From the NCBI RefSeq assembly GCF_036840915.1, contig NZ_CP085725.1:1736001-1800000 (forward strand): a DNA stretch of 64,000 bases, written 5' to 3'. Under the pieces are notes generated by a model that was not told where the DNA came from, searched no databases, and saw nothing but the letters and a program-made list of their open reading frames with translations. Of the stretch, positions 1-64,000 are shown one piece after another; position 1 is the first letter of the stretch, and every line of letters begins with the position of its first letter. Source of the DNA: Flavobacterium hankyongi (lineage in GTDB: Bacteria > Bacteroidota > Bacteroidia > Flavobacteriales > Flavobacteriaceae). The translations under genes were made by a program, and so were the position numbers.

Positions 1-238
1 AACTCGTTTAAATCTACTTCAAGGTAAAGCAACTTTAAGCATACGTTATAACGATTTATTTGACACAATGCGTTCAAGATTTAATAGCAGTGAGCCTGCA
101 GATCTTTCAGGTGAGTTCCGTTGGGAAAATCAAACTGTAAACGTCAATTTTAGTTACCGTTTTGGAAGTGGTAAAAACAAAGCTTTAGAACGTAAACAAA
201 GAGATAAAGGTGATGCCCAAGGAGGCGGAATGTTTTAA
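1..238 (+). CDS. C-terminal end of an outer-membrane beta-barrel (TonB receptor-like) protein, partial
   Basis: Partial at the left edge; the reading frame begins at base 2 and stops with TAA at 236-238, leaving about 78 residues. The visible part holds the last beta-strands (VNVNFSYRFGSGKNKAL) and a polar tail RKQRDKGDAQGGGMF. The next gene ends in nearly the same way (GGGKNRALQRKQRD...GGGGGLF), so the two are tandem paralogues of the outer-membrane beta-barrel family related to TonB-dependent receptors. The substrate cannot be inferred from this fragment. A hairpin with a T-run at 276-308 ends the transcript. Confidence 0.85.
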   Translation, partial: TRLNLLQGKATLSIRYNDLFDTMRSRFNSSEPADLSGEFRWENQTVNVNFSYRFGSGKNKALERKQRDKGDAQGGGMF

Positions 239-273
239 AAATAGTTTTTGGTGTGTATTGGGGTTTACACGTG

Positions 274-308
274 AGACGCTTCAAAGTTTACTTTGGAGCG
301 TTTCTTTT
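274..308 (+). terminator. rho-independent terminator
   Basis: The 12-bp arms ACGCTTCAAAGT (276-287) and ACTTTGGAGCGT (290-301) pair with one G-T wobble and are followed by a T-rich run. It separates the two tandem barrel genes. Confidence 0.7.
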
Positions 309-367
309 TGCTGTTAAACATTTCTTAAAATTGTAACATTGCTAGTAAGCTCGTGTCTATTAGATAG

Positions 368-375
368 TATTTTTG
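368..375 (+). promoter_or_regulatory. candidate -7 element for the barrel gene at 418
   Basis: TATTTTTG fits the Bacteroidetes -7 consensus TAnnTTTG. The nearest upstream TTG (339-341) is 26 bp away, longer than usual, so the -33 is uncertain. The element overlaps a TTG codon at 373, which argues that translation starts at the downstream ATG (418). Confidence 0.4.
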
Positions 376-417
376 CACAAAAATCATCAATCAAGTATTT
401 ACAAACAAACATTACAC

Positions 418-2895
418 ATGAAATTGAAAATTTTTATTGCTTGCATTATGGCACAATTTGCCAGTATGAATGCGCAAACGTCAGCCCCAACGACGGTAAG
501 TACAAATCCGGGAACATTAACCGGTAAAGTAGTAGACAAAAGAACAAATGAACCAATTCCTTATGCATCAGTTACCGTAAAAGATGGCGCTACTATAGTT
601 TCCGGAGCTATCACTAAAGAAAATGGAACATTTACTGTTACAAATTTAATCTTAAAAGACCTTACTGTTGAAGTTCAGTTCATGGGTTATAAAAAATATG
701 TAAAAAACTTTTCGCTTTCTAGCAATGATAAAAGTGCTAATTTAAACATAGCTCTAGAAGAAGAAGCTACACAACTTAACGAAGTCAGTGTTGTAAAAGA
801 AAGATCAACTATCGAACAAAAAATTGACCGCAAAGTGGTTAATGTTGGTAAAGATTTGGTTGCATCTGGAACAACAGCTTCTGAAATGTTAAACAATGTA
901 CCAACTTTAAGCGTTGACCCTCAAACAAAAGAATTAAGTCTTCGTGGCAACACAAATGTGAGAGTTTTAGTTGATGGAAAACCAACTAACATTGATGCAA
1001 CTCAATTATTACAACAAATTCCTTCATCTTCAATAAAACAAATTGAATTGATTACAAATCCTTCAGCAAAATATAATCCTGAAGGTATGAGTGGAATTAT
1101 TAACATCATTTTACATAAAAATGCCAATACAGGATTTAATGGAAGTATTAATACTGGAGTTACTTTTGGTATCACTCCAAAAGTAAATACTGCTTTAAAC
1201 TTAAACTATAAAGTTGGTAAAGTAAATTTTTATACTAATTACGGATTAAATCATGGTAAAAATGCAAATCATGGTGACATCCAAAACTGGCAACCAGGGT
1301 TAGAAAGTCAACAGTTTTTTAAATTCAACAATAAAAATACTTCTCATTTATTAAAATTGGGAATGGATTATTATATCAATGACAAGAATACATTGTCAAT
1401 TTTTACTAACCAAAATATTGTTGATGGAAGTGGATCTGGTAATACAATTGTAGATTATTATGATAATTTTACATTACCAATAAATCAAGATAGTAATCAG
1501 GATTTTACCTCTGATTCAGAAAACAAAACACAAACTTACGATATATCATTCAAACATGATTTTGACAAAAAAGGTGAAAATTTAGAAGTCCAAGCTAATT
1601 TCTCTAATACAAAATCTCCTGAGTTAACTAATTATGATCAAATAAGTTCACCAAGTGGTACAAGAAGATTAACACTAAATGATGTTAAACGAGATACTGA
1701 CTACTTACAAATTAATGTTGATTATGTAAATCCTTTATCTGAAACACTTCGTTTAGAATTAGGTGCTGAGACTAGAATTCAAAACATAGAGAACAGTCTA
1801 TTTGAAGATATTACTTCTACAACAGGATATACTAAAACAACAAATTCTGGTTTTGATTTTGGAAGAAATATTAGTTCTGTATATGGAACATTAGGAAAAC
1901 AATGGGGTAAATGGAGCGGACAATTTGGTGTCCGTGTTGAACATTACAATATCACAGGTGATTTTAGAAATGTAACCGATTCTTTTATCAATTCAGAAGA
2001 TATTAATGATAATCAAAAAATTAAAGATAACATTTTTACAGTTTATCCTTCAGCATTCGTGACCTATAAACCTAACGAAAAAGATGCTTTCAACTTTAAT
2101 GTTTCAAGACGTGTTGATAGACCAAGTGTAGGTCAAATAAGCCCTATTCGTGAATGGACAACTCCAACAGTAGAATCAAGAGGTAATCCTAACTTAGTAC
2201 CACAGTTTACTAACTCATTTGAAGCAAACTATACACGAACAATGAAGTTAGGAACTGTAACATTTGGAGCATTTTACAGATTAATTTATGATGAAATTTC
2301 AAGAATATCATACACTGATCCAAACGATGATACTAGAAGAATTTTAGCATGGGACAACTTCAAAGACAATAATTCATTAGGTTTAGAATTAACATCTAAT
2401 TTAAAACTAACGAAATGGTGGTCTGCAAACGCAAGTACTGATGCTTACTTTAAGACTGTAAGAGGTACAGTACAAAACGCTAATACAAAAGAACAAGAAT
2501 TTGCTGAAGTAGATGTTGTTGCTTTCAATGCAAGACTAAACAATACATTTACAGCAACTAAAAACTTACGTTTTACTTTATTTGGAATGTATAGAGGTCG
2601 TGATTTGAGTTTACAATTTGAGCGTCTACCAATGTACAAAATGGACTTAGGAGCATCGTATAGCATATTAAAAGGAAAAGGAACTATAACTACACGTCTT
2701 AATGATGTTTTCCAAACTATGCATTTTGCTTTTGATGGAAACATACCTTATAGACAAAAAGGAGCATTTTACTGGGAAAGCCGTACACTTTACGTAGGAT
2801 TTAACTACAACTTTGGTGGTGGAAAAAACAGAGCCCTACAACGTAAACAACGTGATGCAAATGAAACTCAAGGTGGCGGTGGTGGATTATTCTAA
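418..2895 (+). CDS. outer-membrane beta-barrel / TonB-dependent receptor-like protein
   Basis: An 825-residue outer-membrane protein. The chosen ATG gives a signal peptide (MKLKIFIACIMAQFASMNA) that an upstream in-frame TTG (373) would bury. After it come a carboxypeptidase-regulatory-like beta-sandwich (about residues 30-115, GTLTGKVVDKRTNEPIPYASV), a plug-like domain (about 130-235, with LRGNTNVRVLVDGKP and SAKYNPEGMSGIINI) and a long beta-barrel. The family takes up or binds ligands at the outer membrane, but the ligand is unknown. It ends in FNYNFGGGKNRAL plus a Gly-rich polar tail shared with the preceding gene. No SusD partner is adjacent. A terminator follows at 2917-2950. Confidence 0.9.
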   Translation: MKLKIFIACIMAQFASMNAQTSAPTTVSTNPGTLTGKVVDKRTNEPIPYASVTVKDGATIVSGAITKENGTFTVTNLILKDLTVEVQFMGYKKYVKNFSLSSNDKSANLNIALEEEATQLNEVSVVKERSTIEQKIDRKVVNVGKDLVASGTTASEMLNNVPTLSVDPQTKELSLRGNTNVRVLVDGKPTNIDATQLLQQIPSSSIKQIELITNPSAKYNPEGMSGIINIILHKNANTGFNGSINTGVTFGITPKVNTALNLNYKVGKVNFYTNYGLNHGKNANHGDIQNWQPGLESQQFFKFNNKNTSHLLKLGMDYYINDKNTLSIFTNQNIVDGSGSGNTIVDYYDNFTLPINQDSNQDFTSDSENKTQTYDISFKHDFDKKGENLEVQANFSNTKSPELTNYDQISSPSGTRRLTLNDVKRDTDYLQINVDYVNPLSETLRLELGAETRIQNIENSLFEDITSTTGYTKTTNSGFDFGRNISSVYGTLGKQWGKWSGQFGVRVEHYNITGDFRNVTDSFINSEDINDNQKIKDNIFTVYPSAFVTYKPNEKDAFNFNVSRRVDRPSVGQISPIREWTTPTVESRGNPNLVPQFTNSFEANYTRTMKLGTVTFGAFYRLIYDEISRISYTDPNDDTRRILAWDNFKDNNSLGLELTSNLKLTKWWSANASTDAYFKTVRGTVQNANTKEQEFAEVDVVAFNARLNNTFTATKNLRFTLFGMYRGRDLSLQFERLPMYKMDLGASYSILKGKGTITTRLNDVFQTMHFAFDGNIPYRQKGAFYWESRTLYVGFNYNFGGGKNRALQRKQRDANETQGGGGGLF

Positions 2896-2916
2896 AACCA
2901 ACATATTATAAGTAAT

Positions 2917-2950
2917 AAAAAAGCCTCGATAAATTATCGAGGCTTTTTTT
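2917..2950. terminator. bidirectional terminator
   Basis: AAGCCTCGAT (2921-2930) pairs perfectly with ATCGAGGCTT (2936-2945) around a 5-nt loop, with an A-run before and a T-run after. It serves the plus-strand barrel gene and the convergent cyclophilin gene. Confidence 0.9.
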
Positions 2951-3569
2951 ATTTTAGAATGTAAACTTTTTTGATAGAATCTAACTTCGGAAATTTTTTT
3001 AAGAATTCCTTTCTTTTTACTGCTAAAGAATCATAAACTTCCATCGTTTCATTTCCATAGCCAGAATATAATTTTTCAACCACTTCCATTCCTTTAGTTA
3101 CTTTTCCTAGCGGAGGAAAACCTTTTACTTTGTTGTAAAAAACCGTATCTAGTCGTTTATTATCTTTTAAATTGATAAACAAATGATTGCCTCTAGAATT
3201 TTGTCCTGATCTGGCATAACTAATCGCTCCTTTTAGATTACTCCCTTTTACAGGTTCATCTTCTACTTTATACCTGTCCCAATTATTAACAGTTGCCGTT
3301 GAGTCCATATGACCAAACTGAGCCACAAAATTAGGAACTACTCTATAAAATACTATTCCGTTGTAAAAGTTATGGCTAATTTGTTGATAAACTCGATCTA
3401 CTGCTTTAGGAGATAAATTTCTGGTAAATTCAATTTCAAAATCACCTTGAGAGGTTTCAAATCGAGCTTGAAAATTTTCAGGAGCCTTTTCATTCATCCA
3501 TTTCTCATTAAAAAATGGTTTGCCACAACTTAATGCAAAAAGAGAAATTATGATGATTGATTTTTTCAT
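2949..3569 (-). CDS. cyclophilin-type peptidyl-prolyl isomerase lipoprotein
   Basis: A 206-residue lipoprotein with a short signal ending LFALSC, so the mature protein should be lipid-anchored at the envelope. The body matches cyclophilin-type prolyl isomerases: TSQGDFEIEF, the FYNGIVFYRVVPNFVAQFGH segment that carries catalytic Phe/Arg/Gln positions, and GAISYARSGQNSRGNHLFIN. Such proteins catalyse cis-trans isomerisation of prolyl bonds and assist folding of exported proteins. The ATG at 3569 is preferred over a TTG one codon upstream. It lies 3 nt after the fabH stop, so both are probably cotranscribed. Confidence 0.88.
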   Translation of the reverse strand: MKKSIIIISLFALSCGKPFFNEKWMNEKAPENFQARFETSQGDFEIEFTRNLSPKAVDRVYQQISHNFYNGIVFYRVVPNFVAQFGHMDSTATVNNWDRYKVEDEPVKGSNLKGAISYARSGQNSRGNHLFINLKDNKRLDTVFYNKVKGFPPLGKVTKGMEVVEKLYSGYGNETMEVYDSLAVKRKEFLKKFPKLDSIKKVYILK

Positions 3570-3572
3570 CAA

Positions 3573-4580
3573 TTACCATTTGATGATTACACTTCCCCAA
3601 GTAAAACCAGAACCAAAAGCCGCTAGAACAACTGTATCTCCTTCTTTAATTTTACCTTTTTCCCAAGCTTCTGTTAAAGCAATTGGAATAGAAGCAGCAG
3701 TTGTATTTCCATAGTCCATAATATTATTATACACTTGGTCATCTGTTAACTGGAACTTTTGTTGAATAAACTGTGAAATTCTCAGATTTGCTTGGTGAGG
3801 AATTAGCATATCAATATCAGATACTTGAAGATTATTTGTTTTCAAACCTTCCATAATCACTTCACTAAAACGAACAACAGCATTTTTAAATACAAACTGT
3901 CCATTCATGTGAGGATAATAACTTTCATCATCAGGATCATTATCTTTCAAAATATCTAAAACCCAACGTTTACCCATACCAGGAGCAATTAAAGCCAATT
4001 CTTCTGCATATTGGCCTTCAGAATGTAAATGAGTAGAAAGAATTCCTTTTGTTAAATCTTCTTCTCTTGAAAGTATTGCTGCTCCTGCTCCATCACCAAA
4101 AATTACAGATACTCCACGACCACGAGTAGTAAAATCTAGACCACGTGAATGAACTTCAGATCCTATTACTAAAATGTTCTTATACATTCCAGTTTTAATA
4201 TATTGATCTGCAATAGAAATCGCATATACAAATCCAGAACATTGATTACGAACATCGAGTGCTCCTACCGTTTTTAATCCTAAATCACGTTGTACTAAAA
4301 CACCAGGTCCTGGGAAATAATAATCTGGACTTAATGTTGCGAAAATGATAAAATCTATATCATCCTTATCTATTTTGGCTCTTTCAATTGCTATTTTGGC
4401 AGCTTTAACTCCCATAGAAGTTGTAGTGTCTTCTTGACTATTTACATGTCTTCTTCTTTTTATTCCTGTACGCTCCTGAATCCACTCATCATTAGTGTCC
4501 ATTATTTTAGACAAATCATCGTTTGTCACCACATTATCAGGCACATAATATCCTAAACCTGTAATTTTAGAATGATACAT
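3573..4580 (-). CDS. fabH: 3-oxoacyl-ACP synthase III (KAS III)
   Basis: A 335-residue thiolase-fold condensing enzyme. It joins acyl-CoA to malonyl-ACP to start fatty acid synthesis in the cytoplasm. The catalytic triad is visible: Cys114 in RNQCSGFVYA, His262 in IPHQANLRIS and Asn292 in YGNTTAASIP. The N-terminal ITGLGYYVPDNVVTN and DEWIQERTGIKRR segments are typical. It is not next to plsX or rpmF in this window, so it could be a second KAS III copy serving a special starter unit. A complete promoter lies upstream (4610-4639) and the cyclophilin lipoprotein gene follows 3 nt downstream. Confidence 0.93.
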   Translation of the reverse strand: MYHSKITGLGYYVPDNVVTNDDLSKIMDTNDEWIQERTGIKRRRHVNSQEDTTTSMGVKAAKIAIERAKIDKDDIDFIIFATLSPDYYFPGPGVLVQRDLGLKTVGALDVRNQCSGFVYAISIADQYIKTGMYKNILVIGSEVHSRGLDFTTRGRGVSVIFGDGAGAAILSREEDLTKGILSTHLHSEGQYAEELALIAPGMGKRWVLDILKDNDPDDESYYPHMNGQFVFKNAVVRFSEVIMEGLKTNNLQVSDIDMLIPHQANLRISQFIQQKFQLTDDQVYNNIMDYGNTTAASIPIALTEAWEKGKIKEGDTVVLAAFGSGFTWGSVIIKW

Positions 4581-4609
4581 ATTTTATATTTTAGTTAAAA
4601 ATCAGTTTG

Positions 4610-4639
4610 CAAATTTACGTTTACCACAAAAATTAACAA
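4610..4639 (-). promoter_or_regulatory. Bacteroidetes-type promoter of fabH
   Basis: On the minus strand TAAATTTG (4617-4610) is the -7 element and TTG (4639-4637) the -33 element, with a 19-bp spacer. The 5' leader to the fabH ATG would be about 25 nt. Confidence 0.75.
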
Positions 4640-4718
4640 TACAAATTAGGTAAATTTTCTGAATTGACAATTTTACCTTTCATTAAGTTTTGTTTATTTT
4701 GTAAAAAAGTTAAAAAAA

Positions 4719-5492
4719 ATGGATTATATAATCATATGTTTAGTATCCTTGCTAGGTGCTGGACTAACTCTTTTCTCTGGATTTGGTTTAGGAACCCTCC
4801 TTTTACCTGTCTTTGCTTTATTTTTTCCTATAGAAGTATCCGTTGTGTTAACTGCAATAGTCCATTTTTTAAATAATCTTTTTAAATTTTTTCTTTTTGG
4901 CAAGAATGCTGATAAAACTGTGATATTAAAATTTGGTCTGCCTGCTATTTTATTTGCTTTTTTAGGAGCTTATATTTTGGAACTACTAACCAAGTCATCA
5001 TCATTTTTTGAATACACAATCAACAATAAAATATTCCGAATAACTCCATTAAAATCAATAATAGGATTGCTATTGATTATTTTTTCTTTATTCGATTTCA
5101 TTCCAAAATTTAAAAATCTTGAATTTGATAAAAAGTATTTATCAATTGGAGGGATACTAAGTGGCTTTTTTGGAGGTATCTCTGGACATCAAGGCGCGCT
5201 TAGGAGTGTTTTTTTAGTCCGCTCTGGTTTATCAAAAGAATCTTTCATAGTAACTGGTGTTGTTATAGCATGTTTAGTAGATATTTCTCGATTAAGCATA
5301 TATATACCAAAAATAGTTAGTACCGAAGTAGCTTTAGACTTCAAATTAGTTTTACTAGCCACATTATCTGCATTTTTAGGCGTATACTTTGGAAATAAAT
5401 TACTTAAAAAAACTACTTTTAAAGCAATACAAAACATTGTAGCCATTTTACTCCTTTTTTATGGAATATTGCTAATTTTTGGAATTATTTAA
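4719..5492 (+). CDS. TauE/SafE family membrane permease
   Basis: A 257-residue, strongly hydrophobic protein with about eight predicted membrane segments. Two repeated halves are visible: GAGLTLFSGFGLGTLLLPVFALFFP near the start and GGILSGFFGGISGHQGALRS near residue 150. This inverted repeat with Gly-rich half-helices is typical of the TauE/SafE (DUF81) family, which moves sulfur-containing or organic anions across the inner membrane. The substrate is not evident. The gene stands alone and diverges from fabH. A second, half-length member of the family lies at 35.8 kb. Confidence 0.8.
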   Translation: MDYIIICLVSLLGAGLTLFSGFGLGTLLLPVFALFFPIEVSVVLTAIVHFLNNLFKFFLFGKNADKTVILKFGLPAILFAFLGAYILELLTKSSSFFEYTINNKIFRITPLKSIIGLLLIIFSLFDFIPKFKNLEFDKKYLSIGGILSGFFGGISGHQGALRSVFLVRSGLSKESFIVTGVVIACLVDISRLSIYIPKIVSTEVALDFKLVLLATLSAFLGVYFGNKLLKKTTFKAIQNIVAILLLFYGILLIFGII

Positions 5493-5556
5493 AAAAATGT
5501 TAAGATAAACTTTTATAAAAATTTGAAGTGTATTTTTACAATACAAACCATAACAT

Positions 5557-7971
5557 ATGAAAAAACTATTCTTATCTGTCTGTTTTCTATTATCAGGCTA
5601 TTATGGAATTTCTCAGGAAAACCTCAACTATCAAAAACCATCTAAAGAAATTTTAGAACTAGCAGAATATCAAGCTGCTCCTTCTGTTTTAATGGACAGT
5701 AAAAAAACTTGGATTGTTTTTACTTTTAGAAATACCTACAAATCATTAGATGATTTAAATCAGGACGAAATGCGTTTAGGAGGTTTACGAATTAATCCTA
5801 AAACGAATATTTCTAGCTCTTTAACGTACATCAACAATCTTAAAGTCAGAAAAGTTAAAGACAAAAATGAGTTACAAGTTAGCGGATTACCTGAAAATCC
5901 TAAAATTGCTTATCTAAATTGGTCACCAGATGAATCTAAAATGGCCTTTACAAATACTACAAAAAATGGTGTAGAATTATGGGTATTAGACATCGCAACG
6001 GCATCTGCAAAAAAATTAACTGAAGCTAATTTAAATGCAAACATTGGAAATCCATACAATTGGTTTAGAGATGGGCAAAGTATTTTGGTAAAATCATTAC
6101 CAAAAAACAGACCTGAATTACTTGATACTAAAAAGGATTTACCAACTGGCCCTACAGTTTCAACTTCAGATGGGAAAGTATCACAAAACAGAACTTTTCA
6201 AGATTTACTTAAAAACAAAGCGGATGAAATCAATTTTGAAAATTTAATTAAATCAGAATACTACAAAGTTACTCTTGATGGAACTGCTACTTTATTTAAA
6301 AAAGCAGATTTATATATGAGTGAATCATTTTCCCCTGATGGAAATTATTTACTGGTAAATACAATTGAAAAACCGTTTTCATACATCGTCCCTTTTAACC
6401 GTTTTCCAATAAAAACTATTGTTTATGATAAAGCAGGAAATGAAGTAAAAACTATTAACGAGTCGCCTTTAAACGAAATTATGCCTAAAGGTTTCATGGC
6501 TGTTAAAAAAGGTAAACGTAGTCTTTCTTGGCGAACAGACGAACCTGCGACAATATGTTTTGTAGAGGCTCTAGATGGCGGAGATCCGGCAAACAAAGTA
6601 GATTTCAGAGATGAAATTTTTGTTTGGAAGGCTCCTTTTACTGAAAATGCAAAATCAATTTTAAAAACTCCACAACGACTATCAGGTATCACTTGGGGTA
6701 ATAACACGACCGCAATAGCTTATGATAACTGGTACGATACCAGAAATACAAAAACATATTTGTTTAATCCTTCTAATCCTTCTGAAGCTCCAAAAGTGAT
6801 TTCAGATAGAAATTCTCAAGATGTTTATTCTGATCCGGGCGACTTTGAAACAAAAAGAAACGAATATGGACGTTATGTTTTGGCAATTGAAAACAACAAC
6901 TTATATTTAATTGGACAAGGCTTTACAAAAGAAGGTCAATTTCCTTTTATTGATGAATTTAATTTAAACACTTTAAAAAAGAAACGCTTATACCAATCTG
7001 CTTACAAAGACAAAAAAGAAGATATTCAATCTATTGAAGATTTCAAAAAAGGTGATGTTTTAGTGAAAATTGAATCTAAAACAGAATTCCCCAACTATTA
7101 CTTTAGAAACATTAAATCTAAAGAAAAATTAACTCCGATAACGGCATTCAAAAATCCATTTGAAAGTATTAAAAACGTTTATAAAGAAGTAATTAAATAC
7201 AAACGAAAAGATGGCGTAGAACTTTCAGGAACGTTATACTTACCAGCTAATTATGACAGAAATGCTAAAAAGGAAAAACTTCCTTTATTAGTTTGGGCTT
7301 ATCCAACAGAATTTAAAGATAAAAATTCGGCAGGACAAACCACACAAAACCCTAATGAATTTACATTCCCTTATTATGGATCTTTTGTGTATTGGGTAAC
7401 TAAGGGATATGCAGTACTTGATGACGCTTCTTTCCCAATTATTGGGGAAGGAACTACAGAACCAAATGATACTTTTATTACGCAACTTGTCGCAAATGGT
7501 GAAGCTGCTATCAATGCTGTTGATCAATTAGGCTATATAAATCCTAAAAAAGTTGCCATAGGAGGGCATTCTTATGGTGCTTTTATGACAGCAAATTTAT
7601 TGACACACTCTAATTTATTTGCTTGCGGAATTGCTCGTAGTGGCGCTTACAACCGCACATTGACTCCATTTGGATTTCAAAGTGAACAACGTAATTACTG
7701 GGAGGCCCAAAAAGTGTACAATGAAATGTCGCCATTTATGAATGCAGAAAAAATGAAGACTCCGTTGCTTTTAGTTCACGGTGATGCAGACAACAATCCT
7801 GGAACTTTTACATTACAAACTGAGCGTTATTTTCAAGCCCTAAAAGGCTTAGGCGCTCCTGTAAAAATGGTTCTTTTACCAAAAGAATCTCATGGATATG
7901 CTGCAAAAGAAAACATTTTTCACTTACTATGGGAACAAGATCAGTTTCTAGAAAAACATCTTAAAAACTAA
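5557..7971 (+). CDS. secreted S9 family (prolyl oligopeptidase-like) serine peptidase
   Basis: An 804-residue protein with a signal peptide (MKKLFLSVCFLLSGYYGISQ). An N-terminal propeller-like region (WSPDESKMAFT, FSPDGNYLLVN) precedes a C-terminal alpha/beta hydrolase. The catalytic triad can be placed at Ser672 (GGHSYGAF), Asp745 (HGDADNN) and His779 (ESHGY). It should cleave peptides in the periplasm or outside. The architecture resembles the glutamyl-endopeptidase-like branch of S9, but specificity cannot be read from sequence. It is a single gene closed by a terminator shared with the convergent ABC gene. Confidence 0.9.
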   Translation: MKKLFLSVCFLLSGYYGISQENLNYQKPSKEILELAEYQAAPSVLMDSKKTWIVFTFRNTYKSLDDLNQDEMRLGGLRINPKTNISSSLTYINNLKVRKVKDKNELQVSGLPENPKIAYLNWSPDESKMAFTNTTKNGVELWVLDIATASAKKLTEANLNANIGNPYNWFRDGQSILVKSLPKNRPELLDTKKDLPTGPTVSTSDGKVSQNRTFQDLLKNKADEINFENLIKSEYYKVTLDGTATLFKKADLYMSESFSPDGNYLLVNTIEKPFSYIVPFNRFPIKTIVYDKAGNEVKTINESPLNEIMPKGFMAVKKGKRSLSWRTDEPATICFVEALDGGDPANKVDFRDEIFVWKAPFTENAKSILKTPQRLSGITWGNNTTAIAYDNWYDTRNTKTYLFNPSNPSEAPKVISDRNSQDVYSDPGDFETKRNEYGRYVLAIENNNLYLIGQGFTKEGQFPFIDEFNLNTLKKKRLYQSAYKDKKEDIQSIEDFKKGDVLVKIESKTEFPNYYFRNIKSKEKLTPITAFKNPFESIKNVYKEVIKYKRKDGVELSGTLYLPANYDRNAKKEKLPLLVWAYPTEFKDKNSAGQTTQNPNEFTFPYYGSFVYWVTKGYAVLDDASFPIIGEGTTEPNDTFITQLVANGEAAINAVDQLGYINPKKVAIGGHSYGAFMTANLLTHSNLFACGIARSGAYNRTLTPFGFQSEQRNYWEAQKVYNEMSPFMNAEKMKTPLLLVHGDADNNPGTFTLQTERYFQALKGLGAPVKMVLLPKESHGYAAKENIFHLLWEQDQFLEKHLKN

Positions 7972-7977
7972 TACAAT

Positions 7978-8005
7978 AAAAAAGCTCCTTTAAAGGAGCT
8001 TTTTA
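7978..8005. terminator. bidirectional terminator
   Basis: A perfect 20-nt palindrome, AAGCTCCTTTAAAGGAGCTT (7982-8001), is flanked by A and T runs between two convergent genes. Confidence 0.85.
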
Positions 8006-8941
8006 TTATCTAACAACATTCAAACTTACATCTAATTGCAATTCTAAAGGAGTTGGATGTTCAAAAAACAAAGGTTTACCATTAAAAGCGGCTTTAACAA
8101 GATAATGACCACCTTTAAAATAGTTTTGTTTCACCGTTACTTTAAGCACTCCTTCTTCGGCTACTTTTAACTGATGCGGATATACCAAAATAGTTTCAGA
8201 AATTGCATTTTTATTCACTATTAACTCATTAACCTCACCAAATAAAGAAGCTACATACTTATTTTTTGGGTTCTGATAAATTTTCATTGATGGGGCTTTA
8301 CAAATTACTTCACCACCTTTCAAAACAATCGTTTCATCAGCAAATGACAAAGCATCTGTACTGTCATGTGTTGCAACAATAACTGTAATACCTCTTGCTT
8401 TTAAATACGCAAAAAGATTTCTACGTAAAGCATTTTTTCTAAAATTATCAATATGGCTAAAAGGTTCATCTAACATTAAAACTTCAGGTTCTAAAGCCAA
8501 AACTCTCGCTAAAGCAACTCTTTGTTGTTGTCCTCCACTTAATTCATTAATTCGTACTCTAGAATACTCTCCCATTTCAACAATGTCCAACAATTCCTGA
8601 ATACGCAAACGCTTAATGGCAAGCAACTGATTTGACAAAAACTTCCCAACACTTTCTGCAACAGTTTCGTAAGGCATTAATCCAAAATCTTGTGCCATAT
8701 ATTTCATAAATGGCATCCCTGGAACCAAATTATATTTAGGCCCTAATACTTCTGTATCGTGCCAAAAAATATTGCCTGCATTCAAATCATGTAATCCGTA
8801 AATTAATTTTAGTAGTGTACTTTTACCACAACCGCTTTCACCAATAACAGCAATATTTTGCCCTTTTTGGATTTCAAAATTAATTGACTTGATAATGATT
8901 TTATCAGTATAGCCAAACGATATATTATTTACCTGAAGCAT
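8006..8941 (-). CDS. ABC transporter ATP-binding protein
   Basis: A 311-residue ATPase subunit with all nucleotide-binding motifs: Walker A GESGCGKST (34-42), signature LSGGQ (134-138), Walker B VLMLDEP (154-160, Glu159) and the H-loop His192. A C-terminal extension of about 90 residues (from NELIVNKNAI) resembles the regulatory beta domain of importer ATPases of the PotA/FbpC type. It would power an inner-membrane importer, but no permease or binding protein gene is adjacent, so the substrate is unknown. It is a single gene between two terminators. Confidence 0.88.
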   Translation of the reverse strand: MLQVNNISFGYTDKIIIKSINFEIQKGQNIAVIGESGCGKSTLLKLIYGLHDLNAGNIFWHDTEVLGPKYNLVPGMPFMKYMAQDFGLMPYETVAESVGKFLSNQLLAIKRLRIQELLDIVEMGEYSRVRINELSGGQQQRVALARVLALEPEVLMLDEPFSHIDNFRKNALRRNLFAYLKARGITVIVATHDSTDALSFADETIVLKGGEVICKAPSMKIYQNPKNKYVASLFGEVNELIVNKNAISETILVYPHQLKVAEEGVLKVTVKQNYFKGGHYLVKAAFNGKPLFFEHPTPLELQLDVSLNVVR

Positions 8942-8982
8942 TATTTAAAATTAGGAGCACAAAAATAGTGAGATTACCAATA

Positions 8983-9010
8983 AAAAAGCTGTCACAAAGG
9001 ACAGCTTTTT
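8983..9010 (-). terminator. terminator of the OmpA-family lipoprotein operon
   Basis: AGCTGTC (8987-8993) pairs with GACAGCT (9000-9006), extended by A/T pairs. The A-run on the plus strand gives the U-run of the minus transcript. Confidence 0.75.
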
Positions 9011-9028
9011 CAACAATTATTTTAAAAA

Positions 9029-9724
9029 TTATTGTCCTGCTTCTTTTTTAGCATCTTGAATCATTTTTTCATTCGCAGTAATTGCAAATTCCACGCGACG
9101 ATTTTCTCCACGTCCAGCATCTGTATCGTTACTTGCTATTGGTTCAGTCTCTCCCATTCCAACAATTTTGAAACGTGAAGAACTCAAACCTCTACCTGCT
9201 AAGTAATTTTTAACTGATTCTGCTCTCTGTTTTGACAAATTCATATTGTAATCATCTGCACCTTTGCTATCAGTATGCCCAAATATTTCAATGTTAGTAT
9301 CTGGATATTCTTTAAAAACAGGAACTAATTTATCCAAATTTCCTTTTGCTTTAGTAGTTAAAGTAGCTTTATTAAAATCGAAATTAACCGAATTTTCTCC
9401 TAAAGTCAATTTAATTCCTTCTCCTACTCTTTCTACTTTAGCTCCAGGTAGCGACTCACTTATACTACGGGCTTGACGATCCATTTTGTTACCAATTAAA
9501 CCACCAGCAACTCCACCAACAACTCCACCAATAACAGCACCTAAAGCTCCATTTCCACCCTTACCAATATTGTTACCTAAAACTCCACCAAGTACAGCTC
9601 CACCAACAGCACCAATCACAGCACCTTTTTGTGTATTATTAGCATTTTTTACAGATTCACAACTCGATAATGTCATTCCTGAAATCAACGAAAAGGACAA
9701 TATATATAGAATAGATTTTTTCAT
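9029..9724 (-). CDS. OmpA-family lipoprotein with glycine zipper
   Basis: A 231-residue lipoprotein. The signal ends TLSSC with lipidated Cys22. Residues about 34-80 are a glycine zipper (repeated GAVGGAVLGG-type blocks) likely to insert in or line a membrane. The C-terminal half (about 105-215) is an OmpA peptidoglycan-binding domain with IEIFGHTDSKGADDYNMNLS, QRAESVKNYL and GRGENRRVEF. It probably ties the outer membrane to peptidoglycan. It starts 3 nt after the lipocalin-like gene and is probably cotranscribed with it. Confidence 0.9.
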   Translation of the reverse strand: MKKSILYILSFSLISGMTLSSCESVKNANNTQKGAVIGAVGGAVLGGVLGNNIGKGGNGALGAVIGGVVGGVAGGLIGNKMDRQARSISESLPGAKVERVGEGIKLTLGENSVNFDFNKATLTTKAKGNLDKLVPVFKEYPDTNIEIFGHTDSKGADDYNMNLSKQRAESVKNYLAGRGLSSSRFKIVGMGETEPIASNDTDAGRGENRRVEFAITANEKMIQDAKKEAGQ

Positions 9725-9727
9725 AAT

Positions 9728-10219
9728 TTATTTAGTTACGTTATTTTTTTTGAACTGATACACTACGCTAGTTAATTTACCTCCAACATCAATTTTATCG
9801 ATTAACTGAAAAGATTCTTGTGTTTGATTAGTCAATAAAAGAATATAACCATCTCTTACTTTTCTCGCTTTTTCTCCAGCATCAAGAAGTTTTAATACAA
9901 ATTGCTGATCTTTATTAACGTACCATTTTATTTTTGATGCAAATTGTGGACAGTTAGCTTGTGTTAATTCCATTGTTCCTGAATCATTATTTGAGACAAA
10001 CTGCCAATTACTTCCAACAAAACATTTAGAGTCTGCAATATCAAATGAAGTTACTTTAATATAATCTGAACCAGGAAAAGAAACTGATGTAATTGTCCAA
10101 TTTCCTTTAACAGCTACTTGTGACCTTCTATCAACAGTACTTGATGCAGCCACTGTTTGCTTTGGCTTACAAGACATCGCTAGTCCAATTAAACATAAAA
10201 ATAATGCTAGTCTTTTCAT
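9728..10219 (-). CDS. lipocalin-like lipoprotein
   Basis: A 163-residue lipoprotein with a signal ending LAMSC (Cys17). The body (VKGNWTITSVSFPGSDYIKV, then alternating short strands ending VVYQFKKN) resembles the lipocalin-like beta-barrels found beside OmpA-family genes in flavobacteria. This assignment rests on recollection of related proteins, not on a search. The start was moved to the ATG at 10219 because the codons upstream do not fit a signal peptide. It is first in a two-gene operon with the OmpA-like lipoprotein, so an envelope role is likely. Confidence 0.7.
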   Translation of the reverse strand: MKRLALFLCLIGLAMSCKPKQTVAASSTVDRRSQVAVKGNWTITSVSFPGSDYIKVTSFDIADSKCFVGSNWQFVSNNDSGTMELTQANCPQFASKIKWYVNKDQQFVLKLLDAGEKARKVRDGYILLLTNQTQESFQLIDKIDVGGKLTSVVYQFKKNNVTK

Positions 10220-10271
10220 ATGATTTGTTTTTAATGTTTGATAATTCAAAATTATACTCGAAAGGGAGTAC

Positions 10272-10279
10272 CAAATTTA
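10272..10279 (-). promoter_or_regulatory. candidate -7 element of the lipocalin/OmpA operon
   Basis: TAAATTTG on the minus strand matches TAnnTTTG and lies about 50 nt before the ATG. No TTG is found at the usual -33 distance. Confidence 0.4.
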
Positions 10280-10388
10280 CATAATTTTAGCCGATTCTTA
10301 TACTATTTCTACTACGACATTTTGTCATTTTTTAAAATTTGGTATTTAATTTGAAAGGCAACAAATATTAACTTTAAAACTATTCTAT

Positions 10389-12275
10389 ATGACAACAGGA
10401 AAAATTAATGTTTCGGTAGAAAACATATTTCCCTTAATCAAGAAATTCTTATACAGCGACCATGAAATTTTTCTTCGTGAATTAGTTTCAAATGCAACCG
10501 ATGCCACTCTGAAATTGAAACACTTAACCAGTATTGGTGAAGCCAAAGTTGAATATGGCAACCCAATTATTGAAATTAAGAACGATAAAGAAGGCAAAAA
10601 ATTACATATCATCGATCAAGGTTTGGGAATGACTGCTGATGAAATTGAAAAATACATCAACCAAGTAGCATTTTCGGGCGCAGAAGAATTTTTAGAAAAA
10701 TATAAGGATTCTGCAAAAGATTCAGGTATTATTGGTCATTTTGGTTTAGGATTCTATTCGGCCTTTATGGTAGCTCATAAAGTAGAGATTATCTCTAAGT
10801 CATTCAAAGATGAGCCTGCAGCACACTGGACATGTGACGGTAGTCCTGAATTTACACTAGAACCTCATTCAAAAACTGAAAGAGGTACAGAAATAATCCT
10901 ACACATTGCTGATGATTCGTTAGAATTTTTAGAAGATTTCAAAATCCGTGAATTACTTACAAAGTATAATAAATTCATGCCAGTTCCAATTAAATTTGGA
11001 ACAAAACAAGAAGCACTCCCAAAACCAGAAGATGCTCCAGAAGATTACAAAACAGAATATAAAGAAGTTGATAATATAATCAACAACCCTAATCCGACAT
11101 GGACAAAACAACCTGCAGATTTAAATGACGAAGATTATAAAAACTTCTACCGTGAGTTGTATCCAATGAGTTTTGATGAACCTTTGTTCAACATTCATCT
11201 TAATGTCGATTATCCTTTTAACTTAACTGGTATTTTATACTTCCCTAAGTTAGGTGATAACATCCAAATTCAAAAAGACAAAATTTCATTGTATCAAAAT
11301 CAGGTTTATGTTACTGATAATGTAGAAGGTATTGTTCCTGAGTTTTTAATGATGCTTAAAGGTGTGGTCGATTCACCTGATATTCCTTTAAATGTTTCTC
11401 GTTCTTATTTACAGGCCGATGGAAATGTGAAGAAAATATCGAATTACATTACTAGAAAAGTATCCGACAAATTAAAATCTCTTTTTACAGAAAACAGAGT
11501 AGATTTTGAACAAAAATGGAATGACATCAAAGTTGTTTTAGAGTACGGAATGCTTTCTGAACCTAAATTTTATGAAAAAGCAGGTTCCTTTGTTTTATAT
11601 CCTACAACAGATGGTAAATATTTCACACTTGAAGAACTAAAAGAAGCTATTAAAGACACTCAAACTGATAAAAATGGGAAGTTGGTTGTTTTATACGCTT
11701 CAAATAAAGAAGGGCAACACAGTTATATAGATATTGCTACTGCAAAAGGATATCAAGTGTTACTTTTAGATTCTCCAATTGTATCACATGTAATTCAGAA
11801 GTTAGAAGCAGATAATGAGAACTTAACTTTTTCTCGTGTAGATGCTGATCATATTGATAAATTAATTGCTAAAGAAGAAACACAAATTTCAAAATTATCT
11901 GATGAAGAAAAAGAAAAACTAAAAAATTCATTAGAAGGAATTGTCCCAAAAGAAACCTATACTGTTCAACTTGAAGCTATGGAAAGTTCGGCAGCACCAT
12001 TCATTATCACACAGCCAGAATTTATGCGCCGTATGAAAGAAATGAGTGCAACGAGTGGTGGCGGAATGTTTGGTATGGGCAATTTCCCTGAAATGTACAA
12101 TTTGGTTGTGAATTCAAATTCAGATTTAGCATCAACTATTCTAAAAACGGAAGATAAATCTATACAGGAGGATTTGGTAAAACAAGCTCTTGACTTAGCA
12201 AAATTATCTCAAGGTTTGTTAAGAGGTGAAGAACTAACAGCCTTTGTAAAAAGAGGATTTGAAACACTTAAATAA
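10389..12275 (+). CDS. htpG: molecular chaperone HtpG (Hsp90)
   Basis: A 628-residue cytoplasmic Hsp90. The N-terminal GHKL ATPase motifs are clear: LVSNATDATLKLK, the DQGLGMT loop and GHFGLGFYSAFMVA. The middle domain carries the SLYQNQVYVTDNV and PLNVSRSYLQ segments, and the C-terminal dimerisation region includes AAPFIITQPEFMRRMKEM. It uses ATP to remodel client proteins, usually with DnaK. It is a single gene, divergent from the lipocalin/OmpA operon, and ends at a strong terminator. Confidence 0.96.
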   Translation: MTTGKINVSVENIFPLIKKFLYSDHEIFLRELVSNATDATLKLKHLTSIGEAKVEYGNPIIEIKNDKEGKKLHIIDQGLGMTADEIEKYINQVAFSGAEEFLEKYKDSAKDSGIIGHFGLGFYSAFMVAHKVEIISKSFKDEPAAHWTCDGSPEFTLEPHSKTERGTEIILHIADDSLEFLEDFKIRELLTKYNKFMPVPIKFGTKQEALPKPEDAPEDYKTEYKEVDNIINNPNPTWTKQPADLNDEDYKNFYRELYPMSFDEPLFNIHLNVDYPFNLTGILYFPKLGDNIQIQKDKISLYQNQVYVTDNVEGIVPEFLMMLKGVVDSPDIPLNVSRSYLQADGNVKKISNYITRKVSDKLKSLFTENRVDFEQKWNDIKVVLEYGMLSEPKFYEKAGSFVLYPTTDGKYFTLEELKEAIKDTQTDKNGKLVVLYASNKEGQHSYIDIATAKGYQVLLLDSPIVSHVIQKLEADNENLTFSRVDADHIDKLIAKEETQISKLSDEEKEKLKNSLEGIVPKETYTVQLEAMESSAAPFIITQPEFMRRMKEMSATSGGGMFGMGNFPEMYNLVVNSNSDLASTILKTEDKSIQEDLVKQALDLAKLSQGLLRGEELTAFVKRGFETLK

Positions 12276-12292
12276 GTAGAAAATAAAAGAAG

Positions 12293-12330
12293 AAAGACCA
12301 GTTTACAAATTTGTAAACTGGTCTTTTAAT
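12293..12330. terminator. strong bidirectional terminator
   Basis: A perfect inverted repeat spans 12293-12326 with two 17-nt arms (AAAGACCAGTTTACAAA and its complement), flanked by A and T runs. It lies between htpG and the convergent barrel gene. Confidence 0.85.
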
Positions 12331-12332
12331 TT

Positions 12333-14468
12333 TTAATTACCAATTAACGTTCCGTTATCTTCTTTTTTATCTTTATTCAGCATGTTGGGATCTTCCTTGG
12401 CTAATTTATTTTTGGTTGGAATTTTATAGTTAATTGAAAACCCATAACGACGAGTATCATTTTTATTGGTAACTGTCAACGGAGTTAGTCTTGAGTTTAA
12501 CTGTCCTTTATTGGTATTTAAAATATCATCTAAATTAATCGAAACTGATAATTGATTATTTAAGAATTTCTTCGAAAAATTCATATTCAAACTAGCGTTT
12601 AAAGGCTTGTCAATTCCAAAATAATAATAGTTTCCTCCAGCTGGAATAAAATTATAAGTAGTCATCCATTTTACTTTTTGAGGCAATACCACTTGCGACA
12701 TAAGATTTATGTACCAAAAAGCTTTGGTCTTTATATTTGGGATTTCATGCAATTGACGACCTGCAAATACATACAAGAAATTCATTTCGTCAGGATTCAC
12801 ATTCATTTTCATAGTTTCAGCCAATCCTTTTGTAAACAACATATACGGTATAGGCATACCAAAATTGATACTATGAGATCGAAGTTGTGAAACATTAATG
12901 TTAGTATTAATCATCCTATCATTTTCATATAAAATTCGTTGGACTACTTGATTATCGCCAACACTTAAATTATAACTTAAAAAAGCATAATCGATAGCGC
13001 TAATTTTAGCTTCAAAATTATTATAAATAGTAGGTTGTAATTGTGGATTACCTATTGTTTCTGCATTTGGATTTTGATAAGTTGTATTGTTAGGATTTAG
13101 TACCGAAGTACTTGGCAATGAAATCTTTTTACTATAGTTCAAATTGAAATACACTTGTTTAGAAAAATTGTATTGTACACTGGTGTTTGGAAAAAATCGG
13201 AATTGTTTAAAAGGTATTAAATCACCTGTATCTGTTTTTCCAGAAATATCATAATCTTCTGCTCTTCCTCCCAAAATGAAGTCAATTTTTTTCAATTTAG
13301 CCTGAAATTCCAGATAAGTTGATGCTGTTCTACGACGGTAATCCAAATTGGTTATTCCTTCATTCTTGGTTTTAAAAAACAATTCTTCATACAATGTTCC
13401 AAAACTCATTTTACCTTCATCTAATATTTTCAAAGGTTGAGAATAATCAGCTTTGAAATTATACAACTCCTGAAGAGAAGAATTATCTAAAACCAAAGTA
13501 TTGAATGTTACCGAATTTAACATAAAATCAGTATTCATTCGATTGTAATTGAAACTGAAATCTAACTTCTTCGCTTTGTTCTCAAATCGTTTTTGAAAAG
13601 TAGCCACTGCATCTTGACGGGTATTTTTTGTATCTCCTTTATCTGAAGTTTGAAAAGTAGTTGCGCTAGGTAACTCTCCAAAAGCATTGGTATAACTATT
13701 GTTTTTATTGTAAATCAAATCATAATTTAAAAGTAATCTGTCTGCGCCAAAATCGAAAGTCAATCCCGATTTGGCATAATAATTTCGATTAATTCTATCC
13801 GCATCACTTTTGTTCAGTATCGTTTTGGTATTATTTTCTGTCTTAATTACTTCGTTCCAAAGTCCTCTTTCAGCATAATTTTGTCCAATGTTTAATTGCC
13901 ATCCAAACAATTTATTCTTAGCACTCAACATCAGTCCATTATTAGCTCTCCAGCGAATCGATTCATTATTTGAAAAACTGGTGCTGTTAGTATAGGTTGC
14001 AGATAAATAATTTTTAGCTTTTTTATTGGTGATAATATTCAAAATGGCTCCTCCTGAAGTGGCAGGAAATTCAGCTCCGGGTTGTGTAATCACTTCAATA
14101 CGTTCTACTGAATTGGCAGGCATACCGTCTAGAAAAGAATTCAACTCATTAGATGAAATATTTAACGGACGACCGTCTAAATACACGTCTAATTGTTTTC
14201 CTTGATACAACATTCCTGCTATATCTGTAGCAATTAAACCAGGCAATTTTTTGATTCCTTCCAATAGCGAACCAGAGTTTAAATAAGCCTGACCTGAAAA
14301 ATCGAAAATTGTCCTATCAGCTTTTTGTTCGACTGCTTTTTTCTCTTTTACAATGGCAACTTCATTAAGTGTGTTGATTTTTTCTTTGTTAGACTGTTGA
14401 CTCTCTTGTGCTGAAATGGAATAAATTGAAATAAAAAATAAGGTGGAAATAAAAATTGATTTGTGCAT
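12333..14468 (-). CDS. outer-membrane beta-barrel / TonB-dependent receptor-like protein
   Basis: A 711-residue outer-membrane protein. A signal peptide (MHKSIFISTLFFISIYSISA) is followed by a short linker and a plug-like domain (about 35-150, with VYLDGRPLNISSNELN and the FPATSGGAILNIIT segment), then a long beta-barrel. Unlike the receptors at 418 and 49872 it lacks the N-terminal carboxypeptidase-regulatory-like domain. It is last in a minus-strand run after the TlpA-like lipoprotein (63 bp upstream), with no clear promoter between, so cotranscription with that gene and the Cys-rich peptide locus is plausible. The ligand is unknown. Confidence 0.85.
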   Translation of the reverse strand: MHKSIFISTLFFISIYSISAQESQQSNKEKINTLNEVAIVKEKKAVEQKADRTIFDFSGQAYLNSGSLLEGIKKLPGLIATDIAGMLYQGKQLDVYLDGRPLNISSNELNSFLDGMPANSVERIEVITQPGAEFPATSGGAILNIITNKKAKNYLSATYTNSTSFSNNESIRWRANNGLMLSAKNKLFGWQLNIGQNYAERGLWNEVIKTENNTKTILNKSDADRINRNYYAKSGLTFDFGADRLLLNYDLIYNKNNSYTNAFGELPSATTFQTSDKGDTKNTRQDAVATFQKRFENKAKKLDFSFNYNRMNTDFMLNSVTFNTLVLDNSSLQELYNFKADYSQPLKILDEGKMSFGTLYEELFFKTKNEGITNLDYRRRTASTYLEFQAKLKKIDFILGGRAEDYDISGKTDTGDLIPFKQFRFFPNTSVQYNFSKQVYFNLNYSKKISLPSTSVLNPNNTTYQNPNAETIGNPQLQPTIYNNFEAKISAIDYAFLSYNLSVGDNQVVQRILYENDRMINTNINVSQLRSHSINFGMPIPYMLFTKGLAETMKMNVNPDEMNFLYVFAGRQLHEIPNIKTKAFWYINLMSQVVLPQKVKWMTTYNFIPAGGNYYYFGIDKPLNASLNMNFSKKFLNNQLSVSINLDDILNTNKGQLNSRLTPLTVTNKNDTRRYGFSINYKIPTKNKLAKEDPNMLNKDKKEDNGTLIGN

Positions 14469-14531
14469 TTCTCTGAATATAATTGCTCGTTAGACTAGTC
14501 AATCAGAAAAAAGTTACAAAAAAATAAACAA

Positions 14532-15839
14532 TTATTTTTCTAAAATCTTGATGATTTCTTTTACATTTTCTCCTCTATATATTATTTTACCATCCCTGTC
14601 AATTAAAAAATATGTCGGTAAAGATTTAATATTTAGGTTTTTGTTAATTTTTGTTTTAAAACTACCATGAAAATTTCCCCAACTAATATTGTATTTTTCA
14701 ATTGTTTGCTTTGCTTTTTCTATTGAAACATCGGTTGAAATACCAATCATATTTAATTTAGATTCATATTTTTCCTGCAATTGCTTTATTTCTGGAAACC
14801 TCTCAATACAAGGCCCACACCAACTGGCCCAAAAATCTATTAAAGTGTATTGCTTATCTTTTATTAACAAATCAGTATTTTTCACAATACCTTTAAAATC
14901 AATAATTTTAAAATTTTCAAGATAAGTACCTATATAATTTCCGTAATTTTTATCAAACTTCTTCAATTCACTCAAATACAATTTTGAAATTGAAGAGTTA
15001 ACACTATCAAATTTAAATTGTTGCTTATTAATTAAGATTGTATCACCTTTATAATATTGAAATTGACTCACAAAGCTATCATCTTGATGCTTAAAATCAA
15101 TTTCTTTGGGAATTATAAACAAACCACCTCTATTATTATCTATTCCTTGATAAAAAAAGGAAAACTTTTGATTATCAAAGTTTAATTTTCCCTCCCAAAA
15201 ATCAACATATTTGTATTTAAATGAAATTTTAGTTTCATTATTTTCGTGAATAACAGATGGATAAATTATTATTTTTCTGTGATATATTTTTATTTTTTTA
15301 TCTGAATAAATCTCATAAGAATAGTCCTGAATTTCAGATTTTTCTATCCTATCATCATCTTTACTGATTTTTGCTTTTATATCAAAAGTTTGCTTCAAAT
15401 TATCACCAAAATTTTTATTTCTATCTGTATCAGCTGTAATAAAAACATTTCCTTTTTGGTATTCAACCATTACAACAAATCCTTGACTAATTGACTTTTG
15501 AGATAACTCAAGAGTGTCAATCCTTCTTTTTTTACAATATTCTAAAAATTGAGCTTTATCATATTTTTTTTCTTTATACAAATCGAAAATGTATTGGCTA
15601 AAACTTTCAGATTTTAAATAAAAAAAAACTGAATCATTTTTAGAAATACCTTTATATTCATTATGAATTGTATTTGAAAATCCAGTGATTTCATCTACTA
15701 AATTCAATTCATAGCTCATTCTATTCATATGAAAAATATTTTTTTTTGGTCCAATTACTGGTTTCAAAATAATTTCATATGACATTTTATCTGATTGACA
15801 GAATAGAAGAAGTGATAAGCTAACAAATATTTTAAGCAT
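14532..15839 (-). CDS. TlpA-like thiol-disulfide lipoprotein
   Basis: A 435-residue protein in two parts. The first about 310 residues are a domain I do not recognise, preceded by a short signal with a probable lipobox (LLLFC, Cys14). The last about 120 are a thioredoxin fold of the TlpA/AhpC-TSA type with an intact redox motif, Cys341-Gly-Pro-Cys344 in DFWASWCGPC, and the cis-Pro segment KSLPTYFLIDRDG. It should act as a thiol-disulfide reductase in the envelope. It follows the small Cys-rich peptide gene by 39 bp without a visible promoter between, which suggests the two are linked. Confidence 0.85.
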   Translation of the reverse strand: MLKIFVSLSLLLFCQSDKMSYEIILKPVIGPKKNIFHMNRMSYELNLVDEITGFSNTIHNEYKGISKNDSVFFYLKSESFSQYIFDLYKEKKYDKAQFLEYCKKRRIDTLELSQKSISQGFVVMVEYQKGNVFITADTDRNKNFGDNLKQTFDIKAKISKDDDRIEKSEIQDYSYEIYSDKKIKIYHRKIIIYPSVIHENNETKISFKYKYVDFWEGKLNFDNQKFSFFYQGIDNNRGGLFIIPKEIDFKHQDDSFVSQFQYYKGDTILINKQQFKFDSVNSSISKLYLSELKKFDKNYGNYIGTYLENFKIIDFKGIVKNTDLLIKDKQYTLIDFWASWCGPCIERFPEIKQLQEKYESKLNMIGISTDVSIEKAKQTIEKYNISWGNFHGSFKTKINKNLNIKSLPTYFLIDRDGKIIYRGENVKEIIKILEK

Positions 15840-15878
15840 AACTTATTTATTGGGGATAAAAATTCTCCTCAATGTAAT

Positions 15879-16097
15879 CTATCTCCATTGACAGCTATTA
15901 AATGATGAATATGTTCCATCCGGATTTTTACAGGTTGTATTTGCACAATAAGAGTTTGTAGGACAATTTTTATCATTAGAACAATCGTCCTGAGGGCATT
16001 TTACAAGATTATTATTATTTAAGGCTCCTTTAATACTTTTTTGTTGTATCTTACTCAAGATAACAACACCTTCCAAATTTAAAATGTTTTTTTACAT
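15879..16097 (-). pseudogene. Cys-rich double-glycine-type leader peptide gene with a stop at codon 2
   Basis: From the ATG at 16097-16095 the second codon is TAA. Reading through it gives M-*-KNILNLEGVVILSKIQQKSIKGA, the form of bacteriocin-type leaders I recall from flavobacteria (usually MLKNIL... ending in GG). One T-to-A change in a TTA Leu codon would explain the stop. The GG cleavage site is GA here. The core contains six Cys (KCPQDDC, DKNC, SYC, TTC and SSFNSC). A complete promoter lies just upstream, placing the ATG about 20 nt from the likely transcript start. Translation could still begin at TTG 16076, so this is either decaying or a non-ATG-start peptide. A TlpA-like gene follows. 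Confidence 0.6.
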
Positions 16098-16123
16098 AAT
16101 TAAGATTTTTAATTTTTATTAAT

Positions 16124-16153
16124 CAAACATAATTCTTTTTAAAGACAAAACAA
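16124..16153 (-). promoter_or_regulatory. Bacteroidetes-type promoter of the Cys-rich peptide locus
   Basis: On the minus strand TATGTTTG (16131-16124) is the -7 element and TTG (16153-16151) the -33 element, with a 19-bp spacer. It directs transcription toward the ATG-TAA at 16097 and the TlpA-like gene. Confidence 0.65.
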
Positions 16154-16249
16154 TAACAATTTAGTTAATTTTGTAGAAAAATTCTTTCATTTAAAATTAT
16201 ACCTAATAAATGAAAATTATTTCAGAAATTTGAAAGTATATACACCGAC

Positions 16250-16654
16250 ATGACATTATCTATAGAAACACCTGCATTATTATTCTCTGCCACTTCATTA
16301 ATTCTTTTGGCTTATACCAACCGATTTTTGACTATCGCGCAAATTATTCGCAGTTTAAAAAAAAATTATGAAGAAGTTCATAACAAATCAATCCTTTTAG
16401 AAATCCACAATCTAAACAAGCGCCTAACCTTGATACGTTTTATGCAACTTATGGGAGTACTTTGCTTGTTTTTATCCGTTTTTGCAATGCTTTTACTTTT
16501 TGTAGAAATGCAAAATGTTGCGATTTATCTTTTTGGATTAAGTATGCTGTGCTTATTAATTTCATTAGGGATCTCATTTTGGGAAATCAGTATTTCGGTT
16601 AATGCGCTGAGAGTCCACCTTAGTGATTTAGAAGAATTTTCTAAAAAAGATTAA
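16250..16654 (+). CDS. DUF2721 family membrane protein
   Basis: A 134-residue inner-membrane protein with three predicted helices: near residues 8-25, a Leu/Phe-rich segment around 65-90, and another around 92-112. The order (N-terminal helix, charged cytoplasmic loop, hairpin of two helices, then ISVNALRVHLSDLEE) matches the DUF2721 family. No biochemical role is known for that family. It is a single gene divergent from the Cys-rich peptide locus. Confidence 0.75.
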   Translation: MTLSIETPALLFSATSLILLAYTNRFLTIAQIIRSLKKNYEEVHNKSILLEIHNLNKRLTLIRFMQLMGVLCLFLSVFAMLLLFVEMQNVAIYLFGLSMLCLLISLGISFWEISISVNALRVHLSDLEEFSKKD

Positions 16655-16703
16655 ACCATATTAAACTTACATAGTCTTATCATTAAACTAAAAAATACAG
16701 ACT

Positions 16704-17501
16704 ATGAAAAATTGTGTTGCTTCTGTTCTTCTTATTTTAGGAATAACATCCGCTTTTGCCCAACAAAACGAAGCTCCTGAATATTCTGGAGAAAATTTCA
16801 GTCTTGAAGGCGCCCTTTCTATGCTTAAAAAAGCAAATACCATTGAAGAATTTGAATCTTTCATCAACAAAGAAAATAACGATGTTAACAATCTTGATTT
16901 AAACGATGATGGAGATATCGACTATATAACTGTTGAAGATATTATTGAAGGAAACAAACACGTTTTAGTTCTATCTGCAATTATTAACGAAAAAGAAAAA
17001 CAAGATGTAGCTACCATTGTAATCGAAAAAACAGGTAACGAGGAAGCACAGCTACAAATTTTTGGTGATGAGGATTTGTATGCAGAAAACACCATTGCTG
17101 AACCATTTGACGTTAATGATAAGATGGATTCAGGAAAAAATGGCCCAGCTATCCCCAAATTAGTTACAACAAGAATTGTAGTAAATGTTTGGTTTTGGCC
17201 AAGTGTACGATTTATTTATGCTCCTAGCTATAGAGTTTGGATTTCGCCTTTTCGCTGGGCAGTATATCCAAGATGGTGGAAACCTTGGAGACCAATGCGT
17301 CACACTGTTTTCGTTACTCGTTGTCATGTACATAAAACTTATATTCATAGAACACCTACACGTCGTGTTGTAGTACATAAATCATATGCGCCAAGAAGAC
17401 ATTCATCTACCACTATAGTTAAAAACAGAAGAGGAACTACTGTAATTCATAAAGGAAAAACAGGAAGAGTTAGAGCTGTACATCATAACAGAAGAAGATA
17501 A
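16704..17501 (+). CDS. secreted protein with acidic N-terminal and very basic C-terminal half
   Basis: A 265-residue protein with a signal peptide (cleavage after ITSAFA). The first half is acidic and includes an EF-hand-like loop, DLNDDGDIDYI (about residues 72-82). The second half begins with an aromatic stretch (WISPFRWAVYPRWWKPWRP) and becomes extremely rich in Arg, His and Lys, ending HHNRRR. I do not recognise a named family; such basic tails could bind nucleic acid, phosphate-rich polymer or an acidic partner. The ATG lies in the 3' arm of an 8-bp hairpin (16670-16677 with 16699-16706). Confidence 0.75.
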   Translation: MKNCVASVLLILGITSAFAQQNEAPEYSGENFSLEGALSMLKKANTIEEFESFINKENNDVNNLDLNDDGDIDYITVEDIIEGNKHVLVLSAIINEKEKQDVATIVIEKTGNEEAQLQIFGDEDLYAENTIAEPFDVNDKMDSGKNGPAIPKLVTTRIVVNVWFWPSVRFIYAPSYRVWISPFRWAVYPRWWKPWRPMRHTVFVTRCHVHKTYIHRTPTRRVVVHKSYAPRRHSSTTIVKNRRGTTVIHKGKTGRVRAVHHNRRR

Positions 17502-17537
17502 AAAAAGTTCGCCGCAATACTTTTTTAAACAAAAAAC

Positions 17538-17565
17538 ATAACTTATAACTCATAACTCACAACTA
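17538..17565 (+). repeat. four tandem 7-bp repeats upstream of the EamA gene
   Basis: ATAACTT, ATAACTC, ATAACTC and ACAACTA lie head to tail at 17538-17565. They end 5 bp before a -7 element (17571-17578), where a -33 box is expected but absent. Confidence 0.6.
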
Positions 17566-17570
17566 TACAT

Positions 17571-17578
17571 TATATTTG
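17571..17578 (+). promoter_or_regulatory. -7 element for the EamA transporter gene
   Basis: TATATTTG fits TAnnTTTG and lies 19 bp before the ATG. No TTG is found at -33; the tandem 7-bp repeats fill that region. Confidence 0.5.
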
Positions 17579-17597
17579 CCGGCTTTTTAAAAATGAA

Positions 17598-18512
17598 ATG
17601 ATGGCGAATAATAATGTATTAAAAGGAGTTTTATTAGTAGGTCTTGGAGCTACAAGTTATGGTATGTTAGCGACTTTTGTAAAACTTGCTTACCATGATA
17701 AAGGAATGACTGGTTTACCTTTTACACCAGCTGAAGTAATTACATCACAATTTATATTAGGAATCTTTGTGATTCTATTAATTAATGCTTTTCAAAAAGC
17801 TAAAAAGAAATCTGAAGTAGTTAAAGCAAATAAAAAAGACATTACTCAACTAATGATTGCTGGTACTTCTACAGGATTGACAAGTATTTTTTATTATCTA
17901 GCTGTAAAATATATCCCTGTTTCTATTGGTATTGTATTATTAATGCAAACGGTTTGGATGGGTGTTTTATTAGAATGGATTTTAGAGAAAAAAAGACCTT
18001 CAAACATTAAAATAATTGCGGTCCTAATTGTTTTAGCAGGAACTGCTTTAGCAACAAATCTTATACAAAATACTGTTACCCTTGACTGGCGAGGTGTAGT
18101 TTTAGGATTATTAGCGGCAGCTTCATTCACAACAACGATGTTTACTGCAAATAAAGTAGCGACACATATATCATCTGCACAAAGAAGTTTATATATGCTT
18201 TTAGGCGGTGCTATTGTCGTTTTCATTTTTGCATTTTACACACAGGCAACTCCTTTTAACTACGACATTTTCATGAAATGGGGTGTATTGTTAGCGATTT
18301 TTGGAACAGTTATCCCTCCTATGCTTATGAATGCTGGATTTCCTCATACAGGAATTGGACTGGGAAGTATAGTTTCATCTTTAGAATTACCAGTGTCTGT
18401 TTCTATGGCTTTTTTAGTTCTTGGAGAACAAGTTGTATTAACGCAATGGATTGGTATTGTATTGATCATTTTTGCCATTATAATCATGAACATTCAGTTC
18501 GGAAAAAAATAA
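17598..18512 (+). CDS. EamA/DMT family transporter
   Basis: A 304-residue inner-membrane protein with about ten hydrophobic helices in two EamA repeats (first about residues 8-140, second about 155-300). Typical motifs include the helix-loop YLAVKYIPVSIGIVLLMQT in the first half and SSLELPVSVSMAFLVLGEQ in the second. DMT permeases export or import small metabolites such as amino acids or purines. The substrate is not evident. Two consecutive ATGs (17598 and 17601) are possible starts. No terminator separates it from the DoxX gene 54 bp on. Confidence 0.88.
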   Translation: MMANNNVLKGVLLVGLGATSYGMLATFVKLAYHDKGMTGLPFTPAEVITSQFILGIFVILLINAFQKAKKKSEVVKANKKDITQLMIAGTSTGLTSIFYYLAVKYIPVSIGIVLLMQTVWMGVLLEWILEKKRPSNIKIIAVLIVLAGTALATNLIQNTVTLDWRGVVLGLLAAASFTTTMFTANKVATHISSAQRSLYMLLGGAIVVFIFAFYTQATPFNYDIFMKWGVLLAIFGTVIPPMLMNAGFPHTGIGLGSIVSSLELPVSVSMAFLVLGEQVVLTQWIGIVLIIFAIIIMNIQFGKK

Positions 18513-18566
18513 TTTTTTAAACTTTATAAGACTTTTTTAGGTAAATTCGTAAGAAAACTACAACTT

Positions 18567-18923
18567 ATGGGTTTACCTTGGCATTTATATGCAATGGCTT
18601 TATTGTATATTTTAGCAGGAATCAATCATTTTAGAATTCCAAAATTATACTATAAAATTATCCCTCCTTACTTTTCTAATCAAAAGCTTTTGAACATAAC
18701 CAGTGGTGTTGCCGAAATTATTCTAGGTATTACACTTTGCATTACGCAGTTATCAAATTACGCAGCATGGGGAATCATTATTCTATTAATTGCCATATTT
18801 CCTGCCAATATTTTTATGTATCAAAACGATAAAGCAGCACTTGGTTTACCCAAATGGGTAAGACTACTGAGGTTGCCATTGCAGTTTTTACTCATTTATT
18901 GGGCCTTTCAATACACTTGTTAA
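18567..18923 (+). CDS. DoxX-like membrane protein
   Basis: A 118-residue protein with four predicted helices. The start MALLYILAGINHFRIPKLYYKIIPPYF, the GVAEIILGI helix and the ALGLPKWVRLLRLPLQ segment before the last helix match the small DoxX-like family. Members often accompany redox or membrane-stress proteins, but a reaction cannot be assigned. It lies between the EamA gene and aqpZ (21 bp before aqpZ), all on the same strand, so the three may share a transcript. Confidence 0.75.
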   Translation: MGLPWHLYAMALLYILAGINHFRIPKLYYKIIPPYFSNQKLLNITSGVAEIILGITLCITQLSNYAAWGIIILLIAIFPANIFMYQNDKAALGLPKWVRLLRLPLQFLLIYWAFQYTC

Positions 18924-18944
18924 CCAACTAAACTATATAATATT

Positions 18945-19649
18945 ATGAAAAATTTAATTGCAGAATTTTTTGGAACCTTTTGGTTAGTTTTTTGCGGCTG
19001 TGGAAGTGCTCTTTTCGCAGCTGGATATCCAGAATTAGGAATAGGTTTTGCGGGAGTTTCTCTAGCTTTTGGTTTAACTGTTGTCACGATGGCGTATGCT
19101 GTAGGGCATATTTCAGGTGGACACTTTAATCCTGCTGTTTCTCTAGGGCTTTGGGCGGGTGGTCGATTTGATTCTAAAGATTTAGTGCCTTATATAATTG
19201 CACAATGTGCTGGAGCAATTGTTGCTGCAGGATTTTTATATTTAATTTTATCTGGAAAAGCAGGTTTTGCAATAGATAATACAAAAGCTGGAGCATTTGC
19301 TTCAAACGGATATGGAGCTTTCTCTCCAGATGGTTATTCTATAGTATCTGCTTTTGTGACCGAATTTATTCTAACTATGTTCTTTTTACTAATCATATTA
19401 GGAACTACTGATAAATTTGCTAACACTAAATTCGCTGGATTAGCAATAGGTCTAGCACTAGTATTAATACATTTAGTAAGTATTCCAGTAACCAATACTT
19501 CAGTAAATCCAGCTCGTTCATTATCGCAGGCAATCTTTGCAGGCGGAGAACCTTTAATGCAAGTTTGGATGTTTTGGGTTGCCCCAATTGCTGGAGCAAT
19601 TGCTGGAGGGTTTATTTATAAATCATTCTTAGAAACTAAAGCAGCTTAA
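18945..19649 (+). CDS. aqpZ: aquaporin Z (MIP family channel)
   Basis: A 234-residue channel with six helices and both half-helix signatures: NPA at 62-64 ([11 protein letters not shown]) and NPA at 188-190 ([13 protein letters not shown], with selectivity Arg191). A His in [10 protein letters not shown] near residue 176 and small residues before the second NPA agree with a water-selective rather than glycerol channel. It lets water cross the inner membrane during osmotic change. It is the last gene before a terminator at 19665-19698. Confidence 0.93.
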
Positions 19650-19664
19650 TTTTATCATATTTAA

Positions 19665-19698
19665 TAAAAAAAGCGACAAAGTTTTGTCGCTTTTTTTA
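19665..19698 (+). terminator. terminator after aqpZ
   Basis: AGCGACAAA (19672-19680) pairs with TTTGTCGCT (19683-19691), with flanking A and T runs. Confidence 0.85.
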
Positions 19699-19708
19699 TT
19701 TTTGACAG

Positions 19709-20305
19709 ATGAGTTTATTCCCTGATGAAAAAATAGTTTTCACACTTCCAAATGCCGAAATAGAGTATTTCCCAAGTTTTTTTTCACTTGAAGAATCCAA
19801 TAATCTTTTTGAAAAACTTAAAACCGAAGTGCAATGGCAACAAGATACTATAACAGTATTTGGTCATTCACATTTACAACCTAGACTAACTGCTTTATAT
19901 GGTAACGAAGGAAAACCTTATGGTTATTCTAATATTGTGATGCAACCTCATCAATGGAGTCCTTTAATCATGTATATTAAAAATGAAGTGGAAAAAGTTT
20001 GTGGAGAAAATTTTACAACTGTGCTTTTAAATTTATATCGTGACGGACAAGACAGCAACGGTTGGCACGCTGACAATGAAAAAGAATTAGGACGAAACCC
20101 AATAATAGCTTCAATTAGTTTTGGTGCCGAAAGGGTTTTTCAACTTAAACACAATTCACAGGATATAAAACAAAATATCACACTCGAAAACGGAAGTTTA
20201 TTAATAATGAAAGGAACAACGCAACACTTTTGGAAACATCAAATCCCGAAGACAAAAAAGGAAATTGGGCCGAGAATTAATTTGACCTTCAGGATTATCA
20301 AATAA
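19709..20305 (+). CDS. AlkB-like 2-oxoglutarate/Fe(II) dioxygenase
   Basis: A 198-residue cytoplasmic enzyme. The iron ligands are visible as His120-x-Asp122 (NGWHADNEKELG) and His177 (FWKHQIPK). The 2-oxoglutarate-binding Arg pair is the R-x5-R at 189-195 (RINLTFR). The NLYRDGQDSNGWH block and ISFGAERVFQLKH are characteristic of AlkB homologues of the ALKBH2/3 type, which remove alkyl groups from damaged DNA bases by oxidation. It begins just after the aqpZ terminator and has no ada or alkA neighbour. Confidence 0.88.
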   Translation: MSLFPDEKIVFTLPNAEIEYFPSFFSLEESNNLFEKLKTEVQWQQDTITVFGHSHLQPRLTALYGNEGKPYGYSNIVMQPHQWSPLIMYIKNEVEKVCGENFTTVLLNLYRDGQDSNGWHADNEKELGRNPIIASISFGAERVFQLKHNSQDIKQNITLENGSLLIMKGTTQHFWKHQIPKTKKEIGPRINLTFRIIK

Positions 20306-20314
20306 TTTTTTTAT

Positions 20315-20322
20315 TAAATTTG
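20315..20322 (+). promoter_or_regulatory. -7 element for the fatty acid hydroxylase-family gene
   Basis: TAAATTTG matches TAnnTTTG and overlaps the TTG codon at 20320, which excludes that codon as the start and supports ATG 20344. No -33 TTG is seen at the usual distance. Confidence 0.5.
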
Positions 20323-20343
20323 AGTACTAAACCTACTCAAATT

Positions 20344-21171
20344 ATGATAAGCGAAATTGTAAATTATTTTCAAACCATCCCATCATCTCATAGAAGTTTT
20401 CTGTTAATTGGAGGAATTACTCTTTTTTGGATAATAGAAAACGGATTCCCTTTATTTAAGTTTAAATATAACAAATGGCAACACGCTGGGATTAATTTCT
20501 TCTTTACTTTAACCACAATAGTTATCAATTTTTCCTTAGCATTCCTACTATATAAAAGTTCTGTTTTTGTTTCTGAAAATAAATTCGGTCTTATTTATTG
20601 GTTTCATTTAGACAATCTTTGGTTACAAGCAATTGTAGGTTTATTATTCATGGATCTTATAGGAGCATATACTGCTCACCTTGTGCAACACAAAACAAAA
20701 CCTTTGTGGAGATATCATTTAATTCATCATACAGATACTTGGATTGACACCACAACGGCCAATAGACATCATCCAGGAGAAAGTGTTATCCGTTTTATTT
20801 TTACAATTTTTGCTATAATAATAGTTGGAGCCCCAATTTGGTTATTCTTTTTGTATCAGTCACTTTCTGTGTTTTTATCACAGTTTAACCATGCAAATAT
20901 GTCGTTACCAAAAACATTAGATAAGTATATCAGTTACATCATAGTTTCACCAGATATGCACAAAATACACCATCATTATAAATTACCTTATACAGATAGT
21001 AATTATGGAAATATTTTTTCTATTTGGGACAGATTATTTGGAACATTTATGGTAATGCCACGAGAAGAATTAATTTATGGAGTAGATACACATATGAAAG
21101 AGGAAGAAAATAATAAGCTTTCCAACTTACTAGCAATTCCTTTTCAAAAATATAGAGCACCCGAAAATTAA
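20344..21171 (+). CDS. fatty acid hydroxylase / sterol desaturase superfamily membrane protein
   Basis: A 275-residue integral membrane protein with the His clusters that hold a di-iron centre: HLVQHK, HLIHH, NRHHPGE and HKIHHHY in order, among about four helices. The family oxidises lipid acyl chains, sterols or carotenoids at the membrane. In flavobacteria a lipid substrate is likelier than a sterol, but it cannot be read from sequence. The start at ATG 20344 replaces a TTG that lies within the -7 element. It is a single gene. Confidence 0.88.
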   Translation: MISEIVNYFQTIPSSHRSFLLIGGITLFWIIENGFPLFKFKYNKWQHAGINFFFTLTTIVINFSLAFLLYKSSVFVSENKFGLIYWFHLDNLWLQAIVGLLFMDLIGAYTAHLVQHKTKPLWRYHLIHHTDTWIDTTTANRHHPGESVIRFIFTIFAIIIVGAPIWLFFLYQSLSVFLSQFNHANMSLPKTLDKYISYIIVSPDMHKIHHHYKLPYTDSNYGNIFSIWDRLFGTFMVMPREELIYGVDTHMKEEENNKLSNLLAIPFQKYRAPEN

Positions 21172-21245
21172 AATTTATTTTTTAATATCTTTTTATTAAT
21201 ATTGGTATAAGTATTGCAAGTTTATTTTGAATTAACATTTTATAA

Positions 21246-21524
21246 ATGAGAAAAAGTAAAATCGCTGATTTAGACAGAGAAACTTTAGAAAGACTAGTCA
21301 GCATGGCACAAGAGGAAAGAAAACCTTTTGAAGTAATTAAGGAAGAATTTGGCATTAGCGAAAATGAAGTAACAGAGCTAATCCGTAAGCGTTTATCCAA
21401 AGATCAATTTGAACTTTGGAAGAAAAAGGTAACAGCAACAAAACCTAAGCCTAAGCAAGCTAATGTTGATGATTTTGACGAGGAACTAGATGGAAAATAC
21501 TATTTGAAAAATAAATTCGATTAA
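21246..21524 (+). CDS. TIGR03643 (DUF2805) family protein
   Basis: A 92-residue soluble, charged protein. The region FEVIKEEFGISENEVTELIR looks like a helix-turn-helix and is followed by RLSKDQFELWKKKV, the pattern of the TIGR03643/DUF2805 family. No role is established; the helical pair suggests a small nucleic-acid-binding or regulatory protein, which is inference. It is a single gene followed at once by a compact terminator. Confidence 0.78.
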   Translation: MRKSKIADLDRETLERLVSMAQEERKPFEVIKEEFGISENEVTELIRKRLSKDQFELWKKKVTATKPKPKQANVDDFDEELDGKYYLKNKFD

Positions 21525-21530
21525 TTATTG

Positions 21531-21554
21531 ACTCCTGAAATTCAGGAGTTTTTT
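21531..21554 (+). terminator. terminator after the TIGR03643 gene
   Basis: ACTCCTGA (21531-21538) pairs with TCAGGAGT (21542-21549) around a 3-nt loop, then a T-run. Confidence 0.85.
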
Positions 21555-21614
21555 ATTTTCAATGTAACAAAAAACAATATACACACACATATAGCAAAAG
21601 TAAAAATCTAAAAA

Positions 21615-23471
21615 ATGAAAAAAATATTAATAGCAGCGTCATTCGCTTTTTTCATGATGAGCTGTAAATCAGGTCAAACTAGCACAACTGCTGTTACACC
21701 TGAGGTAAAAGTTAACATTGACCTAAATGTTATTAAAGATGATAAAGTAATGGTTACTGTATTACCTTCTCCAACTAAAGAAGAAACAGTAACATTCAAC
21801 ATTCCTAAAACTGTTCCTGGAACTTACTCGGCAGACAACTACGGAAAATATATTGAAAACGTAAAAGCTTACGACGCAAAAGGAAACTCGCTTCCTATTG
21901 CTAAAATGGACGATAATACTTGGAGAATTTCGGAAGCAACAAAATTGAGCAAAGTTACGTATTGGGTAAACGATACTTATGACCAAGAAACTCAAGGAGG
22001 AATTGGTGGTAAAGATGTATTCTCACCGGCTGGAACAAACATTGATCCTGATTGTTTCATGGTAAATACTCATGGATTTGTGGGCTATTTTTCAGACAAA
22101 AAAGAAGTTCCTTACACTGTAACTATTTCGCATTCAGATAAATTATTTGGTGCAACTTCTATGACCGATTTAGACGCAGCAGCTAATCAAGATACATTTA
22201 AAGCATCTCGTTATGCCGAATTGGTAGATCATCCAATTATGTATTCTAAACCTGATTATACTACTTTTAAAGTAGAAGATATGGACATCTTAATTAGTGT
22301 ATATTCTCCAACTGGAAAATTTAAAGCTGCCGATATTACTCCTGCAATGGAAACAATGATGAAAGCTCAGAAAAAATTCTTAGGCCCAATCAACAATACA
22401 AAAAAATATGCGGTTCTATTATATCTTTCTGATTTAAGTAAAAACGACGCAAAAGGTTTCGGAGCTTTAGAGCATACTACTTCTACTACTGTAGTCATGC
22501 CTGAAATGATGCCTGAACAAGAAATGGCAGAACAATTAAAAGATGTTGTTTCTCACGAGTTTTTCCACATTGTAACTCCTCTAGGAATTCATGCTAACGA
22601 AATTCATTATTTCGATTTCAATGCACCTAAAATGTCTAAACATTTATGGATGTATGAAGGTGTAACTGAATATTTTGCCAACTTATTCCAAATCAATCAA
22701 GGATTAATTTCTGAAGATGATTTTTATAATAGAATGTCAGACAAAATTCGTCAAGCCTCACAAATGAACGATACTATGCCATTCACTAAAATGAGTGCTA
22801 ACGTATTAGAAAATCCGTATAAAGATCAATACTTAAACGTATATCAAAAAGGAGCATTAATAGGAATGTGTTTAGATATTACAATTCGTGAAAAAAGTAA
22901 TGGTGAAAGAGGTATTTTAGATTTAATGCAAAAATTAAATAATGAATACGGAATCAACAAACCATTTAACGATGAAGAATTGTTTGATAAAATTGTTTCG
23001 CTAACGTATCCAGAAGTAAAAACATTCCTAGATACTTATGTAAATGGTCCAACACCAATTCCATACGAAGAGTTTTTTGCTAAAGTGGGTGTAACAAAAG
23101 CCAAAACAAAAGTTGCTGGTAATGTATTCTTAAAAGGGCAAACACCTTACATTACGGTTAACCCAAACACAAAGGAAATTATGCCAATTCCAGGAATAGA
23201 TTTACCTGAATTTTATACTAAGCTAGGTATCAAAAACGGAGATGTAATAGCAGCAATAAATGGGACAAATTATAATTTAGATAATATTTATGATTTAATC
23301 ATGGCTAGCCAAAGCTGGAAAGATGGTGATGCCATCACTGTCAAAATTAAACGCGATGGTAAAGAATCTGAATTAAAAGGAAAAATCGTTTTACCTTACG
23401 AAGAAGTAGATGGCTACCAATTAACTGACAAAAGCAAAAACGCTCTTAAAGAAGCTTGGTTAAAAGGATAA
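21615..23471 (+). CDS. M61 family metallopeptidase lipoprotein with PDZ domain
   Basis: A 618-residue lipoprotein (signal ending MMSC). The zinc motif HEFFH occupies residues 314-318 and the third-ligand region WMYEGVTEYF follows about 30 residues later, as in the M61 glycyl aminopeptidase family. A C-terminal PDZ-like domain contains LGIKNGDVIAAINGTNYN (about 535-590). It probably acts as an aminopeptidase in the periplasm or at the surface. A terminator at 23493 separates it from the DUF4369 gene. Confidence 0.9.
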   Translation: MKKILIAASFAFFMMSCKSGQTSTTAVTPEVKVNIDLNVIKDDKVMVTVLPSPTKEETVTFNIPKTVPGTYSADNYGKYIENVKAYDAKGNSLPIAKMDDNTWRISEATKLSKVTYWVNDTYDQETQGGIGGKDVFSPAGTNIDPDCFMVNTHGFVGYFSDKKEVPYTVTISHSDKLFGATSMTDLDAAANQDTFKASRYAELVDHPIMYSKPDYTTFKVEDMDILISVYSPTGKFKAADITPAMETMMKAQKKFLGPINNTKKYAVLLYLSDLSKNDAKGFGALEHTTSTTVVMPEMMPEQEMAEQLKDVVSHEFFHIVTPLGIHANEIHYFDFNAPKMSKHLWMYEGVTEYFANLFQINQGLISEDDFYNRMSDKIRQASQMNDTMPFTKMSANVLENPYKDQYLNVYQKGALIGMCLDITIREKSNGERGILDLMQKLNNEYGINKPFNDEELFDKIVSLTYPEVKTFLDTYVNGPTPIPYEEFFAKVGVTKAKTKVAGNVFLKGQTPYITVNPNTKEIMPIPGIDLPEFYTKLGIKNGDVIAAINGTNYNLDNIYDLIMASQSWKDGDAITVKIKRDGKESELKGKIVLPYEEVDGYQLTDKSKNALKEAWLKG

Positions 23472-23492
23472 TTTTCAATTATAAAAGTATTT

Positions 23493-23528
23493 AAATCCTC
23501 ATTTTGTAAATCAATTTGAGGATTTTTT
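23493..23528 (+). terminator. terminator after the M61 peptidase gene
   Basis: AAATCCTCA (23493-23501) pairs with TGAGGATTT (23517-23525) around a 15-nt loop, with a following T-run. Confidence 0.7.
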
Positions 23529-23555
23529 TATTACTTTGCGCCAAATTGAAAAAAC

Positions 23556-24281
23556 ATGTATAAAGTTATTATAGCAGCTCTTTCTCTTTCATTATTAGTT
23601 GCTTGTGGAGAAGAAAAAGCTAAAGGAAATTTAGAAATTACAGGAAATATTAAAGGCTTTAAAAAAGGCAAATTATATATTCAAAAAGTACAGGATACTA
23701 CATTAATCGCGCTTGACACAATTGTTTTAAACGGTGAATCATCATTCAAAAGTATTATAAATATAGATTCTCCTGAAATGCTATACTTATTTGTCGATAG
23801 AGGTGTAACCAATTCTCTTGACAACAATTTATTATTTTTTGCAGAACCTGGAAAAATAAACATTGATACAGATTTAGAATTCTTTTTAGGCAATGCTAAA
23901 ATAACTGGATCTAAAAACAACGATTTATACACAGATTATAAAGGAATTATCTCTAAGTTTAATGAACAACAATTAGAATATGTTAAAGATGAATTAATGG
24001 CATTAAAAAACAAAAAAGATATCTCTGCTGAAAATGCTAAAAAACAAGAGACGTTGCTAAAAAAACGTTATTTATATGCCGCAAATTATGCATTAACACA
24101 TGCTGATAAAGAAGTAGCTCCATATATTGCTTTGACAGACATTTATGACATGAACATTAAATATCTAGATACAATTCAAAAATCGATGTCCCCTGAAGTT
24201 GCAAAATCAAAATACGGGCAAAAATTCACTCAATTTCTTAAAGAAAGAAAAGAAAACGAAACAACTACATCAAAAAAATAA
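23556..24281 (+). CDS. DUF4369 domain lipoprotein
   Basis: A 241-residue lipoprotein with a signal ending LLVAC. The N-terminal half (LEITGNIKGFKKGKLYIQKV, then DTIVLNGESSFKS and FFAEPGKINID) is a DUF4369 beta domain, which in Bacteroidetes often precedes a thioredoxin-like domain. Here no CxxC thioredoxin part follows; the C-terminal half is helical and Lys/Glu-rich, so this is the thioredoxin-less form. Function is unknown. It is a single gene ended by a terminator. Confidence 0.78.
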   Translation: MYKVIIAALSLSLLVACGEEKAKGNLEITGNIKGFKKGKLYIQKVQDTTLIALDTIVLNGESSFKSIINIDSPEMLYLFVDRGVTNSLDNNLLFFAEPGKINIDTDLEFFLGNAKITGSKNNDLYTDYKGIISKFNEQQLEYVKDELMALKNKKDISAENAKKQETLLKKRYLYAANYALTHADKEVAPYIALTDIYDMNIKYLDTIQKSMSPEVAKSKYGQKFTQFLKERKENETTTSKK

Positions 24282-24304
24282 ATACTTTTAGAATACTAAA
24301 AAAT

Positions 24305-24332
24305 AAAGCCTCCTTATTGGAGGCTTTATTTT
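24305..24332 (+). terminator. terminator after the DUF4369 gene
   Basis: AAAGCCTCC (24305-24313) pairs with GGAGGCTTT (24319-24327), loop TTATT, then T-run. Confidence 0.85.
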
Positions 24333-24373
24333 TTATATAATAGACTAGTAAAAGATCTGGATTTTATATAAAT

Positions 24374-24406
24374 AAAAAAAGGTCTTCTCATTTGAAGACC
24401 TTTTTT
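24374..24406 (-). terminator. terminator of the tRNA-Thr transcript
   Basis: GGTCTTC (24381-24387) pairs with GAAGACC (24394-24400), extended by A/T pairs. It lies just beyond the 3' end of the downstream tRNA. Confidence 0.75.
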
Positions 24407-24407
24407 G

Positions 24408-24481
24408 AGCCGATGGAGGGACTCGAACCCACGACCTGCTGATTACAAATCAGCTGCTCTAGCCAGCTGAGCTACACCGGC
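24408..24481 (-). tRNA. tRNA-Thr (anticodon TGT), second copy in the transcript
   Basis: A 74-nt cloverleaf. The acceptor arm GCCGGTG pairs with CATCGGC, the anticodon arm GCTGA-TTTGTAA-TCAGC gives anticodon TGT (codon ACA), and the T-loop is GGTTCGAGTCC. CCA is not encoded. It is identical in sequence to the copy 30 nt upstream. Confidence 0.95.
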
Positions 24482-24511
24482 AAAAGTGTATTATTATTTT
24501 GAAAAAAATTG

Positions 24512-24585
24512 AGCCGATGGAGGGACTCGAACCCACGACCTGCTGATTACAAATCAGCTGCTCTAGCCAGCTGAGCTACACCGGC
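24512..24585 (-). tRNA. tRNA-Thr (anticodon TGT), first copy in the transcript
   Basis: The same 74-nt cloverleaf as at 24408-24481. It is promoter-proximal: the -7 element lies about 15 nt upstream of its 5' end. Confidence 0.95.
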
Positions 24586-24600
24586 GACTCATTTCGGGTG

Positions 24601-24630
24601 CAAATATAATGGAGTTTTTTTAACTTCCAA
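24601..24630 (-). promoter_or_regulatory. promoter of the tandem tRNA-Thr genes
   Basis: Minus-strand TATATTTG (24608-24601) and TTG (24630-24628) with a 19-bp spacer, an exact match to the Bacteroidetes consensus. Confidence 0.85.
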
Positions 24631-24664
24631 ACACTTACACCCTAATTTTATTGATTTTTTACTA

Positions 24665-24931
24665 CTATAATGCGTTGATTTTATCAACCAACTGATTAGC
24701 AGCTACTTCTAAATCCTTATTGATTTGATTGAAATGTGCTTTTTTATTCTCAACGTTTTTAGCATTAACTTTAGTAATTAATCCGTCGAAAGTAGCAATC
24801 ACTTCTTCGATAATTGCGTTAGTCGCATCAGACGGCTTACCAGTAGTAGTCATTTCATATAAATAAACTGCCTCAATGATATCACCCATTACAAAGTTGA
24901 TGTCTTTTTTTAAGTTTTTAACACTTCCCAT
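24665..24931 (-). CDS. small conserved-looking helical protein of unknown function
   Basis: An 88-residue soluble protein (MGSVKNLKKDINFVMGDIIE...), probably all helical, ending QLVDKINAL. It carries no Cys, signal peptide or membrane segment. I do not recognise a characterised family. The start at ATG 24931 removes a poor N-terminal extension from a TTG upstream, and a TACTTTTG -7 element lies about 26 nt before it. It follows manA on the same strand by 55 bp but seems to have its own promoter. Confidence 0.7.
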   Translation of the reverse strand: MGSVKNLKKDINFVMGDIIEAVYLYEMTTTGKPSDATNAIIEEVIATFDGLITKVNAKNVENKKAHFNQINKDLEVAANQLVDKINAL

Positions 24932-24956
24932 TTTTATGTATTTTAAATTTTGGTTG

Positions 24957-24964
24957 CAAAAGTA
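24957..24964 (-). promoter_or_regulatory. -7 element for the 88-aa protein gene
   Basis: TACTTTTG on the minus strand matches TAnnTTTG. No -33 TTG is seen at the standard distance. Confidence 0.5.
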
Positions 24965-24986
24965 CAATTAATCTTTTTAATATATA

Positions 24987-25949
24987 CTACTCTATTGTGA
25001 TTTCTAACAAATTTGCCTGTCCAATCAATTGAAATTCAGTCAATACCGATGGCAATAAAATAGTATCTCCTTTTTTAAATTCGAAATTATGATGTTTATA
25101 ATGAACCAAAAATTCACCTTCGGTACACATATACACAACAAAGCAATCGTCGTTTTTTACTTTGTCAAATTTTCCATTTAACGGAATTACACTTGTTGTA
25201 AAATAAGGACATTTAACTGCTTCATTGCTTCTGTTTTCTACAGAATTGTATTCTTTTTTAGCAGCGACTACGTCATAATTTATCGCTTCTAAAGCTAAAT
25301 CGACATGAAGTTCCCGCTTATTTCCGTTCACATCTTTACGGTCAAAATCGTAAATTCTATAGGTTACATCAGAAGTTTGCTGAATCTCTGCAATTACAAT
25401 CCCTGCACCAATAGCATGAATTGTTCCTGTTTCAAGGAAAAACACATCTCCTTTTTTTACAGGTACTTGATCAAGAATAGAAACTAAGGTTGTATCGTTT
25501 AGATGTTTTAAGTATTCTTCAGGTGAAGATTTCTCTTTAAAACCTACAATTAGCCTTGCTTCATCATCAGCCTGCATAACGTACCACATTTCTGTTTTAC
25601 CAAACGAATTATGGCGTTTTTTAGCCAATTCATCATTAGGATGCAATTGAATAGATAGATCTTCTCTAGCATCTAAAAATTTAAACAGTAAAGGAAAATC
25701 TAATCCAAACTGTTTATGAATCTTATAACCTAAAACCTCATCTGGAAATTTTTCGATTAATTCATTTAAGTTTAAACCTTTGTAAATTCCGTTAGCAATA
25801 ATACTAACATCTCCAGGTACTGTCGATATTTCCCAACTTTCACCTGTGGTTTGAGTTAGTTTTTCTTTATTAAGTTGTGTAGTTAGTTTTGTACCACCCC
25901 AAATTCTATCTTTTAAAATGGGTTTAAATATCAAAGGGTAAACTTCCAT
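24987..25949 (-). CDS. manA: type I mannose-6-phosphate isomerase
   Basis: A 320-residue cupin metalloenzyme that interconverts fructose-6-phosphate and mannose-6-phosphate, feeding GDP-mannose and glycan synthesis. Motifs include the N-terminal PILKDRIWGG, the zinc-binding block SIQLHPND followed by GKTEMWYV, and ETGTIHAIGAG in the central cupin. The C-terminal jelly-roll ends with LLEITIE. Its ATG overlaps the last base of the peroxiredoxin gene, so the two are translationally coupled. It is the last gene of the idi-queD-peroxiredoxin-manA run. Confidence 0.93.
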   Translation of the reverse strand: MEVYPLIFKPILKDRIWGGTKLTTQLNKEKLTQTTGESWEISTVPGDVSIIANGIYKGLNLNELIEKFPDEVLGYKIHKQFGLDFPLLFKFLDAREDLSIQLHPNDELAKKRHNSFGKTEMWYVMQADDEARLIVGFKEKSSPEEYLKHLNDTTLVSILDQVPVKKGDVFFLETGTIHAIGAGIVIAEIQQTSDVTYRIYDFDRKDVNGNKRELHVDLALEAINYDVVAAKKEYNSVENRSNEAVKCPYFTTSVIPLNGKFDKVKNDDCFVVYMCTEGEFLVHYKHHNFEFKKGDTILLPSVLTEFQLIGQANLLEITIE

Positions 25950-26410
25950 TAAATTAAATTTTTAACTGCTTCAACAACTTTAGGAAAATGGCTTTCTGCA
26001 TCCATACTATCATAAATCATTCTTACTATTCCTTTTTTATCTACAATGTAGGTAACTCGTCCAGGAATTAATCCTAAAAAGTTAGTTGGCACACCAAACA
26101 ATTTACGAATGCTTTTATCATTATCAGACAATAAAGTAAAAGGTAAATCATATTTATGAGCAAATTTTTTATGTGCTGCAACACTATCACCACTTATGCC
26201 TATAACTTCGGCACCTAAATCTTTAAACTCTTCGTACTGATCTCTAAAAAAACAAGCTTGTTTAGTACATCCAGGCGTATCGTCTTTTGGATAAAAATAT
26301 ATTACCAAAACTTTTTTTTCTAAAACAGAAGTAATATAAAAATCTTCTCCTTTTTGATCTTTAGCTCCAAATAATGGCAATTTATCCCCTACTTTTAATA
26401 CTTCTTGCAT
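25949..26410 (-). CDS. bcp: thiol peroxidase of the Bcp/PrxQ type
   Basis: A 153-residue peroxiredoxin. The peroxidatic Cys48 sits in DDTPGCTKQACFF and a second Cys53 five residues later matches the Bcp/PrxQ arrangement, where both are in one helix. The fold order (KVLVIYFYPKDD, VIGISGDS, FTLLSDNDKSIRKLFGV) is intact. It reduces hydrogen peroxide and organic peroxides in the cytoplasm using thioredoxin. It starts 2 bp after the queD-like gene and overlaps manA by one base. Confidence 0.92.
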   Translation of the reverse strand: MQEVLKVGDKLPLFGAKDQKGEDFYITSVLEKKVLVIYFYPKDDTPGCTKQACFFRDQYEEFKDLGAEVIGISGDSVAAHKKFAHKYDLPFTLLSDNDKSIRKLFGVPTNFLGLIPGRVTYIVDKKGIVRMIYDSMDAESHFPKVVEAVKNLI

Positions 26411-26412
26411 AA

Positions 26413-26820
26413 TTATCCTTTGAATGTTACAAAATTTCGTGGCGTTTCATATAATGTTACTTCCAAATCGTTTTCTGAAGCGATTCTTTTTCTAATTTTA
26501 TTCCAAATAACCACAACTATATTTTCTGCAGTTGGATTTAAATTCTCAAATTCAGGAACATCTAAATTTAAATTCTTATGATCAAATTTGGCTTCAATCT
26601 CTTCAAAAATAATATCTGATAAATCTTTAATGTCAATAACGTATCCTGTTTCTGGATTAATACTACCTGTCACACTTACAATTAATTCGTAATTGTGTCC
26701 GTGAAAATTAGGGTTATTACATTTCCCAAAAACTTTTTGATTTTGTTCGTCAGACCAATCTTTGCGATACAGTCTGTGAGCTGCATTAAAATGAGCTTTC
26801 CTGCTTACTGTGACTTTCAT
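26413..26820 (-). CDS. queD: 6-carboxytetrahydropterin / 6-pyruvoyltetrahydropterin synthase family enzyme
   Basis: A 135-residue T-fold enzyme. The zinc ligands are His15 (NAAHRL), His40 and His42 (NFHGHNY). The nucleophile is Cys34 in CNNPNFHGHNY; the five-residue gap before HGH is that of the eukaryote-like 6-pyruvoyl synthases rather than the shorter gap of E. coli QueD. It converts dihydroneopterin triphosphate, most likely in queuosine (7-deazaguanine) synthesis. It overlaps the idi stop by 4 bp. No other queuosine gene lies in the window. Confidence 0.85.
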   Translation of the reverse strand: MKVTVSRKAHFNAAHRLYRKDWSDEQNQKVFGKCNNPNFHGHNYELIVSVTGSINPETGYVIDIKDLSDIIFEEIEAKFDHKNLNLDVPEFENLNPTAENIVVVIWNKIRKRIASENDLEVTLYETPRNFVTFKG

Positions 26821-27344
26821 AACTTATGGTCTTCTAGAAAATGATAAAATTCATCAAATATGATTTTGAACCAAACCGTATAAATTTCAGGATTGATTTC
26901 CATGTCATCTTTAACAGCATCAATACTCATCCATTTCCAACTTTCAACCTCATCATTATTAATCTTCGGATCTTCATTAAAGTATCCAACCATAACATGG
27001 TCTAGTTCATGCTCAGTCAATCCGTTATCAAAAGGTGCTTTATAAATAAAATGAAACAACTCTTTTAGTTCGGTTATAAAACCCATTTCTTCCATTAATC
27101 TTCTACTACCAGCCTCTATATTTGTTTCTCCCTCTCTTTGATGACTGCAACAAGTATTCGTCCACAATAAGGGCGAATGATATTTATGATGTGCTCTTTG
27201 TTGAAGCATCAATTCATTTTTATCATTCAGTATAAAAACTGAAAAAGCTCTATGCAATAAGGCTTTCTCGTGAGCTTCTAATTTTGGCATTAAACCTATT
27301 TGCTCATCATTTTCATTTACTAAAATTACTCTCTCTTCGATCAT
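26817..27344 (-). CDS. idi: isopentenyl-diphosphate delta-isomerase, type I
   Basis: A 175-residue Nudix-fold enzyme that interconverts isopentenyl and dimethylallyl diphosphate for isoprenoid synthesis. The active-site block WTNTCCSHQREGE (catalytic Cys near residue 66) and the Nudix-like RRLMEEMGF helix are present, as are HRAFSVFIL and the C-terminal WKWMSID segment. It is the first gene of a tightly packed operon with queD (4-bp overlap), the peroxiredoxin and manA. I see no standard -7 element right upstream. Confidence 0.93.
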   Translation of the reverse strand: MIEERVILVNENDEQIGLMPKLEAHEKALLHRAFSVFILNDKNELMLQQRAHHKYHSPLLWTNTCCSHQREGETNIEAGSRRLMEEMGFITELKELFHFIYKAPFDNGLTEHELDHVMVGYFNEDPKINNDEVESWKWMSIDAVKDDMEINPEIYTVWFKIIFDEFYHFLEDHKL

Positions 27345-27373
27345 ATCGTATAATTGCTTGGTAAAAATACAAA

Positions 27374-27411
27374 AAAAGAAAACCGTCCCATTTTTATTGA
27401 GACGGTTTTTG
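27374..27411 (-). terminator. terminator of the cytochrome/FG-GAP operon
   Basis: AAAACCGTC (27379-27387) pairs with GACGGTTTT (27401-27409). The A-run on the plus strand gives a U-run in the minus transcript. Confidence 0.75.
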
Positions 27412-27431
27412 ATTTTTTAAAAGACATTTTA

Positions 27432-29507
27432 TTATTCCTTAATAATTTTTTGAGAATAATTATTACCATCTGTATCTTTTAAAACTAAAATATATGTTCC
27501 TTTTGAAAGACTTTCTACATTGATTTTATTCTCATTCATTTTGCTTTCAAGAGCTTTTTTACCAGTTAAGTCATAAATTTTAGCTTCTGCAAATTCAATC
27601 CCCATTCTATTCATTTGAATATTGATAACATTTCTTGCTGGATTTGGATAAATACTAAAAACTGAATTGTTTTCATTTTTTATAACCGATAGCGTTGCAC
27701 CTTCTGTAACAAGTAATTGTTGATTTGGAGTAACATTATTATATGTATCCACAATTCCTGATGGCCAATGTATAACAACCTGATCTATCGTTGTTGAAGC
27801 ACCTAATCCAAAATGAGCATTTAAAGTACTCATATAAGCAAATCCTTCTCCGCTTCTAACATCTCTAATTTGTTTTCCCCATGGACCATAAATTTCAATT
27901 CTTGCTCCAATTCCGTTTTTGTTACTTTGAACACCATCTAAAGCAACTTTTAACCAATTATTACCATTAGGCGTTGCAAAATGAATTGTACTTCCGTTTA
28001 CTATGTCCAAAAATCCATCATTATTTAAATCACCAACACCACCAACACTAATTCCTAGCCCCGTATAAGTCACTGGAGAAAAAACATTATTTCCTTGATT
28101 GAACATGATTTTATTTGCGCTACCCATAACATCAACAAGACCATTATTATCGAAGTCATAAGCGATATAATCTCGATTAATCGTAGAATCCAAATCCCAG
28201 CCTGATCCTATTGTAATTTCTGAATAAGCTTCCTCAGTACTATTTGTTAAATCAAGATTATTTCTGAAAAATTTATGATCAGTAGAACCATTTGAACCTA
28301 TCAAAATGTCCATATCTCCATCATTATCAAAATCTGCTACAGCAGAAGACCAAGATTGTACTGGCGTTGGGTTAATTTGTGCTATGGCTGAAATATCTGT
28401 AAAAACACCATTTCCATCATTTCTATGTAATTCACAAGGTGGTCCGGAGCATTTTGAAATAAACATATCAACATCACCATCATTATCAAAATCGGTCCAA
28501 AGTGAAGCATAATTTCCTCCACTTGCAGTTAGTCCTAAATTGTAGGCTCCAGGTGTTACCCCCGATTGGTAATAAGTTAGGTTATTAGAAGCATTGTTTA
28601 GATAATATACATTTCTATTCACATCATGACATGAGAAAATATCTAAATTTCCATCATTGTTAATATCTACAAAATTAGTTCTTTGACAAAATATGTATTC
28701 TCCAGGGGTTATAGGAGTATAAGTTACTACTCCTCCGTTATTTTGGGAACTCCAAAGCGATAATCCGTCACCAGCACCTAAAACCAAATCATTATAACCA
28801 TCTTTATTGTAGTCACCAGCCGCCATACTCCATGTAGGCATTTTACTAGTTCCAGAAAGAGTAAAATTTGTAATAGAAAAAGTACCTCCGGGTTCTTGGT
28901 TGTGAACTTTCAAGTATCCAGAACCTACACCTACTATATCATCCTTATGATCACCATTCATATCGACCACACATTTATTATGCGTGCTATTAATAGTACT
29001 TATTACTTGATTAGTGTAAGTAACAGGTGCAGGAACAGGGACAACAATAGTATTTTCTATTAATTGAAAGGTAAACCCTAATGAATTCCATCGGTTATCA
29101 AAAGCGATAATATAAGTAGTTCCTGCAGTTACATTAAATGTTACCACTGAAGAATACTGATAAAGTGTCCCTGCGTCATCATCTGCTGCATAACATGTTA
29201 GCGCGCCACAGTTACCTGTATACACATGAACCCTAGTATCTATCCCCGAGGTATTTTGAGTAATATCGGTTGTAACAGTTACCGTATAGTTAGCTGTAGG
29301 AGTATATGCATACCATTCTGCTCCTGGTGGTCTAGTAGAAGGAATTGCACCATTATCAGCACAGATTAAAGTTGGTGGTGCTCCGTTGATGACATCAACA
29401 GTATAAAGACCTGCTGTAGTTATAGGAACAGCTCCAACACAACTGTCTTGAGCTATTGAAAATTGCATCACAAATAGCAGTGTAATTAAAATTGTAATTT
29501 TTTTCAT
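27432..29507 (-). CDS. T9SS-exported FG-GAP/VCBS repeat protein with ASPIC/UnbV domain
   Basis: A 691-residue secreted protein. A signal peptide (ending FSIAQ) precedes a Cys-containing beta domain, then seven Ca-binding-like D-x-[DN]-x-[DN]-type FG-GAP motifs (for example DMNGDHKDDI, DINNDGNLDI, DFDNDGDVDM). An ASPIC/UnbV domain follows (IGARIEIYGPWGKQIRDVRS to DQVVIHWPSG). The last about 75 residues are a type A T9SS sorting domain (FSIYPNPARNVINI to GTYILVLKD). It should cross the outer membrane by T9SS and be anchored or released. It lies 33 bp behind a di-haem cytochrome-like lipoprotein gene and is probably cotranscribed with it. Confidence 0.88.
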   Translation of the reverse strand: MKKITILITLLFVMQFSIAQDSCVGAVPITTAGLYTVDVINGAPPTLICADNGAIPSTRPPGAEWYAYTPTANYTVTVTTDITQNTSGIDTRVHVYTGNCGALTCYAADDDAGTLYQYSSVVTFNVTAGTTYIIAFDNRWNSLGFTFQLIENTIVVPVPAPVTYTNQVISTINSTHNKCVVDMNGDHKDDIVGVGSGYLKVHNQEPGGTFSITNFTLSGTSKMPTWSMAAGDYNKDGYNDLVLGAGDGLSLWSSQNNGGVVTYTPITPGEYIFCQRTNFVDINNDGNLDIFSCHDVNRNVYYLNNASNNLTYYQSGVTPGAYNLGLTASGGNYASLWTDFDNDGDVDMFISKCSGPPCELHRNDGNGVFTDISAIAQINPTPVQSWSSAVADFDNDGDMDILIGSNGSTDHKFFRNNLDLTNSTEEAYSEITIGSGWDLDSTINRDYIAYDFDNNGLVDVMGSANKIMFNQGNNVFSPVTYTGLGISVGGVGDLNNDGFLDIVNGSTIHFATPNGNNWLKVALDGVQSNKNGIGARIEIYGPWGKQIRDVRSGEGFAYMSTLNAHFGLGASTTIDQVVIHWPSGIVDTYNNVTPNQQLLVTEGATLSVIKNENNSVFSIYPNPARNVINIQMNRMGIEFAEAKIYDLTGKKALESKMNENKINVESLSKGTYILVLKDTDGNNYSQKIIKE

Positions 29508-29540
29508 TGTTTAGTAGTTTTTGTTTGTGGTTTTTTCGTT

Positions 29541-30689
29541 TTATGGACAACCTTGTAGTGAATTAATCCATTGTTCTATCAATAGCACACCTTCTTCATG
29601 AACCATTGTTCTTCCGTGAAGAGGCATTCTATACGTTTCATCATTTGTACTCACCCTAAAATACAGCATAGAACGGTCTGTATTTCCAGGAGTTACAATT
29701 TTACTTAAAGCTGAAGGGAATCCCTGCATGTCTTGTGTATCCACACAAACACCTAAGTTTGTAAGTCCTTGCCCACTAGGCAATGCAGTCTTGTTGTAAC
29801 CAAACTTCATTGGACGATAATCACAGTGTCTGTCATCGTTATGACAATGAGCGCAATTACTATCAAAATATGAACGAACTCTTTTTTCTAATGGCTTAGT
29901 TTGGTCATTATAATCGACAACGGAATTTTCATCTGAAGGCAAAGAAAAATTATTTTCTAAATAACCGGCGTCAATCCATTTTTGAAGTTGATTTTTCGCA
30001 TCAGAGCCATAATTGTAGTTGAAATTAAGATTTTGAGGCTTAATCCCTATCGGAATATTTTTTGTTACTTCAATACCTCCCACCGTAGTTTTTGATTTAT
30101 GACAAACAATACACTGAGACTCTTCAGGAATTCTATAATCTGTACTTTTTACAACATTATTATCATCCTTCCACTGTATTGATGTAATACTACCCTGCAG
30201 ATCAAAAAAAGCTTCTGTTTGAGCATCATTCCAAACATAGTTCGCAAAAATCCAACCTGTTGATTTTCTAATCATAACTCGGGTTTCTATTATTCTATTA
30301 GTATTATTGGGCTGCACATTTGTATAATAGAAGTTCTTGATTAAAGCAGAACCAACAGGCAATTCTAAAACGTTCCCGTCTGCATTATAAGTTGCTTTTA
30401 CCCCTTTTGGAATCCAAACGAAGCGTTTTTTATGTGCATAATCTGTAAAGAGTGTACTCCTTGGTTCAAAAGGAAGTACATCAGGTGAAGGTTTCTGAGC
30501 TTTCATCTCACCTTCAAAAAACTTGTAATCTGATAATTTTGGGTAGGGAACTTTAGTTAAATCGACAGTAACAGGTGAAACTGGAACATAATCACTATCA
30601 TCTCCTGCAGTACTATCGTCTCCTGAACAGGAATAATACACTGAGAAAATTGAAAAAGCAAATAATAAAAGTAGGTATTTGTGTTTCAT
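29541..30689 (-). CDS. di-haem c-type cytochrome-like lipoprotein
   Basis: A 382-residue lipoprotein (signal ending VYYSC). Two haem c motifs are visible, CIVCH (Cys193-His197) and CAHCH (Cys279-His283). The C-terminal half continues with PMKFGY, a VTPGNTDRSMLYFRV segment and RMPLHGRTMVHEEGVLLIEQWI, typical of cytochrome-like lid regions that provide a Met ligand. The whole resembles the HNE_0200/SO_2930-type family, but I give that name from memory. It likely carries electrons at the envelope. It precedes the T9SS FG-GAP gene in one transcript. Confidence 0.82.
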   Translation of the reverse strand: MKHKYLLLLFAFSIFSVYYSCSGDDSTAGDDSDYVPVSPVTVDLTKVPYPKLSDYKFFEGEMKAQKPSPDVLPFEPRSTLFTDYAHKKRFVWIPKGVKATYNADGNVLELPVGSALIKNFYYTNVQPNNTNRIIETRVMIRKSTGWIFANYVWNDAQTEAFFDLQGSITSIQWKDDNNVVKSTDYRIPEESQCIVCHKSKTTVGGIEVTKNIPIGIKPQNLNFNYNYGSDAKNQLQKWIDAGYLENNFSLPSDENSVVDYNDQTKPLEKRVRSYFDSNCAHCHNDDRHCDYRPMKFGYNKTALPSGQGLTNLGVCVDTQDMQGFPSALSKIVTPGNTDRSMLYFRVSTNDETYRMPLHGRTMVHEEGVLLIEQWINSLQGCP

Positions 30690-30708
30690 GGGCTAAAAAA
30701 ATTTTACC

Positions 30709-30716
30709 CAAATATA
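30709..30716 (-). promoter_or_regulatory. -7 element of the cytochrome/FG-GAP operon
   Basis: TATATTTG on the minus strand, about 20 nt before the ATG. The nearest TTG (30747-30745) is 28 bp away, so the -33 is unclear. The rest of this 280-bp gap is very AT-rich with no ORF or clear structure except the carB terminator. Confidence 0.5.
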
Positions 30717-30913
30717 TACAAAAAACTAAATGTTAAGAAATTAACAATATTATAATAAAAAAATATTTTTTAACACAAAACGACAATCATATAGTTATTT
30801 TTAATTAATTTTTAAAACAAAATCGCTTTGTTGATATCAAATTCTGTAAGATTTTACTCTTTTATTTTGTAAATATTTTTTTATATTTTTTCATTAAATA
30901 TTTACTTCATGTT

Positions 30914-30952
30914 ACAAAAAAACCATAAAGCCCCTAAAAAGGGGCTTTATGG
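30914..30952 (-). terminator. terminator of carB
   Basis: A perfect 13-bp stem, CCATAAAGCCCCT (30923-30935) with AGGGGCTTTATGG (30940-30952) around an A4 loop. The plus-strand A-run at 30915-30922 gives the U-run. Confidence 0.9.
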
Positions 30953-30969
30953 TGAGATATATTTTATAC

Positions 30970-33825
30970 TTATTTAGTCAAATACATTTTTCTTCGAGAA
31001 TACAATTCGTAGAATTGATCATCTTTTAAATCATCAATAAACAAAATGCTCTCCCCAGTCGATTTCATTTCAGGCCCTAATGCCTTATTAACTCCTGGGA
31101 ATTTATTGAATGAGAACACTGGTTGTTTAATAGCGTAACCATTAAGTTTTGGATTGAAATTAAAATCAGTTACTTTATTTTCTCTCAACATAACTTTTGT
31201 TGCATAATTCACATACGGTTCTCCATAAGCTTTTGCAATAAATGGAACAGTGCGAGAAGCTCTAGGATTTGCTTCGATGATATAAACCGTATCATCTTTA
31301 ATTGCAAACTGAATATTGATTAATCCAACTGTTTTTAAAGCTACGGCTATCTTCTTAGTATGATCTTTAATTTGTTGCATTACAAACTCACCAAGATTGA
31401 AAGGTGGTAAAGTTGCATTACTATCACCAGAGTGCACACCACAAGGCTCAATGTGCTCCATGATACCAATAATGTACACATTCCCATCTTCATCACAAAT
31501 AGCATCTGCTTCCGCTTCGATTGCTCCATCTAAATAATGATCTAACAATAATTTATTATTTGGAATGTGCTTTAAAATTTCGATTACATGCTCTTCTAAT
31601 TCCTGCTTATTAATCACAATTTTCATTCCTTGTCCTCCCAAAACATATGAAGGACGAACTAATAATGGAAAATCTAATTCGTCAGCTAATTTAACAGCTT
31701 GTTCAGCATTTTCTGCTACACCAAATTTAGGAAACGGAATATTTAATTCTGTCAACAACTCCGAGAAACGACCTCTATCTTCTGCTAAATCTAGCGCATC
31801 GAAACTTGTTCCTATAATTTTGATTCCGTATTTATGAAGTTTTTCAGCTAATTTAAGAGCGGTTTGACCTCCCAATTGAACAATTACACCTTCCGGTTTT
31901 TCATGTTGGATAATATCATAAATATGTTCCCAGAAAACAGGTTCGAAATATAATTTATCAGCCGTGTCGAAGTCAGTTGAAACCGTTTCAGGATTACAGT
32001 TAATCATGATGGTTTCATAACCACATTCTTTTGCTGCTAAAACTCCGTGTACACACGAGTAATCAAACTCGATTCCTTGACCAATTCTATTAGGACCAGA
32101 ACCAAGAACAACGATTTTCTTTTTATTTGAAACAACACTTTCATTATCAACAAAACGTGTCCCATCAACTTTTTCAATCTCTGCTTCAAAAGTTGAGTAG
32201 TAATATGGAGTTAGTGCTTTAAATTCGGCAGCACAAGTATCTACCAATTTATATACACGCTGAATATTCATTGTATCGCGCAATGCGTGAACCTGACTCT
32301 CTAAGCAGTTCAACATATGAGCAATTTGACGATCTCCATACCCTTTTTGTTTTGCCTCCAACAATAAGTCTTTTGGAAGTGTTTCAAGAGTATACTTAGA
32401 AATTTCTTTCTCTAGCAAGAACAATTCTTCATATTGTTTCAAGAACCACATATCAATTTTTGTGATTTCATGAATTCTTGATAATGGAATTCCCATAGCA
32501 ATCGCATCATAGATTACGAAAACTCTGTCCCAACTTGCATGGGTTAATTTCTCTATAATTTGCTCGTAGTTTTTATAGCCTTTACCATCAGCACCTAAAC
32601 CATTACGCTTAATTTCTAAGGACTGAGTAGCTTTATGTAACGCTTCTTGAAACGAACGACCAATACCCATTACCTCTCCTACCGATTTCATTTGAAGTCC
32701 CAATGTTCTGTCTGAACCTTCAAACTTATCAAAGTTCCAACGAGGGATTTTTACAATTACATAATCTAATGTTGGCTCAAATAAAGCCGAAGTTGATTTT
32801 GTAATTTGATTTTGTAATTCATTTAAAGTATATCCTAAGGCTAACTTAGTTGCAACTTTAGCAATTGGATATCCAGTTGCTTTTGATGCTAAAGCAGATG
32901 AACGTGATACACGCGGATTAATTTCGATAGCAACGATATCCTCTCTCTCATCTGGAGAAACCGCAAACTGAACGTTACATCCCCCTGCAAAGTTTCCTAT
33001 ACTACGCATCATGTGCATAGCCATATCACGCATTTTCTGGAATGTTGTATCTGACAAAGTCATTGCTGGAGCAACAGTGATACTATCTCCAGTATGGATT
33101 CCCATTGGATCCATATTCTCGATTGTACATATAATAACTACGTTATCATTTTTATCACGAAGTAATTCTAATTCGTATTCTTTCCAACCTAAAAGTGCTT
33201 TATCGATTAACACTTCGTGAATAGGAGAAGCTTCAAGTCCTCGAGTTAATAACTCATCAAAATCTTCTTTTTTATGAACGAAAGCAGCTCCAGTTCCTCC
33301 TAATGTAAAAGAAGGACGAATTACTAATGGAAAACCAAATTCCTGAGCAATTTCTTTTCCTTTTAGGAAAGAGTTTGCAGTTTTTGCAGGTGCTTGAGGG
33401 ATTCCAATTTCATTTAATAATGCTTTAAACTTATCTCTATCTTCTGTAACGTTAATAGCATTAACATCAACTCCGATAAGTTTTACATTAAAATCTTTCC
33501 AAATCCCTTTATCATCAGCTTCCAAACAAAGGTTCAAGGCCGTTTGACCTCCCATTGTTGGTAAAACAGCATCGATTTGCGGATGTGCTTTAAGGATTTC
33601 AATGATTGATTTTGTTGTTAATGGCTTTAGATAAATGTGATCCGCCATTGAAGGATCGGTCATGATGGTTGCTGGATTAGAATTGATTAAGATAACTTCT
33701 ATTCCTTCTTCACGCAACGAACGTGCTGATTGTGAACCTGAATAGTCAAACTCACACGCTTGACCAATAATTATGGGACCTGACCCGATAATTAAAACCG
33801 ATTTAATTGAATTGTCTTTAGGCAT
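30970..33825 (-). CDS. carB: carbamoyl-phosphate synthase large subunit
   Basis: A 951-residue enzyme with two tandem ATP-grasp halves, each opening with a GSGP-type nucleotide fold ([20 protein letters not shown] near 10 and [19 protein letters not shown] near 570). Together with CarA it makes carbamoyl phosphate for pyrimidine and arginine synthesis. The middle region (about 400-550) is the oligomerisation domain. The chain ends just after the second half ([20 protein letters not shown]), so the C-terminal MGS-like allosteric domain of the E. coli enzyme (about 1073 residues) is absent. carA is not in the window. Confidence 0.94.
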   Translation of the reverse strand: [951 protein letters not shown]

Positions 33826-33839
33826 TGTTGTGTTGTTTA

Positions 33840-33857
33840 TTCCGAATTAATTCAGAA
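33840..33857. promoter_or_regulatory. imperfect palindrome upstream of carB
   Basis: TTCCGAATTAATTCAGAA is an 18-bp inverted repeat with one wobble, 15 bp before the carB ATG. It could be an operator or a small RNA hairpin in the leader; nothing else shows which. Confidence 0.35.
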
Positions 33858-33875
33858 TTTAGTTGTTGTTTGTAT

Positions 33876-33982
33876 TATAGCCCTGATGGAAGCAGCATCC
33901 TTTTTAATTTTGCTTTACAACACCTTTTCTATGAACTAAGCAAAATTAAAAAGATACAGCGTACAGCAGGAAAAAGCTCTAA
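33876..33982. repeat. large intergenic hairpin element between rpmH and carB
   Basis: The core is a perfect 16-bp inverted repeat, CTTTTTAATTTTGCTT (33900-33915) and AAGCAAAATTAAAAAG (33938-33953), around a 22-nt loop. The helix extends outward with mismatches (GCAGCATC near 33892-33899 against GATACAGC at 33953-33960), and CCTG (33882-33885) can pair with CAGG (33967-33970). No ORF fits. The flanks (TAGCCCTGATGGAAGC and CAGCAGGAAAAAGCTC) resemble an intergenic element I recall from other Flavobacterium genomes, so a dispersed repeat or structured RNA is likely; this is not searched. Confidence 0.55.
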
Positions 33983-34011
33983 ATAATTATCAGTATTTTT
34001 ATGAACAGTTT

Positions 34012-34044
34012 AAAAAAAAGGCGTTACTGATAAAAGTAACGCCT
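34012..34044 (-). terminator. terminator of rpmH
   Basis: AGGCGTTAC (34019-34027) pairs with GTAACGCCT (34036-34044) around an 8-nt loop, beside a plus-strand A-run. Confidence 0.85.
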
Positions 34045-34068
34045 ATATATTTGACTGAAAATCAATCA

Positions 34069-34230
34069 TTATTTTTTGTGTCTTGGTTCGCAAGAAACAG
34101 TTAATTTATGTCTTCCTTTAGCACGACGACGAGCTAGGACTTTTCTTCCATTCGCAGAAGCCATTCTGTCCATAAAACCGTGCTTGTTTCTTCTTTTTCT
34201 TTTCGATGGTTGAAATGTTCTTTTACTCAT
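34069..34230 (-). CDS. rpmH: 50S ribosomal protein L34
   Basis: A 53-residue, very basic protein translated by hand from the minus strand: it starts [19 protein letters not shown] and contains [20 protein letters not shown], the L34 signature, ending RHKK. It is part of the large ribosomal subunit. It stands alone, with its own full promoter upstream and a terminator downstream; the usual partner rnpA is not adjacent here. The C-terminal stretch [13 protein letters not shown] makes it a little longer than many L34 proteins. Confidence 0.96.
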
Positions 34231-34292
34231 AACTGTGTATCTTTAAAATCTTGTATAAATATCTTAATTTTTGGTTTTCTCGAAACCGAGTG

Positions 34293-34322
34293 CAAATATA
34301 CAACGATTTTTTATTCTTGCAA
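34293..34322 (-). promoter_or_regulatory. promoter of rpmH
   Basis: Minus-strand TATATTTG (34300-34293) and TTG (34322-34320) with a 19-bp spacer. The leader to the ATG is about 57 nt. Confidence 0.85.
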
Positions 34323-34356
34323 GTGCTTTTATAAAAAATAATTTATTTCCTTTTCT

Positions 34357-34364
34357 TATATTTG
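34357..34364 (+). promoter_or_regulatory. -7 element for the TPR-like membrane protein gene
   Basis: TATATTTG on the plus strand. It overlaps a TTG codon at 34362, arguing for the ATG at 34389 as the true start. No clear -33. Confidence 0.5.
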
Positions 34365-34388
34365 CAACTCATTATTAAAAACACTTTT

Positions 34389-34904
34389 ATGTTTCATAAA
34401 AACATCAAACTAATCATAGCTGGATTACTCTTTATTACTGGAATTTGGCAATTTACTGAAGGAAATATTGGAAATGGAATTTTCTTAACACTACTTACAA
34501 TAATCCCTGTTTTTCTATACTTTAGAAATGAATACATATTAATGGCTTTTTTAAAATTAAGAAATCAAGATTTTGAAGGAGCAAAAAAATGGTTAGACAA
34601 AATTAAAAATCCTGAAACAGCTTTGGTTCAAAAACAACAAGGTTATTACAATTATTTAAATGGTTTAATGATTTCTCAAACCAACTTAAATCAGGCTGAA
34701 AAATATTTTAAAAAAGCAATTAGTTTAGGTTTATCTATGGACCAAGATTTGGCTTTAGCTAAATTAAATTTAGCAGGTATTGCTTTAAGTAGAAGAAGAA
34801 AGCTTGAAGCAACAAACTTATTAAATGAGGCTAAAAAACTTGACAAACACAATATGCTGAAAGATCAAATTAAGATGATGAAAGATCAACTGAAGAAAAT
34901 TTAG
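34389..34904 (+). CDS. TPR-like membrane-anchored protein
   Basis: A 171-residue protein. Two hydrophobic helices near the start (IKLIIAGLLFITGIW and GNGIFLTLLTIIPVFLYF) are followed by a helical-repeat region with TPR-like spacing (AKKWLDKI, AEKYFKKAISLG, ALAKLNLAGIAL, ATNLLNEAKKLD). TPR domains bind other proteins; the partner here is unknown. The start was set at ATG 34389 because the upstream TTG lies inside a -7 element. It is divergent from rpmH and followed by a terminator. Confidence 0.75.
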   Translation: MFHKNIKLIIAGLLFITGIWQFTEGNIGNGIFLTLLTIIPVFLYFRNEYILMAFLKLRNQDFEGAKKWLDKIKNPETALVQKQQGYYNYLNGLMISQTNLNQAEKYFKKAISLGLSMDQDLALAKLNLAGIALSRRRKLEATNLLNEAKKLDKHNMLKDQIKMMKDQLKKI

Positions 34905-34925
34905 TACATCTTTTTTTGTTAAAAA

Positions 34926-34958
34926 ACAAAAAACCACACAATATTTGTGTGGTTTTTT
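34926..34958 (+). terminator. terminator after the TPR-like gene
   Basis: AAACCACACA (34931-34940) pairs perfectly with TGTGTGGTTT (34946-34955), loop ATATT, then T-run. Confidence 0.88.
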
Positions 34959-35056
34959 CGTATATATATGTTGTTAATCGATATTTTAGATATTTGACCG
35001 ATATTATTGAAATACAGAGTTTTATATTTATAAATTAGCATTAAGAATTACTGCTT

Positions 35057-35755
35057 ATGAAAAATATTTACACTACTATTTTACTACTATTTGCAGCTTT
35101 CTCAAGCAATTACGCTCAGAGCCAAGAGGCTACTTTTCCTGAAGCCTTGAAAGAGCATTTAAATAGATACAACATTAAGAGCAATGACGCATTTGCCAAC
35201 AGGGAAATTCAAAAAGGTCAGATTATGTTTGATTCATTGGTTTCACATCATTTAATTGGAACCACATTTGAAGATTACACCTTAAAGAGTTTTGAAAAAA
35301 GAAAGGTAAAACTCAGTAGTTTCAAGAAACCCGTTTTCATACTGACATATGCCACATGGTGTATTCCAAGCAAAGGAGAAATTCCTGCCTTGAACAAATT
35401 AGCTCAAAAATATGCTAAAGACGTACAGTTTGTAATCTTGTTTTGGAACAAAAAATATGAAGTAAAACAAATTGCCCGAAAATTTAACCACAACATCACT
35501 GTTTGTTATGCTCATGAAACTTACAAAAGAGATGCTATAATAGTAGCACATTTAAAACATACTCTTGGGTTTCCCACATCTTACTTTTTAGACCAAAATT
35601 TAAAAGTAGTAAATATCAAAAGAGGAGGTGCACAACCTGATAACAAAAGTTCTTATGTAAAAGCTTATACTTTAAATTATAACGTTTTTAGAGAAGGCCT
35701 TAGCAGTTTACTTATCGAAAAAAATATTTCGGACGAACAATTAACCACTAATTAA
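35057..35755 (+). CDS. secreted thioredoxin-like protein with CxxS active site
   Basis: A 232-residue protein with a signal peptide (ending SSNYA). The thioredoxin-like domain (about 70-200) has the TlpA-type segment TYATWCIPSKGEIPAL and the cis-Pro loop GFPTSYFLDQ. The redox motif is Cys102-Ile-Pro-Ser105, so the resolving Cys is replaced by Ser. Such a monothiol protein could bind or isomerise mixed disulfides but not act as a simple dithiol reductase. Its stop codon abuts the stop of the convergent TauE-like gene with no bases between and no terminator. Confidence 0.82.
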   Translation: MKNIYTTILLLFAAFSSNYAQSQEATFPEALKEHLNRYNIKSNDAFANREIQKGQIMFDSLVSHHLIGTTFEDYTLKSFEKRKVKLSSFKKPVFILTYATWCIPSKGEIPALNKLAQKYAKDVQFVILFWNKKYEVKQIARKFNHNITVCYAHETYKRDAIIVAHLKHTLGFPTSYFLDQNLKVVNIKRGGAQPDNKSSYVKAYTLNYNVFREGLSSLLIEKNISDEQLTTN

Positions 35756-36133
35756 TTATTTTTCGAGTAGCATTTTTCCTGCTACCAATATTAGAATAGC
35801 TGCGAATATCTTTTTCAGCATTTTTTGATCAATACTTACAGCAAGTTTACTACCAAAATAACTTCCTACAACGAAAAAAACAGCAATTATTGCCGCGTAT
35901 TTCCAATTTATATATCCTTCCTTATAATAATTGAATACTGCTAAAGCAGTTACCGGCACTACCAAAACCGTCAAGCTTGTTCCTTGCGCTTGATGCTGAT
36001 TGAATCCTAATAGCAAAACAAGTAATGGCACCATAATAATTCCGCCACCAACACCCACTAAACCACTTAAAACTCCAGCCAATAAACCAATTAAAACTAA
36101 AGATAATATTATTGTTACTGTCATACTTTTCAT
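35756..36133 (-). CDS. half-length TauE/SafE family permease
   Basis: A 125-residue, very hydrophobic protein with about four helices. The opening GVLSGLVGVGGGIIMVPLLVLLLGF is the classic TauE/SafE (DUF81) signature, followed by QAQGTSLTVLVVP. It is about half the usual length and probably works as a dimer to rebuild the two-repeat fold. The substrate is unknown. It is the last gene of a run with the lytic transglycosylase gene (6 bp gap) and the alpha/beta hydrolase gene. Confidence 0.85.
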   Translation of the reverse strand: MKSMTVTIILSLVLIGLLAGVLSGLVGVGGGIIMVPLLVLLLGFNQHQAQGTSLTVLVVPVTALAVFNYYKEGYINWKYAAIIAVFFVVGSYFGSKLAVSIDQKMLKKIFAAILILVAGKMLLEK

Positions 36134-36139
36134 GATTAA

Positions 36140-36991
36140 TTATCCTTTGATTGGAATTTCTAAAACATATTTCTTTTTAGTAGGATTATCAAGTTTTTTA
36201 TCACGCAACCAAGGGTTAAACAATTTAAGTTCCTTGTAATTTATTCCCTGAGTTTTTGCGAATTTAGCCAAATCTGTTATACTACTATCAATTTCTATTT
36301 TTTTAGACTGCATTGGCTGATATAATTCTTCAGCTGTCAGATTAAATCCGTAAGCACTTTTATTTTGCATAATTTCTTTTAGAGCTAAAATTCTAAAAAC
36401 ATACCTAAACGTTTCATCAGTCAATAAAAGATTATAGTAATTTGTTTCCATTTGCTGATCAACGGCTTTTTGCAACCCATTCATACCTCCATTATAAGAC
36501 GCAGCAGCCATTGTCCATGAACCAAATTTCTCTTTAGCTTTAATAAGATACTCACAAGCCATTTGTGTAGATTTCTCTAAATGATAACGTTCATCAACAA
36601 TATCATTCACTTCCATTCCTTTTTCTTTAGCTGTTTGAGGCATAAATTGCCAAAAACCTTTTGCTCCTGATGGCGAAGTCGCATTTGTTAATGAACTTTC
36701 TATTACTGCTAAATATTTAAAATCGTCTGGCACATTGTTTTTAGCCAAAATAGGTTCAATTATTGGGAAAAACCTATTAGCCCTTTTAATAATCAATATA
36801 GTCGAACCGTGCATATACTGGTTAACTACTAACTCTCTATCTAGTCTATCGTGGACATCTGAAATATGCAAAGGCGCTTCTTCTCCACAAAAATCAATCT
36901 TGGTTGGAAATTTCTCTGCTTCATTTTTAGAAGCACTCAAAAGCATTACTCCTAAAAAAATTGCTACAACTAATACAGATACTTTCTTCAT
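36140..36991 (-). CDS. lytic transglycosylase
   Basis: A 283-residue exported protein with a signal-like N-terminal helix (VSVLVVAIFLGVMLLSA). The SLT domain spans about residues 75-215 with catalytic Glu98 in YLAVIESSLTNATSPSGAKG, followed by FWQFMPQTA and AAASYNGG. It cleaves peptidoglycan to form 1,6-anhydromuropeptides. The C-terminal portion (TDLAKFAKTQGINYKELKLFNP) is LysM-like, as in MltD, but only one repeat is present. It sits between the hydrolase gene (1 bp) and the TauE-like gene (6 bp). Confidence 0.88.
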   Translation of the reverse strand: MKKVSVLVVAIFLGVMLLSASKNEAEKFPTKIDFCGEEAPLHISDVHDRLDRELVVNQYMHGSTILIIKRANRFFPIIEPILAKNNVPDDFKYLAVIESSLTNATSPSGAKGFWQFMPQTAKEKGMEVNDIVDERYHLEKSTQMACEYLIKAKEKFGSWTMAAASYNGGMNGLQKAVDQQMETNYYNLLLTDETFRYVFRILALKEIMQNKSAYGFNLTAEELYQPMQSKKIEIDSSITDLAKFAKTQGINYKELKLFNPWLRDKKLDNPTKKKYVLEIPIKG

Positions 36992-36992
36992 C

Positions 36993-37649
36993 TTATTTCA
37001 ATATTATTTCAGGCAAGATAGTATTAATCCATCGATATTTACTCAAAATCATGATATGAGTTCCACCTTCAATATTTATACAATCTTTTATATTTTTTAT
37101 CGGAAACACCTCATCAGCATCACCATGAATATGAATCACTTTTGGATCTGGCTCTACCCTATTCCAATTTATAATTTGCTCTATTGCCCAATCCAAATAG
37201 GACTTATCGCGCATACTTAAAAACTTTTCATATAACTCTAACCTCTTTTTAACCACTTCTCCAAAGGCATATTTTGCCAAAACCTCGACATTTTGTGCCA
37301 AGCTAGTTGGAACTAATTTATAGATTTTAGTAACTCTTGCAATTTTCATCCTGCTTGGTAATTCTTTATTACTTTTCACACTAGAAATAATAATTATTTT
37401 TTTAGCAGAAACAAATTGAGACATTTCTTGAACTAAAATACCTCCAAAAGAAACTCCAATCAAAACTACATTTTCATGTTTAATATTTTGAGCCATTCTC
37501 TTGGCATACTCCTCTAGCTTTTCATTCTTTTCAGGTAAAACCCATTCTAAAAAATGCATTTCAAATTGTTCTTCAGGAAGTTTAATTCGCTCAAAAATAG
37601 ATGAACTAGCTGCCATCCCAGGCATAAAATAAACATGAATTTTAGACAT
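36993..37649 (-). CDS. alpha/beta hydrolase
   Basis: A 218-residue soluble hydrolase. The oxyanion region HVYFMPGMAASSSIF, the nucleophile elbow GVSFGGILVQEM, the acid-bearing HIHGDADEVFPI and the final GGTHIMI give a full Ser-Asp-His arrangement. The substrate is not evident; it is a small, lid-poor member like many esterases. It is first in a tightly packed operon with the lytic transglycosylase (1 bp gap) and the TauE-like permease, so an envelope-related role is possible. Confidence 0.82.
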   Translation of the reverse strand: MSKIHVYFMPGMAASSSIFERIKLPEEQFEMHFLEWVLPEKNEKLEEYAKRMAQNIKHENVVLIGVSFGGILVQEMSQFVSAKKIIIISSVKSNKELPSRMKIARVTKIYKLVPTSLAQNVEVLAKYAFGEVVKKRLELYEKFLSMRDKSYLDWAIEQIINWNRVEPDPKVIHIHGDADEVFPIKNIKDCINIEGGTHIMILSKYRWINTILPEIILK

Positions 37650-37767
37650 AAAATGTGTAGAGTTAGTAAGATTTTACCGAAATTTGTATAAAATTAACTA
37701 TTTCAAACAACAGTTTTTAACCTTCGCTGTTAATTTATATTTATTTTAAGACTCCTTAGTAGAAATT

Positions 37768-38052
37768 ATGGAAATTAAAGACAACTCTTTTTCACGTCAA
37801 TTTGAAACTCCCACACCAGAAGGAATGGTAACCGTTGAATATTCATTTCAGGATCGTAAGATATTTTTAACACGTATTAATACGCCTGAAAACTTTAGCA
37901 ATGATCAATTTATAGATGATTTTTTAGTAGAAATCATGTCCATTGCTGAAGAGAAAAAATTCAAAGTTGTCCCTATATTTCCAAGAATTGCTACATTTAT
38001 TAAAAAAAATCCAAAATACAAAGACATGCTTCCTCCGGGAATTAGGCTTTAA
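37768..38052 (+). CDS. small GNAT-like N-acetyltransferase (YjdJ type)
   Basis: A 94-residue protein. The layout (EGMVTVEYSFQDRKIFLTRINTP, then LVEIMSIAEEKKFKVVPIFPRIATFIKKNPKYKDML) matches the short Gcn5-related N-acetyltransferases of the YjdJ type, in which the C-terminal PxxxAxFIKKNPxY motif forms the acetyl-CoA site. The acceptor is unknown. It lies 36 bp before the unrecognised 113-aa gene on the same strand. Confidence 0.78.
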   Translation: MEIKDNSFSRQFETPTPEGMVTVEYSFQDRKIFLTRINTPENFSNDQFIDDFLVEIMSIAEEKKFKVVPIFPRIATFIKKNPKYKDMLPPGIRL

Positions 38053-38088
38053 AAAGTTTCGATATGAAATAATTTTACCATTCGAATA

Positions 38089-38430
38089 ATGACAGACCAA
38101 GAAGACAATCAAAGTATTATTGATTTTTTTGAAAAAATTGAAAAATACTACGGAAGTAAAACTGAAATTACTGAAGGAATTTGCACATCCAATGGTGATT
38201 TTAATGCTAATTATACTACGTGGAACTTATTCGAATTTGATTTAATACGTTCTGCCTACAGAAATAATGGCGCAAGATTTATGATGGAAGGCAACGGAAT
38301 GTATTATGAAATTGACGCTCAATCGATAATTGCCTTAAATCAACCAGGAAGAAATAAATTTGAATTTGTTGAGAGATTAGCTGATAATGTTTTCAGAATT
38401 ACTAAACTTCGGTTTCATTATAAATATTAA
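38089..38430 (+). CDS. small protein of unknown function
   Basis: A 113-residue soluble protein (MTDQEDNQSIIDFFEKIEKYYG...). It has an N-terminal acidic helix and then mostly beta structure ending FRITKLRFHYKY. There is no signal peptide or membrane segment, and only one Cys. I do not recognise a family. The helix-then-sheet order recalls NTF2-like or similar alpha/beta folds, but I would not assign it. It follows the GNAT-like gene and shares its terminator with the convergent mtaB. Confidence 0.65.
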   Translation: MTDQEDNQSIIDFFEKIEKYYGSKTEITEGICTSNGDFNANYTTWNLFEFDLIRSAYRNNGARFMMEGNGMYYEIDAQSIIALNQPGRNKFEFVERLADNVFRITKLRFHYKY

Positions 38431-38460
38431 AAAAAAGCCTGTCTTTCGACAGGCTTTTCT
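38431..38460. terminator. bidirectional terminator
   Basis: AAAAGCCTGTC (38433-38443) pairs with GACAGGCTTTT (38448-38458) around TTTC, between convergent genes. Confidence 0.88.
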
Positions 38461-38461
38461 T

Positions 38462-39790
38462 TTATACTAGTACATTTAAAAACTCCATTCTTACACTACC
38501 GTCTTCGTCAATTTTTGTTAGATTAACATGATGTAATGTATTTACTAATTCTGGATTCCAAGGTGTTTTAACCTTTACATAGTTTTCTGTAAATCCATGA
38601 ATGTAACCTTCTTTGTTTTCTCCTTCAAACAAAACTGTTCTGTCCAATCCAATTTGGCTTTCATAAAAAGCACGACGTTTTTTTACTGATAATCCACGAA
38701 GCATTTTACTACGCTTCGCTCTTACATTTGCCGGAACAACCCCTTCCATGGCCATTGCTTCTGTATTATCTCTTTCAGAATAAGTAAAGACATGTAGATA
38801 GGAAATATCCAATTCATTTAAGAAATTATATGTTTCCAAAAACAATTCATCTGTTTCTCCTGGAAAACCAACAATTACATCTACACCAATACAAGCATCA
38901 GGCATCACTTCACGAATTTTAGCTACGCGTTCGGCATACAATTCACGTAAATAACGACGCTTCATTTTTTTAAGAATTGTGTTACTACCTGATTGTAACG
39001 GAATATGGAAATGCGGCACAAAAGTTCGGCTTTGCGATACGAAATCTATTGTTTCATTTTTAAGCAAATTTGGCTCAATAGAAGAAATACGTAAACGTTC
39101 AATTCCATCCACTTTATCTAATGCTTGAACTAACTCATAGAAAGTATGTTCGTGTTTTTTATTTCCGAATTCACCTTTCCCATAATCCCCAATATTAACT
39201 CCAGTTAAAACAATTTCTTTAATTCCTCTTTCTGAAATTTCTTTGGCATTTTTCATCACGTTTTCCATTGTATCACTACGTGAAATTCCACGTGCCAATG
39301 GAATAGTACAATACGTACATTTATAATCACATCCGTCCTGCACTTTTAAAAATGCACGGGTTCTGTCGCCAATCGAATAACTTCCAACATAAAAATCGGC
39401 TTCCTCGATTTCACAAGAATGTACCTCACCCATATCATTTTTGGAAAGGTCATTAATATAATCTGTAATTTTGAATTTTTCTGTTGCTCCTAAAACCAAA
39501 TCTACTCCGTCAACCGAAGCTAATTCCTCAGGTTTTAATTGAGCATAACATCCAACAGCAGCAACAAACGCCTTGTCATTAAGCTTCATGGCTTTTTTCA
39601 CAATCTGTTTGAATTGTTTATCGGCGTTTTCGGTTACCGAACACGTATTGATTACGTAAATATCGGCAACTTCTTCAAAATTGACACGGTCAAAACCTTC
39701 GTCTTGAAAATTTCTCGCAATGGTAGATGTCTCAGAGAAATTTAATTTACAGCCTAAAGTATAAAAGGCTACTTTTTTTCTGTTTTCCAT
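38462..39790 (-). CDS. mtaB: tRNA (t6A37)-C2 methylthiotransferase
   Basis: A 442-residue radical SAM enzyme that adds a methylthio group to t6A at position 37 of ANN-decoding tRNAs. The N-terminal MTTase domain has the FYTLGCKLN and INTCSVTENAD cysteines and a third in VGCYAQL; the radical SAM cluster motif is CDYKCTYC. A TRAM-like C-terminal region (about 375-440) includes GYIHGFTENYVKVKTPW. The start is ATG 39790; a TTG 12 bp upstream is less likely. A TAATTTTG -7 element lies 45 nt upstream. Confidence 0.92.
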   Translation of the reverse strand: MENRKKVAFYTLGCKLNFSETSTIARNFQDEGFDRVNFEEVADIYVINTCSVTENADKQFKQIVKKAMKLNDKAFVAAVGCYAQLKPEELASVDGVDLVLGATEKFKITDYINDLSKNDMGEVHSCEIEEADFYVGSYSIGDRTRAFLKVQDGCDYKCTYCTIPLARGISRSDTMENVMKNAKEISERGIKEIVLTGVNIGDYGKGEFGNKKHEHTFYELVQALDKVDGIERLRISSIEPNLLKNETIDFVSQSRTFVPHFHIPLQSGSNTILKKMKRRYLRELYAERVAKIREVMPDACIGVDVIVGFPGETDELFLETYNFLNELDISYLHVFTYSERDNTEAMAMEGVVPANVRAKRSKMLRGLSVKKRRAFYESQIGLDRTVLFEGENKEGYIHGFTENYVKVKTPWNPELVNTLHHVNLTKIDEDGSVRMEFLNVLV

Positions 39791-39834
39791 AAAATAGCTC
39801 AATCAATGAAATCGTTGTCAAAAAATTGAGGGTG

Positions 39835-39842
39835 CAAAATTA
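39835..39842 (-). promoter_or_regulatory. candidate -7 element for mtaB
   Basis: TAATTTTG on the minus strand fits TAnnTTTG; no -33 TTG is seen. Confidence 0.4.
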
Positions 39843-39888
39843 GTTAGAAATATTGGTTTGTAAAAATTATTAATCAATTACTATTCAA

Positions 39889-41286
39889 TTATTTAAAAGC
39901 CTTAGGAGCTAACATGTTTTCAGGATTTAAAATTTCATCCAACTGCTCTTTAGACAATATGTTATGCTCTAGAACAAGATTGTAAACACTTTTCCCTGTT
40001 TCGAGTGCTTCTTTAGCAATTTTAGTACTGTTTTTATACCCGATGTGTGGATTCAGGGCAGTAACAATACCAATACTGTGTAAGACCATATTTCTACAGT
40101 GTTCTTCATTAGCTGTGATACCATCAATACATTTTTCTCTTAAAGTATCCATTGCATTAATCATCAATTGCATCGATTCTAAGATAGCATATATTAGCAC
40201 TGGTTCCATCACGTTTAACTGCAACTGACCAGCTTCGGCAGCCATAGTAACTGTTAAATCATTTCCTATAACCCTGTAACAAACCTGATTCATCACCTCT
40301 GGAATAACAGGATTTACTTTTCCTGGCATAATTGAAGAACCAGGTTGCATTGGAGGAAGATTAATTTCATTAAATCCACATCTCGGCCCTGAAGAAAGTA
40401 GACGCAAATCGTTACAAATTTTAGACATTTTGATTGCCATACGTTTTAAAGCCGACGAATAGATAACGTACGAACCTGTATCTGGTGTTGCTTCAATTAA
40501 GTTTGGCGCAGAAACTATTGCAAGTCCTGTAACTTTAGCTAAATTCTCAGCACAAAGTTTAGCGTATCCTGGAGCAGCATTCAATCCTGTTCCAATAGCA
40601 GTTGCACCCATATTTGTTTCTAAAAATAAATTAGAATTTTGAGTCAATCGATCGATTTCTTCTTCTAAAGTTGCGGCAAAAGCTTCAAATTCCTGTCCTA
40701 AAGTCATAGGAACAGCATCTTGCAACTGTGTACGCCCCATTTTTAGCACATGTTTAAATTCTTCACCTTTTTTTCTAAAAGATTGGATTAACAGTTTCAA
40801 ATGTTTAATCATATTAACATTCGAATGAATGGCTCCTACTTTAATCGCTGTAGGATATGCATCGTTTGTAGATTGTGATAAATTTACATGATCATTTGGT
40901 GAACAATACTGATACTCTCCTTTTTTATAGCCCATGATTTCAAGTGCGCGGTTAGCCAATACTTCATTGACATTCATATTGGTTGAAGTTCCTGCTCCTC
41001 CTTGAATCATATCTACAGGGAATTCTTGATCAAGTTTACCTTCGATAACTTCTTTGGAAGCCTGAACAATCGCATCCTTTATTTTTCCATCAAGCAACCC
41101 TAACTCAAAATTAGTTTCGGCAGCTGCCCATTTTACATAAGCCAAGCCTTTTATAAATTCGGGAAACTGATATAGCTTAACTCCCGAAATATGGAAATTT
41201 TCTATAGCTCTTTGAGTTTGAACTCCATAATATGCATTTTCAGGAACTTGCAAATCCCCTAATAAATCGTTTTCTATTCTATACAT
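39889..41286 (-). CDS. aspA: aspartate ammonia-lyase
   Basis: A 465-residue member of the fumarase/aspartase superfamily that converts aspartate to fumarate and ammonia. The flexible signature loop is GSSIMPGKVNPVIPEVMNQV, and the PVIPEV continuation favours aspartase over fumarase. Other blocks are GGAGTSTNMNVNEVLAN, SQSTNDAYPTA and the TQLQDAVPMTLGQEF segment. It is a single gene, separated from the GlmU-like gene upstream by that gene's terminator. Confidence 0.92.
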   Translation of the reverse strand: MYRIENDLLGDLQVPENAYYGVQTQRAIENFHISGVKLYQFPEFIKGLAYVKWAAAETNFELGLLDGKIKDAIVQASKEVIEGKLDQEFPVDMIQGGAGTSTNMNVNEVLANRALEIMGYKKGEYQYCSPNDHVNLSQSTNDAYPTAIKVGAIHSNVNMIKHLKLLIQSFRKKGEEFKHVLKMGRTQLQDAVPMTLGQEFEAFAATLEEEIDRLTQNSNLFLETNMGATAIGTGLNAAPGYAKLCAENLAKVTGLAIVSAPNLIEATPDTGSYVIYSSALKRMAIKMSKICNDLRLLSSGPRCGFNEINLPPMQPGSSIMPGKVNPVIPEVMNQVCYRVIGNDLTVTMAAEAGQLQLNVMEPVLIYAILESMQLMINAMDTLREKCIDGITANEEHCRNMVLHSIGIVTALNPHIGYKNSTKIAKEALETGKSVYNLVLEHNILSKEQLDEILNPENMLAPKAFK

Positions 41287-41314
41287 TGCTTTAAATTTTG
41301 AGGAATAAATTTAC

Positions 41315-41347
41315 ATAAAAAACCACGACTACTCTCGCAATCGTGGT
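41315..41347 (-). terminator. terminator of the GlmU-like gene
   Basis: ACCACGA (41322-41328) pairs with TCGTGGT (41341-41347), next to a plus-strand A-run. Confidence 0.7.
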
Positions 41348-41372
41348 GTTATAATTTCTATAAAATTTCAAG

Positions 41373-42545
41373 TTATTCTTTTCTGTATTTTTTAGTTTCC
41401 TCAAAAACGTGTTCCAAAATCTTAGCGTCTTCTTCTGTAAATTCAACTTGTCGTCTCGCCATAACAATTTTAGCCGTTTGAAAAGCTTTTGAAGTTAAAT
41501 AAGTTGTAAATCCTGAAGCTCCACCCCAAGAGTAGCTTGGGACGAAATTACGCGGAAATCCTGAACCAAAAATATTAGCAGAAACACCAACTACAGTACC
41601 AGTATTAAACATGGTATTGATTCCGCATTTACTATGATCCCCCATCATTAATCCACAGAATTGAAGACCCGTTTTTGCAAAACCTTCTGTTTCATAACTC
41701 CAAAGTTTCACCTCCTCATAATTATTTTTTAAGTTGGAATTGTTACTATCGGCTCCAATATTACACCATTCGCCTAAAACGGAATTTCCTAAGAAACCAT
41801 CATGTCCTTTATTAGAATATCCAAACAATACCGAATTATTCACCTCCCCACCAATAACTGAATGAGGCCCAACTGTAGTAGCCCCATAAACTTTAGTAGC
41901 CAATTTTACTCTACCATTATCACAAAGTGCAAACGGGCCACGAATTACAGAACCCTCCATAATCTCAGTATTTCTACCAATGTAAATGGGGCCTGTAGAA
42001 GCATTTAAAGTCACAAATTCTAATTTTGCACCTTCTTCAATAAATATATTTTCAGGAGATAAAACATTAACCGATTTCGGAATAGGCTGTGAATGTCTGC
42101 CTTCAGTAATCAATTCAAAATCTTCACGAAGTGCTGCATCGTTTTTTGAAAAAATATCCCAAGTATGTTCTATTCGAAGACATTCTTCATCAAAATCGAT
42201 AATTTCGAAAGTATCAAAATCGACTTCCTGATTTTCTTTACTATAAAAAGCTACAACTTCTTCTTTATAAAAAATGGCTTGATTTTCTTCCAAAGATCTA
42301 ATCATTTCAACTAAAATATCATTTGGTAAAAAAGAAGCATTAATCATAATGTTTTCTTCCATCTCAACCATTGGATATTTATCCATTAAATACTCCTCTG
42401 TCAAGGTTGTAGTAGTGTAACCTAAATATTTTTCCCATTTTTCACGGATAGTTAAAATTCCAACACGAATATCAGCAACGGGACGAGTAAAAGTAAACGG
42501 AAGTAATGCGTTTCTAACCGTTCCGTCAAAAAGTATATAGTTCAT
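41373..42545 (-). CDS. GlmU-like sugar nucleotidyltransferase-family protein
   Basis: A 390-residue protein. The N-terminal part (FTFTRPVADIRVGILTIREKW) recalls nucleotidyltransferase folds but lacks the usual GxGTRM loop. The C-terminal half is a left-handed beta-helix with hexapeptide periodicity (IYIGRNTEIMEGSVIRGPFAL, VKLATKVYGATTVGPHSVIGG, LGEWCNIGADSNNSNL). It is close to the putative GlmU-family proteins common in Bacteroidetes and may act on sugar-nucleotide precursors. Without the N-terminal loop the activity is uncertain. Confidence 0.8.
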   Translation of the reverse strand: MNYILFDGTVRNALLPFTFTRPVADIRVGILTIREKWEKYLGYTTTTLTEEYLMDKYPMVEMEENIMINASFLPNDILVEMIRSLEENQAIFYKEEVVAFYSKENQEVDFDTFEIIDFDEECLRIEHTWDIFSKNDAALREDFELITEGRHSQPIPKSVNVLSPENIFIEEGAKLEFVTLNASTGPIYIGRNTEIMEGSVIRGPFALCDNGRVKLATKVYGATTVGPHSVIGGEVNNSVLFGYSNKGHDGFLGNSVLGEWCNIGADSNNSNLKNNYEEVKLWSYETEGFAKTGLQFCGLMMGDHSKCGINTMFNTGTVVGVSANIFGSGFPRNFVPSYSWGGASGFTTYLTSKAFQTAKIVMARRQVEFTEEDAKILEHVFEETKKYRKE

Positions 42546-42610
42546 TTTTTACAGTTCAGATTTATAATGTATCAAAGTTACAAAGTTTAGTAATAAAACT
42601 ACAAAACCTA

Positions 42611-42641
42611 AAAAAAAAGCCTTCCCAAATCGGAAAGGCTT
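42611..42641 (-). terminator. terminator of rpmE
   Basis: AAAGCCTTCC pairs with GGAAAGGCTTT with one bulge, beside a plus-strand run of A (42611-42618). Confidence 0.7.
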
Positions 42642-42663
42642 TATATGATGATAAAAACAGCGA

Positions 42664-42915
42664 TTATTTGCTGAATTTAGCGTATTTGTTTTTGAATTTA
42701 TCTATACGTCCTGCAGTATCGATAAGTTTAGATTTACCTGTGTAAAAAGGGTGAGAAGTTCTTGAGATCTCCATTTTGTAAACTGGGTACTCTACACCTT
42801 CGTGAGTGATAGTTTCTTTTGTTTCAACAGTAGATTTAGTGATAAAAACGTCGTCATTTGACATGTCTTTGAAAGCAACTAATCTGTAATTTTCTGGGTG
42901 AATTCCTTTTTTCAT
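42664..42915 (-). CDS. rpmE2: 50S ribosomal protein L31 type B
   Basis: An 83-residue L31: [20 protein letters not shown] at the start, [26 protein letters not shown] in the second half. It lacks the zinc-binding Cys cluster of the type A protein and is therefore the type B (zinc-independent) form. It is a part of the large ribosomal subunit. It is a single gene with a full promoter (43021-43049) and a long leader of about 100 nt, which might hold autoregulatory structure. Confidence 0.95.
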
Positions 42916-43020
42916 GATAAATCTTTTTATGATTTGCTACTTTGGGTTTTGATGCTCTTTACTAGTAAAAAGGTATTAACTTACAGTAACTTTTGTTTTA
43001 ATTCTATTAATTTCAGGGTG

Positions 43021-43049
43021 CAAATGTACAACTATTTTTTAAAATCCAA
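43021..43049 (-). promoter_or_regulatory. promoter of rpmE2
   Basis: Minus-strand TACATTTG (43028-43021) and TTG (43049-43047) with an 18-bp spacer. Confidence 0.75.
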
Positions 43050-43106
43050 ATGTTTCCGTAACATTTTTTGATTTTAACACACTAATCCTGAAACTTTAAT
43101 TATTCA

Positions 43107-43114
43107 TATATTTG
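43107..43114 (+). promoter_or_regulatory. -7 element of the DUF4199-glycosyltransferase operon
   Basis: TATATTTG on the plus strand, 19 bp before the ATG. No clear -33 TTG. Confidence 0.55.
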
Positions 43115-43133
43115 TAAACTAAACTAATCAGCC

Positions 43134-43664
43134 ATGAACGAAATTATTAAGAAAAACGGAATCAATTACGGAATAATAACTGGTGTAATTTCTATTTTAA
43201 TTACTACAATAATATACAGCACAAATTTAGAATTATTTATGTCTGGATGGATTACTTTTCTTAAAGTATTAATTTTTGGAGCAATTTCGGTCATTTTAAT
43301 AAGTAAAACTAAAAAAGAGCTAAAAGGAATTATTTCATTTAAAGATGCTTTTACTACTTATTTTATATCAATATTAATTGGTCTTGCATTAGCCATCATT
43401 TTTGAAATAATACTTTTCAACTTTATAGACCCTTCTCTTAAAGATACATTAAAAGAAATGTCAATTAAATTTACTGCTGAGTTATTACAAAAATTTGGAG
43501 CTCCATCTTCAGAAATAAATAAAGCTATAGAGCAAATTCAAAAAAATGATCAATTTTCAATTGGTCAACAAATACAAGGTTTTTTTGTTTATGTAGTTAT
43601 TGCTTCAATTTTTGGATTAATTTTGGCAGCTATTTTTAAATCTAAACCTTCATATCAACAATAG
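43134..43664 (+). CDS. DUF4199 membrane protein
   Basis: A 176-residue inner-membrane protein with four predicted helices: about 12-30, 37-57, 74-97 and 148-168. The opening NGINYGIITGVISILITTIIY and ISFKDAFTTYFISILIG match the Bacteroidetes DUF4199 family. Its role is unknown; it is often found next to a family 2 glycosyltransferase, as here. Its TAG stop shares a base with the GTG start of that gene (TAGTG), so translation is coupled. Confidence 0.82.
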   Translation: MNEIIKKNGINYGIITGVISILITTIIYSTNLELFMSGWITFLKVLIFGAISVILISKTKKELKGIISFKDAFTTYFISILIGLALAIIFEIILFNFIDPSLKDTLKEMSIKFTAELLQKFGAPSSEINKAIEQIQKNDQFSIGQQIQGFFVYVVIASIFGLILAAIFKSKPSYQQ

Positions 43665-44620
43665 TGAATATTTCGATCATAATTCCTTTACTAAACGAAC
43701 AAGAGTCGTTACCCGAATTAACATCATGGATTACAAAAGTCATGACTGAAAACAATTTTAGTTATGAAGTTATTTTTATTGATGATGGAAGTACTGATAA
43801 TTCTTGGGACACAATTCAGAATTTATCAGCAGAGAATTCAAACATAAAAGGAATTAAGTTTCTAACAAATTTTGGAAAATCTCAAGCTTTACATGCTGGT
43901 TTTGCTAAAGCAAAAGGTGATGTAGTAATTACAATGGATGCTGATTTACAAGACAGTCCAGACGAGATTCCAGAATTATACAACATGATTACCCAACAGA
44001 ATTACGATTTAGTTTCTGGATGGAAGAAAAAAAGATATGATTCTGTAGTAGCTAAAAATCTACCTTCAAAATTATTTAACTGGGCAGCTCGCAAAACATC
44101 AGATGTCCAACTTAATGATTTCAACTGTGGACTAAAAGCTTACAAAAACATTGTTATCAAGAACATTGAAGTTTCTGGAGAAATGCATCGTTATATCCCT
44201 GTACTAGCAAAAAATGCAGGATTTGGAAAAATTGGCGAAAAGGTAGTAATACATCAAGCTAGAAAATACGGAGAATCAAAATTTGGAATCAACAGATTCA
44301 TAAATGGCTTTCTTGATCTAATAACCATTTGGTTTTTATCAAAATATGGCAAACGACCAATGCACTTGTTTGGAGCAGCTGGTGTTTTAATGTTTATCAT
44401 TGGATTTGTGTCTACCTTTTTAATAATTGGATTAAAATTATTTAAATTGTATACAGGTTACGAAACAATATTAGTAACCAGCAATCCTTTATTTTACATT
44501 GCGCTAACAGCAATGATTATAGGAACACAACTATTTTTAGCTGGTTTTTTAGGCGAAATTATACTTCGTACAAAAAACAATGAAGAACGATATAAAATTT
44601 CTAAAGAAATCAATCTTTAG
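43664..44620 (+). CDS. polyprenol-type family 2 glycosyltransferase
   Basis: A 318-residue membrane-bound GT2 enzyme. The GT-A domain has ISIIIPLLNEQESLPE, VIFIDDGSTDNSWD and the metal-binding TMDADLQDSPDEI; the acceptor region includes FNCGLKAYK and HRYIPVLAK. Two C-terminal helices (about 235-260 and 268-300) anchor it, the layout of dolichol/undecaprenol-phosphate sugar synthases. It likely loads a sugar onto a lipid carrier. The start is GTG, overlapping the DUF4199 stop by one base. A phospho-sugar mutase and an MsbA-like exporter follow. Confidence 0.9.
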   Translation: MNISIIIPLLNEQESLPELTSWITKVMTENNFSYEVIFIDDGSTDNSWDTIQNLSAENSNIKGIKFLTNFGKSQALHAGFAKAKGDVVITMDADLQDSPDEIPELYNMITQQNYDLVSGWKKKRYDSVVAKNLPSKLFNWAARKTSDVQLNDFNCGLKAYKNIVIKNIEVSGEMHRYIPVLAKNAGFGKIGEKVVIHQARKYGESKFGINRFINGFLDLITIWFLSKYGKRPMHLFGAAGVLMFIIGFVSTFLIIGLKLFKLYTGYETILVTSNPLFYIALTAMIIGTQLFLAGFLGEIILRTKNNEERYKISKEINL

Positions 44621-44655
44621 ACAGATATAATAATAATAATTCTAAAATTAAGAAA

Positions 44656-46383
44656 ATGCATATAGAAAAGGCAATTTTAGACAAAGTAAACGTTTGGTTA
44701 ACACCAACATTCGACAATCAAACTCGTGAAGCAATCGAAGAAATGATGACTTCTTCGCCAAAGGAACTAGAGGACAGCTTTTATAAAAACCTAGAATTTG
44801 GAACTGGAGGAATGCGCGGAGTTATGGGTGTTGGTACAAACCGTATCAACAAATACACTCTGGGTAAAAACACACAAGGCTTATCAAATTATTTAAAAAA
44901 ATGTTTTCCTGGAGAAGATTTAAAAGCTGCAATTGCTTATGATTGTCGTAACAACAGTAATACATTAGCAAAAGTTGTGGCCGATGTTTTTTCGGCAAAT
45001 GGAATTAAAGTGTATTTGTTTTCAGATATGCGTCCAACTCCGGAACTTTCATTTGCTGTTAAACATTTAAATTGTCATGTTGGAATTGTTCTTACTGCAT
45101 CTCACAATCCACCTGAATATAACGGATACAAAGTGTATTGGCAAGATGGAGGCCAAATTGTACCTCCACAAGACGGTGAAGTTATCAAGGTTATTGAAAG
45201 TTTAGAATATACTGATATAAATTTCAATGCAAATGAAAATTTAATTGAATATATCGACACAGCAGTTGATGAGGCTTTCAGAGATTCAACAGTAGCGAAT
45301 GCTAGTTTTGACACTTCAAAATCGGCCAAAGAAAATCTAAAAATTGTTTACACGCCATTACACGGAACATCCATAAAAGCTATCCCTGGAGTTTTAGCGA
45401 AAGCAGGTTATACAGATGTAAATATTGTTAAAGAACAAGAGATTCCTAATGGAAATTTCCCAACTGTAAAATCCCCAAATCCAGAAGAACCAGAAGCTTT
45501 AGAAATGGCTATGGAATTAGCAGAAAAATTAAATGCTGATATTGTTGTGGGGACAGATCCTGATTCAGACAGATTAGGTGTGGCCGTTAGAAATACCAAA
45601 GGAGAAATGATGCTACTAAACGGAAATCAAACCATGGTAGTCATGACAGCATTCTTGTTGGAACAATGGAAAAAACAAGAAAAAATAACTGGAAACGAAT
45701 TTATTGGTTCTACCATTGTATCAACTCCTATGATGCTTGATTTAGCTGAAGCTTATGGTGTAGAATGCAAAGTTGGTTTGACAGGTTTTAAATGGATTGC
45801 AAAATTTATCAAAGACTTCCCTAATCAAAAATTTATTGGTGGTGGTGAAGAAAGTTTTGGTTTTATGGTTGGTGATGCGGTTCGCGACAAAGATGGTGTA
45901 GGTGCTATCTTGTTAGTCTGCGAAATAGCAGCACAAGCAAAAGAAAAAGGAAGCTCTTTGTATCAAGAATTGCTTCAAATGTATGTTGATTTTGGATGCT
46001 ATAAAGAACACCTAATTTCTATAACAAAAAAAGGAATTGAAGGAGCAAACGAAATCAAACAAATGATGATTGATTTACGTGAAAATCCGCTTTCTGAAAT
46101 AAATGGTCAACGAGTAGTTTGTGTGGAAGACTATCAAAGTTCAAAAGGGAAAGATTTCATGAACAATGAAGAATTTGAAATTACAGTTCCTAAATCGAAC
46201 GTATTAATTTATTATTTAGAAGACGGAAGCAAAATTTGTGCACGTCCAAGTGGCACAGAACCTAAAATAAAGTTTTATTTTAGTGTAAATTGTGCTATTG
46301 AAAGTCTTGCAGATATTACTGAAGCTGAACTTCTTTTGGATACTAAAATCACAAACATTATAAAAGAACTTAATCTTAATTAA
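44656..46383 (+). CDS. phospho-sugar mutase (phosphoglucomutase/phosphomannomutase)
   Basis: A 575-residue enzyme of the alpha-D-phosphohexomutase family. The phosphoserine Ser149 is in LTASHNPPEYNG, the metal loop is GTDPDSDRLGV, the sugar-binding loop GGGEESFGF and the phosphate-binding loop CARPSGTEPKIKFYF. It interconverts hexose 1- and 6-phosphates, supplying nucleotide-sugar synthesis. It lies in a run with the GT2 gene (35 bp upstream) and the ABC exporter, whose ATG overlaps its TAA by one base. Confidence 0.93.
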   Translation: MHIEKAILDKVNVWLTPTFDNQTREAIEEMMTSSPKELEDSFYKNLEFGTGGMRGVMGVGTNRINKYTLGKNTQGLSNYLKKCFPGEDLKAAIAYDCRNNSNTLAKVVADVFSANGIKVYLFSDMRPTPELSFAVKHLNCHVGIVLTASHNPPEYNGYKVYWQDGGQIVPPQDGEVIKVIESLEYTDINFNANENLIEYIDTAVDEAFRDSTVANASFDTSKSAKENLKIVYTPLHGTSIKAIPGVLAKAGYTDVNIVKEQEIPNGNFPTVKSPNPEEPEALEMAMELAEKLNADIVVGTDPDSDRLGVAVRNTKGEMMLLNGNQTMVVMTAFLLEQWKKQEKITGNEFIGSTIVSTPMMLDLAEAYGVECKVGLTGFKWIAKFIKDFPNQKFIGGGEESFGFMVGDAVRDKDGVGAILLVCEIAAQAKEKGSSLYQELLQMYVDFGCYKEHLISITKKGIEGANEIKQMMIDLRENPLSEINGQRVVCVEDYQSSKGKDFMNNEEFEITVPKSNVLIYYLEDGSKICARPSGTEPKIKFYFSVNCAIESLADITEAELLLDTKITNIIKELNLN

Positions 46384-48212
46384 TGGATAATAATCTAAAA
46401 AAAATAATTCCTTTTGCACTACATTACAAAAGGAATGTTACCCTAAACATTATTTTCAACGTATCATATGCTTTATTTAGTACGTTACTAATGGTCTCTT
46501 TAATGCCTACCCTTGATGTCATTTTTGACAAAGGTAAAAAGGTATTAACCAAACCCATTTACACTGGTATTGCAGATATAAAAGATTTCGGAGTAGATTA
46601 TTTAAACTATACAATCACAAGTATTTCTAATGAACATGGGAAACAAAATGCTTTATTACTGGTAATTGGAATTGTATTAATAACTGCATTGCTGAAAAAC
46701 TTTTTCAATTACTTAGCTTCTAGACATGTTACTGCTTTACGAAATGGGGTTTTGCGTGATTTAAGACAAAAACTCTATCATAAAATAATACATCTGCCTG
46801 TTTCTTATTATTCAGATCAGCGTAAAGGAGATGTTATGGCACGTATGCTTGGGGATGTTGGAGAAGTTCAAAACTCTTTTTTTCAAATTCTGGAATTGAT
46901 TGTTAGAGAACCTTTAACTATTCTATTTTCTATCATAACAATGTTTGCAATTAGTTCAGAACTTACATTGTTTGTATTTTTATTCATACCAATTTCAGGA
47001 TTCATTATTTCCAGAATTGGCAAAAGCTTAAAATCAAAATCACAACGTGCACAGCAAGAATCAGGAGTTTTTATTTCTACACTTGATGAAACACTATCAG
47101 GATTAAAAGTGGTTAAAGGATTTAATGCAGAGAATATTTTTATCCAAAAATTTAATGATTCTATTAACCGATTACTAAAATTATCTAACAGTATTTCTAA
47201 CAAAAATAATTTAGCCTCGCCAATGAGTGAGTTTTTAGGAATTATGACTATTGGAACATTACTTTGGTATGGAGGAAAACTGGTTTTGGTTGATCAAACA
47301 TTAAGCAGTACAGCTTTTATTACATACATAGCTCTCGCTTATACTATCCTTACTCCTGCAAAAGCAATTTCAAAGGCTTCTTTTCAGGTGAAAAGTGGTT
47401 TAGCTGCCGCCGAAAGAGTTTTTGTTTTATTAGAACAAGAAAACACAATTACTGACAAACCTGACGCTATCGTTAAAAAGTCTTTTGATGAAAAAATAAC
47501 AATTGAAAACATCAATTTTGCTTACGCAGAAGAAAATGTATTGAAGAATTTTTCATTAGAAGTTCCTAAAGGAAAAACTGTTGCTTTAGTTGGTCAATCT
47601 GGAAGTGGAAAAAGTACCATTGCCAATTTATTGACGCGTTTTTATGATGTTAATGAAGGAAAAATTGCTATTGACGGAATTGACATTAAAGATTTAGAAA
47701 TGCATTCGCTTCGTGCCCTAATGGGATTAGTGACGCAAGATTCTATCTTATTTAATGACACAATAAAGAACAATTTACTTATTGGTAAACCAAACGCTAC
47801 TGATGAGGAAATAATTGAAGCCCTTAAAGTAGCCAATGCTTATGAGTTTGTGAAAGATTTACCTAAAGGAATAGAAACCAATATTGGTGATTCTGGAGGA
47901 AAACTATCGGGAGGACAAAAACAACGTTTATCTATTGCTCGTGCCGTACTTAAAAATCCTCCGATAATGATTTTAGACGAGGCAACATCAGCATTAGATA
48001 CTGAAAGTGAAAAATTTGTTCAAGTTGCTCTGGAAAATATGATGCAGAACAGAACATCTATTGTAATTGCTCACCGTTTGTCTACAATACAAAAAGCAGA
48101 TAAAATTGTAGTAATGCAAAAAGGTGAAATTGTTGAGCAAGGAACTCACGATGAACTTTTAGCTAAAAATGGAACTTATTCCAAATTAGTAATGATGCAA
48201 TCATTTGAATAA
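46383..48212 (+). CDS. MsbA-like ABC exporter (fused permease-ATPase)
   Basis: A 609-residue half-transporter. About six membrane helices (residues 20-330) are followed by an ATPase with Walker A GQSGSGKST, signature LSGGQKQRLS, Walker B IMILDEATSALD and an H-loop IVIAHRLSTI. Homodimers of this type flip lipids such as lipid A or lipid-linked glycans across the inner membrane. Its ATG overlaps the mutase stop by one base. Operon context (GT2, mutase) supports a lipid-linked sugar or lipid A cargo, which is inference. Confidence 0.92.
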   Translation: MDNNLKKIIPFALHYKRNVTLNIIFNVSYALFSTLLMVSLMPTLDVIFDKGKKVLTKPIYTGIADIKDFGVDYLNYTITSISNEHGKQNALLLVIGIVLITALLKNFFNYLASRHVTALRNGVLRDLRQKLYHKIIHLPVSYYSDQRKGDVMARMLGDVGEVQNSFFQILELIVREPLTILFSIITMFAISSELTLFVFLFIPISGFIISRIGKSLKSKSQRAQQESGVFISTLDETLSGLKVVKGFNAENIFIQKFNDSINRLLKLSNSISNKNNLASPMSEFLGIMTIGTLLWYGGKLVLVDQTLSSTAFITYIALAYTILTPAKAISKASFQVKSGLAAAERVFVLLEQENTITDKPDAIVKKSFDEKITIENINFAYAEENVLKNFSLEVPKGKTVALVGQSGSGKSTIANLLTRFYDVNEGKIAIDGIDIKDLEMHSLRALMGLVTQDSILFNDTIKNNLLIGKPNATDEEIIEALKVANAYEFVKDLPKGIETNIGDSGGKLSGGQKQRLSIARAVLKNPPIMILDEATSALDTESEKFVQVALENMMQNRTSIVIAHRLSTIQKADKIVVMQKGEIVEQGTHDELLAKNGTYSKLVMMQSFE

Positions 48213-48216
48213 ATAC

Positions 48217-48242
48217 AATCCCGACTCGTTCGGGATTTTTTA
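48217..48242 (+). terminator. terminator after the ABC exporter operon
   Basis: AATCCCGA (48217-48224) pairs with TCGGGATT (48230-48237), loop CTCGT, then a T-run. Confidence 0.85.
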
Positions 48243-48281
48243 TTACATAAAGAATATATATCTTGGTAAAAAAATAAAATT

Positions 48282-48443
48282 ATGAAGCAAAGTACATTCA
48301 CAGGTATTTTTATAATACTTTCAACGATAATTTATTTATTAATATTAGAATTTTTAGGAGAAGATATTCTATCAAAATTTATAGTAGGCTTCACATTAAG
48401 TGCTTTCTTTATCGGAAGGTATTCTGCAAAATTCCCTAAATAA
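48282..48443 (+). CDS. small two-helix membrane protein
   Basis: A 53-residue protein translated by hand: it opens MKQSTFTGIFIILSTIIYLL and ends GRYSAKFPK. Two hydrophobic segments (about 7-25 and 34-47) are joined by a short polar loop (EFLGEDILSK). I do not recognise a family. It sits between the ABC exporter terminator and the DUF2971 gene, 6 bp before that gene's ATG, so it is probably cotranscribed with it. Confidence 0.6.
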   Translation: MKQSTFTGIFIILSTIIYLLILEFLGEDILSKFIVGFTLSAFFIGRYSAKFPK

Positions 48444-48449
48444 TTACGT

Positions 48450-49151
48450 ATGTATATTCCAAACAACAATATCAAATTACCAGAAGATCCCAATACTGTT
48501 GTGTGGAAATATCTTGACCTTTCAAAATTTTTAGATATTTTACTATCAGGTAAAATGTTTATGTCGCGATCTGATAAATTTGAAGATCAATACGAAGGCA
48601 CATTTAGTGAACCCACCTTTGAAGAAATTAAAAAAATATCTGAAAACAATCCTAAATTTCTTGATTACTACAAATCACATCGTGAAAATGTGGTAGTTAG
48701 TAGCTGGCACACCAATGAATATGAGAGTTTTGCCATGTGGCAAATTTTCACAAAAAACAATGAAGGACTTGCCATTCAGTCCACAATAGGGAGGCTAAAA
48801 GAAGCTTTACACCCAGAAAGACATTTCGAGCAATACATTGGTGAAGTAAATTATATAGACTATAAGAAGGAATACATCCCTTTTGACGATGCTTTTTTCC
48901 CTTTCTTGTTCAAACGAAAAAGTTTTCAGTATGAAAGAGAGATTCGCATAATATCAGACGTTACAAATCAACAAATGACCATAAACGACGGATTAAAAAT
49001 TCATGTTGATATAAACACCTTAATCGAGAAGATTTATATTCATCCAAAAAGTGAAAACTGGTACAAAAAACTCGTTATCGAACTTGTTGAACGATTAGGT
49101 TTTGATTTCGAAATTGAAAAATCTGATTTGGAGAGTGATATTCTTATTTAA
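48450..49151 (+). CDS. DUF2971 domain protein
   Basis: A 233-residue soluble protein. It has the DUF2971 pattern: LYxY-like VVWKYLDLSKFLDILLSGKMFMSRSDKFEDQYEG at the N-terminus (here shown in pieces: KYLDLSKFLDIL and FMSRSDKFEDQYEG), a middle SSWHTNEYESFAMWQIF and FKRKSFQYEREIRII near residue 150. The biochemical role is unknown; members sometimes occur near defence genes, though none is seen here. Its 3' end overlaps the convergent lipoprotein gene by 8 bp. Confidence 0.8.
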   Translation: MYIPNNNIKLPEDPNTVVWKYLDLSKFLDILLSGKMFMSRSDKFEDQYEGTFSEPTFEEIKKISENNPKFLDYYKSHRENVVVSSWHTNEYESFAMWQIFTKNNEGLAIQSTIGRLKEALHPERHFEQYIGEVNYIDYKKEYIPFDDAFFPFLFKRKSFQYEREIRIISDVTNQQMTINDGLKIHVDINTLIEKIYIHPKSENWYKKLVIELVERLGFDFEIEKSDLESDILI

Positions 49152-49836
49152 CCACCTTAAACTCTTCTGCTTTCCAATCCTTTGATACATTTACGGTGAA
49201 ATAATGCAATTCGTCATTTTTATCGAAAGCACCATTTTTGTTTTGGTCATCAATGGTTCTAAAAAATATTTTATTAGCAACTTCCACATAATTCCAATCA
49301 ATTAACTCTTGAAGTTCCGGAGATACTTTGGTAAAGTTTTTACCCATATCATTACTAATATATAATGATTTGATATCATCAGAATCTACTTTACTGTCTT
49401 GATTAGTATCGGCATCTGCCAACACATAAACTAACATTTTTTTAGATTTAAGATAGGTCATTCGCTCAATCATAACTACTTTATCAGTTAAGACATGTAA
49501 TGAATCTGTCCCTATTTGCTGAAATTTTACATTTTGAAGATATCCTGTCAACTCATCTTCTAAAACATTAGAAACATTAAACGTTGTTTCAGCATCCATT
49601 TTTTCAGAATAACTTCCTTTTTGAAAACTGCTAACTTGTAATTCACCAATGGTGTATAATAATACATTCGAATTTGAAAACTGAAGTGGTAAATCAGCTA
49701 CTAATAATTTTGAAGTGTCTTTTTTCACTTCAACTTTATTAGTTGGTTTATCATATTTCACTTTTGGCTTTTGTTCTTCTTTACAATTCCAAAAAAGTGA
49801 AAAAAGCGGAAGAATATAAACAATTATCTTTTTCAT
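49144..49836 (-). CDS. lipoprotein with two EF-hand-like loops
   Basis: A 230-residue lipoprotein (signal ending LFWNC). Two calcium-loop-like segments are visible: DTNQDSKVDSDD near residue 165 and DQNKNGAFDKND near 205, each with acidic residues at the usual positions. The rest is mostly beta structure. Family not recognised. It follows the TonB receptor gene by 35 bp on the same strand and may be its surface or periplasmic partner; that is inference. The 3' end overlaps the DUF2971 gene by 8 bp. Confidence 0.72.
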   Translation of the reverse strand: MKKIIVYILPLFSLFWNCKEEQKPKVKYDKPTNKVEVKKDTSKLLVADLPLQFSNSNVLLYTIGELQVSSFQKGSYSEKMDAETTFNVSNVLEDELTGYLQNVKFQQIGTDSLHVLTDKVVMIERMTYLKSKKMLVYVLADADTNQDSKVDSDDIKSLYISNDMGKNFTKVSPELQELIDWNYVEVANKIFFRTIDDQNKNGAFDKNDELHYFTVNVSKDWKAEEFKVVK

Positions 49837-49871
49837 GCTTTTAAGTTTTAATCAAATATATTTTAAAAAAA

Positions 49872-52331
49872 TTACAATTTGGCAATCAACTTAACACTAA
49901 AAACACGAGATGTTAAGTAGTTAGGCACTCCATATTGCTGTTTTGTGTAAACATCTCTAACCCATGTGTTTGTAATTGCATTTTGATTATTAAACATATT
50001 AAATATTTCTAATCCTAATGACAATTCTCTAAATTTATAAAGCCAACTTCCTTCTTCCTTAGCTCTTGCTCTATCTGTAAAAACATAAGAGAAACCAGCA
50101 TCGGCTCTACGATAATCTCTCAATCTCAATTGATAATCATATGGATCGGCATATGATGGAGATCCACCCGGTAATCCTGTATTATAGACTAAATTCAGGT
50201 ACATTTTTAAGGCTGGAATGTTTGGCACATAATCCTGAAATAAAACTCCAAACTTTAATCTTTGATCTGTTGGTCTTGCAATATACCCTCTATTGTTGAT
50301 GTTTTCTTCTGTTTTTAAATATCCAAAACTCAACCACGACTCTGTTCCAGGAACAAACTCTCCATTTAAACGCAAATCTAACCCTTGAGCGTATGCTTTT
50401 GCGTCATTATTTGCCTCATATCGTATACGAACATTGTCAAGCGTGTAAGTATTAACATTTGAAAGTGACTTATAGTATAATTCAGAAACCAATTTAAAAG
50501 GGCGATTCCACATTTTAAAACTAAAATCATTTCCAAGAACTACATGAACAGATTGCTGTGCTTTTACATTGGGCTGAACAACTCCCAAGCTATCTCTTAA
50601 CTCACGATAAAAAGGCGGCTGATGGTACAAACCTCCCGAAAGTCTGAAAAGCATATCCTTTTCCCAATTAGGTTTAATAGCAAATTGAGCACGAGGGCTT
50701 ATAGTAATTTGACTTTTACCCGAAATATTATCACCACTCACCTGCCATTCATGAGCACGAACACCAATATTGGTAAAAATATCATGCTCATTCCACTTTG
50801 TTCTTCTATTCCATTGCGCATAACCTGAAAATCTGTTTATGTTGGCAAAATTAGTAGCTCTTACATTACTATACGGAACCAAAGGACCTGTATAAGGTGT
50901 GTAAGGTTGTTCATTAATAGGAATATCTAAAATTGGGTTATTTAAAGAAAAACCAGCTGAATCTACCACTTCCCATTCTCTTAAACGATCACGAATACTT
51001 TCATGAGTATATTTTAAACCCCATTCAATTTGGTCATCATTTTTTTTATGAATTCCTTTTACTTCTACATTCATAATTAAAGCATCTAAATCGTTTCGGG
51101 CATGCGTTAATTGTGATCCTACACCACGTGTATACTCAACATTTCCGAAGTTATCATCTCCTAAATTAGAATTTACTTCTCCTAATCTATATTCGGCAAG
51201 AATATCAAAGTACTCTTGTTCCATAGTATGATAAGCAGATCCAATGAATTTTAAATCAAAATTATCATTAACTGCATAAATCCCTTTGTAAGCACCAAAA
51301 AATGTAGTGTATCTGTCTTTTTCTTGACCTTGATATTCAATTAATAAAGCTATTGGTTCACTAATAGTACCAAAATTTGTTTTACTAAAAAGCGGCTTGT
51401 AATCATATTTATTTTGAGATATATTACCTAAAAATCCATGTTGCCATTTCGCATTTGGCGTAAATGTGATGTAGGTTTGAATATCTGCAAAACGTGGTTT
51501 AAAATCTGTTTCAGTTTTTTGGCTATTCACCAACAATCTATTATCACGATAGCGAACTCCAGTAACAGCAGTCCATTTTTGATTTTTCGAAGCATTTTCC
51601 ATTGCTAAACTTCCACCAAGGAAACTAGCTTCTAATGAGGCTCCAAATTTTGTTGGTCTTCTATACGTAATATCAAGAACTGAAGACAATTTATCTCCAA
51701 ATTTTGCTTGAAAACCTCCTGCTGAGAAATCAACATTTTGAACCAAATCAGTGTTTGTAAAACTCAATCCTTCTTGTTGTCCAGAACGAATCAAAAAAGG
51801 TCTGTACACTTCTATTTCATTAACATAAACTAAGTTTTCGTCATAATTTCCTCCTCGAACATTGTATCCTGTGCTCAATTCATTGTTTCCACTTGCCCCT
51901 GGTAATGTTTTAATGATGTTTTCAACACCTGCATTGGCTCCGGGAATTAAACGAATAGCTTTAGGAGAAATAGTTGTAACACCTTCTACTCTTTTTCGGC
52001 TATTATTTGTAATTACCACTTCTCCTATTTGCTCTACGTTACTTTTAAGAATAATATTGAACTCATAATCTTCATTTGGCTTTAATTCTAAAGAAATAAC
52101 TGCCGTTTTAAGTGATACATGGGAAAATTTAAGGTTCGATTTAACATTTGATGGGATTGTCAAGATGTAAAAACCATTCGAATTACTTACAGTTTTATTT
52201 TCCTGAAAAATGACATTTACATTTTCTACTGGTTGATTATTTTCATCTAAAATAATCCCTTTAACCCTTGAAGTTTGGGCAAATGATACAATAGAAACTA
52301 GAAAAAACAAAAAGGAATATAAGGTTTTCAA
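49872..52331 (-). CDS. TonB-dependent receptor
   Basis: An 819-residue outer-membrane receptor. The signal peptide (KTLYSFLFFLVSIVSFAQ) starts from a TTG codon at 52331; no in-frame ATG is nearby that would keep it. A carboxypeptidase-regulatory-like domain (about 22-105, VKGIILDENNQPVENVNV) precedes a plug (about 110-220, with SAGGFQAKFGDKLSSVLDITYR) and a barrel ending VFSVKLIAKL. It imports an unknown ligand using TonB energy. It begins 6 bp after the M23 peptidase gene, with which it is probably coupled, and is followed by the EF-hand-like lipoprotein gene. Confidence 0.88.
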   Translation of the reverse strand: MKTLYSFLFFLVSIVSFAQTSRVKGIILDENNQPVENVNVIFQENKTVSNSNGFYILTIPSNVKSNLKFSHVSLKTAVISLELKPNEDYEFNIILKSNVEQIGEVVITNNSRKRVEGVTTISPKAIRLIPGANAGVENIIKTLPGASGNNELSTGYNVRGGNYDENLVYVNEIEVYRPFLIRSGQQEGLSFTNTDLVQNVDFSAGGFQAKFGDKLSSVLDITYRRPTKFGASLEASFLGGSLAMENASKNQKWTAVTGVRYRDNRLLVNSQKTETDFKPRFADIQTYITFTPNAKWQHGFLGNISQNKYDYKPLFSKTNFGTISEPIALLIEYQGQEKDRYTTFFGAYKGIYAVNDNFDLKFIGSAYHTMEQEYFDILAEYRLGEVNSNLGDDNFGNVEYTRGVGSQLTHARNDLDALIMNVEVKGIHKKNDDQIEWGLKYTHESIRDRLREWEVVDSAGFSLNNPILDIPINEQPYTPYTGPLVPYSNVRATNFANINRFSGYAQWNRRTKWNEHDIFTNIGVRAHEWQVSGDNISGKSQITISPRAQFAIKPNWEKDMLFRLSGGLYHQPPFYRELRDSLGVVQPNVKAQQSVHVVLGNDFSFKMWNRPFKLVSELYYKSLSNVNTYTLDNVRIRYEANNDAKAYAQGLDLRLNGEFVPGTESWLSFGYLKTEENINNRGYIARPTDQRLKFGVLFQDYVPNIPALKMYLNLVYNTGLPGGSPSYADPYDYQLRLRDYRRADAGFSYVFTDRARAKEEGSWLYKFRELSLGLEIFNMFNNQNAITNTWVRDVYTKQQYGVPNYLTSRVFSVKLIAKL

Positions 52332-52337
52332 AATATT

Positions 52338-54032
52338 TTATTTGGTTTTGGTAAAATAGGATTCAAATGTAGTAGAATTTCCCATATTATCTTTTACAAT
52401 TAGTTTAAAATCATTCCTTCCATTAATAAAAATATCGTCAGAAAAATTATGAGTCAGCCTATTCAATTTAGTTTCATATTCCATTAAAATCCATTTATCG
52501 TTTAAAAAAGCGTTGTATTCTTTTATTCCAGACAAATTATCCGAAATATAAATCTTAAAGGTCTTTGCATCATCTAAAACATCTTCATCTTTAAAACTTG
52601 GATTGTAAACTCTAGGAGCTTCTTCATCTTTAGACAAAAAGAATTTACCTAATTTTTTGGTGTAGATTGTAAATAGGTTTTCTTTTTTGTAAGTTTTGTT
52701 ATATTCAATTCTTGTCCCGTCTAAATTGGCAATAAACATTTTTTCTCTTTCATTTTCAGGAATTTTTGTAACATCAAAACTGATAGTAATGTTTCCATTA
52801 ACAGCTTCAGAATCGTTGTGCAGAAAAAGCTCATTATTTTTAACGTCAAAGTCTAAATAGAAATCCTCGTAAAAAGTTTTTTCAGGTATAAAAACAGAAA
52901 TATCATCTTTAGTATAACTCTGTTCATTTAAAGCTTTTAGAAAATAAGGAGTTACTTTTTCACTTTTTTGTTGCGTTATTGGCAAGACTCCATAAGTTAC
53001 AGGAATATTGACTTCTGTCTTGTTTTGATTAAAATCTTCAAGAACTATTTTGTAGTTTGTAGTGAGATTAGACGAAACATTTAGAATACCATCATTTTTT
53101 TTAGTTTTTATAATATTTTGCGGATAAAAATAACCAACAAACAATTTTTGAAAACGCTGTTTTTGAGATTGATATCTAGAATAATCAATAAAGGTATTGA
53201 TGAGTTTTGTTTCATCAAAAGAAAATGTTTCAAACTCATATCCAAAATAAGGCAATCCATTAGCAAAAGAACTCATTTTAAAAATACCATTCTTCCCATA
53301 ACTATTGTTTGCCAAGTCATAAGCATTAATTCCAAAACTTATTTTCCCACTAGCGGTAATTGGATTTGAAATATATGTTCCGTCTTTTTGTAAATTTAGA
53401 TTTAAGAAAACAGGATTTGCCGAGCCATTTATTTGAGAATTAGCATCTAAAGGATAAGCTAAAATTGAATTAAGAACTGGTTTTTTTGTATCCTTTAAGC
53501 TATCACACAGTCCAAAATACAATGGATTAATTATGAATTCAGACTTAGTATCCCTAATTTCAAAATGCAAATGAGGACCACTTGAACCACCAGTATTCCC
53601 AGAATATGCAATTAAATCACCTTTTTTAACTGGCATTTCATTTGCTTTTGGGCGTATTTCTATTTCATAATTCTGCTTGGTATAATGCTCTTTATTTAAC
53701 ACATTTTGAATATCAGGAGCACAACGCTGTAAATGTCCGTAAACAGTAGTATATCCATTAGGATGATCTATATAAATTGATTTCCCATAACCCGTAGTAG
53801 ATATTCTTATTCTTGAAATAAAGCCATCAGCACTGGCATAAACTGGAAGGCCTTCTTTTTGTTGTGTTCTAAAATCGATTCCTGAATGAAAATGATTGGG
53901 GCGAAGTTCACCAAATGAGCCCGCTAATGACAAAGGAATATCTAATGGAGATCTAAAATAATCTTTAGGGTATTTATCTTGACCAATTGAGTAATTAGCT
54001 AAAAACAGTATCAAAAAAATTAAAAATCTCAT
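52338..54032 (-). CDS. M23 family metallopeptidase (LytM-like)
   Basis: A 564-residue exported protein with an N-terminal hydrophobic signal (MRFLIFLILFLANYSIG). The LytM/M23 zinc ligands are His49 and Asp53 (HFHSGIDF) and His156 in PHLHFEIRD, with His154 as the likely catalytic His. It should cleave peptidoglycan cross-links in the periplasm. The remaining about 380 residues are beta-rich domains of unknown role. Two ATGs (54041 and 54032) are possible; 54032 is used because a TATATTAG -7-like element close upstream leaves little room for the first. It is first in the operon with the TonB receptor. Confidence 0.85.
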   Translation of the reverse strand: MRFLIFLILFLANYSIGQDKYPKDYFRSPLDIPLSLAGSFGELRPNHFHSGIDFRTQQKEGLPVYASADGFISRIRISTTGYGKSIYIDHPNGYTTVYGHLQRCAPDIQNVLNKEHYTKQNYEIEIRPKANEMPVKKGDLIAYSGNTGGSSGPHLHFEIRDTKSEFIINPLYFGLCDSLKDTKKPVLNSILAYPLDANSQINGSANPVFLNLNLQKDGTYISNPITASGKISFGINAYDLANNSYGKNGIFKMSSFANGLPYFGYEFETFSFDETKLINTFIDYSRYQSQKQRFQKLFVGYFYPQNIIKTKKNDGILNVSSNLTTNYKIVLEDFNQNKTEVNIPVTYGVLPITQQKSEKVTPYFLKALNEQSYTKDDISVFIPEKTFYEDFYLDFDVKNNELFLHNDSEAVNGNITISFDVTKIPENEREKMFIANLDGTRIEYNKTYKKENLFTIYTKKLGKFFLSKDEEAPRVYNPSFKDEDVLDDAKTFKIYISDNLSGIKEYNAFLNDKWILMEYETKLNRLTHNFSDDIFINGRNDFKLIVKDNMGNSTTFESYFTKTK

Positions 54033-54160
54033 AAAAAACATTTGCGCTAATATAACAAATTGTTTTATAAAAAAATACGTACAATAAACATATATAACCC
54101 TAAGAAAACAAACAAACTAGAAGTAAAAAGTGATAAATTTCATTTTTTTTTCTAAAGATA

Positions 54161-54191
54161 TTGTTATAATTCATCAGGAATATTAACTTTG
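54161..54191 (+). promoter_or_regulatory. promoter of the zapB-like/zapA/6S unit
   Basis: TTG (54161-54163) and TAACTTTG (54184-54191) with a 20-bp spacer on the plus strand; the leader to the ATG is about 25 nt. Confidence 0.65.
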
Positions 54192-54219
54192 TGAAGTTAT
54201 GTAATGAATTTTTATTGAA

Positions 54220-54510
54220 ATGAGCGATATTGGAGGAATAGTTGATTCTCTTGAAGTTAGGTTTCAGAAACTCTTAAATAAAATGGAGAGTTTACACCAA
54301 TCAAATCAAGAAATCCAACAAAAGCTAGATCAAGCTGAAAAAATTATCCAAAATCAGGAACAAGAAATAAAAGATTTAAAGTCAAGATTTGACTCTATAA
54401 AAATCACAAATTCATTACTTGGTAGTGACGAATATAAACGAGATACAAAGCTTAAAATAAATTCATTAATTAGAGAAATTGACTATTGTATAGCACAATT
54501 ATCTGATTAA
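54220..54510 (+). CDS. coiled-coil protein, probable ZapB-like partner of ZapA
   Basis: A 96-residue, almost fully helical protein. Heptad patterns run through residues 8-60 (VRFQKLLNKMESL, then IQQKLDQAEKIIQNQEQEIK). Size, coiled coil and position 8 bp before zapA suggest a ZapB-like Z-ring protein, but ZapB sequence is too plain to identify by motif, so this is inference from context. It shares a promoter with zapA. Confidence 0.65.
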   Translation: MSDIGGIVDSLEVRFQKLLNKMESLHQSNQEIQQKLDQAEKIIQNQEQEIKDLKSRFDSIKITNSLLGSDEYKRDTKLKINSLIREIDYCIAQLSD

Positions 54511-54518
54511 AACGCATA

Positions 54519-54812
54519 ATGAGTGAAAAATTAAAAATTAAGATATCTATAGCTGATCGTGTTTACCCCTTAACAGTAGACCCAAGTCAGGAAGAAGGAC
54601 TAAGAAGTGCTTCAAAAAAAATAGATGCCATGATTAAACAATTTGAACAAAATTATGCAGTACGTGACAAACAAGATGTTTTGGCCATGTGCGCTTTACA
54701 ATTTGCAGCTCAAGTTGAACAAAGACAGATAGAGAAATCTACTATTGAAGAAACAACTAAAATCAAATTGGAAAAATTAAATGATTTATTAGCAGATTAT
54801 CTAGATAAATAA
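54519..54812 (+). CDS. zapA: cell division protein ZapA
   Basis: A 97-residue protein of the ZapA family, which cross-links FtsZ filaments at the division ring. The N-terminal beta motif KIKISIADRVYPLTVDPSQEE is followed by GLRSASKKIDAMIK and a long helix with ALQFAAQVEQRQ. It lies after the coiled-coil gene (8 bp) and before the 6S RNA, an order that is also seen around ssrS in other bacteria. Confidence 0.9.
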   Translation: MSEKLKIKISIADRVYPLTVDPSQEEGLRSASKKIDAMIKQFEQNYAVRDKQDVLAMCALQFAAQVEQRQIEKSTIEETTKIKLEKLNDLLADYLDK

Positions 54813-54838
54813 CGCTCTTTACATACACTAAAAATACT

Positions 54839-54990
54839 ACCTACATTAGTACTTATTTGATAAACTCAACGCTAACAAATTAGAATGGGCAAATCTCCGT
54901 TACTATAGCAGGCCTTTAAGTAGGAAGCTTGAAAAACGGGTTAGCTCAAAACTTGTCAATACGAGTTTATACATTTCTTCTAATGTAGGT
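54839..54990 (+). ncRNA. ssrS: 6S RNA
   Basis: A structured RNA between zapA and rny. A perfect 11-bp closing helix joins ACCTACATTAG (54839-54849) to CTAATGTAGGT (54980-54990), enclosing about 130 nt and followed by a T-run that ends transcription. The interior (GGGCAAATCTCCGTTACTAT, then AAAACGGGTTAGC) can fold into the long hairpin with a central bubble expected of 6S RNA, which binds RNA polymerase holoenzyme. Position beside zapA supports the call. The exact 5' end may lie a few bases either side. Confidence 0.82.
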
Positions 54991-54997
54991 TTTTTTA
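54991..54997 (+). terminator. T-run ending 6S RNA
   Basis: Seven T follow the 6S closing helix, so that helix doubles as the terminator stem. Confidence 0.6.
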
Positions 54998-55018
54998 TAT
55001 ATAAACATTCAAAAAACT

Positions 55019-56581
55019 ATGGACATTTTAACAATAATTATTGCTGGAATTATAGGATTAGCTGGCGGATTTGGGATTGCAAAATTCATTGAAAAAAGTA
55101 ACGTTTCTAACTTGATTAAAAATGCTAAAAAAGAAGCAGCATCAATTTTAAAAGATGCAAATCAAGAAGCAGAGAACATCAAGAAAGATAAAATTTTACA
55201 AGCAAAAGAAAAATTTATTGAATTAAAAGCTGAGCACGAACAAGTTATCCTTTCAAGAGACAGAAAAGTTGCCGAAGTTGAAAAAAGGGTTCGTGATAAG
55301 GAATCTCAAATTTCAAACGAATTGGCAAAAGCTAAAAAAGTTAACGACGAGTTTGAAAGTAAAGCTGCTGAGTATCAAACTAAAATTGAAGCTTTAGACA
55401 AAAAATCGGCTGAGATAGAAAAAATGCACAAATCTCAAGTAGAACAACTTGAGGTAATTTCTGGACTTTCTGCAGACGATGCAAAAAATCAATTAGTGGA
55501 AAGCTTAAAAGCTGAAGCCAAAACTAATGCTATGGCTTATATTCAAGAAACTCTTGAAGAAGCTAAATTAACAGCACAACAAGAAGCTAAAAAAGTAATC
55601 ATCAATACAATTCAACGTGTTGGAACAGAAGAAGCTGTTGAAAACTGTGTTTCTGTATTTAATATTGAATCTGATGATGTAAAAGGACGTATTATTGGAC
55701 GTGAAGGACGTAATATTCGTGCTATTGAAGCTGCAACTGGTGTTGAAATCATTGTAGATGACACTCCTGAAGCAATTATCTTATCATGCTTTGATCCTGT
55801 GCGTCGTGAAATTGCACGTCTTGCACTACACAAATTAGTTACTGACGGACGTATTCACCCAGCTCGTATCGAGGAAGTTGTTGCAAAAACACAAAAACAA
55901 ATTGAAGACGAAATCATTGAAGTTGGAAAACGCACCGTTATCGATTTAGGAATTCACGGTTTACACCCTGAATTAATCAAAATCGTGGGACGTATGAAAT
56001 ACCGTTCATCATATGGTCAAAACCTTTTACAGCACTCACGCGAAGTTGCTAAACTTTGTGGTTTAATGGCTGCTGAACTTGGACTAAACGTAAAACTTGC
56101 TAAAAGAGCTGGTTTATTACACGATATAGGAAAAGTTCCAGATACAGAAAGTGATTTACCACACGCATTATTAGGAATGCAATGGGCTGAGAAATATGGT
56201 GAAAAAGAAGAAGTTTGTAATGCAATTGGAGCTCACCATGACGAAATTGAGATGAAGTCATTATTATCACCAATCATTCAAGTATGTGATGCTATTTCGG
56301 GAGCTCGTCCTGGAGCTCGTCGTCAAGTTTTAGATTCATATATCCAAAGATTAAAAGATCTTGAAGATATCGCTTATGGATTTGGCGGTGTAAAAAGTGC
56401 TTATGCTATCCAAGCTGGTCGTGAACTACGTGTAATTGTAGAAAGCGAAAAAGTATCTGATGAAATGGCTTCTAAATTATCATTTGATATTTCTCACAAA
56501 ATACAGACAGAAATGACTTATCCTGGACAAGTAAAAATCACTGTTATTAGAGAAACTAGAGCAGTTAACATTGCTAAATAA
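55019..56581 (+). CDS. rny: ribonuclease Y
   Basis: A 520-residue membrane-anchored endonuclease that starts mRNA decay. An N-terminal helix ([20 protein letters not shown]) is followed by a long coiled coil (about 30-200), a KH domain with [21 protein letters not shown] and an HD domain with [10 protein letters not shown] and AHHDEIE. The order is complete. It begins 22 bp after the 6S RNA T-run and ends at a bidirectional terminator. Confidence 0.95.
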
Positions 56582-56599
56582 GAAAAACACACATAAAAA

Positions 56600-56627
56600 C
56601 AAAAAGACCGCTAATGCGGTCTTTTTT
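56600..56627. terminator. bidirectional terminator
   Basis: AAAAGACCGC (56602-56611) pairs with GCGGTCTTTT (56616-56625) around TAAT, between rny and the convergent kinase gene. Confidence 0.88.
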
Positions 56628-58128
56628 ATGATTTCTTTTTAAAATAAACTTTAAAAACTGTTCCCTCACCCACAACACTGTCTACTTCTATCTTGCCATC
56701 CATCGCCTCTACTTGATTTTTAGTTATATACAAGCCAATTCCTGTTGAATTTTCATTTCTATGAAATGTTTTATACAATCCAAAAATAGAGTCCCTGTAT
56801 TTCTCTAAATCGATTCCCAATCCATTATCCTTTACACACAACACATCAAACCCACCTTCTTCTTCAACATAATATTCAATCATAGGTCCTTTTGACGGAT
56901 CAGAATATTTTATTGCATTAGTTGTAAGGTTCAGCAAAATACTATCTAAATAAGCCGGAATAAACCATACTTTTAAGTTATCTGGGATTCTGTTTATTAT
57001 TTTTACTTCGCCTTTTCTAATATCATCACTTAAAAGCAATACAACTTTGTTGAAATACTCTAAAACATTTAAATTTTGACTTTCAATATTTGTCGAAACC
57101 TGAATATTTACCAATTCCACTAAATTTTCAATAGTTGTTGTAAGCTCATCTGAAACAATTCTAATACTCGACAAGGTCTCTTCTGTGGTTAAATAATCTT
57201 CAGCATGCATTTTAAGAAGCGAACTTAAATTACCTGTATGATTTTTTAAATTATGAGAAACTATGTGCGCAAAATTTAATAATTTACTTTTTTGATTGTT
57301 TACCAAATCAAGTGTTTCCTGTAACTTTTGTTCTCTAATTTTTTGAGAGGTAACATCTGTATGCGTTCCAATGATTCTTAATGGTGTACCATCTGTATCA
57401 CGAGAAATCACTTTACCCCTGTCAAGAATCCACTTATAAATTCCGTTACATAATACTCTATGATAGGTTTCATAATAAGGGATTTTCCCATCAAAATGCT
57501 CTTTTATATTACCAAAATAAACATCAAGATCATCTGGATGCACTAATTCATCCCATTTTTCTGGGTTCGAAATTAAATCAAGACCACTATTTTCCAGCTC
57601 GAGTATTTTTAATGATTGTGCCGAATAAAAGACCTCATTCGTAACCATATTCCAATCCCAAACACCAATTCCTGAAGCTAAGTTAGCAAACTGACTTCTC
57701 GCTTCAGATATTTTATATTCTGTTTCTTGGTATTTTAAAGATGTAACATCACTATTAGTCCCATAAAATGCTATACCGTCAATAGTACGTTCACAACTTC
57801 CTACAACGCGATACCATTTATCCCCGGCTTTTGGTAAAGAAACCCTATAATCAAATTCACAACTTTTAAGAGTATCTATACTTTCAAAAAATACTCTTTT
57901 CATTTTCTGAAGGTCTTCTCTGTTGATTCTATTCTCAAAAATTAAATTGGGATTACAGTTTATTTGCTCAAGTGAGTATTCAAAAAAGTCATCGACTAAT
58001 CCTCGTAAAAAATTAATTGAAACCTTTAAATCTGACGCGAGAGTAAACTGAAAGAATAAATCTTTCTGTTGAGATACAATTTTTTTCAAATAATCATTCT
58101 CTAAATCTTCCAAGTAGCCGTTATTCAT
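56626..58128 (-). CDS. PAS domain sensor histidine kinase
   Basis: A 500-residue soluble kinase with no membrane segment. Two PAS domains (about 20-135 and 145-265; the second has a PAC-like end, RIIGTHTDVTSQK) precede the phospho-acceptor His292 in FAHIVSHNLKNHTG. The ATPase has an N-box LLNLTTNAIKYSDP, a G1 box VKDNGLGID and a G2 box STGIGLYITKNQV. It senses a cytoplasmic signal and phosphorylates a response regulator, which is not adjacent (an orphan kinase). Confidence 0.9.
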   Translation of the reverse strand: MNNGYLEDLENDYLKKIVSQQKDLFFQFTLASDLKVSINFLRGLVDDFFEYSLEQINCNPNLIFENRINREDLQKMKRVFFESIDTLKSCEFDYRVSLPKAGDKWYRVVGSCERTIDGIAFYGTNSDVTSLKYQETEYKISEARSQFANLASGIGVWDWNMVTNEVFYSAQSLKILELENSGLDLISNPEKWDELVHPDDLDVYFGNIKEHFDGKIPYYETYHRVLCNGIYKWILDRGKVISRDTDGTPLRIIGTHTDVTSQKIREQKLQETLDLVNNQKSKLLNFAHIVSHNLKNHTGNLSSLLKMHAEDYLTTEETLSSIRIVSDELTTTIENLVELVNIQVSTNIESQNLNVLEYFNKVVLLLSDDIRKGEVKIINRIPDNLKVWFIPAYLDSILLNLTTNAIKYSDPSKGPMIEYYVEEEGGFDVLCVKDNGLGIDLEKYRDSIFGLYKTFHRNENSTGIGLYITKNQVEAMDGKIEVDSVVGEGTVFKVYFKKKS

Positions 58129-58205
58129 AGAGAGAAATTTATGGCGGCAATGTACCTAAAAAATTTTAAATCTACCAACTTTCTCATTTACAAGTTGTTT
58201 GAAAT

Positions 58206-58234
58206 AAAAAAGCCCAGTAAATACTGGGCTTTTT
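58206..58234 (-). terminator. terminator of tRNA-Met
   Basis: AGCCCAGTA (58211-58219) pairs with TACTGGGCT (58222-58230), with flanking A and T runs. Confidence 0.8.
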
Positions 58235-58235
58235 G

Positions 58236-58309
58236 TAGCGAGGACGGGAGTTGAACCCGTGACCTCAGGGTTATGAATCCTGCGCTCTAACCAACTGAGC
58301 TACCTCGCC
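58236..58309 (-). tRNA. tRNA-Met (anticodon CAT)
   Basis: A 74-nt cloverleaf. The acceptor GGCGAGG pairs with CCTCGCT through a G1-U72 wobble, discriminator A73. The anticodon arm CAGGA-TTCATAA-CCCTG reads CAT and has an A-C mismatch at 31-39. It lacks the three G-C pairs and unpaired position 1 of initiators, so it is likely the elongator; Ile-CAT cannot be excluded by eye. CCA is not encoded. Confidence 0.88.
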
Positions 58310-58346
58310 ATTTTTGTTGGTCTCACATCCTTGCCGAATGCGGGTG

Positions 58347-58376
58347 CAAATATAAGACTATATTTAAAGCTTGCAA
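58347..58376 (-). promoter_or_regulatory. promoter of tRNA-Met
   Basis: Minus-strand TATATTTG (58354-58347) and TTG (58376-58374) with a 19-bp spacer. Confidence 0.85.
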
Positions 58377-58458
58377 ATATATTTTTAAAAATTATTTATT
58401 TTAAAAATTATTTTTTTTTCTATCCTATATTATATATATTACGCCAAATTTAATACCA

Positions 58459-58851
58459 ATGGACAACAAAATACGTTACGAACTAGAGTTCCCAATACAT
58501 TCATCTCCGCAATTACTTTATCAATATATTTCTACGCCTTCAGGACTGCAAGAATGGTTCGCAGATAACGTAAATTCACGTGGCGAATTTTTCACTTTCA
58601 AATGGGACGATTCAGAAGAAAGAGCACGTCTTTTTTCTAAAAAAAATGGAGAAAAAATAAAATTCAGATGGGTTGATTCTGAAAACAAAGACACTGAATA
58701 TTATTTTGAATTAAGAATACTTGAAGACGACATCACAAAAGATGTATCGTTGATGGTAGTTGATTTTGCTGAACATGATGATTTAGACGAAGCTAAAATG
58801 CTGTGGGAAAACCAAATTTCAGACCTAAAACATGTTATTGGTTCTGTTTAG
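58459..58851 (+). CDS. START-like (SRPBCC/AHA1-type) domain protein
   Basis: A 130-residue soluble protein with a helix-grip fold: YELEFPIHSSPQLLYQYISTP, then LQEWFADNV and FTFKWDDSEERARL, ending with the long helix WENQISDLKHVIGSV. It resembles the short START-like proteins of Bacteroidetes that sit beside an aminotransferase IV gene, as here. A hydrophobic ligand is likely but unknown. The gene ends 63 bp before the aminotransferase. Confidence 0.8.
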   Translation: MDNKIRYELEFPIHSSPQLLYQYISTPSGLQEWFADNVNSRGEFFTFKWDDSEERARLFSKKNGEKIKFRWVDSENKDTEYYFELRILEDDITKDVSLMVVDFAEHDDLDEAKMLWENQISDLKHVIGSV

Positions 58852-58871
58852 CATTTAAAAATTATTAGACT

Positions 58872-58879
58872 TATATTTG
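58872..58879 (+). promoter_or_regulatory. -7 element for the aminotransferase IV gene
   Basis: TATATTTG on the plus strand lies just before the terminator hairpin at 58880-58914. No TTG at the usual -33 distance. Confidence 0.5.
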
Positions 58880-58914
58880 TCCCGCTTTGTAATTAAAACA
58901 TAGCGGGATTTTTT
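58880..58914 (+). terminator. terminator-like hairpin ending at the aminotransferase start codon
   Basis: TCCCGCT (58880-58886) pairs with AGCGGGA (58902-58908) around a 15-nt loop, then six T run directly into the ATG at 58915. It should stop read-through from the START-like gene. Confidence 0.65.
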
Positions 58915-59721
58915 ATGCAAAACTCATTACTTCACAATCGCGGATTTCTTTACGGCGATGCTTTATTTGAAACTGTTAAAATTTTAGACGGTAAAATTCT
59001 TTTTTTAGAAGATCATTATTTCAGATTAATGGCATCAATGAGAATTTTAAGAATGGAGATTCCAATGAATTTTACTATGGAATTTTTTGAAAAGGAAATA
59101 CTCAATGAAGTAAAAAAAGAACAATTTGAAGCATCTGCAAGAGTAAGAATAACTGTTTTTCGTAAAGAAGGTGGTTTTTATTTACCAAAAGACAACAACA
59201 TTGAATATGTTATTTCAGTTTCAAAAATTGAAAAACCAATCTATCAGATAGAAAACTCATCTTATGAAGTTGATATCTTCAAAGACTTTTACGTTTCAAA
59301 ACAATTGATTTCTACACTTAAAAGTACTAACAAAATAGTTCAAATTACTGGAAGCATTTACGCAGATGAAAATGGATTAGACAATTGTATCTTACTAAAT
59401 GAAGATAAAAATGTCACCGAAGCACTTAACGGTAACATTTTTATGCTTAAGGACAACAAATTGATTACTCCTCCAATTTCAGAAGGATGTCTTAATGGAA
59501 TTATGAGAAAGCAAATTATTGCTTTAGCAAAAACAATTGAAGGCTTAACTGTAGAAGAAGTAAATATTTCCCCTTTCGATCTACAAAAGGCCGACGAATT
59601 ATTTATTACCAATGTGATTAAAGGAATTCAACCCGTAACCAAATACAGGAAGAAAGAGTTTGAAACAAATTTATCTCAGACTTTAATTTCTAAATTAAAC
59701 ACTAAAATACGTTTAGGTTAA
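58915..59721 (+). CDS. aminotransferase class IV (PabC/IlvE-like)
   Basis: A 268-residue PLP enzyme of fold type IV. The N-terminal NRGFLYGDALFETVKI, the RVRITVFRKEGG region, the Lys-bearing STLKSTNKIVQ and the phosphate-binding EALNGNIFML and GIMRKQI segments are visible. It could be a 4-amino-4-deoxychorismate lyase or branched-chain/D-amino acid aminotransferase; motifs do not decide. The chain starts only a few residues before the HNRGFLYGD block, so the first beta strand usual for the family is missing or very short. It overlaps the convergent YqgE gene by 4 bp. Confidence 0.85.
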   Translation: MQNSLLHNRGFLYGDALFETVKILDGKILFLEDHYFRLMASMRILRMEIPMNFTMEFFEKEILNEVKKEQFEASARVRITVFRKEGGFYLPKDNNIEYVISVSKIEKPIYQIENSSYEVDIFKDFYVSKQLISTLKSTNKIVQITGSIYADENGLDNCILLNEDKNVTEALNGNIFMLKDNKLITPPISEGCLNGIMRKQIIALAKTIEGLTVEEVNISPFDLQKADELFITNVIKGIQPVTKYRKKEFETNLSQTLISKLNTKIRLG

Positions 59722-60278
59722 TTGTAAATTGGATTTTCTGGCGCGTTTGACCAAATGAGGTAATCACCTCCTTGTTCGATGATTTTTTCTTTCCAAAAAT
59801 CTGTAGCCGATTTCCCAATAATTTTGTTTCGCAAACCATTTTCCGAAATGATCCAAGAATTAGCTTCTAACTCATGTTGCAATTGCTCTGCGTCCCAACC
59901 CGAATAGCCAAGAAAAAATCGAACATTTGACCTGCCTATTTTACCTTCATTAATAAGGTTTTTAGCATGTTCAAAGTCTCCTCCCCAATAAATTCCTTCA
60001 GCTATTTCAATACTTTCAGGAATTAATAATGGGACATTATGAATAAAGTACAAATTATCCTGTTCTATTGGACCTCCATTATAAATTTTGAAAGTTGCAT
60101 CAATTTCAGGAATTAAATCGTGAAGTGTATAACCAAGTGGTTTGTTTAGGATAAATCCTACAGAACCATCTTCATTATGATCTGCCAACAAAACCACTGA
60201 TCTATTAAAAGATAAGTCTCCTGTAATAGAGGGTTCTGCTACCAGTAAGTGCCCTTTTTTTGGTCGTACAGAAATCAT
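59718..60278 (-). CDS. YqgE/AlgH family protein
   Basis: A 186-residue soluble protein of the YqgE/AlgH (DUF179) family: KKGHLLVAEPSITGDLSFNRSVVLL, GSVGFILNKPLG, YNGGPIEQDNLYFIH and FFLGYSGWDAEQL are all family blocks. The fold is known but the role is not settled; AlgH is linked to alginate regulation in pseudomonads, which need not apply here. The start was set to ATG 60278 (MISVRPKKG) rather than a codon 30 nt upstream. It is a single gene, convergent with the aminotransferase. Confidence 0.9.
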   Translation of the reverse strand: MISVRPKKGHLLVAEPSITGDLSFNRSVVLLADHNEDGSVGFILNKPLGYTLHDLIPEIDATFKIYNGGPIEQDNLYFIHNVPLLIPESIEIAEGIYWGGDFEHAKNLINEGKIGRSNVRFFLGYSGWDAEQLQHELEANSWIISENGLRNKIIGKSATDFWKEKIIEQGGDYLIWSNAPENPIYN

Positions 60279-60345
60279 AACATTAAGATTTAGACTTAAA
60301 TTTAACAATTAATTTATGTAATTCCCAAATAAAATCGTTAAAAAG

Positions 60346-60373
60346 CATAAAAAAAGCCACGCAAAGCGTGGCT
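60346..60373 (-). terminator. terminator of the HU gene
   Basis: AGCCACGC (60355-60362) pairs perfectly with GCGTGGCT (60366-60373) around AAA, beside a plus-strand A-run. Confidence 0.85.
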
Positions 60374-60393
60374 CTATTTCTTTATGCAAACTA

Positions 60394-60669
60394 TTATTTG
60401 TTTACTGCACCTTCTAATTCAGCACCAGCTTTGAATTTCACTACGTTTTTAGCAGCAATTTTGATAGTTTTTCCTGTTTGAGGGTTTCTTCCATCTCTTG
60501 CAGCTCTCTTAGATACTGACCAAGATCCAAATCCAACTAAAGATACTCTTCCACCTTTTTTCAAAGTACCTTCAACATTTTCTAAAAATGATTCTAAAGC
60601 TAATTTAGCAGCAGCTTTTGTAATCCCTGCGTTAGCAGCCATAGCATCGATTAAATCTGATTTGTTCAT
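60394..60669 (-). CDS. HU family DNA-binding protein
   Basis: A 91-residue HU/IHF protein. The dimerisation helices (MNKSDLIDAMAANAGITKAAA, LESFLENVEGTL) precede the DNA-binding arm with GSWSVSKRAARDGRNPQTGK, including the Arg-Asn-Pro tip, and the closing IKIAAKNVVKFKAGAELE. It bends and compacts DNA in the nucleoid. A complete promoter lies upstream (60712-60741), giving it independent expression from fmt. Confidence 0.95.
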   Translation of the reverse strand: MNKSDLIDAMAANAGITKAAAKLALESFLENVEGTLKKGGRVSLVGFGSWSVSKRAARDGRNPQTGKTIKIAAKNVVKFKAGAELEGAVNK

Positions 60670-60711
60670 AATTGTTATTAATTGATTGGTTAATATTAAT
60701 ACTTACACTTA

Positions 60712-60741
60712 CAAATTTAATAGGATTTCCTTACTATACAA
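60712..60741 (-). promoter_or_regulatory. promoter of the HU gene
   Basis: Minus-strand TAAATTTG (60719-60712) and TTG (60741-60739) with a 19-bp spacer. Confidence 0.8.
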
Positions 60742-60846
60742 CAGTTTAGGCGATTTTTTGTTGTTTTTGTTAATAACTCAAGTAATTTGTTGATAAACAA
60801 CACTTGTTTTCCCTACTAAAACCGCGAAACCCTTATTTTATTAGCC

Positions 60847-61797
60847 TTAAACAGCCTTAGCTTGATCAGAAAAAGTCATCCCGTTAAGCAATTCATGAAT
60901 CAACATTTTCTTTTTCCCAGGAAATTGAATTGAAATTACGTGAATAAATCCGCCAGAAACTGCAATTTTCATTTCTTTTTTTGTTGTCACAACACTCCCA
61001 AATTCTAAATCATGGTCTACAACTTCCTTTCTTACCTCATATATCTTAACATTCCATTCTTCATCACCATCTTTAAAAAAACAATATGCTGATGGATATG
61101 GACTCAAACCTCGTATCAAATTATAAGCCTCATCAATTCCTCTATTGAAATCTATTTTACAATTTTCCCTATCTAACTTGTAAGCTGTTTTTATTTCTGG
61201 AGTATCTTGTTGTATTATAGCAGTCACATCACCTTGACTTATTTTATCTAGAGTCTCAACAACAGCCTCGCAACCTAAAACCATTAGTTTATCATGCAAC
61301 TCTCCAGCCGTTTCATTTTCTGATATATTAATTTCTTTACTAAGAATCATAGCGCCGGTATCAATTTTCTCATCAATAAAAAATGTAGTTACACCAGTTT
61401 TAGTTTCTCCATTAATTATGGCCCAATTAATAGGAGCAGCTCCTCTATAATTTGGTAAAAGCGAAGCATGTAAATTAAATGTTCCGTATTTAGGCATAGC
61501 CCAAACCACTTTAGGAAGCATTCTAAAAGCAACAACCACTTGCAAATTTGCATTAAGCGATTTTAACTCTTCTAAAAAATCTTCACTTTTTAAATTAGAA
61601 GGCTGCAATAATCTCAATCCTTTTTCAATTGCATATTCTTTTACTGCCGAATATTTTATTTTTTGCCCACGTCCTGCAGGCTTATCTACAGCGGTTATGA
61701 CTCCAACAACTTCGTGTTTACCATCTTTTACTATTGCATCTAGGATTCCCACAGCAAATTCGGGAGTACCCATAAAAACAATTCTTAATTTTTCCAT
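60847..61797 (-). CDS. fmt: methionyl-tRNA formyltransferase
   Basis: A 316-residue enzyme that formylates initiator Met-tRNA using 10-formyltetrahydrofolate. Motifs: RIVFMGTPEFAVGILDAI at the N-terminus, then HASLLPNYRGAAPINWAI with the catalytic Asn/His/Asp system (His in NLHASLLP, Asp in FIDEKIDTGAM). The C-terminal OB-like domain (about 210-310) is present. Its ATG overlaps the recQ stop (TAATG), so the two are translationally coupled. Confidence 0.95.
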   Translation of the reverse strand: MEKLRIVFMGTPEFAVGILDAIVKDGKHEVVGVITAVDKPAGRGQKIKYSAVKEYAIEKGLRLLQPSNLKSEDFLEELKSLNANLQVVVAFRMLPKVVWAMPKYGTFNLHASLLPNYRGAAPINWAIINGETKTGVTTFFIDEKIDTGAMILSKEINISENETAGELHDKLMVLGCEAVVETLDKISQGDVTAIIQQDTPEIKTAYKLDRENCKIDFNRGIDEAYNLIRGLSPYPSAYCFFKDGDEEWNVKIYEVRKEVVDHDLEFGSVVTTKKEMKIAVSGGFIHVISIQFPGKKKMLIHELLNGMTFSDQAKAV

Positions 61798-63692
61798 TAT
61801 TTTACTATTGTAAATTGATTTCTACTATTAATAGAAACCATATTATATTCTAACAACTTTTTAACCACCTCTAACACTTGCTCTTCACTTACTCCAACCA
61901 ATGAGACTATTTCTCTAGTTGTCATCTCTTTTTGTTGTAAAAGATTCATTATCTCAAACTTTAAATCTTCAACAGGAGTTTTTTTTACTTTTTTAGAAAC
62001 ACAATAAGAACAAACTCCACATTCATTACTATTTGTTTCTCCAAAATATTCCAGAAGCAATTGACTTTTACAACTTGTCTCATTTAAAACATATTTTATC
62101 ATTGCTTGCATTTGTTCCTTTTTCACCGAATTTTGGTTTTCCAAATGTTTTGATATTCGATTAATTGTTCTCTCATCTTCACGGACTTCTAAAAAAACAA
62201 TTTTAGACTCATTGTGCTGAAAAAAACAGTCAACTATATTTAAATTTTTAAGTTTCTCCAGCAAATTTAGCACTTTAACTTCTGACGTCCCTGTTTTCTT
62301 AGCTACAAAAGCACAATTGATGTTAATTTGAAGATCAAAAATCCCTGGATAACTTCTTAAAATTGTCGAAATAATTGGTTCATCATCAGGATTGAGACTT
62401 ATGTAACGAATAACTTCTTTAGATTCCAATAAAAACTGAACTTGTACTTTTTCTGAAAATTCCTGAGAAAGACTTATCACTCCTTGTCTGTCTAAAAACT
62501 GAAGGGAATTAAATGTTTTTAAAACTGGAAATTTATATTGTAAACAAAACTGATTTAAACTAAAAGGAAATTCATCATTAATGCCTTCCCCATATGCTAT
62601 TTGAAAATAATTACAGAGTTTTAGATAAACTTCTTTGAGAAACTTAACATCTGGCAATACATTTATAAACTGATTTTCAGCCTGAATGATATCTGAAGGT
62701 GAACTTATTAAAATTGCAAATGCCTTTTCTCCGTTTCTACCAGCTCTCCCCGCTTCCTGATAATAGCTTTCTAAATTTTCAGGCAGGTTTATATGAATAA
62801 CTGTTTTCACATTGGGTTTATCAATCCCCATTCCAAAAGCGCTTGTAGCAATCATAACAGGGCTTTTATCTGTAAGCCACAAGTTCATGTTTTTCTCTTT
62901 TTCTTTTAAAGGTAATCCACCGTGATAAAAAGTGGTTTTAAAACCTAAATCGGCTAATTTTTGAGCATATTCATGACAGTTTTTCCTATTACGAACATAT
63001 ATAATTGAAGACTCAGGGTTTTTTTGAAGAATTTGATTGAGTTTATACAACTTATCTTCGGCTTTAATAATATGATAACCTAGATTTTCTCTAGCGAATG
63101 ACTTCGAAAAAAGATTCGGATTTTCTAATCCTAACAAATTAATAATATCTATTTGCACTCTTGGAGTAGCTGATGCTGTTAAGGCTATAAAAGGAATCTT
63201 AGGAAAATGAGTTTTTAAATTTTTAATTTTCAGATATGAAGGTCTAAAATCATGACCCCATTGCGACACACAATGTGCTTCATCAATTGCCACTAAACTT
63301 ACAGGTAAACTTTTAATACGTTCCAGAATCCAATCTTGTTCAAGGCGCTCTGGTGATAGATACAAAAATTTATAATTCCCAAATTGGCAATTATCTAACA
63401 ATTGCAGTATTTCATCTGTTTTAATACCACCAGTCAATGCTATAGCTTTAATATCCCTACTTTGCAGTTGAGCCACTTGGTCTTTCATTAAAGCAATCAA
63501 GGGAGAAACAACAAGACAAAAACCATTAAAGACCATTCCAGGAACTTGAAAACACAATGATTTCCCACCCCCTGTAGGCATTAACCCAAAAGTGTCCTTA
63601 CCTTTTAATACTGATTGTATTATTTCATCCTGAACAGGTCTAAAAGAAGAATAGTTCCAATATTTTTCAAGAATTTGTAATGCTTGCTGCAT
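61797..63692 (-). CDS. recQ: RecQ family ATP-dependent DNA helicase
   Basis: A 631-residue SF2 helicase. Motif I is MPTGGGKSLC (GGGKS at 41-45), the DEAH box is at 137-140, and motif VI is YYQEAGRAGRNG. A zinc-binding region with Cys in CKSQLLLEYF, NECGVCSYC follows (about 540-570), then a short winged-helix-like C-terminus. The HRDC domain of E. coli RecQ is not evident. It unwinds DNA 3' to 5' in recombination and repair. fmt follows with overlapping codons. Confidence 0.93.
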   Translation of the reverse strand: MQQALQILEKYWNYSSFRPVQDEIIQSVLKGKDTFGLMPTGGGKSLCFQVPGMVFNGFCLVVSPLIALMKDQVAQLQSRDIKAIALTGGIKTDEILQLLDNCQFGNYKFLYLSPERLEQDWILERIKSLPVSLVAIDEAHCVSQWGHDFRPSYLKIKNLKTHFPKIPFIALTASATPRVQIDIINLLGLENPNLFSKSFARENLGYHIIKAEDKLYKLNQILQKNPESSIIYVRNRKNCHEYAQKLADLGFKTTFYHGGLPLKEKEKNMNLWLTDKSPVMIATSAFGMGIDKPNVKTVIHINLPENLESYYQEAGRAGRNGEKAFAILISSPSDIIQAENQFINVLPDVKFLKEVYLKLCNYFQIAYGEGINDEFPFSLNQFCLQYKFPVLKTFNSLQFLDRQGVISLSQEFSEKVQVQFLLESKEVIRYISLNPDDEPIISTILRSYPGIFDLQININCAFVAKKTGTSEVKVLNLLEKLKNLNIVDCFFQHNESKIVFLEVREDERTINRISKHLENQNSVKKEQMQAMIKYVLNETSCKSQLLLEYFGETNSNECGVCSYCVSKKVKKTPVEDLKFEIMNLLQQKEMTTREIVSLVGVSEEQVLEVVKKLLEYNMVSINSRNQFTIVK

Positions 63693-63767
63693 TCAGAAGT
63701 ATTTAAAGTCTAAAAATAAAAAGTTTACTTATTTAAAACAAACTTTTTAAAATTAAAACTATACTGA

Positions 63768-64000
63768 CTATTTAAGGTGAGTAAAAATAAAATCGATACG
63801 CTCATTTACAGTTCCAATAGGCACTTCTATAAGTTTGTAACCGTATTTTGCATAGGTTTCCTTAAGATGATCGTAGATAATCTTAGCCTGCTCAAAGTTT
63901 TCATAACGAGCTTGATCACTCACATATATATCTTCCCAAGGTGGTAGAACAAATACTTTACTGTATTTACTATCATGGCAACTTTCATCAAAATGTTGAG
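63768..64000 (-). CDS. C-terminal end of an AAA_28-like ATPase, partial
   Basis: Partial at the right edge; the visible frame of about 77 residues ends with TAG at 63770-63768. It reads VFVLPPWEDIYVSDQARYE, then EQAKIIYDHLKETYAKYGYKL and VPIGTVNERIDFIF. This resembles the C-terminal end of small P-loop proteins of the AAA_28 type, often called predicted ATPases or nucleoside kinase-like. The P-loop lies outside the window, so the call is tentative. Confidence 0.6.
   Translation of the reverse strand, partial: QHFDESCHDSKYSKVFVLPPWEDIYVSDQARYENFEQAKIIYDHLKETYAKYGYKLIEVPIGTVNERIDFIFTHLK

Follow-up and report, generated by a model that had tools for sequence, protein, structure and literature searches.

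The peptide gene described here lies on the minus strand of the window (the whole stretch of DNA that was analyzed, 64,000 nucleotides), 39 nt upstream of an intact gene for a thioredoxin protein, with which it is probably co-transcribed (Table 1). Reading out the sequence confirmed what the initial annotation had described: an ATG at 16097, a TAA as codon 2 and, behind it, an open leader-type frame with a six-Cys core. This frame runs for 70 sense codons (KNILNLEGVVILSKIQQKSIKGA / LNNNNLVKCPQDDCSNDKNCPTNSYCANTTCKNPDGTYSSFNSCQWR) before it closes with a TAG. From composition alone, 70 open codons have a chance of 0.6-1%; the real proof of coding character comes, at the level of sequence comparison, from homology, that is from the match of the leader to a family profile and of the core to a peptide of F. 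terrisoli. The uninterrupted frame from the ATG that is expected of an MLKNIL-type precursor is broken by the TAA at codon 2, and for this reason we file the gene as a broken or altered copy.

Table 1. Positions of the features of the peptide-TlpA locus in the window.
Feature	Positions	Strand	Remarks
Peptide-TlpA insertion, approximate extent	14469..16208	.	Between outer-membrane beta-barrel gene and DUF2721 gene; empty in relatives
Intact TlpA/ResA-like thioredoxin protein, 435 aa, WCGPC	14532..15839	-	Pfam Thioredoxin_8 5e-16
TAG stop closing the core frame	15879..15881	-	Read from sequence (15881-15879)
Six-Cys core	15882..16022	-	Homologous to F. terrisoli core; sub-threshold Pfam EB module
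Leader region M*KNILNLEGVVILSKIQQKSIKGA, ending in GA double-glycine-like site	16023..16097	-	Profile score 55 bits
Possible alternative start TTG (codon 8), 18-residue leader MEGVVILSKIQQKSIKGA	16074..16076	-	A-3/A-12/A-13 context as at ATG
ATG start and immediate in-frame TAA	16092..16097	-	ATG 16097-16095, TAA 16094-16092; TTA at codon 2 in other leader genes
Putative sigma-A promoter: TTG (16153-16151), N19, TATGTTTG (16131-16124)	16124..16153	-	Consensus from PMC6847099, PMC9723704

Upstream of the ATG, the spacing and the classical consensus of the putative promoter are as first described, and about 0.011 matches of this TTG-N19-TATGTTTG kind are expected per 60 nt at the composition of the window. 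To call the -33/-7 promoter 'perfect', however, overstated the match. Profiling in F. johnsoniae has since refined the consensus of this box to TAHHTTTG, in which positions -10 and -9 are hardly ever G (PMC6847099), and the window's box, which fits the classical TANNTTTG, departs from the revised form by a G at -9. The same TANNTTTG was absent from the 80 nt upstream of all 59 related leader genes. We rejected a second -7-like box, TAAATTTG at 16081, as a promoter for want of a -33 partner. Transcription would start at about 16118-16119, 4-5 nt past the -7 box, giving a 5'UTR of about 21-22 nt up to the ATG. Because this length differs little from the flavobacterial median of 24 nt (PMC9723704), ATG 16097 is best taken as the natural start, as had been proposed; its A-rich context points the same way.

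The leader belongs to a family that is widespread in the genus, where we found dozens of precursors with MLKNILNLEG-type GG leaders. Of 60 different leader genes whose sequences we extracted, one (L122) belongs to the window genome, which left 59 from other Flavobacterium species for building a profile. Against this profile the window leader scores 55 bits; none of 2000 shuffled versions exceeded 6. This bears out the earlier call of a flavobacterial GG-type leader (MLKNILNLEG...GG). Three of the 59 leaders score lower; thus the window leader, near the low end of the range, is somewhat divergent but inside the family. Because the 59 were picked by a 20-nt motif that largely determines residues 1-7, independent evidence comes from residues 8-25 only, and the near invariance of residues 2-8 across the family is to be read with residues 2-7 selected by the search motif. 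Searched against NCBIfam, including NF047798 (leader_Chryseo), the window peptide found no match; NF047798 matched some other leader peptides of the window genome weakly, with at most 17.7 bits against a curated cut-off of 23.5. The window leader ends in GA, and the initial annotation had taken a change from GG to GA as fitting decay. This one of its two arguments does not hold: C39 peptidases cleave after GG, GA or GS (PMC10885120), and intact leaders of the same family also end in GA, GS or other pairs, so the GA ending is no sign of decay.

The codon-2 stop is another matter. A search of 400 Flavobacterium genomes with the motif ATGTNAAAAAAYATTTTAAA returned about 97 matches that were listed, and all but four of them carry TTA as the second codon. 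The window is one of the four; the remaining three, all TAA (G234, G122 and G134), do not continue into a leader when read on. Because the other leader genes carry TTA and the other TAA matches are non-leader sequence, the codon-2 stop is unique to the window among the matches listed, and derived. The comparison therefore upholds the proposed TTA-to-TAA nonsense change, and a stop conserved in frame across the family, which would have spoken for function, was found in none of the motif-bearing leader genes; we rejected that idea.

Within the window genome (one contig, 3.47 Mb), leader repeats were sought by sequence pattern. ATGTTAAAAAACATTTTAAA occurs four times exactly; allowing one mismatch adds two more leader genes, not counting the window's. 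The nearest paralogue, at C1:2972307, is identical to the window gene in 31 of the first 33 nt. A second leader gene of this genome, at C1:2262372 on the minus strand, is also broken, by an in-frame TAG (MLKNILNLEGA*ALSKNEQK); leaders with similar cores are open in other species (L091, L098). One of the 59 leader genes from other species is truncated. With two in-frame-stop leader genes here against one truncated gene of 59 elsewhere, loss of leader genes evidently occurs in this strain.

These two stops could in principle share a cause in the assembly, and the TAA lies a single base from the universal family codon, as would be expected if it were a sequencing or assembly error in an intact gene. 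We consider such an error improbable: the TAA reflects a substituted base rather than a miscounted homopolymer, the assembly consists of a single complete contig, and the flanking genes that were inspected are open.

The main rival to loss of the gene is translation from TTG 16076, directly or by re-initiation past the ATG-stop, with an 18-residue leader ending in GA. This start shares with ATG 16097 an A at each of -3, -12 and -13, and its leader retains the half that C39 domains read (L-12, I-4 and G-2) together with an ending that is an accepted C39 site (PMC10885120). The bacteroidetocins work with still shorter leaders of 15-16 residues (PMC6671954). TTG at codon 8 is also rare in the family (2 of 59) and could be compensatory. 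We nevertheless regard a functional TTG start as rather unlikely, because no relative uses a start of this type, residues 2-8 are nearly invariant in the family (with the reservation on residues 2-7 made above), and in F. johnsoniae a start codon that begins with U is a mark of poor translation (PMC6847099). Were it used, the gene would offer a natural test of the minimal C39 leader length and of non-ATG initiation in flavobacteria.

Two further readings give the stop itself a function. In the first, the AUG-stop serves as a minimal regulatory ORF at which stalled ribosomes would control the peptide-TlpA mRNA, in the manner of the AUGUAA of plant NIP5;1, a proven stalling element in Arabidopsis (PMC11915504), and the ATG-TAA of the window does occupy a real-looking 5' position. 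Yet the ATG-stop is conserved in no other leader gene, the 5' end shows neither RNA structure beyond that of shuffles (z -0.27) nor a match in Rfam, and the codons past the ATG-TAA encode a family leader, so that no regulatory role is needed to account for the sequence. Regulation by the stop, raised as an alternative in the initial annotation, thus finds no support, and we hold it to be highly improbable. In the second, the ATG-TAA acts as a translational brake before a TTG-initiated precursor, which would be synthesized by re-initiation or near-cognate initiation; we give this idea just as little credence. If true, a bacterium would be using an AUG-stop switch to control a secreted disulfide peptide together with the partner TlpA.

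Comparison of the core identifies a single clear homologue of the window's whole peptide, in F. terrisoli (MGNFKFIGTPLSRTEMRNVSGG followed by the core; L010, the same as L025). The two cores are 37% identical over 43 aa (E 2e-6) and share the same Cys framework, and the alignment beats all 2000 of 2000 shuffles in which the Cys residues were held fixed. Of the window genome's paralogue cores, four were tested and none matches as well. Because the leader of this sole clear homologue begins with MGNFKF (MGNFKF..VSGG), codon 2 is not comparable in a true orthologue. The Pfam EB module scores 20.8 bits on the window core (E 4e-4), below its gathering cut-off of 24.3. Beyond the window itself, the search for relatives yielded only G081, and a direct peptide search of 300 genus genomes at E 1e-6 returned the window alone. 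A profile of the core gave five weak matches in 400 family genomes; the one that was inspected (L019) falls within unrelated coding sequence. A plasmid collection gave no match to the core.

In G081, on a 7,492-bp contig (the same as L026), the core is fused in frame behind a C39 peptidase fragment. The fusion ORF (L011 941-1228; L026 4015-4305; L118, same contig) thus joins an N-terminal C39 peptidase part to a window-type Cys-rich core, and it possibly arose by an in-frame deletion. The contig is labelled as a Chryseobacterium gleum MAG, yet it is assigned to the window's genus in the genome set. Both core relatives, F. terrisoli and G081, have eight Cys, and the window core is without the fourth and the last. 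Their joint absence would fit a lost disulfide, on which view the fourth and eighth Cys of the F. terrisoli peptide are predicted to pair with each other.

The TlpA partner leads to a fuller version of the locus. Relatives of the TlpA protein occur in 5 of 299 other genus genomes (E 1e-25), and in two of the five a Cys-rich peptide is encoded just upstream. In F. terrisoli, a TlpA homologue of 33% identity directly follows the peptide gene within an operon (L025 5599-12312) of peptide, TlpA, VKOR/thioredoxin, C39 ABC transporter and HlyD; the transporter and HlyD were identified by their similarity to the copies annotated in the window genome. The stretch that was read contains no lanthionine enzymes, and the whole makes a compact candidate module for secretion and disulfide formation. 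In the library searched, we found no paper on a peptide-TlpA-VKOR-C39 module in Bacteroidetes.

In the window, the pair occupies a site that is empty in relatives. The beta-barrel and DUF2721 neighbors stand 310-365 bp apart in two of them (L041, L049), and in L033, which at 85% DNA identity was the closest relative found, the end of the hsp90 gene joins the 16209-side sequence within about 60 bp. A search for repeats marking the insertion ends gave weak AT-rich matches only. Elsewhere in the window, two tRNA-Thr (tgt) genes lie in tandem on the minus strand at 24407-24585.

A C39 ABC transporter is encoded in the window genome at C1:2255382 (E 3.6e-32), in trans and not adjacent to the peptide gene. 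It lies in a class I lanthipeptide cluster at C1:2252-2264 kb (L062, L123) that comprises LanB and LanC (C1:2257-2261 kb), C39, HlyD, VKOR and several MLKNIL-type Cys-rich precursors. No lanthionine enzyme was found among the ORFs surrounding 15879-16097, which leaves the window peptide outside the lanthipeptides. Because C39, HlyD and VKOR are present in the same genome, the window gene could have been served in trans by this export machinery.

We consider it likely that the gene encodes a GG-leader disulfide peptide of the kind exported by C39 and oxidized by TlpA/VKOR, and that it has been silenced here by the nonsense change at codon 2. The locus would then be an orphan bacteriocin-like precursor gene beside a dedicated TlpA-like thiol oxidoreductase, and a fragment of the operon type seen in F. 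terrisoli. A functional copy would yield a leader that docks in the C39 domain and is cleaved after GG/GA, and a core that is exported and oxidized by TlpA/VKOR, possibly to serve an antagonistic role. With the nonsense codon, synthesis from the natural ATG is very probably abolished or much reduced. Since neither the remainder of the frame nor the TlpA gene is damaged, the change probably happened recently; an intact frame and an intact TlpA gene would, however, also be left by a functional non-ATG start, and the window leader scores low yet within the range of working leaders. The event itself is ordinary and befalls a known kind of gene; what is unusual is the pairing of peptide and TlpA and the presence of a second broken leader gene. 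Silencing by codon 2 would be a case in which loss of a bacteriocin-like precursor is documented in the nucleotide sequence itself: intact relatives provide the reference, and the genome contains a second example. The arrangement also suggests that a precursor and its TlpA partner can be encoded away from the transporter.

Among known systems, the gene is close to the Flavobacterial/Chryseobacterium 'bacteriocin-like' precursors of NF047798, with which it shares the MLKNILNLEG..LSxxEQKxIxGG form of the leader and a small Cys-rich core; it differs in its codon-2 stop, in standing alone with TlpA and in having its own promoter. With the class I lanthipeptide cluster of its own genome it has in common the MLKNIL leader, the C39 transporter, HlyD and VKOR, but the cluster has LanB and LanC where the window locus has no lanthionine enzyme. 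The bacteroidetocins, for which a class IIf was proposed and whose natural leaders have 15-16 residues (PMC6671954), resemble it in locus architecture, on which the comparison is based: a GG leader and a Cys-bearing core, with a C39 ABC transporter and a thiol oxidoreductase encoded at the same type of locus. Their two characterized members have four Cys, whereas the window core has six, and the leaders of the family keep to the shorter length given above; killing activity has been demonstrated for the bacteroidetocins, whereas the window peptide is a bacteriocin-like candidate. The F. terrisoli operon shares a homologous core with a TlpA homologue directly downstream, and differs in having eight Cys instead of six, another leader, a complete export operon and no stop.
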